Origin: Clostridia bacterium
GTDB taxonomy: Bacteria > Bacillota > Clostridia > Oscillospirales > CAG-272
DNA length: 37,522 bases
Direction: 5' to 3'
NCBI GenBank assembly: GCA_017504625.1
Contig: JAFVQU010000024.1
Span: 1-37,522 of the forward strand
The translations under genes were made by a program, and so were the position numbers. Positions 1 to 37,522 of this stretch are shown piece after piece. The stretch's first letter is position 1, and the number at the start of each line of letters is the position of its first letter. Below the pieces are notes generated by a model, which was not told where the DNA came from, did no database searches, and saw nothing but the letters and a program-made list of their open reading frames with translations.

Positions 1-30
1 ACCTTTACCCTACTATTTTTACGGCAAATA

Positions 31-59
31 TTGAAAAACATCAGAAAATATGATATAAT
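31..59 (+). promoter_or_regulatory. Sigma-A promoter of the first gene
   Basis: TTGAAA (31-36), a 17-bp spacer and TATAAT (54-59), with an extended -10 TG at 51-52. Transcription would start near position 66, just before the ribosome binding site of the gene at 84. Confidence 0.8.
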
Positions 60-83
60 TTATTTGAGAAAGGCGGTGGATGT

Positions 84-605
84 ATGAAAAAACAATCAAT
101 AACCAAGCAAGATATACAGCGCGATCTGCTTGCTCTTCTAAACAAACGTAAAGCCGTTACTGTTTGGTTGACGTTCTTTCTGAGCATCTCGATTTTATGT
201 TACATTATGTATGCCGTTCTTTATGCAAATGGAGTTTATTTGCCGCCTCGTCACCTTACTTTTGTAAGTCCAACGGCGGTAATGATTATTGCGCCTGTAA
301 TTATACTGTTTATATTCGGATTTCTTCTTTGCTATTATTACTTGAAATTCTTTGCAATTAAAACCGGAAGATTTAGCGTTAGCAAAGAAAAACTATATCA
401 AAAAGGCCAAGAGCTAAAAAGTTACTATCGACGTATAGAACAGGAGAATGCGTTGTATTTCCGTAGCGGAAGAATTGTGGTCAACGACAAGGTTTATTCG
501 TATTCAAAAGTCGATGATTCCTTTTACCTTGTTAAATTAAAATCTTCAAAAACACCTTTTTTCGCATATCATACGAATTTTTATGAAATAAATGATGTTT
601 TATGA
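84..605 (+). CDS. Small two-helix membrane protein of unknown function
   Basis: The product is 173 residues and I do not recognise a named family. Two hydrophobic segments, at about residues 27-50 and 63-90, are followed by a soluble C-terminal domain of about 80 residues rich in Tyr and Lys. This layout (two helices, then a small cytoplasmic beta-rich domain) resembles YcxB-like proteins, but that is only a guess. The ATG at 84 is preceded by AAAGGCGGTG at good spacing and by a strong promoter. A strong terminator follows at 633-670, so the gene is a single transcription unit. Confidence 0.8.
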   Translation: MKKQSITKQDIQRDLLALLNKRKAVTVWLTFFLSISILCYIMYAVLYANGVYLPPRHLTFVSPTAVMIIAPVIILFIFGFLLCYYYLKFFAIKTGRFSVSKEKLYQKGQELKSYYRRIEQENALYFRSGRIVVNDKVYSYSKVDDSFYLVKLKSSKTPFFAYHTNFYEINDVL

Positions 606-632
606 GTGGCATCTTTTTTGTCAACACACCTC

Positions 633-670
633 AAAAAGAAAAGCACTTCGCAAGAAGTGCTTTTCTTTTT
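633..670 (+). terminator. Intrinsic terminator, possibly bidirectional
   Basis: A perfect 17-bp stem (633-649 with 654-670) closes a GCAA loop. The outer part is A-rich on the left and T-rich on the right, so it ends the upstream gene with a U-tract and could work on both strands. Confidence 0.9.
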
Positions 671-755
671 AACACGGCATTATTAAAATCGAATGCTATA
701 CGCGGAACAATTTCTCCCTGATACAGCGTTATATCCTCCTCTTGCATTTATGCAC

Positions 756-784
756 TTGACTCAAAATCGCTTGTGTGCTATAAT
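756..784 (+). promoter_or_regulatory. Sigma-A promoter of the MFS gene
   Basis: TTGACT (756-761), a 17-bp spacer and TATAAT (779-784), with TG at 776-777 (extended -10). It lies inside the longest open frame, which begins at 693, and so shows that translation must start downstream of about 790. Confidence 0.88.
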
Positions 785-824
785 GATTCCTAACAATATG
801 GGTATGCAAGAAAGGCAATGGCTT

Positions 825-2045
825 ATGCAAAGAAAGCTATGGAATAAGGATTTTATCCTGTTACTTCAAGGTAACGCGGTCAGCACGATCGGCGACGTGA
901 TGTATAGCATCGCGATAGGCTACTGGGTATATCAAACGACAGGCTCAACGGCACTGATGGGTATTATGTCGTCTATCTCTATGTTAGTCACGATGTTTCT
1001 ATCGCCTTTCTGCGGCAGTATAGTGGATAAATGCAACCGAAAATGGCTGATCGTTTGTATAGATATTGCGCAAGGCATAATTATGCTGTCAGTCGGTGTG
1101 CTTGCATATCTTAACGCTTTAAATGTTCCATTCGTGCTTGTTGCCGCGTTTTTGGCGGCATTTGGAAGCGTGTTTTATTCCCCTGCGATCAGCACCTTAA
1201 TGATAGACATAATCCCGCGCGACGATATGGTACGCGGTCAGTCGATACATTCGGGTACCGTGTCACTTATCGACCTCGTCGGCTCGGCGTTTAGCGGAGC
1301 TATGGTTGCCTTTTTCGGTGTTCCATTGATCGTCGTTATTAACGGAATAAGCAATCTCTATTCCGCATTTACCGAATTTTTTATTCGTGTTCCAAAAACA
1401 GTCCAGCAGGAAACACCCGTTACTGTTCGCGGAGTATTGACCGATACCCTTGCCGCCGTGAAAACGATTCTGTCTGACGGCTGCCTGAAAGTATTTGTTC
1501 CTTGCGCACTGATCATCAATCTACTTGCCGCGGGAGCCTTTTCTCTTATGCTTCCGTTCTGTATGGAAAAGGACTTTACCGTTGATATGTACGGATATTT
1601 GGTCTCCATATATTCGGCGGCGTGTCTGATTGCAGTTCTGATGCTCGGAATCGTAAAGCTAAAGCCCAAAACACAATTTTGGTTTATGGCTCTTGGATTT
1701 ACGCTTTCTACCGTGTTTATGATATCCGCGTATTTTTCTTCCAACTTTGTTCCAATGTGCATATTCGCATTTGCGGCAGGATTTCTGAATTGCATCGGCA
1801 ATACCATATTCAGCGCATCAATGATGCTTGCGTTACCCGAGCAAAACCGAAGCGCAATACTTGGAGCCTTTCGTTCGGCAACTGTTGGCGGCTCTGCACT
1901 GTCTGCCCTCGTTTACGGCTTCCTCGGTGAGTTCTTCCCTTTGTATATTCTCTTTGCAATAGGCTGCGCTATATCGTTGCCCGTTATGATATTCCTATGC
2001 TTTCATCCGAGGATCAAGAGCTTCATTCAAAACTGTAAGGAATAA
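825..2045 (+). CDS. MFS efflux transporter, DHA3/MFS_3 type
   Basis: The product is a 406-residue integral membrane transporter with about 12 hydrophobic helices, the usual size for the DHA3 (drug:H+ antiporter-3, macrolide/enterobactin exporter-like) group. A motif-A loop, GSIVDKCNRK, lies between helices 2 and 3. The open frame extends back to 693, but a consensus promoter at 756-784 falls within that extension. Of the later in-frame ATGs (798, 804, 825), only 825 has a good ribosome binding site (AAGAAAGG, about 9 nt upstream), and it gives an N-terminus beginning MQRKLWNKDF, typical of the family. It is a single-gene unit ending in a terminator. Substrate is unknown; drug or siderophore export is an inference from family. 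Confidence 0.88.
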   Translation: MQRKLWNKDFILLLQGNAVSTIGDVMYSIAIGYWVYQTTGSTALMGIMSSISMLVTMFLSPFCGSIVDKCNRKWLIVCIDIAQGIIMLSVGVLAYLNALNVPFVLVAAFLAAFGSVFYSPAISTLMIDIIPRDDMVRGQSIHSGTVSLIDLVGSAFSGAMVAFFGVPLIVVINGISNLYSAFTEFFIRVPKTVQQETPVTVRGVLTDTLAAVKTILSDGCLKVFVPCALIINLLAAGAFSLMLPFCMEKDFTVDMYGYLVSIYSAACLIAVLMLGIVKLKPKTQFWFMALGFTLSTVFMISAYFSSNFVPMCIFAFAAGFLNCIGNTIFSASMMLALPEQNRSAILGAFRSATVGGSALSALVYGFLGEFFPLYILFAIGCAISLPVMIFLCFHPRIKSFIQNCKE

Positions 2046-2054
2046 TATATTTTT

Positions 2055-2081
2055 AAAAACACCGCAAAAGCGGTGTTTTTT
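2055..2081 (+). terminator. Intrinsic terminator of the MFS gene
   Basis: The stem AAAACACCGC / GCGGTGTTTT closes a 4-nt A-rich loop and is followed by a T-tract. Confidence 0.9.
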
Positions 2082-2102
2082 GTTGTGAAAGAATATATTT
2101 CA

Positions 2103-2131
2103 TTGACTTTTCATCTTTTCCATGATAAAAT
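2103..2131 (+). promoter_or_regulatory. Upstream promoter of the YitT gene
   Basis: TTGACT (2103-2108), a 17-bp spacer and TAAAAT (2126-2131), with extended -10 TG. Its -10 region shares an identical 17-bp stretch (2122-2138) with the promoter of the SDR gene (3180-3196). Confidence 0.6.
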
Positions 2132-2168
2132 TAAAACATAAAGATTCAAGGCAGTACAGCCAAAAAAC

Positions 2169-2197
2169 TTGACTATTTCCTCATTTTGTGGTAAAAT
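2169..2197 (+). promoter_or_regulatory. Proximal promoter of the YitT gene
   Basis: TTGACT (2169-2174), a 17-bp spacer and TAAAAT (2192-2197), with TG at 2189-2190. It would start transcription near 2204, about 25 nt before the start codon. Confidence 0.75.
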
Positions 2198-2229
2198 AAA
2201 AAAGTTAAGTACTTAATTGAGGTATCAAA

Positions 2230-3087
2230 ATGACAAAATCGGTTTTTCTGAGAAATCTCAGAGATTACATAATCATTACGCTCGGTGCTTTGGCATCGGC
2301 GGCGGCAATATTTTTCTTTATGCTGCCGTCAAACGTTGCAATAGGAAGTGCCTCCGCGCTTGCCATGGTACTGAATAACTTTATTCCCATTCCAATATCC
2401 GTGCTCAATCTTCTTATCAACGTAGTTCTTCTGATTATCGGATTTATTCTTGTCGGCTCGGAATTTGGCGTAAAAACGGTGTACGTTTCAATTATGGTTC
2501 CCTTCTTTATGTGGATATTGGAGCAGTCTTTCCCTAATTTTAAGTCTTTAACAAACGATCCTTTGCTTGACGTATTGTGCTACGTTCTCATCGTAGGCAT
2601 GGCAATGGCAGTCTTGTTTTCCACAAACGCATCGTCGGGCGGACTTGACATTATCGCAAAGATCATGAACAAATATTTCAGAATAGAGCTTGGAAAAGCA
2701 GGCGCCATAGTCGGTGTTGCGGTTGCGTTGACTTCGGCATTTTGCTCTGACACCAAGACTGTTATTCTCAGCGTTCTCGGTACGTACTTTGGCGGCGTTG
2801 TGGTTGACCATTTTATTTTCGGTCTTAACATCAAGCGAAAGGTTTGCGTAATTTCAGAAAAGCTCGACGTCATCGTCGACTATATTCTGCACGAGCTGCA
2901 TAGCGGCGCGACATTGTACGATAATACAGGCGCGTACAACAACATATCGGGAAAAGAGGTCATCGCGATAGTTGATAAGAACGAATACCGCAAGCTGATG
3001 GAATTTATACGCAAGACAGATCCCAAAGCATTTGTAACCGTATATTCGGTAAGCGAGATACGATATCAGCCGAAGAGTAAGAAATAA
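2230..3087 (+). CDS. YitT family membrane protein (DUF161 + DUF2179)
   Basis: The product is 285 residues, the standard length of YitT-type proteins. The first two thirds contain about five hydrophobic segments with the family-typical SSGGLDIIAKI stretch at about 136-146. The last third (from about residue 200) is a soluble DUF2179-like domain (SGKEVIAIVDKNEYRKL). The biochemical role of YitT proteins is not established; DUF2179 is a small sensor-like cytoplasmic domain. The start at 2230 has TTGAGG 7-8 nt upstream. Two promoters precede it and the gene appears to stand alone. Confidence 0.9.
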   Translation: MTKSVFLRNLRDYIIITLGALASAAAIFFFMLPSNVAIGSASALAMVLNNFIPIPISVLNLLINVVLLIIGFILVGSEFGVKTVYVSIMVPFFMWILEQSFPNFKSLTNDPLLDVLCYVLIVGMAMAVLFSTNASSGGLDIIAKIMNKYFRIELGKAGAIVGVAVALTSAFCSDTKTVILSVLGTYFGGVVVDHFIFGLNIKRKVCVISEKLDVIVDYILHELHSGATLYDNTGAYNNISGKEVIAIVDKNEYRKLMEFIRKTDPKAFVTVYSVSEIRYQPKSKK

Positions 3088-3180
3088 TACATATTTAAAA
3101 GCATTTTGAAAAAGCTGCTTTTTCTTTTCCCATAATATAAGTGTTAGGTGACTAAATCACGGATTTTATCCTGTCAAATA

Positions 3181-3189
3181 TGATAAAAT
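3181..3189 (+). promoter_or_regulatory. Extended -10 promoter of the SDR gene
   Basis: TGaTAAAAT at 3181-3189, with no convincing -35 hexamer. The surrounding 17 bp (3180-3196) are identical to those of the upstream YitT promoter. Confidence 0.5.
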
Positions 3190-3232
3190 TAAAACAAAAA
3201 AATACAAATCTATATTAAACGGAGGATCGATT

Positions 3233-4033
3233 ATGAGTTTTCTGAAAAACAAAACAGCTATAATTACGGGTGCGGGATACGCAAAGCTTTCCGACGGCAG
3301 ATGCGGCTCTATCGGCTACGGTATTGCAACAGCATACGCCAAGGAGGGCGCAAACCTCGTTATCACGGGCAGAAACGTCAAAAAGCTTGAGGACGCTAAG
3401 GAAGAGCTTGAGCGTCTTTACGGCATAGAAGTTCTTGCAATTCCCGCCGATATATCATCGGGAGCAAACAATGAGGAAACCGCGCAGAAGGTAGTCAAAA
3501 TGGCTATTGAGAAATTTGGAAGGATCGACGTGCTTATCAACAATGCTCAGGCATCGGCGTCGGGTGTAACTATTCAGGATCACACAACCGAGCAGTTTGA
3601 CCTTGCGATATATTCGGGACTATACGCAACATTCCATTATATGAAGGCTGCATTCCCCTACTTAAAGGAAACGCAAGGAAGCATTATAAACTTCGCTTCG
3701 GGCGCGGGACTTTTCGGAAACTTCGGTCAGTGCGCGTACGCGGCGGCAAAGGAAGGCATACGCGGTCTTTCGCGAGTAGCGGCAACCGAATGGGCACAGT
3801 ACGGAATAAATACAAACGTTATATGTCCTCTCGCTTGGACGGCGCAGCTTGAGAAATTTGAGCAGGCGTATCCCGAGGCGTTCAAGGCAAACGTTAAAAT
3901 GCCTCCCGCGGGACATTTTGGCGACCCCGAGCGCGAGATCGGACGCGTCTGCGTTCAGCTTGCTTCACCCGATTTCAAGTATATGAACGGCGAAACGCTC
4001 ACCCTTGAGGGCGGAATGGGGCTCAGACCTTAA
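3233..4033 (+). CDS. Short-chain dehydrogenase/reductase (SDR)
   Basis: The product is a 266-residue NAD(P)(H)-dependent oxidoreductase of the SDR superfamily. The Rossmann start KTAIITGAG is at residues 8-16, but the glycine-rich loop carries an insert before SIGYGIA, so it looks more like the enoyl-ACP-reductase (FabI-like) loop than the classical TGxxxGIG. The catalytic set is visible: Ser in NFASGAG, and Tyr and Lys in CAYAAAKEG (YxxxK). The usual NNAG is NNAQ. The C-terminus has the typical NGETLTLEGGMG. The start has GGAGG upstream. The substrate cannot be read from the sequence. Confidence 0.9.
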   Translation: MSFLKNKTAIITGAGYAKLSDGRCGSIGYGIATAYAKEGANLVITGRNVKKLEDAKEELERLYGIEVLAIPADISSGANNEETAQKVVKMAIEKFGRIDVLINNAQASASGVTIQDHTTEQFDLAIYSGLYATFHYMKAAFPYLKETQGSIINFASGAGLFGNFGQCAYAAAKEGIRGLSRVAATEWAQYGINTNVICPLAWTAQLEKFEQAYPEAFKANVKMPPAGHFGDPEREIGRVCVQLASPDFKYMNGETLTLEGGMGLRP

Positions 4034-4043
4034 AAGCAAGAAA

Positions 4044-4074
4044 ACCTATCTTCCCGAATTACGAGAAGATAGGT
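4044..4074 (+). terminator. Hairpin after the SDR gene
   Basis: ACCTATCTTC pairs with GAAGATAGGT (10 bp). Only a weak T-rich tail follows, so termination may be partial. Confidence 0.55.
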
Positions 4075-4122
4075 CTTGATTAAATCGTGCGTTTCATGTC
4101 AAAAATACAGCATTGATACGGT

Positions 4123-4135
4123 GTGACACAGTCAC
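4123..4135 (+). promoter_or_regulatory. Operator-like palindrome upstream of fprA
   Basis: GTGAC-ACA-GTCAC is a perfect inverted repeat ending 10 bp before the -35 element of the fprA promoter. It resembles a CRP/FNR-family half-site pair (TGTGA...TCACt). A regulator is inferred only from position and symmetry. Confidence 0.35.
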
Positions 4136-4145
4136 TAAAAAAATA

Positions 4146-4174
4146 TTGACAGACAAGATCAGATGTGGTATGAT
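4146..4174 (+). promoter_or_regulatory. Sigma-A promoter of the fprA unit
   Basis: TTGACA (4146-4151), a 17-bp spacer and TATGAT (4169-4174), with TG at 4166-4167. Confidence 0.85.
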
Positions 4175-4210
4175 GAGCGTGACGATAAATTATGACCAAA
4201 GAGGTATTAA

Positions 4211-5365
4211 ATGAGAATTACTGACGACGTAAGATATATCGGTGTCAATGACCGACAAATTGACCTTTTTGAAGGACAGTATCCCGTGCCCGACGGTATG
4301 GCGTACAATTCGTACGTTATTATCGACGAGCAGATCGCGGTGCTTGATACGGTCGATATCGGATTTACCGACGAGTGGCTTGTAAACCTTGAGCGCGAGC
4401 TTGAGGGCAGGCTTCCGGATTATCTGATAATTCAACATATGGAGCCCGATCACTCGGCAAGCATAGCAAGATTTACCGACAAATATCCTTTAGCAAAGAT
4501 CGTTGCGACAGCAAAGGCATTTCCAATGATAAAGGGCTTCTTTGGAAATGACTATGCGGACAGACAGATAGTTGCGGTAGAGGGCTTCAAGCTCTCGCTC
4601 GGCAAACACAATCTTACCTTTATAACCGCGCCTATGGTACATTGGCCTGAGGTTATGGTAACCTACGACGAATACGACAAGATTCTCTTCTCCGCAGATG
4701 CTTTCGGTAAATTCGGAGCGCTTGACTCCGAGGACGACGATTGGGCGTGTGAGGCAAGAAGATATTATTTCGGTATCGTAGGCAAATACGGTGTTCAGGT
4801 GCAGGCTCTTCTCAAGAAGGTAGGCGGTCTTGATATTAAGACAATATGCTCGCTCCACGGCCCTGTGCTTGATGATAATCTTGGTTACTATATCGGACTT
4901 TACAATACCTGGTCAAGCTACATGCCTGAGGAAGACGGTGTCCTTGTCGCGTACACATCGGTTTACGGTAATACACGACGCGCGGCAAAACTTCTTGCGG
5001 ACAAGCTTGAGGCTCTCGGCAACAAGGTAGTTCTTACCGATCTTGCACGCTGCGAGATTTTCGAAACGGTCGAGGATGCCTTCAGATACAGCAAGCTCGT
5101 TTTGGCTACAACGACCTATAACGGCGACATTTTCCCCTTTATGAAGCAATTTATCGATCATCTCACCGAGCGAAATTACTCAAACCGCACGGTAGGACTT
5201 ATTGAAAACGGAAGCTGGGCACCTATCGCGGCAAAAAAGATGCGTGAGATGTTTGAAAAAAGTAAAAATATCAACTTTACCGATACAACGGTGAAAATCA
5301 CGTCTGCTCTTAACGATGAGAGCATGGCGGCACTCGATTTTCTTGCAAAAGAGTTAACAAATTAA
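4211..5365 (+). CDS. fprA: Flavodiiron protein, A-type flavoprotein (FprA)
   Basis: The product is a 384-residue class-A flavodiiron protein, a soluble enzyme that reduces O2 to water and/or NO to N2O with electrons from rubredoxin. The N-terminal metallo-beta-lactamase-like domain carries all diiron ligands: HxExDH at residues 76-81 (HMEPDH), His144, Asp163 and His216. The C-terminal flavodoxin-like domain begins at about residue 245 with the FMN phosphate loop YTSVYGNTRRA. Length and domain order are standard. AGAGG precedes the ATG. Rubredoxin follows 40 bp downstream in the same direction, the classical partner arrangement in anaerobes. Confidence 0.96.
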   Translation: MRITDDVRYIGVNDRQIDLFEGQYPVPDGMAYNSYVIIDEQIAVLDTVDIGFTDEWLVNLERELEGRLPDYLIIQHMEPDHSASIARFTDKYPLAKIVATAKAFPMIKGFFGNDYADRQIVAVEGFKLSLGKHNLTFITAPMVHWPEVMVTYDEYDKILFSADAFGKFGALDSEDDDWACEARRYYFGIVGKYGVQVQALLKKVGGLDIKTICSLHGPVLDDNLGYYIGLYNTWSSYMPEEDGVLVAYTSVYGNTRRAAKLLADKLEALGNKVVLTDLARCEIFETVEDAFRYSKLVLATTTYNGDIFPFMKQFIDHLTERNYSNRTVGLIENGSWAPIAAKKMREMFEKSKNINFTDTTVKITSALNDESMAALDFLAKELTN

Positions 5366-5405
5366 AAAACACAAAATATAATTATATTAACGGAGGAAAT
5401 TAAAT

Positions 5406-5564
5406 ATGAAAAAGTACGTATGTGACGTTTGCGGATGGGAATATGACGAGGCAGTTGGCGATCCCGATAACGGTATTGCCGCCGGCACTAAGTTTGAGGA
5501 TCTTCCCGAGGATTTCGCGTGTCCCCTTTGCGGAGTAGGCAAGGATTCCTTCTCTGAAGCTTAA
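5406..5564 (+). CDS. Rubredoxin
   Basis: The product is a 52-residue one-iron electron carrier. It has the canonical pair CxxC (Cys6, Cys9; [10 protein letters not shown]) and CxxC (Cys39, Cys42; [10 protein letters not shown]), with the conserved aromatic and acidic residues of a full-length rubredoxin. GGAGG stands 8 nt before the ATG. It lies directly behind the flavodiiron gene and is the likely electron donor to it. The short length is normal for the family. Confidence 0.97.
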
Positions 5565-5575
5565 TTTAAACATTA

Positions 5576-5603
5576 ACGCTCCCGTCTGTATAGGCGGGAG
5601 CGT
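5576..5603 (+). terminator. GC-rich hairpin between rubredoxin and ZIP genes
   Basis: ACGCTCCCG pairs with CGGGAGCGT (9 bp). There is no T-tract, and the ribosome binding site of the next gene follows within a few bases. It could stabilise the upstream mRNA or act as a partial attenuator rather than a full terminator. Confidence 0.5.
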
Positions 5604-5618
5604 CGTATAGGAGTAAAT

Positions 5619-6371
5619 ATGCAACTTGTTTTGCTGACTGCTCTCGGTGTCGGCGGTGCGACTGTAATCGGAGCAATAATAGGCTTTATTTTTAAAAAAA
5701 TTTCGCACTCATTTTCAGATATCGTTCTATCCTTTGCAGCGGGTGTAATGCTTGCCGCAGCTGTGCTGGGGCTTGTCATTCCCTCTCTTGATTACGGTGG
5801 TAAGTACGGAATTATTATTACCGTAGCGGGTATTTTTGCCGGTGCGGTCTGCCTGAACGTGATAGATAAGCTCGTGCCTCATCTTCACAAGCTTGCGGGA
5901 ACGGATATTGAATCTCATAACAACCAAAATCTCAGTAAGGTATTGCTTTTCGTTACCGCGATAGCAATACATAATCTCCCCGAGGGTATTGCCGCGGGAG
6001 TTGGATTTGGATCGGGCGATACGTCGCAGGCGCTTATAATTGCCGGCGGTATCGCGCTTCAGAATATCCCCGAGGGTATGGTCATAATCGGACCTATGCT
6101 TGCCGCGGGAGTTAAACCGAGAAGAACCCTGATTATCGCTATGCTCACGGGAGTTGTTGAGATTGTCGGAACGCTTATCGGATACTTTGCAGTCAGCATA
6201 GCGTCGGCGATCCTGCCCTTTGCTCTTGCATTTGCGGGAGGCACGATGCTATACGTCATAAGCGACGAAATGATACCCGAAACACACGCTCACGGACACG
6301 AGCGCGGCGCAACGTATGCGCTTCTCGTCGGATTTTGCGTGATGCTTATAACCGACGTGCTTTTGGGATAA
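5619..6371 (+). CDS. ZIP family divalent metal transporter
   Basis: The product is a 250-residue integral membrane protein with about 8 hydrophobic helices. The signature ZIP helices 4 and 5 are clear: HNLPEGIAAGVGFG (about 113-126) and QNIPEGMVIIGPML (about 148-161), whose His, Asn and Glu residues bind the metal. ZIP proteins import Zn2+, Fe2+ and related ions. The start has TAGGAG about 7 nt upstream. It follows rubredoxin by 54 bp with only a hairpin between, so it may be read from the fprA promoter. An iron or zinc supply role next to iron proteins is an inference. Confidence 0.93.
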   Translation: MQLVLLTALGVGGATVIGAIIGFIFKKISHSFSDIVLSFAAGVMLAAAVLGLVIPSLDYGGKYGIIITVAGIFAGAVCLNVIDKLVPHLHKLAGTDIESHNNQNLSKVLLFVTAIAIHNLPEGIAAGVGFGSGDTSQALIIAGGIALQNIPEGMVIIGPMLAAGVKPRRTLIIAMLTGVVEIVGTLIGYFAVSIASAILPFALAFAGGTMLYVISDEMIPETHAHGHERGATYALLVGFCVMLITDVLLG

Positions 6372-6372
6372 T

Positions 6373-6407
6373 AAAAAGACCTGTTGCGATGCAACAGGTC
6401 TTTTTTT
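6373..6407 (+). terminator. Bidirectional intrinsic terminator
   Basis: AGACCTGTTGC pairs with GCAACAGGTCT with A- and T-tracts on either side. It ends the ZIP gene and also the convergent lipoprotein gene on the minus strand. Confidence 0.93.
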
Positions 6408-6418
6408 ATGTGCAATGA

Positions 6419-6802
6419 TTACTTTTTGTAGAATTTCAAACCGCCGATTTCGATATACTTACCGTCGTCGTCGCTGCCGGAATTGTAGGACTTTGTGCCG
6501 TCAAAGATTGCCTTTGCTCCTGCGTATGCAGCATCACCCAGCATGCTCTCACCCTCGGTTTCTTCCATGGTGAAGGTAATGGTCTTGTTGCCTTCGTCAT
6601 CCTTGCCCATCTCAAACTTACCCTTCATCTCGTAGCTCTGGGTAAAGCCCTTCCACGAAACGGTAACCTTGGAGCCGGAGAATTTAAGCGTGTAGTCGTC
6701 AGAGCCGTACTCACCGGAGGGACCTCCGCATGAAGCGAGAAGAACGCACATCATAACTGCAACGAGAGAGAGTGCAACGATTTTCATGATTGTCTTTTTC
6801 AT
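6419..6802 (-). CDS. Small lipoprotein of unknown function
   Basis: The product is a 127-residue predicted lipoprotein. Starting at 6802, the N-terminus is MKKTIMKIVALSLVAV followed by the lipobox LASC with Cys25. The open frame runs 26 codons further upstream, but AAAGGAG lies just ahead of the 6802 ATG and a perfect promoter lies inside the extension, so the shorter form is correct. The mature part is a beta-rich domain (SDDYTLKFSGSKVTVSWKG) with many Gly, Asp and Lys, similar in style to small extracytoplasmic domains of Clostridia. I recognise no precise family. Confidence 0.85.
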   Translation of the reverse strand: MKKTIMKIVALSLVAVMMCVLLASCGGPSGEYGSDDYTLKFSGSKVTVSWKGFTQSYEMKGKFEMGKDDEGNKTITFTMEETEGESMLGDAAYAGAKAIFDGTKSYNSGSDDDGKYIEIGGLKFYKK

Positions 6803-6838
6803 TTTGTCAATCTCCTTTATAGTTATTTCGGTAATATT

Positions 6839-6867
6839 ATTATATATCCTCTGTCCGATTTTGTCAA
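6839..6867 (-). promoter_or_regulatory. Sigma-A promoter of the lipoprotein gene
   Basis: On the minus strand, TTGACA (6867-6862), a 17-bp spacer and TATAAT (6844-6839): both hexamers are perfect consensus. Confidence 0.9.
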
Positions 6868-6922
6868 GGTTTATCGGCAAATTCTTTATTGTAGCAAAGC
6901 GAATTAAGAATTGCTTAAGATT

Positions 6923-8797
6923 TTATTTTCTTACCTCAAAGCCTGCAAAAGTATAGGGATTTATATCAGCAAGATATACCTTGTTTCCTTCAAGCCTACC
7001 GGTACAGTTTATAAAGCTTATCTCACCGTACACCTCTCCAAGCTCGACAACGGGCTCAAGTGCAATATCGTCAAATATATTCCAAAGCCCGACTGCAAGA
7101 GCATTTTCGCTCATCTTGCAGATAGTATACATCTTGGGGTTACCGTAGCAATATGCGGGAAGTCCCTTACCGTTTGTAAACCACTTGACCGTTTCGGCAT
7201 ACTGACGGCTTCTTGCATAGTGCTGCAGAAGAGTAGTGTTGCTGTTTTCGGGATTCATATTGAGAACAAGGAATTTCTGTCCCTTTGCGTTCTCATAGCG
7301 ATAAGACATGACGTAACGGTTACTGTAGAAGATACCCTCGCTAAGCACCTCCGCCTTCTCATCAAGCTCAACATCATATGTTGCCATACCGATAGCCATT
7401 ATATCATTATCCTCTGCAATAAAATGCTCGGTATCAACTCTATGCTCTGCGCCGACTGATTTAAGACCAACGTCAATTCCCTTGTCGGTAAGTATCTTTG
7501 CCGCAAGAATATCGATGATAAGACCGTTTTCAAGCACGCTCTCGTCAAAATGTCTTGCATTCTCACCAAACATAATACCACAAACGCCCTTGCCCTCATA
7601 CGTGGTCGGGATAGTACAAGCGGCAAGAGTTCTTGCCGCGCGGCTAAAGAAGCTGCTCTGAAGATCGCTCGACACACCGAGCTCGTTGGGGTTCTTGATA
7701 TCGGCAATTTTGTTCATTGCCTCATAAACTCTTACTCCACAAGCATCTTTACCGTGAAAATACTTATCAATTTCCGCGTAAAGAGAAAGATTTCTTTCAT
7801 GAAATTTTGCATACGTTGTCTCATAATTGGGATTTGAGCAATAGTCTATTCCGTATTTAAGTATACCGTCTGAAGCCCCAGACGCGCGAAGCGCAGTGTC
7901 AAATATTTCAAGACGCGCCGCCGAGCACATATGACGGGGACGCGGATAGGTATCGCCCTCGGTAAAGAACTCAAGATTCTCAGATCGTGTCCATACCGAC
8001 TCCATTCTCTCAAGCTCGATGGCATCCTGAAGCTCGTTGCCCCAAAGCTTATCGCGTGACCAATAAGGTGCGCCAATTCCTCTTGCATATGGCTTAGTAT
8101 TACCTGCAAAAATTCTCGAGAGCTTTGCAACGTCAGTTCCATCGTAATCCCATGAGGTCAGACAAGCCGCATATCCCAAGCGAACGGTGGGATCGACTTC
8201 ATCAAGTGCCTCTCTGAGCTTAGCTGCGTATTTTTCAAGAAAATATCCGTTTGCATGGAGGAACGCATCGCGATATTTATTCTTTCCACCGTTCAAAATG
8301 AGGGGAGATATTTCCTCCGCGGTCAATTCTTCTCCAACTTCATCGCAAATATATTTCAGATGGTGCTTACAAAGGCATGCTCGTTGAGAGCCGAGAAATC
8401 CGTAGCGAAGGTCGTCGTCAAGCATTATGATATCGACACCTGTCTTCGCCAGAGATCTTATTCTATCCATGCACTGCTCGGTAAAAACAGGATCTGCGGG
8501 ACAGCCGAAGCCAAACTGCTTTCCCTCAAGAGTTATCATGCTTCGCTCGCTACGGTTGTTGGAAAAGCTCAGCGTCCAAGCCCCCAGTTCTTTGTCGGCA
8601 TAGCCATTTTTGCGCAAAAAATCAACGCTCCACTTAAGATTTTCAATATCCTTAGTTGCTTTGTTTACATCAGAATAAAACCCTCCCTCAGCAACAATGA
8701 AAACTCTGTCGGGAGAAAATCTGTTAAGCTCCTTGAGTGCTGATTCAGGATTTTTGACTATGGTTGAGCCGTATATCGGAACTGAAATTTTGTACAT
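6923..8797 (-). CDS. Large putative glycoside-hydrolase-like TIM-barrel protein
   Basis: The product is 624 residues, without signal peptide or membrane segments, so cytoplasmic. I do not recognise the exact family. The first 350 residues look like a beta/alpha barrel: DRVFIVAEGGFY, then GVDIIMLDDDLRYG followed by a Cys/His pair (CLCKHH), a pattern seen in GH42-like putative glycosidases, then EFFTEGDTYPRPRH, where an acidic catalytic residue could sit. The last 270 residues contain a middle alpha/beta part (ENGLIIDILAAKILTDKGID) resembling the trimerisation domain of beta-galactosidases and a small beta domain at the end. The start has GAGG upstream. A role in carbohydrate breakdown is inference from fold-like features only. 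Confidence 0.6.
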   Translation of the reverse strand: MYKISVPIYGSTIVKNPESALKELNRFSPDRVFIVAEGGFYSDVNKATKDIENLKWSVDFLRKNGYADKELGAWTLSFSNNRSERSMITLEGKQFGFGCPADPVFTEQCMDRIRSLAKTGVDIIMLDDDLRYGFLGSQRACLCKHHLKYICDEVGEELTAEEISPLILNGGKNKYRDAFLHANGYFLEKYAAKLREALDEVDPTVRLGYAACLTSWDYDGTDVAKLSRIFAGNTKPYARGIGAPYWSRDKLWGNELQDAIELERMESVWTRSENLEFFTEGDTYPRPRHMCSAARLEIFDTALRASGASDGILKYGIDYCSNPNYETTYAKFHERNLSLYAEIDKYFHGKDACGVRVYEAMNKIADIKNPNELGVSSDLQSSFFSRAARTLAACTIPTTYEGKGVCGIMFGENARHFDESVLENGLIIDILAAKILTDKGIDVGLKSVGAEHRVDTEHFIAEDNDIMAIGMATYDVELDEKAEVLSEGIFYSNRYVMSYRYENAKGQKFLVLNMNPENSNTTLLQHYARSRQYAETVKWFTNGKGLPAYCYGNPKMYTICKMSENALAVGLWNIFDDIALEPVVELGEVYGEISFINCTGRLEGNKVYLADINPYTFAGFEVRK

Positions 8798-8846
8798 GTT
8801 TTTATCCTCGCTTTCGCTTCAGAAAAAATGGAATTATCTTGTGTTG

Positions 8847-8875
8847 ATGATATCATACATAAATATAAAAGTCAA
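8847..8875 (-). promoter_or_regulatory. Sigma-A promoter of the glycosidase-like gene
   Basis: On the minus strand, TTGACT (8875-8870), a 17-bp spacer and TATCAT (8852-8847), with TG just upstream of the -10. Confidence 0.75.
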
Positions 8876-8904
8876 TAAGATATTGGAAAATTACAACAAA
8901 ACAT

Positions 8905-8937
8905 AAAAAACATCGCGCTTTTCCACGCGATGTTTTT
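8905..8937 (-). terminator. Intrinsic terminator of the upp-pseudouridine synthase unit
   Basis: AAACATCGCG pairs with CGCGATGTTT, flanked by A- and T-tracts. It lies 6 bp beyond the stop codon of the minus-strand gene at 8944. Confidence 0.9.
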
Positions 8938-8943
8938 ATGATA

Positions 8944-9903
8944 TTATTCGTAATCCTTGACAAACCATATTTCATCTCTGTCAAGGCTTATCTCCTTGCC
9001 CGAAAGATATCCGAGATATCCCTCGTCACGACCGAAGTCAAATATCAAACGGTAAGAATACAGAGCCTGATATTTATATCCCTTAGACTTGTCGTCACGG
9101 TTAATTCCGTACTTGCCGTCGCCAAGCAAAGGATGACCGATATGAGCCATATGCGCTCTTATTTGATGAGTTCTGCCCGTTACAAGCTCGACCTCAACAA
9201 GACTTGATTCGCGCGCTTCCTTTATGACCTTATACTTAGTTATTATGTGCTTGAATCCTGGCTTTTCGGTGTCGGAAACCGTAACGAGATTATTTTTGCT
9301 GTCCTTGCGCAAAAATCCTTTAAGAGTATCTGCTCTCTTGGGGAGTTTTCCGTGAACCGCACAGAGATAGAACTTTCTTATTTCATCATTTTTGATCTTA
9401 TCGTTCATCACGCGCAGAGCTTCTGCATTTTTTGCGGCGATTACGATACCGCCCGTGTTTCTGTCTATTCGGTTGCAAAGCGCGGGAACGAAAGACTGCT
9501 CCTCATCGGGATCGTATTCACCCTTCTGATAAAGATACGCCTTAATGTGCATTATAAGCGTATTGTCCTTTGCGCTATCGTCCTCGTGACAAAGTACGCC
9601 CGGACGCTTGTTGCAAAGAATGATATTATCGTCCTCGTAGACGATATCTATTTTGGGCGTAATGCGTGCAAGCGCGCCCTCGTCACGCTCGGGCGAATCG
9701 AAAAACTCGTCCCTTATAAAAAGCTGAATTTCGTCGCCCTCTGCGAGTATTTGCTTTTGCTCACAGCGCTTGCGGTTGACCTTTATTTTTTTGGTTCTTA
9801 TGTATTTATACATAAGCGACGCGGGAAGTCCCTTCACCGCCTTGGTAAGAAACTTGTCAAGCCGCTGTCCCGCGTCGTTTTTATTTATTTTCAAAATTTG
9901 CAT
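8944..9903 (-). CDS. RluA family pseudouridine synthase
   Basis: The product is a 319-residue enzyme converting specific uridines of structured RNA (usually 23S rRNA) to pseudouridine. An N-terminal S4 RNA-binding domain (residues 1-62; GQRLDKFLTKAVKG, then KKIKVNRKR) precedes the catalytic domain. The catalytic Asp is Asp147 in CNRIDRNTGG, a variant of the usual HRLDxxTSG. GRTHQIRAHMAHIGHPLLGD near residue 245 is the second family motif. It starts 11 bp after upp and probably shares its promoter. Which RluA subclass (C or D) is unclear. Confidence 0.93.
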   Translation of the reverse strand: MQILKINKNDAGQRLDKFLTKAVKGLPASLMYKYIRTKKIKVNRKRCEQKQILAEGDEIQLFIRDEFFDSPERDEGALARITPKIDIVYEDDNIILCNKRPGVLCHEDDSAKDNTLIMHIKAYLYQKGEYDPDEEQSFVPALCNRIDRNTGGIVIAAKNAEALRVMNDKIKNDEIRKFYLCAVHGKLPKRADTLKGFLRKDSKNNLVTVSDTEKPGFKHIITKYKVIKEARESSLVEVELVTGRTHQIRAHMAHIGHPLLGDGKYGINRDDKSKGYKYQALYSYRLIFDFGRDEGYLGYLSGKEISLDRDEIWFVKDYE

Positions 9904-9914
9904 AGAGTGGATGG

Positions 9915-10712
<798 letters not shown>

Positions 10713-10734
10713 TTATGAAAGGGGGCTTTTTCAG

Positions 10735-12054
10735 TTGGACAAAAAAATTTCATGCGGCATAGTTACGCTTGGCTGTAAGGTCAATCAGTACGAATCCGAG
10801 GCTATCGCCGAAAAGCTTGAAGATATGGGCTTTGATATCTGCGACAGCGGCAAAATTTGCGACGCGTATATAATAAACACCTGCACGGTTACCGCCGAGT
10901 CTGACAGAAAGGCTCGCCAGACTATCCGCAGAATGATGAAGCAAAATAATAACGCGTACATACTCGTCACGGGCTGCTACTCTCAGGTCTCTCCAGAGGA
11001 CGTTGCGGCTATTGACGGAGTTGACTATATCTGCGGTACGTCAAATAAAATGACTGTTTGTGATAAGCTCTGTGAGCTTGTCAAGGGCGGCAAGAAAAAT
11101 GAAGCCGCCGAAATATGCGTTCCCGATCTTGACAAAGAGGGCTTTGAGCCTATGTCGATAAAGAGATTTGAACGCACCCGCGCTTACGTGAAAATTGAGG
11201 ACGGATGCGAATCGAAATGCGCTTATTGCACTATTCCCGCATCGCGCGGGCCCATCCGTTCAAAGCCGTTTGACGAGGTAATAAATGAGGTTGCAGAGCT
11301 TACTGCGGGCGGCTGCCGCGAGATCGTGCTTACGGGTATTGAAACAGGCTCCTACGGACGTGACCTTCCCGAAAAGGAGGACTTCGGCTCGCTTCTATAT
11401 GCGGTTGACAAGATTGACGGAATCAAAAGAGTCCGACTCGGCTCGCTTGATCCCACGGTCATAAAGCCCGAATTCGTAGAAAAAATTAAGGATCTCAAAT
11501 CGTTAGCCCCGCATTTTCACCTCTCGCTTCAAAGCGGAAGCAGTAAAACTCTTGCCGCCATGCGCCGCAAGTACAATGCTGATCAGGCATTGGCAAGCAT
11601 TGAGAGATTGCGCGCCGCTATGCCCGACGTTAAGTTCACAACCGATATTATAGTCGGATTTCCCGGTGAAACCGAGGAAGATTTTGAGCAATCCTGTGAA
11701 TTTGCAAGACGCGCAAGATTTCTGATGATCCACGTATTCCCGTACTCAAAGCGCAAAGGCACGGTTGCCGCCACAATGAAGGATCAGATCCCCGAGCAGA
11801 TAAAAAAGGAGCGTGTACACAAGCTCAGCGCAATAAGCCGCGAGATCAGATCGGAAATTCTTGACGAAAAGATTGCAGAGGGAAAATCGGTCAGCGTGCT
11901 TTTTGAAAGCTGGTCGGACGGATACGCCAAAGGACACACCGCAGACTTTATCGAGGTCAAGGTGAGAAGTGACAAGGCTCTGCACTCGGTTTTCCGCAAC
12001 GTGATACTTCTCTCTCACGACGGCGATATCTGCGAGGCAAAATTCGCTGATTAA
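10735..12054 (+). CDS. mtaB: tRNA ct6A37 methylthiotransferase MtaB
   Basis: The product is a 439-residue radical-SAM enzyme adding a methylthio group to t6A/ct6A at position 37 of tRNAs reading ANN codons. The N-terminal methylthiotransferase domain has the three cluster cysteines Cys14 (TLGCKVNQYE), Cys50 (NTCTVT) and Cys81 (TGCYSQ). The radical-SAM motif CxxxCxxC is Cys157/161/164 (GCESKCAYC). A TRAM domain closes the protein. KVNQYES at the N-terminus separates MtaB from MiaB and RimO. Translation appears to begin at a TTG (10735), 11 nt behind AAAGGGGG; no better ATG lies nearby. No clear terminator follows. Confidence 0.95.
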   Translation: MDKKISCGIVTLGCKVNQYESEAIAEKLEDMGFDICDSGKICDAYIINTCTVTAESDRKARQTIRRMMKQNNNAYILVTGCYSQVSPEDVAAIDGVDYICGTSNKMTVCDKLCELVKGGKKNEAAEICVPDLDKEGFEPMSIKRFERTRAYVKIEDGCESKCAYCTIPASRGPIRSKPFDEVINEVAELTAGGCREIVLTGIETGSYGRDLPEKEDFGSLLYAVDKIDGIKRVRLGSLDPTVIKPEFVEKIKDLKSLAPHFHLSLQSGSSKTLAAMRRKYNADQALASIERLRAAMPDVKFTTDIIVGFPGETEEDFEQSCEFARRARFLMIHVFPYSKRKGTVAATMKDQIPEQIKKERVHKLSAISREIRSEILDEKIAEGKSVSVLFESWSDGYAKGHTADFIEVKVRSDKALHSVFRNVILLSHDGDICEAKFAD

Positions 12055-12115
12055 TAAAGCTTATAAGGCAGAAAAATATTTTTTCAAAAAATTTCAACTT
12101 TTTTTCAAAAAACTA

Positions 12116-12144
12116 TTGCATTTATGAAAAAAGTGTGGTATAAT
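12116..12144 (+). promoter_or_regulatory. Sigma-A promoter of rpmB
   Basis: TTGCAT (12116-12121), a 17-bp spacer and TATAAT (12139-12144), with extended -10 TG. Confidence 0.85.
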
Positions 12145-12213
12145 ATCGAAGTTGCAGTATGTAAAAAAAATTCTTAACAATAGATGCAAGAAGTTGCAAG
12201 GAGGTGTCATAAT

Positions 12214-12399
12214 ATGGCAAAGTGTAGTGTTTGTGGTAAGGGCGTTGTTTTCGGTCAGAACGTATCTCACTCTAACCGTAAGACCAACAGAACTTGGAAG
12301 CCCAATATCCGTAAGGTAAAGGCAATCGTTGACGGTACACCTAAGACCGTTGCTGTTTGCGCTCGTTGCCTCCGTTCTGGCAAGGTTAACCGCGCTTGA
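12214..12399 (+). CDS. rpmB: 50S ribosomal protein L28
   Basis: The product is a 61-residue ribosomal protein of the large subunit. It begins MAKCSVCGKG behind a perfect AAGGAGGTG at 12198-12206; the open frame extends 10 codons upstream through this site and is not the true start. It is a zinc-binding (C+) version, with CSVC near the start and CARC near the end as the ligand pairs. HSNRKTNRTWKPN is the L28 core. Its terminator overlaps the leader of the next gene, so some read-through is possible. Confidence 0.98.
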   Translation: MAKCSVCGKGVVFGQNVSHSNRKTNRTWKPNIRKVKAIVDGTPKTVAVCARCLRSGKVNRA

Positions 12400-12415
12400 T
12401 CGGTGTAAAAGCAAT

Positions 12416-12459
12416 AAATTTACTTTGGGGTGTGTGAAGAACGCACCCCGTAAATTTTT
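12416..12459 (+). terminator. Intrinsic terminator of rpmB
   Basis: AAATTTAC...GGGGTGTG pairs with CGCACCCC-GTAAATTT, followed by T residues. The ribosome binding site of the next gene follows immediately, so it may act as an attenuator. Confidence 0.8.
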
Positions 12460-12478
12460 CTTTGGAGGATTTATCAAA

Positions 12479-13186
12479 ATGATCGCTCTGATTGATGAGA
12501 GAATTGATAATTATTCTCTGCTCGCCTTAAAAAATATGGGAGCAGAGCTTTTTTTGATGCCTCCCGCGCCCTATCTTCAAAAAGGTGTGGCATCACACCC
12601 CGATATGCTTGTTTTTTGCGGATTTGGCAAGCTTTTTTGCCACGAAAGATATTACGTTGATAACAAATCGCTTATCGACCCAATCTTGAGCTTGTCGGGG
12701 CTTGAATTGGTGCTTTCAAAAGAAGAGATAAGCGAAAAATATCCTCATGACGTCAAATTCAACGCCGCGCTTGTGGGGAATGCGCTTATTTGCAATAAAA
12801 AAACCGTTTCAAAGCTTATTTTAGATGCGGCGAATGATAACGGCTATAAAATCCTCGACGTGCCTCAAGGTTATACGAAATGCTCTACGGCAATTATTTC
12901 CGATAATGCGATAATTACCGCAGATAAGCCAATCTATTCGGCTTGTATTTCTTCAGGCATTGATGCCTTGCTTGCAACTCCAACGGGAGTTGAGCTTTCG
13001 GGCTATGATTGCGGCTTTATAGGTGGAGCTACGGGCAATTTTGCAGATGCGGTATATTTTTGCGGAGATATTTCCCTGCATCCTGACGGAAAAGCTATAA
13101 ACGATTTCTGCGAAAAGCACGGAAAAAAAGTTGTCTGTCTTTCCGACAAACCGCTTTACGACTATGGAACAATAATCTTTATATAA
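12479..13186 (+). CDS. DUF6873-like protein with amidinotransferase (GME) fold
   Basis: The product is 235 residues. Translation should begin at the ATG at 12479, 9 nt behind GGAGG; the frame is open back to 12329 but overlaps rpmB there. The sequence has repeated short beta/alpha units (ALIDERID, TAIISDNAIITADKP, GFIGGATGNFADAVYFCGDI), reminding me of the pentein-like proteins annotated as DUF6873 in Clostridia. Penteins include dimethylarginine hydrolases, but I cannot identify the full Cys-His-Glu active site here. Assignment rests on memory of the family style; function is unknown. It probably shares rpmB transcripts by read-through. Confidence 0.75.
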   Translation: MIALIDERIDNYSLLALKNMGAELFLMPPAPYLQKGVASHPDMLVFCGFGKLFCHERYYVDNKSLIDPILSLSGLELVLSKEEISEKYPHDVKFNAALVGNALICNKKTVSKLILDAANDNGYKILDVPQGYTKCSTAIISDNAIITADKPIYSACISSGIDALLATPTGVELSGYDCGFIGGATGNFADAVYFCGDISLHPDGKAINDFCEKHGKKVVCLSDKPLYDYGTIIFI

Positions 13187-13188
13187 CG

Positions 13189-13224
13189 AAAAAGACCTGA
13201 TAGCTAACGCTATCAGGTCTTTTT
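13189..13224. terminator. Bidirectional intrinsic terminator
   Basis: AGACCTGATAGC pairs with GCTATCAGGTCT around TAAC, with A- and T-tracts. It ends the plus-strand gene at 13186 and the minus-strand RNase P RNA. Confidence 0.92.
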
Positions 13225-13225
13225 A

Positions 13226-13585
13226 GCCCCGTCTGTAAGCCGGGTTCTGTCTTAAACGGTCATCAATCTTTGCTTTTCGTCACCGAAAAGCTCCGACACT
13301 CTCGTGCCGTGCCACCCGAAAGTATCCTTTCGGAATTCAGGGCGTATTTCCCTTCGGGTGTTGCTTCGGGTAGGGTTTACAGCAAACCTATGTTACCATA
13401 GGAGTGGGTGGGCTCTTACCCCACCTTTCCACCTTTTCCCAAGTGACTTGGGTAGTCTATTTCTGTTGCACTTTCCCGGCGATTACTCGCGGCTGACGTT
13501 ATCAGTTACCCTGCCCTGCGAAGCCCGGACTTTCCTCACGCAAAGACCTTTAGGCATGATTGCGCGCGACCGTTCGGCGGAGCTT
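13226..13585 (-). ncRNA. rnpB: RNase P RNA
   Basis: This is the catalytic RNA of RNase P, which matures the 5' ends of tRNAs. Read on the minus strand, it contains the universally conserved GAGGAAAGTCCGGGC near the 5' end, then GGGCAGGGTAACTGATAACG, GGGAAAGTGCAACAGAAA in the core, and the 3' end GACAGAACCCGGCTTACAGA. The pattern after GAGGAAAGTCC fits class A rather than the Bacillus class B form. The 5' end is estimated from the promoter; the 3' end from the following terminator hairpin. Confidence 0.96.
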
Positions 13586-13590
13586 TACAT

Positions 13591-13619
13591 ATTATATCAC
13601 TCTTTTTTTCTTTTGTCAA
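13591..13619 (-). promoter_or_regulatory. Strong sigma-A promoter of rnpB
   Basis: On the minus strand, TTGACA (13619-13614), a 17-bp spacer and TATAAT (13596-13591), with TG extension: a near-ideal promoter, as expected for a stable RNA. Confidence 0.92.
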
Positions 13620-13661
13620 CTTGATTTTGCGTCGGGCTTGCCCTCAAATCACCTGTTTCTC

Positions 13662-13690
13662 TTGACATTTCACATTTTTTGTGTTAATAT
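13662..13690 (+). promoter_or_regulatory. Sigma-A promoter of rimO-pgsA
   Basis: TTGACA (13662-13667), a 17-bp spacer and TAATAT (13685-13690). A second extended -10, TGaTAAAAT, lies at 13697-13705. Confidence 0.75.
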
Positions 13691-13735
13691 TTAAAGTGAT
13701 AAAATATGCATAAAATTCTATAAAGAAGGTAATAT

Positions 13736-15097
13736 ATGAAAATTGGATTTATTTCACTCGGCTGTCCCAAAAATCAGCTTGACACCGAGGTAATGCTCCA
13801 CGAGATCGCGTCGGCAGGTCACGAGATCACGCCTGACGAAACCGAGGCAGAGATAGTTATTATAAACACCTGCGCTTTTATCGAGTCTGCAAAGAAAGAG
13901 GCTATTGACAATATCCTCGACATTGCTTGGCTCAAAAAGCATAACGGTCTTAAGGGTATAATCGTCACAGGCTGTATGGCGGAGCGTTACGGCAAGGAAA
14001 TTCTTGAGGAATTCCCCGAGGTTGACGCCGTGCTTGGCGTTGGTAGCATACATAATATCGTAGAGGCGGTCGATTCGGTTGCTAAGAACGCAGGTAAGAA
14101 GAAAAAGAAAAACGAGCCCGATTGCCGCTACTATTCTCACGAGGACAAGGACACCGTGCGTCTTGGCGGCGACCGAATTCTGACAACTCCCGACTACGCC
14201 GCTTATCTTAAAATAAGCGAGGGCTGTGACAACCGCTGCACCTACTGCGCTATCCCCGATATACGCGGAAAATTCCGCAGCCGTCCCATGGAGGAGCTTA
14301 TCAAGGAGGCAAAGGAGCTTGACGAGCTTGGTGTTAAGGAGCTTACGATTATCGCGCAGGACACGACGAGATACGGCATCGACCTTTACGGCGAGTACTG
14401 TCTTGACAAGCTCTTGCATAAGATTACAGAAGAAACATCTATCCCGTGGATAAGAGTGCTTTATTGCTACCCCGACAAGATCACCGACGGACTTATCGAG
14501 GAGATGAAGAACAATCCCCGAATTCTCCATTATATTGATCTTCCCCTTCAGCACATCAGCGACAGCGTGCTGAAGCGTATGAACCGCCACGGCAAGAGCG
14601 CGATGATCCGCGAGGTACTCTCAAAGCTCAAGCGCGAGATTCCCGACGTAGTCATCCGCACGACCTTTATCGTCGGCTTCCCAGGGGAAACCGACGAGGA
14701 TTTCTGTGAGCTTGCAGAGTTTATCAAGACCGAGAGATTTGACCGCGCGGGCGTATTTACCTACTCTCGCGAGGAAGGCACTCCCGCATATAATTTTGAC
14801 GGTCAGATAGACGAGCAGATAAAGCAGGACAGAATGGATATTCTTATGCAGTCCCAGCTTGCTATCAACGAGGAAAAAAATCAGGCACGCGTTGGCACTA
14901 CTATGACCGTGCTTTGCGAAGACTTCGACCCCGTAAGCGACTACTATTTCGGCAGAAGTGAGTTTGACGCTCCCGAGATCGACGGCAAGGTATTCTTCAA
15001 ATCCGAAGAAAAAATCGAGCCCGGACAATTTGTCAAGGTCAAGATCCGCAGAGTTGAGGAATACGACCTTTGCGGCTTTGCAGTTACAAATAAATAA
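13736..15097 (+). CDS. rimO: Ribosomal protein S12 methylthiotransferase RimO
   Basis: The product is a 453-residue radical-SAM enzyme that methylthiolates a conserved Asp of ribosomal protein S12. Cluster cysteines of the N-terminal domain are Cys10 (SLGCPKNQLD), Cys46 (NTCAFIESA) and Cys80 (TGCMAERY). The radical-SAM CxxxCxxC is Cys164/168/171 (GCDNRCTYCAIPDIRGKFRS). A C-terminal TRAM domain ends the protein. The SLGCPKNQLDTE and CAFIESAKKE stretches are characteristic of RimO. GAAGG precedes the ATG. pgsA follows 25 bp later. Confidence 0.97.
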   Translation: MKIGFISLGCPKNQLDTEVMLHEIASAGHEITPDETEAEIVIINTCAFIESAKKEAIDNILDIAWLKKHNGLKGIIVTGCMAERYGKEILEEFPEVDAVLGVGSIHNIVEAVDSVAKNAGKKKKKNEPDCRYYSHEDKDTVRLGGDRILTTPDYAAYLKISEGCDNRCTYCAIPDIRGKFRSRPMEELIKEAKELDELGVKELTIIAQDTTRYGIDLYGEYCLDKLLHKITEETSIPWIRVLYCYPDKITDGLIEEMKNNPRILHYIDLPLQHISDSVLKRMNRHGKSAMIREVLSKLKREIPDVVIRTTFIVGFPGETDEDFCELAEFIKTERFDRAGVFTYSREEGTPAYNFDGQIDEQIKQDRMDILMQSQLAINEEKNQARVGTTMTVLCEDFDPVSDYYFGRSEFDAPEIDGKVFFKSEEKIEPGQFVKVKIRRVEEYDLCGFAVTNK

Positions 15098-15122
15098 TTT
15101 TTGTGGAAAGTGAGTGATAGAT

Positions 15123-15749
15123 ATGAAAATGAATCTTCCCAATAAGCTTTCAGTGCTTCGTCTTATAATGGTTCCGATATTTATGGTCGTAATGCTCCTG
15201 CCTACCTTCGTAAGCTTTAGCGCAACGACGAACACGATACTCACCATAGTCGGCGCGTTCCTCTTTATCGCGGCGTCCTTTACCGATATGCTTGACGGCA
15301 AGATCGCGAGAAAATATAACCTTGTAACAGACTTTGGTAAATTCCTTGATCCCCTTGCCGACAAATTTATGGTAATCGGCGCAATGCTCTGCATTCTCTT
15401 TACAAGCGCGGGAAACATCGCAATGTTCACCCTTTACTTCTTCGCCCTTGTAGTCGTAGTTTTCCGTGAGTTAGCGGTAACAAGCATCCGTCTTGTTGCG
15501 GCATCGGGCAAGCAGAAGGTAGTTATCGCGGCAAATATGCTTGGCAAAATGAAAACGGTTACACAGATAATTGCTATCTGCGCCGCACTTCTTGAGCCTG
15601 TTATCTACTCGGCTTTGAACGTCGGCTGGAACATTCTCGGAATCGCGCCCATCACGTTCGTAACCACCGTGCTTATGATATATCTCACGATCCATTCGGG
15701 TATAAACTACCTCGTCGGCGCGTGGAAATATCTTGATCCTGAAAAGTAA
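15123..15749 (+). CDS. pgsA: CDP-diacylglycerol-glycerol-3-phosphate 3-phosphatidyltransferase
   Basis: The product is a 208-residue integral membrane enzyme making phosphatidylglycerol phosphate, the first step to phosphatidylglycerol and cardiolipin. The CDP-alcohol phosphotransferase signature DG(x)2AR(x)8G(x)3D(x)3D is complete: DGKIARKYNLVTDFGKFLDP, then the last Asp in LADK. Five to six hydrophobic helices are visible. I place the start at ATG 15123 (MKMNLPNKLSVLR), 12 nt after GGAAAG; a GTG at 15114 is too close to the ribosome binding site. It is the second gene of the rimO unit. Confidence 0.94.
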   Translation: MKMNLPNKLSVLRLIMVPIFMVVMLLPTFVSFSATTNTILTIVGAFLFIAASFTDMLDGKIARKYNLVTDFGKFLDPLADKFMVIGAMLCILFTSAGNIAMFTLYFFALVVVVFRELAVTSIRLVAASGKQKVVIAANMLGKMKTVTQIIAICAALLEPVIYSALNVGWNILGIAPITFVTTVLMIYLTIHSGINYLVGAWKYLDPEK

Positions 15750-15755
15750 AAAGTT

Positions 15756-15790
15756 AAGACCTTGACGGCTTGCCGTCAAGGTCTTTTTTT
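15756..15790. terminator. Bidirectional intrinsic terminator
   Basis: AAGACCTTGACGGC pairs with GCCGTCAAGGTCTT, with a T-tract on the right. It ends pgsA and overlaps the end of the convergent ATPase gene. Confidence 0.92.
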
Positions 15791-16850
15791 ATATAAAGCT
15801 TTCCACAAATTCATCGGTAAAGCTTGTAAGGGCTTTGAAATCCATCGCGTTTTTATAGATGTCCTCAAGGAGAAAATGGTAGACGTTGACCTCGGAGAGC
15901 GCGTGAAGCGCGCCCTCAAGCGAGCTTTGCGAGAGCTTTCCTGTATAGCGGATCTCCCCCCGCGCCGCGCGGAGCGATTCTGCATCGACAAACCGCTTGG
16001 AATTTATGTATTTTCCGCTCTTGCCGACAGGCTCTATATCATTTTCGTCTGTTTCGCTTACGCAAAATACCGTCTTTATATCCTCTATCAGAATTTCATT
16101 TATCAGCCACGGGCAGACCGCGTCGTAGGCAACCCGCACCGTTACGGCTTTGCGCTTTAGCTGATCCTCAAGCTCACAGAGGAAAAGCTGACCTATTCCA
16201 TGCGACATTCCCACGGCATAGATATTCTCGGCTTTTTCGCGGAAGGTATCAATCGTCACGTACCCCTTCATAGTCACCGCATCGGTCGGTGTGGGAATAA
16301 GTGTGGCAATACCGTCTTTAAGTCCGAGCGACTGAATGATCCTCGTGACCGCGCGTGACATTTTCTCGTAATTTAACACCTCGCGCAAAAGCATATCGGT
16401 TACCGTGCGCAGATTTCCGCAGGAGCGAAGGTAAGTATACGCCTTGTTGTACGCCATACTTTTCTTACGTCCCAGTGCAATTATCTCATTTTTTTGAGCA
16501 GTCAGAATTTTTCCGTTCCAGAACTGCCCAAGATCTACTATCTGCTCGCGTATTCCGGGAAACTCGGGCTCCCAGATATGCGGCGCGGTGCCATCAAGAA
16601 CGCCTATATACTTTTTTCCGTCAAAGATAAGCGCGCCGTCAAGCGAATCGGCATCCGACGAGCAGCAGTAATTTTCAACGATACATCCCTGCTCCTCTGC
16701 GTGCCTTGAGCAACGCTTCATAAACGAGCTTTTGCCCGTACCGGGCCCTCCCTTGACGACGTAGATCGTGTCGGCACGCTCAAAAACCTCCTTAAAATAA
16801 TTTTTAAATCCCCGCGACGAGTTTGACGCGGCAAAATACCTATTATTCAT
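15789..16850 (-). CDS. P-loop ATPase of the PRK06851-like group
   Basis: The product is a 353-residue soluble NTPase. A Walker A motif KGGPGTGKSS lies at about residues 33-42, soon after the start, and a second basic half follows. Proteins of this kind, with a P-loop near the N-terminus and about 350-370 residues, are common in Firmicutes and annotated as PRK06851 ATPases; their role is unknown. CCSSDADSLDG follows the first helix, and the C-terminal region repeats some motifs of the N-terminal one (VAYDAVCPWLINEI). GGAGAG precedes the ATG. The gene is convergent with pgsA and I see no clear promoter. Confidence 0.75.
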   Translation of the reverse strand: MNNRYFAASNSSRGFKNYFKEVFERADTIYVVKGGPGTGKSSFMKRCSRHAEEQGCIVENYCCSSDADSLDGALIFDGKKYIGVLDGTAPHIWEPEFPGIREQIVDLGQFWNGKILTAQKNEIIALGRKKSMAYNKAYTYLRSCGNLRTVTDMLLREVLNYEKMSRAVTRIIQSLGLKDGIATLIPTPTDAVTMKGYVTIDTFREKAENIYAVGMSHGIGQLFLCELEDQLKRKAVTVRVAYDAVCPWLINEILIEDIKTVFCVSETDENDIEPVGKSGKYINSKRFVDAESLRAARGEIRYTGKLSQSSLEGALHALSEVNVYHFLLEDIYKNAMDFKALTSFTDEFVESFI

Positions 16851-16931
16851 AAAAGCTCTCCGTTTTCCTAAATTTCAGCCTTTTATTAACAAGTTTATGC
16901 CGCAAAATTCGATTTGTTCACGCGATAACAG

Positions 16932-16957
16932 AAAAAAGGGGCATCTGCCCCTTTTTT
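16932..16957 (-). terminator. Intrinsic terminator of the spoIIIA operon
   Basis: AAAAAAGGGGCA pairs with TGCCCCTTTTTT around a minimal loop. It lies 11 bp beyond the spoIIIAH stop codon on the minus strand. Confidence 0.9.
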
Positions 16958-16967
16958 CATTAAGTAA

Positions 16968-17564
16968 TTACTGCTTTCCGACGATAGTCACGTTAACAGG
17001 CTCAATTCCCGCTACCTCGTAGACCGCGGTGTTGATCTGCGCAAGCTCTGCGGGAGTGAGAGTTTCAGAGCATTTTACAACGATGCTCGCGCTCTCGCCG
17101 TTAATTACCGCAATGCACTTTTCAAATCCCTTCGAGGTGATCATCGACTCGATATCGGACTCCTGCTGCATCTCAAGAGAGAGCTTTGCAATCTCGGCAA
17201 CTGCCTCCGCCTTTACCTCGTCGGTCGCGTTGGTATTGTCAACTACTGCCTGAAGCACCTCAAGAGCTTCGTCACGCGCTCTCTGTCTGCTTACCTGGAC
17301 AGTGGAAAAATAGCTGTCGCTGTTGGTCTGTGCATCGTTATCATCCTCAGCTCCCGAGGTGGGATTTTTTGAGTTGTCAAGCTCACCGCTCATGCCCATG
17401 CTTCCGCTGTACGTATAGCCGTCGTTTGCGTCCTTTGAGAAAAACGCCCAATTGATCCATACCGCCGCACCGATAAGCACGACCGCGCATGCTATTATCA
17501 GATTTCTCTTACCCGACTTCCAAAAAAAATCCTTTACCGATTTCATTTTGTCTTTGAATGCCAT
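16968..17564 (-). CDS. spoIIIAH: Stage III sporulation protein AH
   Basis: The product is a 198-residue mother-cell membrane protein that pairs with forespore SpoIIQ across the two septal membranes to build the feeding-tube channel. A short cytoplasmic start, one membrane helix (about 20-42; RNLIIACAVVLIGAAVWINW), a low-complexity linker and a C-terminal ring-building (YscJ/FliF-like) domain (ARDEALEVLQAVVDN ... VNVTIVGKQ) give the family layout. GGAGG precedes the ATG. It is the last gene of the operon, 82 bp after spoIIIAG. Confidence 0.95.
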   Translation of the reverse strand: MAFKDKMKSVKDFFWKSGKRNLIIACAVVLIGAAVWINWAFFSKDANDGYTYSGSMGMSGELDNSKNPTSGAEDDNDAQTNSDSYFSTVQVSRQRARDEALEVLQAVVDNTNATDEVKAEAVAEIAKLSLEMQQESDIESMITSKGFEKCIAVINGESASIVVKCSETLTPAELAQINTAVYEVAGIEPVNVTIVGKQ

Positions 17565-17646
17565 AAAATATATCCTCCAAGCTATGTTTTTGTTACGTTA
17601 CATTATATTTTACCGTTTTCTGATTTATGCCTCTTTTTAAAGTTTT

Positions 17647-18180
17647 TTAACCCGCCTCGGTTACGTATATCCGCGTCATCGGTATGCCGTAGGTTGCGGC
17701 AAGCAGAGCGCAAAGCTCATTTTTCGCGCTCACGCTCCCACCCGTCCTGCAGACCACGCCAATTCCCGATATTTTCGGCAGAGCTTCGCCAAGATAGAGC
17801 GCGTGAGAGGACGATCCGCTACCGATTATTACGTATTCGGTCTTTTCGTTACTCCCTATCTGAGAATTTTGCGCGTACCTGCTCTCTCCCACTCCGTCAA
17901 AGAACACTACCGCGCGCGCACTCTCAACACCCGACACGCTCTCGCATACGCTTCTGATCTCGTCCTCCATCAGCTCCTTATATTCATAGAACTCAGAATA
18001 TTTTTCCTCCTCCCCGTCATTTTTTGAGTTACCGTCATCCTTACCGTCAAACAGTCCGAGCATGCCGATCAAAAGCAATAAAGCCCCAACTAATAAAACG
18101 ACAATAAAGAGCTTTAGGCTCCCCTTTTTCTTCATGTGGTTGATCGTTCCTAACACCTCGTTTTGCTTTCCCTGTGCCAT
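17647..18180 (-). CDS. spoIIIAG: Stage III sporulation protein AG
   Basis: The product is a 177-residue protein with one membrane helix (about 24-44; LKLFIVVLLVGALLLLIG) and a ring-forming C-terminal domain; in Bacillus it forms a large ring in the feeding-tube complex. An ATG at 18195 abuts the spoIIIAF stop codon, but the ribosome binding site GAAGGGAG lies between it and the ATG at 18180 (MAQGKQNEV), so I choose 18180. The C-terminal part, GIGVVCRTGGSVSAKNELCALLAATYGIPMTRIYV in pieces, matches family style. Confidence 0.93.
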   Translation of the reverse strand: MAQGKQNEVLGTINHMKKKGSLKLFIVVLLVGALLLLIGMLGLFDGKDDGNSKNDGEEEKYSEFYEYKELMEDEIRSVCESVSGVESARAVVFFDGVGESRYAQNSQIGSNEKTEYVIIGSGSSSHALYLGEALPKISGIGVVCRTGGSVSAKNELCALLAATYGIPMTRIYVTEAG

Positions 18181-18195
18181 TTTTTCTCCCTTCAT

Positions 18196-18669
18196 TTAAT
18201 TTATTGCAGTGACTATTTCACACCCCAAAAGCTCGTATAAATATTTTTCTATAGCTCCGCTGTCACACCACACCGCAGAGCCGTAAAGCCTTATAAGCAC
18301 TCGGCGAATCTTATTGTCGCGGAGTGTGATCTCTACCGAGCATTCGCTCTCGTCGATATCGAACTTATCGCGCAACGCCGCTTTGATGCCCGACTTCAAA
18401 TTGCTTATCTCTGCCTTATTTAAAGCATCGTAAAATATGCTCTCGTATTCGTCGGCATCACCCGTATTACTTGTAATTCCTTCAAAATTCAGATTGGCAA
18501 GCGACTCCATAGCCTTGGTCAGCGGTGAAATAATAACAAGTATTGCCGCAAGTCCTACGGCAAGGCTTATATGCTTTTTTATTCCACCGCCCTCACCCTC
18601 AGGCGAGAGTATCAGCACAAGCGCGCCGACCGTCGCGACGGCTAAAATCGAAAATACGTATTCCTTCAT
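18196..18669 (-). CDS. spoIIIAF: Stage III sporulation protein AF
   Basis: The product is a 157-residue protein with two N-terminal membrane helices (about 5-20 and 33-48) and a soluble C-terminal ring-building domain, as in other SpoIIIAF proteins. It is the sixth gene of the spoIIIA operon. Unlike all other junctions in the operon, it is separated from spoIIIAE by 125 bp of hairpin-rich sequence. The ribosome binding site is weak (TAGG). Confidence 0.93.
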   Translation of the reverse strand: MKEYVFSILAVATVGALVLILSPEGEGGGIKKHISLAVGLAAILVIISPLTKAMESLANLNFEGITSNTGDADEYESIFYDALNKAEISNLKSGIKAALRDKFDIDESECSVEITLRDNKIRRVLIRLYGSAVWCDSGAIEKYLYELLGCEIVTAIN

Positions 18670-18794
18670 ATTAACCTACATTCCGCCGCGTGCGGCGGCA
18701 CAAATAGTAATCAATGAATTTTGCCCCTGTGGCAAAATTCGGGCGTGAAAAAGTATATTTACCCACAAGAATAATTTAACTTTCACGCTGACCT
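18670..18794 (-). repeat. Hairpin-rich spacer inside the spoIIIA operon
   Basis: 125 bp between spoIIIAE and spoIIIAF with no open frame of note. Three inverted repeats: CCGCC/GGCGG around 18683-18698; GAATTTTGCC (18716-18725) with GGCAAAATTC (18731-18740), a perfect 10-bp stem and 5-nt loop; GCGTGAAA (18743-18750) with TTTCACGC (18781-18788). None has a U-tract on the minus strand, so they look like mRNA processing or stabilising structures, not simple terminators. Confidence 0.75.
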
Positions 18795-19955
18795 CTATCC
18801 AATTGGTGTTGCGATACTTCCGAATATCGCAAGCGCTATTATAAATACCGCAGAGCATAACACCGCAACGCCCTCAAGATATCCGTAAAGGCTTCCTATC
18901 TCGCCAAGCAGCTTTTGCTCTGCGGTTGCGGATAAAAGCCCCGCGCATATCTCGGCAATTCCGTATGTAAGCCGTCTTACCGCAAGACTGAGCAACGTCG
19001 GCAAAAGCATCAATATAAGCGCAATTATCCCGACGACCCCGACCGAACCGCGAATAAGCCCGACGCTGGAAGCAAGAGTGCCGAGCGTTGATGAAACCGC
19101 GCCGCCCGAGATAGGTATAAAGCTTCCCGCGGCAAATTTCAGTCCTCTCATCGCAACTCCGTCTGCCCTTGAGGCCACTATCGTTTGAGTTGCAAGTGAG
19201 GTCGTCAGCAAGGTCATAACCAATCCAAGAGCAATATTATACCACTTTTTGATATTTCCGCTTATCGTATTGCCCGCAAAGGAAAATACTCCGTCAAAAA
19301 CCGACGTCAAGGACAAACAAAGGCAAAGGCAAAACACGGGTATGATGGTATACGTGCATATAAACTGGCAGACAGTGAGGATCACCGAGATACCCGCGCC
19401 CGACGTTGCCGCAAGCGTGAGATTTCCTCCCATCGCGTATAGCGTCGCAGACAGCGGAAGAAATGCCGCCACCGCCGTGAAAAGCGCAGAAAAATACTTA
19501 CTTAACGACAAGACCGAGGAAATAGCAGTACCCGCGATAACCGAATACGTGCAAAGTCTTGTGCATAGGTCGATCACGCCGCCAAGCCCTCCCGCAAAGG
19601 ACGACGAAAGCGTATGAAGCACGGCGGATATTATTACAACTCCCAAAATAATTGCTAACGTAGGCAGGGCGTCCTTGATCTGACTTAAAAACAGATCTAT
19701 AAGTATGTTTATTATATTTTCCGCTGAGCTGAGAGCTATTGCCGCGTCGCTAACTTCTCCTATATCGTCTGTTATAGCCCCACCAAGCTTGTCTGCTACG
19801 TCGTCAGGCAACGAGCCGATGAAATCTCCGTACTCATCGGGCATTTTTTCGCTCTCCCCCTGCTCGTCCGCGTAAGCGACTAAAAAAAATATCGAGCATG
19901 CAAGCATAAGCGTAATGGCGGCGAAAAACGCCTTTTTTATTTTTACTTTTCTCAT
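18795..19955 (-). CDS. spoIIIAE: Stage III sporulation protein AE
   Basis: The product is a 386-residue polytopic membrane protein, the largest membrane component of the SpoIIIA complex. It begins with a signal-peptide-like segment (residues 1-28, ending VAYADE) followed by about seven hydrophobic helices. I choose the ATG at 19955 because GGGA lies 9 nt upstream; a TTG two codons earlier overlaps the spoIIIAD stop codon and is too close to that site. The start lies 2 bp from the end of spoIIIAD, indicating translational coupling. Confidence 0.94.
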   Translation of the reverse strand: MRKVKIKKAFFAAITLMLACSIFFLVAYADEQGESEKMPDEYGDFIGSLPDDVADKLGGAITDDIGEVSDAAIALSSAENIINILIDLFLSQIKDALPTLAIILGVVIISAVLHTLSSSFAGGLGGVIDLCTRLCTYSVIAGTAISSVLSLSKYFSALFTAVAAFLPLSATLYAMGGNLTLAATSGAGISVILTVCQFICTYTIIPVFCLCLCLSLTSVFDGVFSFAGNTISGNIKKWYNIALGLVMTLLTTSLATQTIVASRADGVAMRGLKFAAGSFIPISGGAVSSTLGTLASSVGLIRGSVGVVGIIALILMLLPTLLSLAVRRLTYGIAEICAGLLSATAEQKLLGEIGSLYGYLEGVAVLCSAVFIIALAIFGSIATPIG

Positions 19956-19957
19956 TT

Positions 19958-20365
19958 TCAAATTCCCAGATCAAGTATTTTCTCGGCAACCTTAAATATC
20001 TCACCGATAAGCTCAAGCGAGAGCAGAATTATCTCTCCCTTTCCCGCAAGCTCAACGAAATAGGCTATTCCTCCTTCGCCGCATTCTCGACAAACCGACG
20101 CGCAGATATAGGTCAGAAATGCCACACACAAGGCCTTGAGCAATACAGAAATGGCCGAAACCGACGAAAGCGAGCCGACGGCATCGGAAAGCGAGCGCAT
20201 ATATTCGATTATCGGAGAAAAAGCCATAACACACGTGCCGCAAAGCAATATTACAGCCGCGATCTTTAACAGCGGGACACTGTCACTTCCGCTCTTTTTA
20301 AGTATGAGTATAAAAATCGCAGATAGTATTGCCGCACCGCAAATTTTCAGGATAAGATCGCTCAT
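19958..20365 (-). CDS. spoIIIAD: Stage III sporulation protein AD
   Basis: The product is a 135-residue small membrane protein with about four hydrophobic segments, length matching SpoIIIAD (about 130 residues). Translation starts at the ATG at 20365 (MSDLILKICGAA), one base after the spoIIIAC stop; the frame is open 11 codons further but that part overlaps spoIIIAC. SpoIIIAC and AD together form the membrane base of the channel in current models. Confidence 0.93.
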   Translation of the reverse strand: MSDLILKICGAAILSAIFILILKKSGSDSVPLLKIAAVILLCGTCVMAFSPIIEYMRSLSDAVGSLSSVSAISVLLKALCVAFLTYICASVCRECGEGGIAYFVELAGKGEIILLSLELIGEIFKVAEKILDLGI

Positions 20366-20366
20366 T

Positions 20367-20561
20367 TTAAAAGCCAAAAACCGAACAGACAAGCTCAAAA
20401 AGCTTTTCTATTTCTCCGATAAGCATTATCAAAACAACGACGATCCCTGCGATAGTCACGAGTGTTGATTGCTCGTCACGTCCCGACTTTGAAAGTATCT
20501 GTGATGCGGCGGACACAAGAATTCCGACTCCCGCCACCTTAAGAATAATTCCAATATCCAA
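20367..20561 (-). CDS. spoIIIAC: Stage III sporulation protein AC
   Basis: The product is a 64-residue protein with two membrane helices (IILKVAGVGILVSAASQIL and LVTIAGIVVVLIMLIGEI), the normal SpoIIIAC size and layout. No ATG is available: the likely start is a TTG at 20561, 11 nt behind AAAGGA; an in-frame ATT two codons upstream is an alternative. It is coupled to spoIIIAD. Confidence 0.92.
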   Translation of the reverse strand: MDIGIILKVAGVGILVSAASQILSKSGRDEQSTLVTIAGIVVVLIMLIGEIEKLFELVCSVFGF

Positions 20562-20583
20562 AATGATACGTTTCCTTTCTTTT

Positions 20584-21057
20584 TTACCAAAGCAATATAA
20601 TAAGTCCTATTGATGAGCATATTGACAAGGCACTGCCGACACGTCCGCTTTTGATTATCTCATCTGAAAGAACCTTTCTTTGTTCAACGAGTGATTCAGC
20701 GTAAAAATCACATCTGCGAAGCTGCTCGGAGCGAAAAACACTTCCAAACTCAATACAAAACGCCTCAAGCAAACGAAGGCTCTCGTCATCAAGATATATT
20801 TTGCTCTCACTTATAAGCTCGTCAAGCGACTCAACTCCCTCGGGACAATTGCAGTTACAAAGTATCTCGGCAGGAATGCTTATAAGTATCTCATAAAGAG
20901 GCAATGCGTAGCAATCGACCTGTCCTTTTATATACATAATAAGCGATATGAAGCCGTCAAGCGTTCTCAGCTTCTTATCAAGAAAGCGACGGTGCGACAT
21001 AGCAACTAAAAGTGATGATAAGGCAATTATTATACTGCCCGCAAGCTTAAAAACCAT
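20584..21057 (-). CDS. spoIIIAB: Stage III sporulation protein AB
   Basis: The product is a 157-residue protein with a hydrophobic helix at each end and a helical soluble middle, resembling GspF-like components of type II secretion systems, as described for SpoIIIAB. Its N-terminus MVFKLAGSIIIALSSLLVAM is membrane-inserted. CTGGAG lies 7 nt before the ATG. It follows spoIIIAA by 18 bp. Confidence 0.93.
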   Translation of the reverse strand: MVFKLAGSIIIALSSLLVAMSHRRFLDKKLRTLDGFISLIMYIKGQVDCYALPLYEILISIPAEILCNCNCPEGVESLDELISESKIYLDDESLRLLEAFCIEFGSVFRSEQLRRCDFYAESLVEQRKVLSDEIIKSGRVGSALSICSSIGLIILLW

Positions 21058-21075
21058 TGTTTATCTCCAGATTTA

Positions 21076-22005
21076 TCAGGTGAACAGCGGAGCATCACAC
21101 TCCTCACGGCGATGCACACGGTAAAAAAAGCCATTGTCACCCTTACGTGATATACCTACGTACGCGCCGAATATTCCCGCATCGTGCAAAAGTCTGATTC
21201 CCGTGCGGGTAAGCAGCTCGTCAATACTTGCTGCATGCGCGCTTGCAATAAGCGGCACTCCGCAATTGTGTGACGCAACAAGCGCCATTGCTTCCTCGTA
21301 ATCTCCTATCTCGTCACAAATAATTACCTCCGCGTTCAGACAGCGCGTCGCAATTTCAACTCCCTCGCGCCGAGGGTAACCCGATAAAACGTCGATGCAA
21401 AGCCCTTGCCCTTCGTTTGAAAACGAAAGCTCGCCACGGGTATCTATCACAACTGTGCGCAAGGGATAGTCACCCGAAGAAAGCTTTTTGGCAACGGAAC
21501 GTAAGAGCGTAGTTTTACCCACACCTGGAGGTGCGAAAATAAGTACTCCGCGCACGCGGTCAAACTCACGAAGAAGCGAGCATATATTCTCGCCCGCATC
21601 AATTATCCTGCTCGGTATTCTGATCGAGAGCGAGGTTATCTCTCTGACACCGATTATTCTGCCGCCCTCACACGAGGCACTTCCGCAAACTCCGACTCTG
21701 ATACCGTGAGGAAGTGAGATATAGCCTTGATTTATAGTTTCACTGAACGCGTAAAGTGAGCCCTGACACATTCCCGTCAAGGTTGAAGAAAGCTCGCTCT
21801 TATCAAGCACGGTCGAAAGCATTATATTCTCACCCGCGACGACAACGGATGCCCGTCTGCCCTGTCGCAGACGTATCTCCTCAAGCTTGTCTATGTATCC
21901 GCTTTTTCTTATCTCATCGGAAAGCTTATACGGCAAGGCAGACAAGGCGTACAAAAGAGGCTCGTCTGCCCGTCTTTTCTTTTGCACGGTGTTGATGATC
22001 TGCAT
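21076..22005 (-). CDS. spoIIIAA: Stage III sporulation protein AA (secretion-type ATPase)
   Basis: The product is a 309-residue AAA/secretion-type ATPase that energises the mother-cell-to-forespore channel. The Walker A is APPGVGKTTLLR (about residue 160), and a Walker B-like segment ends in AEVIICDEIGD. The late region RLLHDAGIFGAYVGI is typical of SpoIIIAA. First gene of the operon, with GGAGGTGAGGGG at the start. I find no convincing sigma-E promoter in the 90 bp upstream. Confidence 0.96.
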   Translation of the reverse strand: MQIINTVQKKRRADEPLLYALSALPYKLSDEIRKSGYIDKLEEIRLRQGRRASVVVAGENIMLSTVLDKSELSSTLTGMCQGSLYAFSETINQGYISLPHGIRVGVCGSASCEGGRIIGVREITSLSIRIPSRIIDAGENICSLLREFDRVRGVLIFAPPGVGKTTLLRSVAKKLSSGDYPLRTVVIDTRGELSFSNEGQGLCIDVLSGYPRREGVEIATRCLNAEVIICDEIGDYEEAMALVASHNCGVPLIASAHAASIDELLTRTGIRLLHDAGIFGAYVGISRKGDNGFFYRVHRREECDAPLFT

Positions 22006-22046
22006 TTCCCCTCACCTCCCTTACTGCATTATATTTGCGAAAGCAT

Positions 22047-22085
22047 AAAAAAAGACTTCCCAAGAAAAAATCTTCTTGGGAAGTC
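22047..22085 (-). terminator. Intrinsic terminator upstream of the spoIIIA operon
   Basis: GACTTCCCAAGAA pairs with TTCTTGGGAAGTC, with a T-tract on the minus strand. It ends the ftsK-to-Hrb unit and insulates spoIIIAA from it. Confidence 0.93.
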
Positions 22086-22099
22086 AGATTTCATTTTTA

Positions 22100-22747
22100 T
22101 CAGCCGTAGATAGGCTCAAAATCCGATGCGGGATGCTTGCACCAGGGACAAATGAAGTCCTCGGGAAGCTCTGCGCCCTCATACTCATAACCACATATCT
22201 TACAGCGCCAGCCGACTATCTTTTTCTCAGCAGTCGCAGGTGCGCTCTTAGCCTCAGGCTTCGGCTTAATATTCTCAAAATAATATACGTAGGTAGCTGA
22301 TTTTTCTTCATTCAGCACGCGCGCTTCGGTGACCTCGGCGATAAATACCGTGTGCGTGCCCACCTCGGTCATAGAAAGTACCTTTGCGCTTATAAACGCA
22401 TTTGAATACTCGGTAAGATACTTAAGACCGTTTTCGCTTGTTGCAACCTTATCGAATCCGTCAAGCTTATCGGTATCACGTCCGCTTGCAAAGCCGAATC
22501 TCTTGAAAATATCAAAAGGAGCACTCTCGGAAAGAATTGAGATAGTGAAAACTCCGCTCTGCTTAATTATCTCGTTTGAATAGTTCGCTCTGTTGACACA
22601 GATGCTTATCGTTTTTGGCTCGTCGGATATCTGCGTTGCGGTATTGATAATGCACGCGTTATCCTTTTTTCCATCGTTAGTAAAAAGCGCAAACAAGCCG
22701 TAAGAAAGCTTATGCATAGCACCCTTCTCTATTGTTCCGTTTGACAT
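22100..22747 (-). CDS. Flavin reductase-rubredoxin fusion (Hrb-like)
   Basis: The product is a 215-residue fusion. Residues 1-160 form an FMN-binding flavin reductase domain (KLSYGLFALFTNDG, then NACIINTATQIS); the last 37 residues are a short rubredoxin-like domain with CxxC pairs Cys182/185 (RCKICGYEYEG) and Cys200/203 (CPWC) separated by only 14 residues, as in rubrerythrin-type domains. This architecture matches the high-molecular-weight rubredoxin Hrb of Moorella, which takes electrons from NADH and reduces FprA. The FprA at 4211 is therefore its likely partner. The gene follows the hydrogenase by 27 bp. The start has GAGAGG upstream. Confidence 0.9.
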   Translation of the reverse strand: MSNGTIEKGAMHKLSYGLFALFTNDGKKDNACIINTATQISDEPKTISICVNRANYSNEIIKQSGVFTISILSESAPFDIFKRFGFASGRDTDKLDGFDKVATSENGLKYLTEYSNAFISAKVLSMTEVGTHTVFIAEVTEARVLNEEKSATYVYYFENIKPKPEAKSAPATAEKKIVGWRCKICGYEYEGAELPEDFICPWCKHPASDFEPIYG

Positions 22748-22774
22748 ATTCTCTACCTCTCTTTATGTGTTTTT

Positions 22775-24283
22775 TTAAGGAAGCTCTATTTCAAAAAGCT
22801 CTTTTTCGGGAAGCTTTTTCTCAGTCGCCTTCATAAGCTTCTGCACAGACTGCGATGCCTTGTCTACAGTAAGGCAGGTTCCCGCGCCGGCAACGCAACC
22901 GCCGGGGCATCCCATACCCTCGATAAGACATCCGTTTTTCTTGCCCGCCTTGGCAAGCATAAGCATTTTGCGGCACTCGTCAAGGCCGTCCGCATGCTCT
23001 ATCTTTACCTCTATTCCGGGATAATATTCGTTTATGCAATCGGTAATTGCCGACGTAACTCCACCAGCGCAGGCATATCCACGTCCTGCCGCCGTTGCCT
23101 CGTCCTCAAAGGTGTCGCCCTCAAATGCACCGAAGTCAATTCCCTTTGCCTCGAACATAGCAGAAAGCTCCTCAAAGGTGATAACAAAATCCACGTCACT
23201 TCTGACAGACTGACGTCCTGCCTCGAGCTTTTTAGCCGCGCAGGGACCGATGAACACGACTCTTGAGTCGGGTTCCTTCTGCTTTATGCTTCTCGCTGTT
23301 GCAACCATAGGGGTAAGCGCGTTTGATATCTCGTCGATCATCGTCGGGAATTGCTTTTTAGCAAGCATAGCCCAAGCGGGACAGCAGGAGGTGAGCATAA
23401 ACGGTATTTTACCCGTTGCAACCTCTGTGGCGTAATGATGCGCCTCAACTGCCGCGCCAACGTCCGCACCGACCGCAACCTCGTGCATGTCGGCAAATCC
23501 GAGGGCCTTAAGCGCGCCCTTGATCTGTCCAAGTCCAACGTTGTCGCCAAATTGACCGACTATTGCGGGCGCTACCGCAGCAACTATCTTATCTCCGCGT
23601 CGGATCGCCTGAATAAGCTGGAATATCTGCGACTTATCGGCAACTGCGCCGAAGGGACACGCAAGCATACACTGTCCGCAGCCAACGCACATGTCGTTAT
23701 CTATCCTCGCTCTGCCCTGCGAATCGGTTTTTATTGCTTTAATACCGCATGCCGACGAGCAAGGACGTACCTTATGCGCGATCGCATCGTAAGGGCAGAC
23801 CTTTTTACACTTGCCGCACTTGATGCACTTGCTCTGGTCAATTACAGATTTGCCGTTGACTATTGAAATAGCACCCTTGGGGCATACGGTAACGCAAGGA
23901 TGAGCCACGCATCCGCGGCATTGGTCACTTACCTTATAGACGTTATCCTCACAAGCCTCACACGCCGAGGGGATCACCTGCATAAGCGGCGGCTCGTAGT
24001 ATTTCTCGGGAATATTACTTCTCGTAAGTCCGCTTGTAAGATGCACGGGCTTATCCTCGGGACGAAGAGAAAGTCCCATCGCAAGACGAACTCTCTCGGA
24101 TGCGATCGCTCTCTCGCGGTATATGCTTTCTCGGTATCTCGGCTTATCGTCGGGCGTGATTCTGTACGGTATAGCCTCAATCTCAGCTCTTACATCCTCC
24201 TCACCCGCCTCGTAGGCAACTCTTGCCACCTCTTTAAACACCTCGCGCCTGAGCTTACGCAAGGCGGTATCGATTCCTCTCAT
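22775..24283 (-). CDS. Monomeric [FeFe] hydrogenase, group B-like
   Basis: The product is a 502-residue [FeFe] hydrogenase catalysing H2 production or uptake. Cysteine-rich ferredoxin-type segments lie at residues 122-134, 153-163 and 199-209. The H-cluster motifs are TSCCPAW (298-304), GPCAAKK (346-352) and EGMGCPGGC (455-463). L2 with GPC instead of MPC, L3 ending AGAGT instead of GGGQP, and the Cys-rich segment at 171-180 point to group B rather than the group A enzymes of Clostridium. Electron partner is presumably ferredoxin. GCGAGG lies 7 nt before the ATG. No maturases (hydEFG) are in the window. Confidence 0.93.
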   Translation of the reverse strand: MRGIDTALRKLRREVFKEVARVAYEAGEEDVRAEIEAIPYRITPDDKPRYRESIYRERAIASERVRLAMGLSLRPEDKPVHLTSGLTRSNIPEKYYEPPLMQVIPSACEACEDNVYKVSDQCRGCVAHPCVTVCPKGAISIVNGKSVIDQSKCIKCGKCKKVCPYDAIAHKVRPCSSACGIKAIKTDSQGRARIDNDMCVGCGQCMLACPFGAVADKSQIFQLIQAIRRGDKIVAAVAPAIVGQFGDNVGLGQIKGALKALGFADMHEVAVGADVGAAVEAHHYATEVATGKIPFMLTSCCPAWAMLAKKQFPTMIDEISNALTPMVATARSIKQKEPDSRVVFIGPCAAKKLEAGRQSVRSDVDFVITFEELSAMFEAKGIDFGAFEGDTFEDEATAAGRGYACAGGVTSAITDCINEYYPGIEVKIEHADGLDECRKMLMLAKAGKKNGCLIEGMGCPGGCVAGAGTCLTVDKASQSVQKLMKATEKKLPEKELFEIELP

Positions 24284-24325
24284 AAAAGACCTCGCTTAAT
24301 TATATTTGTTCTGATAATTTCAAAT

Positions 24326-25108
24326 TCATTTTTTATATATGCCGTAGGTTGATGAAACATCAAGCTTTATGAAAGCAACAAGCATATATACAAACGTTAC
24401 CACCGCCAAAACGGCAGTAAATATTACTGTAAAGGTATCCCATATCTCACCGTGACCGCAGGTAGTGACTATCGCGCCGCCAAAATTAAATACCGCGTGG
24501 ACTGCGACACAAAGCCATATATTCTTGGTTTTAAGCAGAATTACCGAGCACATTCCTCCAATGAGGAAGGAGTATCCTATCTGCATTATCACTGCTATCG
24601 GTGAGCTTGTGAAAATATTTAAAAGATGTACCGCGGCAAAAACCGCGCTTGACAAAATTATTGATATAAAAAGTCCAAGTCTGCTTCTTCTTTTTTCGGC
24701 AAAGCCAAGAAATATCACTCCACGAAACGCCATTTCCTCAAATAACGCGACGGCAAAACACTGAAAGCCGAGCAAAGCTATTTTCCATGCGGGCGCATTG
24801 ACCACCGCGATTCCCTTAGCCATACACGAAAAAGGAAAATTATTTATTGCCACCGCAAATGCGGGAAGGCAAAACAAAAACGATTTAAAAATCGGTGTTT
24901 TTATCGGATTTAAGACCTTAAACTCAAGATATACAAGTATCGTTATAAATACCGCCGCGCCAAGCGATCTCGTTACGGTCATATCAACAAGAGATCTCAC
25001 ACTCTCATCAAGTGACGAAAAAATAACGTCGCCAAGAAAAAGCTCGTAACAGACCATAAGAATGACGCTTATCGCCGTGACCGCTATTGCGATCCTTCTC
25101 TTACTCAT
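24326..25108 (-). CDS. CPBP family intramembrane metalloprotease
   Basis: The product is a 260-residue polytopic membrane protein with the CPBP (Abi/CAAX prenyl protease-like) motifs: EExxxR as FEEMAFRG, a His in AAVHLLN, and the third motif HAVFNFGG. About eight hydrophobic helices. Members cleave membrane-associated peptides or act in bacteriocin immunity; the substrate here is unknown. Its start overlaps the end of lgt by 8 bp, so the two are translationally coupled. Confidence 0.92.
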   Translation of the reverse strand: MSKRRIAIAVTAISVILMVCYELFLGDVIFSSLDESVRSLVDMTVTRSLGAAVFITILVYLEFKVLNPIKTPIFKSFLFCLPAFAVAINNFPFSCMAKGIAVVNAPAWKIALLGFQCFAVALFEEMAFRGVIFLGFAEKRRSRLGLFISIILSSAVFAAVHLLNIFTSSPIAVIMQIGYSFLIGGMCSVILLKTKNIWLCVAVHAVFNFGGAIVTTCGHGEIWDTFTVIFTAVLAVVTFVYMLVAFIKLDVSSTYGIYKK

Positions 25109-25901
25109 TTTCGCACCCCTCGGGCTCTGACGTCAAAGACTTCTTCTCTGCCCATCTTTCGACAAAGGCAAGTGCAATTCCCGCCGCAATAAATCCTATC
25201 GCAACGAGCTGGGAGGGGGTAAGGAAGCTTACAAACGTGCTTCCTCGATAATCCGCTCTCACATACTCAATGGCAAATCTCCAGATGCCGTAGCCTACGG
25301 TATAAAACGAGAAATTATACTTTTTCCCTTCAACCGCTCTTATGATAAGCAGTGCGCAGAGCAAAAACAAGAATATCGCCTCAAAGAGCTGTGTGGGTAC
25401 GTATTTGGCATATCCCATATTGCCGTGCATCATAATTCCAATCCAGGAATCAGTCTGACAACCGTGACAGCACCCTGCCGTAAGGCAACCAAGTCGACCA
25501 AAGCCGTGCGCTATTGCGATTGCGGGAGCTATGCATGACAAAAGCGGGAAAAATTCTTTAAGCTGTGCCCTATCCTTTATTTTAACTCCTCCGTAAACGA
25601 AGTATACCAAAAGGAAGATAGCTGCGCCGCCGATAAGCCCTCCGTAAAAGGTTGAGCCCGTGCCCTCGCTTATCTCAAAGCGACCGATCGACGCAATATT
25701 GTAAAGTGCCTGAAAAAGCACCGCAAAGCCAAGTCCGACCGCAATTCCGAGTATGCCGCATATAAGCGCGAGATTATGCACCTTTGCGCTTATTTTTCTT
25801 TTATCTGAGAGCTTTGAAAATGTGATGAAGCAAGCGATTATTCCAACGCATATGAAAATTACGTAAAGGCTTACTCCGGGTATTAAATCGTATGGATACA
25901 T
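25101..25901 (-). CDS. lgt: Prolipoprotein diacylglyceryl transferase
   Basis: The product is a 266-residue membrane enzyme transferring diacylglycerol to lipobox cysteines, the first step of lipoprotein maturation. Seven hydrophobic helices. Motifs: FYGGLIGG, HGFGRLGCLTAGCCHG and YVPTQLFEA, with the Arg and Glu of WRFAIEYVRAD late in the protein. Relative to E. coli Lgt, His103 appears as Tyr and Asn146 as Cys, the variant common in Firmicutes. The open frame starts at 25919, but AAAGGAG lies inside it, 9 nt before the ATG at 25901, which I take as the start. The gene lies 26 bp after ftsK. Confidence 0.88.
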   Translation of the reverse strand: MYPYDLIPGVSLYVIFICVGIIACFITFSKLSDKRKISAKVHNLALICGILGIAVGLGFAVLFQALYNIASIGRFEISEGTGSTFYGGLIGGAAIFLLVYFVYGGVKIKDRAQLKEFFPLLSCIAPAIAIAHGFGRLGCLTAGCCHGCQTDSWIGIMMHGNMGYAKYVPTQLFEAIFLFLLCALLIIRAVEGKKYNFSFYTVGYGIWRFAIEYVRADYRGSTFVSFLTPSQLVAIGFIAAGIALAFVERWAEKKSLTSEPEGCENE

Positions 25902-25927
25902 ATCGCTTGCTCCTTTCACACAAATTT

Positions 25928-28684
25928 TTATTTGTTGTTCTTCATTATTTCGTCAAGACGGTCTCTCGTAACGAGCACCGCACGGGGCTTAGTTCCCTCG
26001 GGATGTCCGACAATACCCATCTCCTCAAGACGGTCAAGCATCTTTGCCGCTCTGCCGTAGCCAACGCCAATTCTTCTCTGAAGAAGTGAGGTCGAGCCCT
26101 TTCCGGCGTCGATTATAAGCTCTGCCGCCCTGTACAGTAACGCGTCCTCGTCACCCGCGCCGCCCATTTCACCGCTCGGCGCTCCTCCCTGAGAGGAATT
26201 TCCGCATCTTGCCGCCTCAACGTCAATAGATGCTTCAAATTCGCGGTCATATCTTACGGGAGCGTTATGCGACTTAACGAAGTCAACGACTCTTTCAACC
26301 TCCTCGTCGGATACGAACGCGCCCTGAACTCTCGCGGGCTTCTGTGCGCCCACGGGAGCGTAAAGCATATCGCCTCGTCCGCAGAGCTTTTCTGCGCCGA
26401 CGGTATCAAGAATAGTACGCGAGTCTATACCCGACATAACGGTGAATGCAATACGCGAAGGAATATTAGCCTTGATAAGACCGGTAATAACGTCAACAGA
26501 CGGACGCTGTGTACCGATAATAAGGTGGATACCTGCCGCTCTCGCCTTCTGAGCGATACGAACAACAGCGGTCTCAACCTCTTCCTTTGCTGTCATCATA
26601 AGATCCGCAAACTCGTCTATGATGATTACAAGTCTGGGCATATAAGGCTTTTCGGGGTCATTCTTGGTAACCTGGTTATAGCCCGTGATATTACGAACGC
26701 CAACCTCCTCGATAAGCTCAAATCTCTTTTCCATTTCATTAACGGCAGAGTTGAGCGCACCCGCCGCTTTCTTAGGATCGCTGACTATACGGCAGCAAAG
26801 GTGAGGAATATCCTTGTATACCTTAAACTCAACCTTCTTGGGGTCGATAAGCAAGAGCTTGACCTCCTCGGGCTTTGCGTGGTAAAGGATACTCATAATG
26901 ATTGAGTTGATGCAGACAGATTTACCCGATCCAGTAGTACCCGCAACGAGCACGTGAGGCATCTTCTCTATATCGAACATAACGGGATTACCCGAAACGT
27001 CCGCACCAAGACAAGCGGCAAGCTTACTCTTATGAGTAATAAAGTCAACGTTTTCAATAAGCGTGCGAAGCTTTACAGCCGCAGGCTTATCGTTAGGAAC
27101 CTCAACGCCGACTGCCGCCTTGCCGGGAATGGGCGCTTCGATTCTGACACCGGTTTTTGCAAGTGCCATTGAAATATCGTCAACGAGATTTGCGATCTGA
27201 CGGACTCTTACACCTGCCTCGGGCTTAATCTCGTATCTGGTAATGGTAGGTCCGCAGGAGCAGCTTATCTCCTTTATCGGAATCTTGAAATTCTGAAGAA
27301 CTCCGCGCAACGCCTCTGCATTTTGCTCTATCTCGGCAGGATCGGAGGAATACTTTGAGCTACCGGGCTCAAGAAGATCAATAGGTGGGAATACGTATTC
27401 GGGAACGGGCTCCTTAACTGGCTTGGGAGCAGGCTCGTCCACGATAGGCTCGTCCTCGGAATTTTCATCCATAACCTCGCCGGTCTCCTCGTCAACCACA
27501 AAGTCAACTCCGGTAAGCGTATCCTCCCCGTCAAAGAGATCGGATGCTATATCCTCAATATCAATTTTACTTCCACTCTTCTTTGACTTGCCACCGGTAA
27601 ATATAACGGTCGTATCTTCCTCGGTCGGCTCGTTTTCGTCAATCTCATCCGCCGAATCATTTTCATCGTGTTCGGTTTCTTCCTCGTCACGAAGCGCATC
27701 TGTTTTTGAACCGCTTCCCGAGAAAACGTTGAGCTTAAGCTTGTCTTCTTCCTCATCATAAGGAGGAAGATTAATGATAACTCCGCCGCTTGTTCTTTCT
27801 TCGGGTGATGGAGTAGGATCCTTTTCTACCTCAACGACGGGTTTGACCTCCTCGGACTTTTCAGAGTTGGATTTAATATAAGGCTTAGGCTCGTCAGCCT
27901 CCTCCTCCTTGGCTTTCTTTGCCTCGGCAAGAGCAAGTCTTTTTTCCTCACGCGCCTCTGCGGCAGCAAGCTTATCTATCTCTCTTTGCTGACGTCTTTC
28001 TTCTCTGCGAATCGCTCCAAGCTCTGCGTTTTTCTTAACGGCTATCCTTGCCCTTTCATATATCCATTTTGCAACCTCGACGGGCGTCGTACCAAGCAAG
28101 AATAAGAGCATAGGAATAAGTATCGCGATTATAACAAAGATCGATCCGAATACGTTAAGCACGGCGTACGCGGCGTATCCGATGTATCCGCCTATGATTC
28201 CTCCGCCGTGGAGCATCGCGCCCTCATCGTAAAGCAGAGCCGCGCTTGTCGCAAATCCCTCAATTCCCTCACTAGCGTGTATAACCACGTGAGAAAATGC
28301 CGAGATAAGCGCAACCGAAAGAATAAGTATTACGATATTGAGCGACACGAACGAGCGTCTGTCATAATTCTTCCAGAATACGACGAAAAGGATCATCAAA
28401 ACCGGCAAAGCATAAGCACCGCATCCAAGAAGTCCCATTGATACCTCGCATACGTAGAATCCGACGACTCCGAGCGTATGCTTGCTCTCCATTCCGCCGT
28501 TAAGCGTATTACCGGGATTGCATATCGCATTCGTTATAAAACAAAGCGTGAAGAAAATAGCCAACAGGGCGAAAATATACGGAATAAGATGATAAGCAAA
28601 GGGCTTTTTATCCACTTCCTTACTAGTCTTATTTTTTACGTCATTCTTTTTCACATATTTTTTCTTTTTCTTTGAATCTGCCAT
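25928..28684 (-). CDS. DNA translocase FtsK/SpoIIIE
   Basis: The product is a 918-residue DNA pump for chromosome segregation at the septum. A lysine-rich start is followed by four membrane helices (to about residue 190), a long linker, first basic coiled and then very acidic (about 200-440), the alpha/beta motor with Walker A GTTGSGKSV (about 565) and Walker B LVIIIDEFADL, and a C-terminal winged-helix gamma domain (last 70 residues; SLLQRRIGVGYGRAAKMLD). The frame is open far upstream, but GGGGG stands before the ATG at 28684 (MADSKKKKK), which gives the right N-terminus. In a spore former this may be SpoIIIE. It heads a five-gene unit ending at 22085. Confidence 0.96.
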   Translation of the reverse strand: MADSKKKKKYVKKNDVKNKTSKEVDKKPFAYHLIPYIFALLAIFFTLCFITNAICNPGNTLNGGMESKHTLGVVGFYVCEVSMGLLGCGAYALPVLMILFVVFWKNYDRRSFVSLNIVILILSVALISAFSHVVIHASEGIEGFATSAALLYDEGAMLHGGGIIGGYIGYAAYAVLNVFGSIFVIIAILIPMLLFLLGTTPVEVAKWIYERARIAVKKNAELGAIRREERRQQREIDKLAAAEAREEKRLALAEAKKAKEEEADEPKPYIKSNSEKSEEVKPVVEVEKDPTPSPEERTSGGVIINLPPYDEEEDKLKLNVFSGSGSKTDALRDEEETEHDENDSADEIDENEPTEEDTTVIFTGGKSKKSGSKIDIEDIASDLFDGEDTLTGVDFVVDEETGEVMDENSEDEPIVDEPAPKPVKEPVPEYVFPPIDLLEPGSSKYSSDPAEIEQNAEALRGVLQNFKIPIKEISCSCGPTITRYEIKPEAGVRVRQIANLVDDISMALAKTGVRIEAPIPGKAAVGVEVPNDKPAAVKLRTLIENVDFITHKSKLAACLGADVSGNPVMFDIEKMPHVLVAGTTGSGKSVCINSIIMSILYHAKPEEVKLLLIDPKKVEFKVYKDIPHLCCRIVSDPKKAAGALNSAVNEMEKRFELIEEVGVRNITGYNQVTKNDPEKPYMPRLVIIIDEFADLMMTAKEEVETAVVRIAQKARAAGIHLIIGTQRPSVDVITGLIKANIPSRIAFTVMSGIDSRTILDTVGAEKLCGRGDMLYAPVGAQKPARVQGAFVSDEEVERVVDFVKSHNAPVRYDREFEASIDVEAARCGNSSQGGAPSGEMGGAGDEDALLYRAAELIIDAGKGSTSLLQRRIGVGYGRAAKMLDRLEEMGIVGHPEGTKPRAVLVTRDRLDEIMKNNK

Positions 28685-28793
28685 TTGAAAACGCCCCCTT
28701 GTTACGTCGATCTCATCGTGAATAAATTTTCTCACGCAGTACAAACTAATCGTACGGTACTCACGACGACGATATAATAAATCACTATATATT

Positions 28794-28822
28794 ATTATAA
28801 CATAAGGGATGAGTTTTGTAAA
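28794..28822 (-). promoter_or_regulatory. Sigma-A promoter of the ftsK unit
   Basis: On the minus strand, TTTACA (28822-28817), a 17-bp spacer and TATAAT (28799-28794), with TG extension. A leader of about 100 nt follows, containing a GTACsGTAC-type palindrome at about 28753. Confidence 0.85.
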
Positions 28823-28895
28823 GTATGAACAAGCGTTTTTTTGCAAAAAAAGATAACGAAAATCTACCGTTTTCCCGAAAGGATGGCAAGATAAA

Positions 28896-29270
28896 ATGAA
28901 AAAGAAAACAAAAGGAGCTATATTGCTTGGCGTGTCCGCCGTAAGCGGCTTTTGTAACGCCCTCATCGGTGCGGGTGGCGGTATACTTTTATCGTTTGCG
29001 CTCGCTCGGCTTGCGCGTGACGATTTCCCCGACCGCCGCGACGTTTACGTGAATTCACAGGCGGCAATGATACCCGGATGTGCCGTTTCATGCCTGATTT
29101 ATGCCGCTCAGGGCTCTCTTGACACAACGGGATTTTCAATATACGCAATTCCCGCCGCACTTGGAGGGATCATCGGCAGCCTTTTGCTGTCAAAAATAAA
29201 AAACGTATGGATAGCAAAGATATTTGCTATTTTAGTCATCTGGTCGGGCGCAAGAATGATGATGAAATAG
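28896..29270 (+). CDS. Half-size TauE/SafE (TSUP) permease, first subunit
   Basis: The product is 124 residues with four hydrophobic helices, equal to half of a normal TauE/SafE sulfite exporter-type permease (about 250 residues). The glycine-rich loop of the family is present: GFCNALIGAGGGILLSF. It is followed 11 bp later by a second half-size protein of the same family, so they presumably form a heterodimer. AAAGGATGG precedes the ATG. Substrates of TSUP proteins include sulfite and sulfonates; here unknown. Confidence 0.88.
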   Translation: MKKKTKGAILLGVSAVSGFCNALIGAGGGILLSFALARLARDDFPDRRDVYVNSQAAMIPGCAVSCLIYAAQGSLDTTGFSIYAIPAALGGIIGSLLLSKIKNVWIAKIFAILVIWSGARMMMK

Positions 29271-29281
29271 AGGGATAACCG

Positions 29282-29665
29282 ATGGACAACGAAATTTCTA
29301 AACTATCAAACGCGGCAGTATCACTCTTTATCGCAATTCTTTCGGGACTTGGCGTGGGAAGTGGCGGACTTTTCGTCATATGGCTCACTATGGTCGAGGG
29401 GGTAGACGCGGTCGGTGCGAGAGGAATGAATCTGCTTTTCTTTGTTTTCTCGGCAAGCGCGGCGCTGCTTTTTCATTTAATACGTAAGCGTATAAGACTC
29501 TCGGCCGTTGCCGCTCTTGCGCTATTCGGAACTGTCGGAACAGTTATCGGCAGTATTGTCGGCGGAGCAATAAATCCCGTGATTTTGCGTAAGATATTCG
29601 GCGCGATGCTGTTTTTATCAGGTGTATATGCGCTCATTGGCAAAGTGCGGCGAACAAAAACGTAG
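29282..29665 (+). CDS. Half-size TauE/SafE (TSUP) permease, second subunit
   Basis: The product is 127 residues with four hydrophobic helices. It carries its own copy of the glycine-rich motif (GLGVGSGGLFVIWL), consistent with the second repeat of a split TSUP permease. AGAGGG lies 8 nt before the ATG. The two genes are not one frame-shifted gene, since each has a start, a ribosome binding site and a complete four-helix unit. Confidence 0.88.
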   Translation: MDNEISKLSNAAVSLFIAILSGLGVGSGGLFVIWLTMVEGVDAVGARGMNLLFFVFSASAALLFHLIRKRIRLSAVAALALFGTVGTVIGSIVGGAINPVILRKIFGAMLFLSGVYALIGKVRRTKT

Positions 29666-29690
29666 TTTGGCGCACTTTGTTTACTTATTT
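29641..29690 (+). terminator. Terminator overlapping the end of the TSUP gene
   Basis: CAAAGTGCG (29641-29649, inside the coding end) pairs with CGCACTTTG (29671-29679), followed by a T-rich run. Confidence 0.7.
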
Positions 29691-29732
29691 TTATTAAATA
29701 TATACAAAAATAAAAATTTTTTAAAAAAACTC

Positions 29733-29761
29733 TTTACAAATCATTTTTATTGTGATATAAT
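29733..29761 (+). promoter_or_regulatory. Sigma-A promoter of rpsO
   Basis: TTTACA (29733-29738), a 17-bp spacer and TATAAT (29756-29761), with TG extension. Confidence 0.85.
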
Positions 29762-29767
29762 ATACCC

Positions 29768-29936
29768 TGCATAACGGCGGCACGGCTTCTCGAGGTCTGC
29801 CAAAATCTATGGATTTTGGCGCGTCACGCCCGTAAAACTCCTTTGTGAGACAACCCAAAGCGTGAATTTCACCCTCTCGGTTGCGGTGCGGCTCGTATTT
29901 GCAAAAATATTTTATTTTCGAAAGGTGAATACGAAA
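29768..29936 (+). promoter_or_regulatory. Structured rpsO leader, possible S15 autoregulation site
   Basis: An untranslated leader of about 170 nt. GCCAAAATC (29799-29807) pairs with GATTTTGGC (29812-29820), and other GC-rich arms surround it. Ribosomal protein S15 is known to repress its own mRNA through leader structures in several bacterial groups; that this is such a site is inferred from length and folding potential. Confidence 0.45.
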
Positions 29937-30200
29937 ATGACAGCAGCAGAAAAGCAGGCAATTATCGAACAGTACGCAACTCACGAAGGTGACACAGGCT
30001 CGCCCGAGGTTCAGATCGCAATTCTTACTTACAGAATAGCTAACCTTACCGAGCACCTTAAGGGTAACCACAAGGACAACCACAGCCGTCGCGGCCTTTT
30101 CAAGATGGTTGGTCACAGAAGAAATCTTCTTAACTACCTTCAGAAGGTTGACATCGAGAGATACAGAGCTATCGTTGAGAAGCTCGGTCTCAGAAAGTAA
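29937..30200 (+). CDS. rpsO: 30S ribosomal protein S15
   Basis: The product is an 87-residue protein ([21 protein letters not shown] in part), the standard length. It binds 16S rRNA early in 30S assembly. The [20 protein letters not shown] core is characteristic. The frame is open to 29862, but the ATG at 29937 has AAAGGTG and gives the correct N-terminus. rpsO stands directly upstream of pnp, the usual bacterial order. Confidence 0.98.
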
Positions 30201-30210
30201 TAATTGTACG

Positions 30211-30247
30211 GAAGTGGAGTGCCAATTCAGATTTGTCACTCCGCTTC
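30211..30247 (+). terminator. Hairpin after rpsO
   Basis: GAAGTGGAGTG pairs with CACTCCGCTTC (11 bp, one G-U). Only a weak T-rich tail follows, so it is likely a partial terminator or an mRNA 3' end barrier. A second small hairpin with T-tract lies near 30275-30300. Confidence 0.6.
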
Positions 30248-30343
30248 TTCCTGTCTAAACCCTTTTTATTCTATAAAAATGCCGTAAAATAAGGCTTTTT
30301 AAGGATGGGATCATCTCCCAAATATTACAAAAGTTTACAAAAT

Positions 30344-30430
30344 GCGCGAGGCTTTTAGTGCTTAAATATGCGCCTTGGCGCGCCGCGGGATACTGCCTGA
30401 GGCTCGTATTTAAGTCCTAAAACTCCGCGC
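30344..30430 (+). promoter_or_regulatory. Long branched stem in the pnp leader
   Basis: Arms 30344-30368 and 30407-30430 pair over about 21 positions (CTTAAATA with TATTTAAG, TTTTAG with CTAAAA, GCGCG with CGCGC). Between them are two inner hairpins: GCGCC-TT-GGCGC (30370-30381) and GCC-TGA-GGC (30395-30403). In E. coli a long leader stem cut by RNase III mediates PNPase autocontrol; the same role here is inference. Confidence 0.65.
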
Positions 30431-30459
30431 AGAAAAAATAAAAAACGGAGGAAAATCAA

Positions 30460-32607
30460 ATGTCCACTACAATCGTAAGTTCCCAGATGGAATTCAAGAA
30501 CTTCAAGAAGTTCAACTACACGCTTGCCGGCCGTCCCCTCGTAATCGAGAACGGTAAAATGGCAGGTCTTGCAAACGGTTCGGTACTCGTTCGCTACGGT
30601 GATACCGCAGTTCTCTGCTGTGCTACCGCTTCCGAAAAGCCCCGTGACGGTATCGACTTCCTTCCCCTCTCCGTCGACTTCGACGAGAGAATGTACGCTG
30701 CAGGTAAGATCCCCGGCGGCTACCTCAAGCGTGAGGGTAAGCCTAGCGAAAAGGCAGTACTTACCAGCCGTGTTATCGACCGTCCTATCAGACCCTTGTT
30801 CCCCAAGGATCTTCGTAACGACGTTGCTCTTACTCTTACCGTTATGTCGGTAGATCCCGACTGCGCTCCCGAGGTTGCCGCTATGATCGGTGCTTCGACC
30901 GCTCTCGCTATCTCCGATATCCCGTGGAACGGCCCTATCGGCGGTCTTCACGTAGGTCTTATCGACGGTAAGTTCATCATCAACCCCACCACCGAGCAGC
31001 AGAAGGTTTCTGACCTTCAGCTCACCGTTGCCGCTTCTATGGAAAAGGTCGTTATGATCGAAGCAGGCGCAAAAGAGGTTGACGATAAGGTTATGTACGA
31101 CGCTATCATGCTCGCTCACAAGGAGATCAAGGATCTTCTCGGCTTCATCAACGCTATCGTTGACGAGATCGGTAAGCCCAAGTTCGACTATCCCTCCTGC
31201 GAGCTTGACCACGATATGTTCGACAAGATCTTCGACTTCTGCGAGAAGGACGTTATGTTCGCTCTCGACACCGATGACAAGACCGTTCGTGACGCAAGAA
31301 TGTTCCCCGTAAAGGAAGCTATTCTTGCTCAGTTCTCTGAAGAATATCCCGAGCTTCCCGGTATGATGGAGGAGCTTGTTTACAAGATCCAGAAGAAGAT
31401 CGTTCGTCGTTGGCTCCTTCAGGACAAGAAGCGTGTTGACGGACGTTCCATGAACCAGATCAGAGGTCTTGCCGCTGAGGTTGACGTTCTTCCCAGAGCG
31501 CACGGCTCGGGTCTCTTCACCAGAGGACAGACTCAGGTTCTTACCGTTGCAACTCTCGGTACTCTTTCCGAGGCCCAAATGCTTGACGGTATCGACTCCG
31601 AAACTTCCAAGAGATATATGCACCACTACAATATGCCCGGCTTCTCCACCGGTGAGGCTAAGGCAGTAAGAAGCCCCGGACGCCGCGAGATCGGTCACGG
31701 TGCGCTTGCAGAGAGATCTCTTGTTCCCGTTCTTCCCTCCGAGGAGGAATTCCCCTATGCTATCCGTCTTGTTTCCGACGTAGTTTCCTCTAACGGTTCT
31801 ACCTCGCAGGGCTCTGTTTGCGGTTCTACCCTCGCTCTTATGGCAGCAGGTGTTCCGATCAAGGCTCCCGTTGCAGGTATCTCCTGCGGTCTTATCACCG
31901 CTGAGGACGGCTCTTGGGACACCATGATCGACATTCAGGGTCTTGAGGACTTCTACGGCGATATGGACTTCAAGGTAGCAGGTACCAAGAAGGGTATCAC
32001 CTCTATTCAGATGGACCTTAAGATCGACGGTCTTACCCCTGAGATCATTGCTCAGGCATTCGAGCAGACCAAGGCAGGCCGTGAGTACATTATCGACAAC
32101 GTAATTCTCAAGGCTATCGAGGCTCCCAGAGCTGAGGTTTCCAAGTACGCTCCCAAGATGACCTCCTTCAAGATCGATCCCGACAAGATCCGTGAGGTTA
32201 TCGGTAAGGGTGGATCTGTAATTCAGAAGATCTGCGCAGAATCCGGCGCTAAGGTTGACATTAACGACGAGGGTGTTATCTGCATCGCGGCTATCAACGG
32301 CGAGAGCGCTGCTATCGCTAAGTCGATGATCGATGCTATCGTATTCGAGCCCGAGGTTGGCTGCTGCTACAACGCAACCGTTGTAAAGATCCTTGCAAGC
32401 AAGGACAAGCCCAATGAGGACGTAGGATGCTTCGTTGAGTACGCTCCCGGCAAGGAAGCTATGGTTCACATCTCCAAGATCTGTGACCGCCGCATTAACA
32501 AGGTTACCGACGCAGGCATCGACGTTGGAAGCGCTGTAAGAGTTAAGTACATCGGTCTTGACAAGAAGGGTCGTATGGACTTCTCTATCAAGGACGCTAA
32601 CAACTGA
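30460..32607 (+). CDS. pnp: Polyribonucleotide nucleotidyltransferase (PNPase)
   Basis: The product is a 715-residue 3'-to-5' phosphorolytic exoribonuclease, central to mRNA decay. Two RNase PH domains with an all-helical linker come first (RYGDTAVLCCATAS; FDERMYAAGKIPGGYLKREG; later GRREIGHGALAERSLVPVLP), then a KH domain (KIDPDKIREVIGKGGSVIQ at about 570-590) and an S1 domain (to the end, MVHISKICDRRINKVTD). Length is normal. GGAGG precedes the ATG. Codon use is strongly biased to C-ending codons such as GAC, AAG and CTC, a sign of high expression, and this produces a long accidental open frame on the opposite strand. Confidence 0.98.
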   Translation: MSTTIVSSQMEFKNFKKFNYTLAGRPLVIENGKMAGLANGSVLVRYGDTAVLCCATASEKPRDGIDFLPLSVDFDERMYAAGKIPGGYLKREGKPSEKAVLTSRVIDRPIRPLFPKDLRNDVALTLTVMSVDPDCAPEVAAMIGASTALAISDIPWNGPIGGLHVGLIDGKFIINPTTEQQKVSDLQLTVAASMEKVVMIEAGAKEVDDKVMYDAIMLAHKEIKDLLGFINAIVDEIGKPKFDYPSCELDHDMFDKIFDFCEKDVMFALDTDDKTVRDARMFPVKEAILAQFSEEYPELPGMMEELVYKIQKKIVRRWLLQDKKRVDGRSMNQIRGLAAEVDVLPRAHGSGLFTRGQTQVLTVATLGTLSEAQMLDGIDSETSKRYMHHYNMPGFSTGEAKAVRSPGRREIGHGALAERSLVPVLPSEEEFPYAIRLVSDVVSSNGSTSQGSVCGSTLALMAAGVPIKAPVAGISCGLITAEDGSWDTMIDIQGLEDFYGDMDFKVAGTKKGITSIQMDLKIDGLTPEIIAQAFEQTKAGREYIIDNVILKAIEAPRAEVSKYAPKMTSFKIDPDKIREVIGKGGSVIQKICAESGAKVDINDEGVICIAAINGESAAIAKSMIDAIVFEPEVGCCYNATVVKILASKDKPNEDVGCFVEYAPGKEAMVHISKICDRRINKVTDAGIDVGSAVRVKYIGLDKKGRMDFSIKDANN

Positions 32608-32631
32608 TAAAAACGAGCTATATCATTCAAA

Positions 32632-32669
32632 GGCAAGGCGCAACAGAGATTAACCGTTGCGCTTTGCGC
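32632..32669 (+). terminator. Hairpin after pnp
   Basis: GGCAAGGCGCAAC pairs with GTTGCGCTTTGC across 12-13 positions. There is no T-tract. ACCGTT (32653-32658) could instead pair with AACGGT (32676-32681), so two exclusive folds are possible. Confidence 0.55.
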
Positions 32670-32712
32670 CGATTAAACGGTAAAATATTATTATTGCGAA
32701 AGGAGATATTTT

Positions 32713-33669
32713 ATGGATTTTTTAGAAAAATTCGATAAGCAGAAGCTGCAAAAGATAACTCTTATCGTTATCGCCGCGCTTACTCTGATTGCTTTACTTC
32801 TTCTCCTTGCCATCATTGTTTTGAGCGTTGAGGGAAATTCCGACAGAGGCGGCATTTTGGGTAACAACGATATTGATATGGAATTCGAAGATATTACCAT
32901 TGAAGCATCTCAAGACAGGCTTGGAAGTCTTGTGCTTGTTAACGATACTCATAAATATGATATCCCCGAAGAGCTTAATCTTGTAAAAATATTTGATTAC
33001 AGAGCTTCTAACAGCGACGGCTCGTCAACGTACAACCTTACCGACTCATCTCCCAGACTTGAAGCAACCGCAATGACTTATCTTCATAGGATGCTGGTAC
33101 AGCTCGGCAAGGATACTGATAACCACAGCATTATGATCTCCTCTGCATTCAGAACGCACGAGGATCAGGCAAATCTCGGTACGTCCATTGCCGCCGGCTA
33201 CAGTGACAGTCATACAGGTTTGATAGTTGCTTTGACGGTATATAAGGGCGTTAGCCCCTATCTCTATGACGAGAGCAACTCCGCGCTTGAAAGCTGGCTC
33301 AATCAAAACTGCCACAAGTACGGATTTGTAGTCAGATATCCCGCTGACAAGGTAGAGATCACCGGTGTTGATGATTACACCTACGCATTCCGTTACGTAG
33401 GAATTCCTCACGCCAAGTATATGGTTGACAACAACCTCTGTCTTGAGGAATACGTGGAGTATCTTAAGAATAACACCTCCTATAACGAGCCTCTTTCGAT
33501 AACCGTCAGCGACGACTCCGTATATTACGTTTACTACACCGAGGCATCCTCGGGCGACGTGATCAAGGTTCCCGCAAAAACGGCAAATCCCGACGGAAGT
33601 ATGAATTTCGACTATACGATCTCCGGCACTAACGACGGCGGCGTAGTAGTAACGGTAAAAGTTAAATGA
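32713..33669 (+). CDS. Membrane-anchored VanY/DacB-like (M15B) protein lacking the active site
   Basis: The product is 318 residues. One N-terminal membrane helix (about 14-38) anchors it outside the cell; the central domain (about 85-240) is clearly a D-Ala-D-Ala carboxypeptidase M15B fold: SSAFRTHEDQ, then SDSHTGLIVALTV, HKYGFVVRYPADKVEITG and FRYVGIPHAKYM. Aligned to VanY-type enzymes (SEHQTGLAVD and EPWHYRYVG), the zinc ligands His, Asp and His are Ser166, Ala173 and Ala225, and the catalytic Glu is Tyr222. It is therefore probably not a peptidase but may bind peptidoglycan or regulate. A C-terminal beta domain of about 65 residues follows. AAAGGAG precedes the ATG. Confidence 0.85.
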   Translation: MDFLEKFDKQKLQKITLIVIAALTLIALLLLLAIIVLSVEGNSDRGGILGNNDIDMEFEDITIEASQDRLGSLVLVNDTHKYDIPEELNLVKIFDYRASNSDGSSTYNLTDSSPRLEATAMTYLHRMLVQLGKDTDNHSIMISSAFRTHEDQANLGTSIAAGYSDSHTGLIVALTVYKGVSPYLYDESNSALESWLNQNCHKYGFVVRYPADKVEITGVDDYTYAFRYVGIPHAKYMVDNNLCLEEYVEYLKNNTSYNEPLSITVSDDSVYYVYYTEASSGDVIKVPAKTANPDGSMNFDYTISGTNDGGVVVTVKVK

Positions 33670-33672
33670 TAC

Positions 33673-33700
33673 AATGACCGCCGTGCAAACGGCGGTCATT
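33673..33700 (+). terminator. Hairpin after the VanY-like gene
   Basis: AATGACCGCCG pairs with CGGCGGTCATT (11 bp, 6-nt loop). It has no T-tract; the next ribosome binding site follows 12 bp later, so read-through is likely. Confidence 0.65.
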
Positions 33701-33722
33701 TAAACCTATATTGGAGATTAAA

Positions 33723-34424
33723 ATGAAATTTTTTACTGATGAATGGTACCACAATACCCTTATATCGCAGATGTGCTTCTCTCTGCGCAAATCAAATCGC
33801 GCTGAAAGCTTTTCGGATAAGTTTTTTGAAAAGCTTTATAAGTCCGAGTCGGGCTGGTATGCCAAGCATTTAAAACGCGCGGCAAGATTCAACCGCGTAG
33901 TCTTTGATAAGGATGCTGCACAGGCAGAGTTTGATAAAAACTATCAGGATAATCTTGAATTTGTAAAGACTCTCCCCAAGGAGATAATTGAAAAAATCGC
34001 GGATATTCGAGTTTTTGCGCTTGGTACCGTCAGCTACGATATATACGACGAGCTTACCCGCTTCTGCGGCAGGCTTAACCGAGAATGCGAGGCTGTCCAA
34101 TCAAAGTACGACGATTCACTTGAGGACGTTGCAGAAGTAATCGGATGGACTCCTATAAATATGCTCAATATGTTGGCAGAAGCAGAGATAACCTCCGTTA
34201 AGTACGAAAATAACGCTCTCACAATTGAAAGTACTGAGCGCGTGATCGTCCTCAATGGTGCAGACCCCTGCGAGAGTCTTGTTGGCGCAAGAGTTATCGC
34301 GTTTGAGGTTACTCGCGCTGACGAAGACGGCAGATTTTGTCTTGGACTTCTTTGCGAGGATAAAAACGGAAAGCTGTTTGACGAAAGTCTTTATTTTAAG
34401 GGGATAACTGTCGAGGAGAAATAA
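33723..34424 (+). CDS. Uncharacterised soluble protein, possibly DUF4085-like
   Basis: The product is 233 residues with no signal peptide or membrane segment. It begins MKFFTDEWYHNTLISQM, which recalls DUF4085 proteins (typically starting MKYFTKEWY), but the resemblance is from memory and limited to the start. The first 130 residues look helical; the last 90 look beta-rich (ITSVKYENNALTIESTERV). TTGGAG lies 6 nt before the ATG at 33723; a TTG at 33711 is part of that site. It stands between the VanY-like gene and smpB. Function unknown. Confidence 0.8.
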   Translation: MKFFTDEWYHNTLISQMCFSLRKSNRAESFSDKFFEKLYKSESGWYAKHLKRAARFNRVVFDKDAAQAEFDKNYQDNLEFVKTLPKEIIEKIADIRVFALGTVSYDIYDELTRFCGRLNRECEAVQSKYDDSLEDVAEVIGWTPINMLNMLAEAEITSVKYENNALTIESTERVIVLNGADPCESLVGARVIAFEVTRADEDGRFCLGLLCEDKNGKLFDESLYFKGITVEEK

Positions 34425-34445
34425 TTCTCTACGCGCTTTCCCCAC

Positions 34446-34474
34446 TTGACAAGAAAACAAAAAAGTAGTATAAT
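34446..34474 (+). promoter_or_regulatory. Consensus sigma-A promoter of smpB (and probably ssrA)
   Basis: TTGACA (34446-34451), a 17-bp spacer and TATAAT (34469-34474): both hexamers are perfect. It is the only evident promoter upstream of ssrA. Confidence 0.92.
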
Positions 34475-34507
34475 AGACAAGCAAATTTCTGAAGGGAGGT
34501 GCCCATC

Positions 34508-34975
34508 TTGGCTGAAAAAAAAGGCGGAAATAAAATTATCGCACAGAATAAAAAGGCTTATCACGACTATTTTGTTGATGAAAAGTACGAGGCGGGCATC
34601 GAGCTTTTCGGCACGGAGGTCAAGAGCCTTCGCGCCGGAAACGTCAACCTTAAGGATTCCTATTGTGACATAAAGGACGGCGAGATCTTCGTCGTTGGTA
34701 TGCACGTAAGTCCCTATGAGCACGGAAATATCTTTAACCGCGATCCGCTTCGCAAGCGCAAGCTTCTGATGCACAAGCGCGAGATAATGAAGCTCCACGG
34801 ACTCGTAGCGCAAAAGGGTATGGCGCTTGTTCCCCTCTCACTCTATTTCTCGGGCTCGCGCGTTAAGGTCGAGGTCGGTCTTTGTCGAGGCAAAAAGCTC
34901 TACGACAAGCGAGATACTATCGCCAAGCACGACGCAGACCGTGAGATTGAAAGAAGAATGAAGGATCGAGGATAA
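34508..34975 (+). CDS. smpB: SsrA-binding protein SmpB
   Basis: The product is a 155-residue partner of tmRNA in trans-translation, delivering it to stalled ribosomes. [20 protein letters not shown] and [18 protein letters not shown] are typical of the beta-barrel; the basic C-terminal tail ([20 protein letters not shown]) enters the mRNA channel. The start is a TTG at 34508 (MAEKKGGNK), 8 nt behind AGGGAGG; a GTG at 34499 lies inside the ribosome binding site. ssrA follows 127 bp downstream, separated by a hairpin array. Confidence 0.97.
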
Positions 34976-35100
34976 CTTCAAGCCACAGGCTTGAAATATC
35001 ACTGTGCAAAGCACAATATCACTTCAAATCGCCCCCGCGATTTGAAATATAACTGCGCCAACGGCGCAATTTCACTGCGTAGTCGCTTTGGCGACGCGCT
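34976..35100 (+). repeat. Tandem array of five hairpins joined by a conserved 7-nt linker
   Basis: Starting directly at the smpB stop codon: TTCAAGCC-ACA-GGCTTGAA (34977-34995), linker ATATCAC, TGTGC-AAA-GCACA (35003-35015), linker ATATCAC, TTCAAATCGC-CCCC-GCGATTTGAA (35023-35046), linker ATATAAC, TGCGCC-AAC-GGCGCA (35054-35068), linker ATTTCAC, then an imperfect hairpin GTCGC-TTTG-GCGAC with flanking GCG/CGC (35076-35099). Stems differ completely but pair perfectly; each of the first four opens with T and closes with A. It fills the whole smpB-ssrA space. Confidence 0.9.
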
Positions 35101-35102
35101 AT

Positions 35103-35473
35103 GGGGGTGTACCGGTTTCGACGGGGATTTTGAGGTATGATAAGCGGGTAGAGACGGGCAAACTCTGAAAAGGCCCAAACTTAAAATTAAACGCTAACGA
35201 TAGAAACGTTGCAATGGCTGCCTAAGGGCAGTGCCGTGGCATAATCGCCACCCGTTCCCCCGAGGAGTATCGCGGCCTCGGGCTGAGCGTCAAGTAAGCG
35301 GTGAACGTGCATCGGTGTCTCGCCATCGAACCGATCACGCAAAAGATGGCTACCCGAGAATGAAGTCTGTTTGTTGACGTCGTTCAAGGGGAAACATAAA
35401 TAACAAACTTCACCCGGAGAAAGTCATATCAAGAGGTTTTCGGACAGGGGTTCGATTCCCCTCGGGTCCACCA
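35103..35473 (+). ncRNA. ssrA: Transfer-messenger RNA (tmRNA)
   Basis: The 371-nt tmRNA rescues stalled ribosomes with SmpB. The 5' tRNA-like part GGGGGTGTACCGGTTTCGAC is diagnostic; the T-arm AGGGG-TTCGATT-CCCCT and CCA end lie at 35446-35473. The tag frame starts at GCT (35193) and ends at TAA (35223-35225), giving ANDRNVAMAA, a typical hydrophobic degradation tag. The G3-U70 alanine identity pair is kept, but the acceptor halves GGGGGTG and CGGGTCC leave two G-G mismatches in the middle. No promoter is visible directly upstream, so it is probably cut from the smpB transcript. Confidence 0.97.
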
Positions 35474-35476
35474 AAA
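35453..35476 (+). repeat. Direct repeat copy 1: 3' end of ssrA
   Basis: The last 21 nt of tmRNA plus three A residues; identical over 24 bp to 35700-35723. Such duplicates are typical att core sites of elements that integrate at ssrA. Confidence 0.8.
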
Positions 35477-35482
35477 AAATAT

Positions 35483-35516
35483 GGAGACATACGCAAGTGT
35501 GTCTCCGTGTTTTTTT
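35483..35516 (+). terminator. Intrinsic terminator of ssrA
   Basis: GGAGACATAC pairs with GTGTGTCTCC around GCAA, followed by a run of T. It lies 10 bp after the CCA end, between the two direct repeats. Confidence 0.9.
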
Positions 35517-35556
35517 GTGGAACTTTTACATAAAGGGAATCGAACGCAATGAGCAA

Positions 35557-35694
35557 AACGATCCTGTGAATCGTTGTACGCAAAACAATTCCTCGAATTG
35601 TTTTGATTTAAAAATTCGAAGAATTTTTAATATGTGACCGAAGATTTTTGCGAGATGTTACCTTAGATCAATTCCGAAACATCGAGCAAAAATC
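35557..35694 (+). repeat. Cluster of short-loop hairpins downstream of ssrA
   Basis: AACGAT/ATCGTT (35557-35575), CAAAACAATTC-CTC-GAATTGTTTTG (35581-35605), TTAAAAATTC-GAA-GAATTTTTAA (35608-35630) and an imperfect 17-bp pair (35643-35659 with 35678-35694, 15 of 17 matching). No open frame worth reporting is present in 35517-35937; this cluster, the repeat copy and an inverted repeat fill it. Confidence 0.8.
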
Positions 35695-35699
35695 AAGAA

Positions 35700-35723
35700 C
35701 GATTCCCCTCGGGTCCACCAAAA
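35700..35723 (+). repeat. Direct repeat copy 2: duplicate of the ssrA 3' end
   Basis: The 24 bp are identical to 35453-35476 and include the CCA end. There is no tRNA or tmRNA body upstream, so it is a detached fragment, best explained as an att scar of a lost or decayed integrative element. Confidence 0.8.
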
Positions 35724-35807
35724 GCGGCAAGAGGACTTGCCTAAGATAAGAGACAATAGATAAAAGTGAACAGATAATAGATACGGATGCGATTTCCGCT
35801 TTTGGTG
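35716..35807 (+). repeat. Inverted repeat starting in the duplicated ssrA end
   Basis: CACCAAAAGCGG (35716-35727) pairs with CCGCTTTTGGTG (35796-35807), a perfect 12-bp match. Nested inside is GGCAAG-AGGA-CTTGCC (35726-35741), and purine-rich direct-repeat-like sequence (35743-35780) partly mirrored at 35809-35834. Confidence 0.7.
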
Positions 35808-35866
35808 TACTATTATCTTTTATCTCTTCTCTATTGAGGCTTTTTTTCAAGACAAATACGATCAGG

Positions 35867-35895
35867 TTGACATCAGTACATTTTTGAGGTATAAT
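35867..35895 (+). promoter_or_regulatory. Sigma-A promoter of the DUF4886 gene
   Basis: TTGACA (35867-35872), a 17-bp spacer and TATAAT (35890-35895), both perfect. Confidence 0.9.
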
Positions 35896-35937
35896 AAAAC
35901 CAATCGTAACACAGATATTTGCAAGGAGACATTTATT

Positions 35938-37347
35938 ATGAAAAAAATAATGATCGTATTGCTTTTGGGAGCTATTTGTCTTTTTACGTTATTTTCCTGC
36001 GACACGAGCGGTAATTCACCGCAAGATATATCTGACGTTACAGAGGATACGAATTATACGGAGAACACAGAAGACAAAAAGGATACAGAAGATACAGAAA
36101 ACAAAGAGGACACAGGTAAGACGGAGGACGATTCCGACATGACAAAGAAAAGCATAAAAATATTAGCTATAGGCAACAGCTTCAGTATAGACGGCATGGA
36201 ATTTCTCCCCGGGATACTCCGAAGTGCAGGATACGAGGAAGTTATTCTTGGCAATCTATACATCGGAAGCTGTACACTCGACATGCATTGGAGCAATCTG
36301 CAAAACAACAGTCCCTCATATGTTTATTACAAAAACACCACTGGAAATTGGGTACAGACACCGAGCTTTACCTTAAGTCGAGCTCTCGATGAAGAGGAGT
36401 GGGATATCATTACGGTACAGCAAGGAAGCGGAAGCAGCGGAATGAAGAACACATTCGGAAATCTACATTCTCTCGTTGAGCGTGTAAGCAGCTCAAACCC
36501 TGATGCCGACATTTATTGGCACATGACATGGAGCTATCAGGCAAACAGCACACACAATGAATTTTATAAATATTCAAATGATCAAATTACCATGTACAAC
36601 GCCATCGTTGATGCCGTAAACGAAAAGGTTCTCACCGAGCCTCTCATTAAGGGTGTCATTCCCTGTGGAACTATGGTCCAAAATCTTCGCACATCCTACA
36701 TAGGAGATAATATGACCAAAGACGGTTTTCATCTTACGGTAGATAAGGGAAGGTACGCCGCAGGTCTTACCTGGTACGCGACACTTACGGGTAATAACAT
36801 TGACGGGATAGACTGGTATCCCGAAGCATTCGAATACATCAGGCTTGACGAGGATGTAATAAAAGAAGCTGTAAATAACGCGTTGACATCTCCTTATGCG
36901 GTGACCGAATCAAAATTCAAGACCTACACACAGCCAAGTGACGAGCAATATATCAAAATGCTCGGAAACGGCGGAGAATATACTCTTCTTGATTGGAAAA
37001 ACCTTGGCAACGGCTACTATTATTCCATTGACGGCATAGGGCTGAAGACAAACAACGGTACATCCGATAATTACATTGCCTCAGAAATATTCACAAAAGA
37101 AGATCTTCCCGAGGGATCAATTATAATATTAGATGAGGGCTATGAGTACCGCCCTGAAGGATGGAAAACCGAAAGCTCCAAGAATACAGCCCGTCCCGAA
37201 AAGGTATCCTCCTCCGCGGTAGCGGTCAACGAAAAATGGTGGGGTGACTTCACGCTTCGCGGATTTAATCTCTCCTACAAAGGAGCAAAGACAAGTGTGT
37301 CACCAGAAATAGCGGACCACTTGAGAATATACGTTCCTGCAAAGTAA
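35938..37347 (+). CDS. DUF4886/SGNH-hydrolase-like lipoprotein
   Basis: The product is a 469-residue secreted lipoprotein. Signal peptide 1-20 ends in the lipobox LFSC (Cys21). A Thr/Glu/Asp/Lys-rich linker (22-70) leads to an SGNH-like domain as in DUF4886: ILAIGNSFSIDG with nucleophile Ser81, LGNLYIGSCTLDMHW, and a late DGFHLT segment carrying the Asp-His pair. The C-terminal 130 residues (from about 340) form a separate beta-rich domain (NGGEYTLLDWKNLGNGYYYS). SGNH proteins are esterases or lipases, often acting on polysaccharide side groups; the substrate here is unknown. The ATG at 35938 has AAGGAG upstream; the longer frame from 35884 crosses the promoter. Confidence 0.9.
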   Translation: MKKIMIVLLLGAICLFTLFSCDTSGNSPQDISDVTEDTNYTENTEDKKDTEDTENKEDTGKTEDDSDMTKKSIKILAIGNSFSIDGMEFLPGILRSAGYEEVILGNLYIGSCTLDMHWSNLQNNSPSYVYYKNTTGNWVQTPSFTLSRALDEEEWDIITVQQGSGSSGMKNTFGNLHSLVERVSSSNPDADIYWHMTWSYQANSTHNEFYKYSNDQITMYNAIVDAVNEKVLTEPLIKGVIPCGTMVQNLRTSYIGDNMTKDGFHLTVDKGRYAAGLTWYATLTGNNIDGIDWYPEAFEYIRLDEDVIKEAVNNALTSPYAVTESKFKTYTQPSDEQYIKMLGNGGEYTLLDWKNLGNGYYYSIDGIGLKTNNGTSDNYIASEIFTKEDLPEGSIIILDEGYEYRPEGWKTESSKNTARPEKVSSSAVAVNEKWWGDFTLRGFNLSYKGAKTSVSPEIADHLRIYVPAK

Positions 37348-37377
37348 GTTTTCAGAAAGATACATAACACAAAACCC

Positions 37378-37405
37378 CCCCTCACCGTAGGGGCGATTCA
37401 CGTGT
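37378..37405 (+). repeat. Partial REP-like intergenic repeat
   Basis: CCCCT-CACCGT-AGGGG (37378-37393) followed by CGATTCACGTG. The stretch GTAGGGGCGATTCACG resembles the first half of GTAGGGGCGATTC-type palindromic repeats that I recall from many gut Clostridia; here the second half is missing. Confidence 0.45.
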
Positions 37406-37470
37406 CAAGAGTAACATTGTAAACAATCTGTGTAAGGACATGGTATACACATTTTAGATCACAAATTTAT

Positions 37471-37517
37471 GCATTTGGAAGCGGAACGGAGCGTAGCGGA
37501 GTGAGGCTTCCAAATGC
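37471..37517 (+). repeat. Twelve-bp stem with purine-rich loop at the window end
   Basis: GCATTTGGAAGC (37471-37482) pairs perfectly with GCTTCCAAATGC (37506-37517). The 23-nt loop (37483-37505) is rich in GGAG/CGGAG repeats. It lacks a T-tract within the window. Its position after the lipoprotein gene and the symmetry suggest a repeat element or an RNA 3' structure. Confidence 0.7.
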
Positions 37518-37522
37518 GGTGA

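Follow-up and report, generated by a model that had tools for sequence, protein, structure and literature searches.

The Gut-1 motif was classed as a non-coding RNA by Weinberg et al. (2010; PMC2864571), and the listing in the excerpted part of that paper gives it from the human gut only. It consists of three hairpins joined by GUGAAAU-type linkers, and it has so far stood as an sRNA without a known role. A separate line of work concerns the S23p proteins of Pfam family PF05635 and the intervening sequences (IVS) of 23S rRNA. In Coxiella, tandem heptamers have been reported before the S23p ORF of the IVS (PMC4990558, in excerpt), and PF05635 resembles Avd of diversity-generating retroelements, the accessory protein of a mobile system, according to passages of PMC10053308. 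Gut-1, PF05635 and the IVS are each already known; in the open-licence literature, we found no description that unites the three, or that describes a bipartite array, a target at tRNA ends or a clustering of the proteins by linker.

Among intergenic hairpins, REP and REPIN sequences with their TnpA-REP partner (PMC8266576, in excerpt) share with the arrays considered here a short guide motif, inverted pairs and strand-specific features. As excerpted, however, REPs have conserved stems, a GTAG guide and a Y1 transposase partner, whereas the arrays described below have variable stems and a 7-nt linker and are associated with S23p. CRISPR arrays combine constant repeats with unique spacers and a cas locus; in the window array the 7-nt linkers are short and the variable parts are palindromes. 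BOX elements, Correia elements and MITEs are likewise modular, form hairpins and disperse non-autonomously. We know of none among them with constant 7-nt linkers and variable stems, or with a tRNA 3'-end target.

The locus that led to this comparison lies in a stretch of 37,522 nt from a Clostridia bacterium (contig JAFVQU010000024.1, positions 1 to 37,522), here called the window. Between smpB and ssrA this window carries a hairpin array that we read, with a probability of roughly 0.58, as the gene-less right half of a larger unit, a remnant from a family of mobile elements of gut Clostridia that combine an S23p gene with a hairpin array. Its parts are as follows.

34499..34975, + strand: smpB, flanking gene (Pfam PF01668, E 6.5e-64)
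34977..34995, + strand: hairpin 1, TTCAAGCC-ACA-GGCTTGAA, stem of 8 bp
34991..35077, - strand: match to Rfam RF01706 (Gut-1), 50.3 bits, model positions 1-77
34996..35002, + strand: linker 1, ATATCAC
35003..35015, + strand: hairpin 2, TGTGC-AAA-GCACA, stem of 5 bp
35016..35022, + strand: linker 2, ATATCAC
35023..35046, + strand: hairpin 3, TTCAAATCGC-CCCC-GCGATTTGAA, stem of 10 bp
35047..35053, + strand: linker 3, ATATAAC
35054..35068, + strand: hairpin 4, TGCGCC-AAC-GGCGCA, stem of 6 bp
35069..35075, + strand: linker 4, ATTTCAC
35076..35101, + strand: hairpin 5, imperfect and terminal, with a perfect core at 35082-35095
35103..35473, + strand: ssrA (tmRNA), flanking gene (Rfam RF00023)

The gap between the two genes thus holds five hairpins (34977-35101), four with perfect stems that each begin with T and end with A, and an imperfect fifth. 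When perfect stems of at least 5 bp were chained over gaps of 4-13 nt across the whole window, the array was the one chain of five, and two unrelated chains of three occurred elsewhere. When the whole window was shuffled 20 times with its dinucleotides preserved, 11 runs of three, one of four and none of five resulted, a comparison in which the near-identity of the linkers is not yet counted. Folding z-scores against shuffles were -6.7 for RNA and -7.8 for DNA on either strand. The array with near-constant linkers reported in a preliminary description of this DNA is real. The same description had known of no named family of this form, which must be corrected, as Rfam RF01706 matches at 50.3 bits, barely above its cut-off of 50.

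Gut-1 matches extend beyond this locus. The window's genome has 10, of which 5 exceed the cut-off and several form opposed pairs, and matches occur in 10/12 genomes of the genus. In the class, they were found at E<=1e-6 in 52/391 genomes, representing 41/223 genera, while only one of 14 control genomes (E. coli) matched, below the cut-off. A search for arrays of the same form in related genomes had been set beforehand as a test, and such arrays do occur. The opposed pairs belong to a common plan, in which left hairpins with GTGAAAT- or GTGATAT-type linkers are followed by right hairpins with the reverse-complement linkers. The Gut-1 model covers just one half of this element: the modelled sRNA is one part of a bipartite element that is dispersed and occurs with several linker classes. 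Others with the same plan are GTGAAGTT/AACTTCAC, GATGATAT/ATATCATC, GCTAAAT/ATTTAGC and ATGTAAT/ATTACAT, and some classes are overlooked by the Rfam model. One array with unrelated linkers of the ATGTAAT/ATTACAT type lies directly behind a tRNA-Leu gene (L122, 740-960). The window array belongs to the ATATCAC class, its four linkers are of the right type only, and the smpB-ssrA gap contains no left half.

Full units are placed with respect to stable RNA genes. The best-defined type begins with a terminator T-run followed by AAYGAAAT, and the first locus set contained 53 distinct units of it. In 34 of them a tRNA or tmRNA gene, of 13 kinds in this set, has its 3' end 24-38 nt before the T-run, at the start of the terminator hairpin, and CCA directly precedes the A-run in 44/53. 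The expected share of such placement is about 0.06%, estimated from 4 tRNAs in 400 kb taken elsewhere in two genomes of this kind. Named genomes were also scanned with a pattern, which gave a second set of at least 115 stretches; once 13 entries already present in the first set were taken out, there were 106 new rows, of which 99 were assessable and 85 carried two or more left linkers. Among the 80 of 115 titles listed, most are Clostridia assemblies, many from animal guts. Among the matches listed, 52 of the 85 units stand directly behind a tRNA or tmRNA gene (16 kinds), and the CCA is present in 61.

Several units end about 35 nt past the last linker in a block such as GCATCTAAACCATTCGGCTCTTCCA, and at two loci (L165 and L143) a second unit starts immediately after the CCA of this right-end block, so that the units stand in tandem. 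The block was not seen in many other units of the two sets. A coding function of the right end, with its conserved GCATCTAAACC... block, was considered and rejected: at the loci examined every frame has stops upstream, and the block is therefore taken as non-coding. At the other end, a terminator directly precedes the type-A arrays. Since tRNA genes that lack a unit can have similar terminators, this terminator may be native, or it may be part of the unit. In G149 a unit follows a tRNA-Met gene whose near-identical counterpart in the congener G099 is not directly followed by one, a comparison that is based on the tRNA match and not on synteny. The G099 gene has a plain terminator after its CCA, of the same type as that following the right end of a tRNA-Glu unit in G149, and two ATTTCAT words, which may be a remnant, some 100-150 nt further on. 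Units in different families also occupy the same tRNA clusters.

The elements are dispersed. Six gene-less copies of 228-229 nt in G003 are 97.8-99.1% identical, with sharp ends and unrelated flanks; their ends are unlike the tRNA type, they have no CCA target, and no target-site duplication is visible among the six. Identity between units of different families is as high as 95.7%, and 16 of 40 units have their closest relative within their own genome (5.2 on average and at most 15 after shuffling).

The association with a gene was recognized from the right ends of the units. A co-directional ORF starts within 260 nt of the right end in 88/139 units, and 18 of these ORFs form one family, PF05635, the 23S rRNA-intervening-sequence protein (four examples tested); at E<=0.001 the PDB contains a single sequence relative of the partner protein, 2rld, which has five chains. 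At one locus (L120), a right-end-like block without its CCA lies behind the PF05635 gene, so that the gene can lie inside the unit. Among the array-biased loci, 29 of 32 PF05635-family ORFs have an upstream array, and a 400-kb control contains no such ORF. Because this locus set is biased toward arrays, a second analysis started from the PF05635 protein. Thirty PF05635 loci scored by eye comprised 19 with an upstream array or half-array, among them both loci of the window's genome, and 11 without. For genes picked by PF05635 alone and compared with shuffles and control ORFs, a significantly repeated 7-mer occurs in the 300 nt upstream of 29/37, against 6/120 control ORFs (p 1e-18, with loci treated as independent), and some of these 29 have plain repeats with no hairpin arrays. 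The 37 genes include two fecal "phage" scaffolds with arrays and five plasmid genes from cyanobacteria, Treponema and Monoglobus, four of which were significant. On Treponema and cyanobacterial plasmids, plain tandem repeats with the 7-mers AAGGTGA, AATTCGT, CGACTTC and AATTTGG precede the PF05635 genes (L401, L402, L403 and L405).

Among 42 chosen genomes, PF05635 is present in 22/22 that are Gut-1-positive, with the G172 match falling short of the Pfam cut-off, and in 4/20 that are negative; with the rest of the genus added, the proportions are 23/26 and 5/21 (p 1.3e-5), in genomes that are hand-chosen and phylogenetically uneven. Three genomes with arrays gave no PF05635 match (G002, G006 and G008, in assemblies 68-88% complete), and five have a PF05635 gene and no Gut-1 match (G010, G011, G046, G153 and G381).

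The proteins also cluster by linker. A linker class was given to 34 of 50 PF05635 proteins, with 14 having none and two lying at contig ends. For 30 of the 34, the nearest protein relative at <97% identity belongs to the same linker class, against a mean of 12.7 and a maximum of 23 in 5000 shuffles, with the relatedness of the genomes only partly removed. A single genome, G370, contains proteins of two classes, ATTTCAC (L123) and ATTTAGC (L375 and L398). The preliminary description had raised the idea of a protein that recognizes the linker, and this sequence-based clustering strengthens it, suggesting that the PF05635 proteins may bind their class of linker.

The window array itself has no PF05635 gene among the window's ORFs, and the next gene is ssrA; it lies 5' of that gene rather than directly behind a tRNA or tmRNA 3' end. 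Phage records contained no match to it. The two PF05635 matches of the genome are on contigs other than the window's, and both genes directly follow a full array whose linkers, CTTCA and ATATCAT, are overlooked by Rfam. Because these genes stand behind other linkers, the window array is probably an orphan right half, yet ATATCAT is only one base from ATATCAC.

The mechanism that we consider most likely is as follows. The full unit runs from the CCA at which a tRNA or tmRNA gene ends, through the terminator hairpin, the left hairpins, the right hairpins and the PF05635 gene, to the right-end block. The 7-nt linkers would act as iterons, repeated binding sites for a cognate S23p pentamer, while the hairpins would hold them on single-stranded or cruciform DNA. 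The complex of S23p, linkers and hairpins would then let the element reach new stable-RNA genes, whose 3' ends would serve as safe landing sites. Many copies lack the gene and persist as bare arrays. A wider proposal, to which we give somewhat under even odds, is that of a two-component mobile system, in which S23p/PF05635 pentamers recognize class-specific 7-nt iterons between DNA hairpins and the elements move to tRNA, tmRNA and, as the IVS, 23S rRNA genes. To our knowledge, PF05635 has no catalytic activity, and for this reason PF05635 alone may not move anything.

The likeness to the 23S rRNA IVS extends, in the excerpts of the published accounts, to the same S23p/PF05635 family, placement at stable-RNA genes, a palindromic structure and heptamers before the gene comparable to the 7-nt linkers. 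The IVS differs in lying inside 23S rRNA, from which RNase III cuts it out, whereas the present units lie behind tRNA and tmRNA genes and consist of multi-hairpin arrays. The window array lies between smpB and ssrA rather than in 23S rRNA, and an S23p gene accompanies only its relatives. If the two-component reading is true, PF05635 proteins would gain an assigned function, and the "Gut-1 RNA" would be one half of the DNA recognition array of PF05635. Since S23p genes are linked to class-specific 7-nt repeats in front of them, the roles of protein and repeat alike are open to direct testing with purified protein and short oligonucleotides, and a small element sitting directly behind tRNA CCA ends with its own terminator would represent an unusual safe-site strategy in bacteria.

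The stems themselves are informative about the form in which the array acts. Of the 53 units, 36 with lengths of 165-195 nt were aligned for covariation. Pairing is kept in 98.3% of the pair cells of the three aligned hairpins, and 161 cells have changed on both sides (0/500 shuffles as high). Five measures were used in all, and two were without excess over shuffles, namely the number of pairs with a double change (47/500 as high) and the pair types (500/500 as high). A long-range helix has 57 double-change cells (0/500 shuffles as high), and because it uses the 5' strand of the first hairpin, the two structures are mutually exclusive. Independently of the alignment, 356/494 segments between linkers form a filling hairpin, compared with 17.5 on shuffling. 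The contention that structure is kept while stem sequence changes thus holds across the 36 relatives. That the stem sequence is free is correct in part: stems differ within an array, but they are modules shared between copies and between species. RNAalifold also pairs one left with one right linker in a fishbone arrangement, in which one column pair shows 12 double changes; this is suggestive only, and solo halves cannot use such pairing.

The loops show a strand preference. Among unique triloops read on the ATTTCAC strand, GNA accounts for 77/136 and TNC for 2/136, compared with 24/244 and 16/244 among triloop hairpins of control stretches, and the closing pair is C-G in 336/391 across all triloop contexts. 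The 82 unique tetraloops comprise 28 GNRA, 20 GNYA and 34 others, with no clean GNRA signal. In the window array the loops are ACA, AAA, CCCC and AAC, none of them GNA. The linker sets the direction in which the GNA/GNNA preference is read, so that the favoured strand switches between left and right halves. Loops of the c(GNA)g and c(GNNA)g types are very stable in DNA. The 1580 pairs include 17 G.T and 9 A.C, counts that do not differ significantly (p 0.17), and the rarity of G.U is judged against its usual share of RNA helices. Together, the covarying stems, the rare G.U pairs and the GNA/GNNA loops on one strand that flip with the half suggest that stem structure is under selection and probably works as folded DNA rather than RNA.

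The smpB-ssrA site was located in 11 genomes of the genus; in a further one, G006, it gave no match. Arrays are present there in eight (G000, which is the window's genome, G001, in degenerate form, G002, G003, G004, G005, G007 and G009) and absent in three (G008, G010 and G011), and given these three relatives, the window copy looks dispensable at this site. Stem modules are common to several species, with varying number and order. The stem of hairpin 1 recurs at the matching site in G007 with a GCAA loop, that of hairpin 2 at the matching site in G002 and G003 with TAA and GAA loops, and those of hairpins 3 and 4 in G004, G005, G007 and G009, in the case of hairpin 4 at smpB-ssrA; the end hairpin in G004 is related to hairpin 5 of the window. 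This sharing of modules could reflect host use of the array at smpB-ssrA.

Such use is central to the best surviving alternative, that Gut-1 is a structured RNA, a transcribed array that would serve, for instance, RNA processing or stability between smpB and ssrA. Its Rfam entry is of the sRNA gene type, in keeping with the class assignment excerpted from Weinberg et al. (2010; PMC2864571). In G010 and G011, where the array is absent, smpB and ssrA are only about 10 nt apart, which makes co-transcription likely and the array probably part of a smpB-ssrA transcript, and its presence at 8/11 located sites, the covariation and the RNA folding score of -6.7 all fit this explanation. The G.U pairs are nevertheless rare and not clearly above A.C, no transcript has the favoured loops throughout because the preference flips with the half, the type-A arrays come after a terminator, and three genomes do without the array at this site. 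We therefore regard a structured RNA as unlikely. Of the earlier suggestion of selection on RNA structure, the selection stands, whereas the RNA level gives way to DNA as the likelier one, on the evidence of the few G.U pairs, the flipping loops and the terminator before type-A arrays.

Less likely still are host-kept DNA insulators or supercoil buffers between strong RNA genes and the next promoter, with S23p as a passenger or regulator. BIMEs have a supercoil-buffer role, arrays stand directly behind tRNA terminators, several units lie, by eye, just before promoter-like sequence, and the occupation of the same tRNA clusters in different families would fit a host function. This explanation sits poorly with the patchy presence (52/391 class genomes), the near-identical dispersed copies, the high identity between families and the tie between linker class and protein.

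Mobilisation of a REP/BIME-like element by a RAYT-type Y1 (HUH) transposase was tried as an alternative and rejected as improbable: the hairpins, inverted halves, intergenic and multicopy character and lack of a visible target duplication would suit it, and Y1 genes occur in 14/22 positive against 4/20 negative genomes (p 0.006), but this correlation is weak, Y1 is absent from several array-rich genomes (array carriers G000, G001, G005, G007, G009, G099, G338 and G370 have no Y1 match), the 30 Y1 loci have no full array nearby (linker-like word pairs occur in three, L236, L239 and L250), and the linkers are not GTAG. In the window's genome there are no Y1 (RAYT) transposase matches, and its array has no GTAG guide with a conserved stem. 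One Y1-type transposase ORF in G003 (contig C24, L234) contains in-frame internal repeats (TASHDTPPCQTVGTDVPGGPLND).

Some further observations concern the surroundings of ssrA. In G004 there are two smpB-ssrA loci (L081 on C120 and L090 on C95) with unlike arrays, perhaps because the assembly mixes two strains. Upstream of the ssrA array, G004, G005 and G009 share another conserved block, which has a hairpin of its own (CTGATTTTTCGGC..GCCGAAAAAGTCAG..CTACTGAGAT), and G007 has it in altered form (L080, L081, L083, L085 and L090). ARAGORN finds no tmRNA at 35103-35473, where Rfam scores 138 bits, and it does detect the tmRNA adjoining the arrays of G002 and G003. The 3' end of the window's tmRNA (GATTCCCCTCGGGTCCACCA...) is exactly repeated about 230 nt downstream, at 35700-35723, which resembles the attachment-site duplication of an integrated element, and 35-nt stretches at 89% identity occur elsewhere in G001, G004, G005 and G009.
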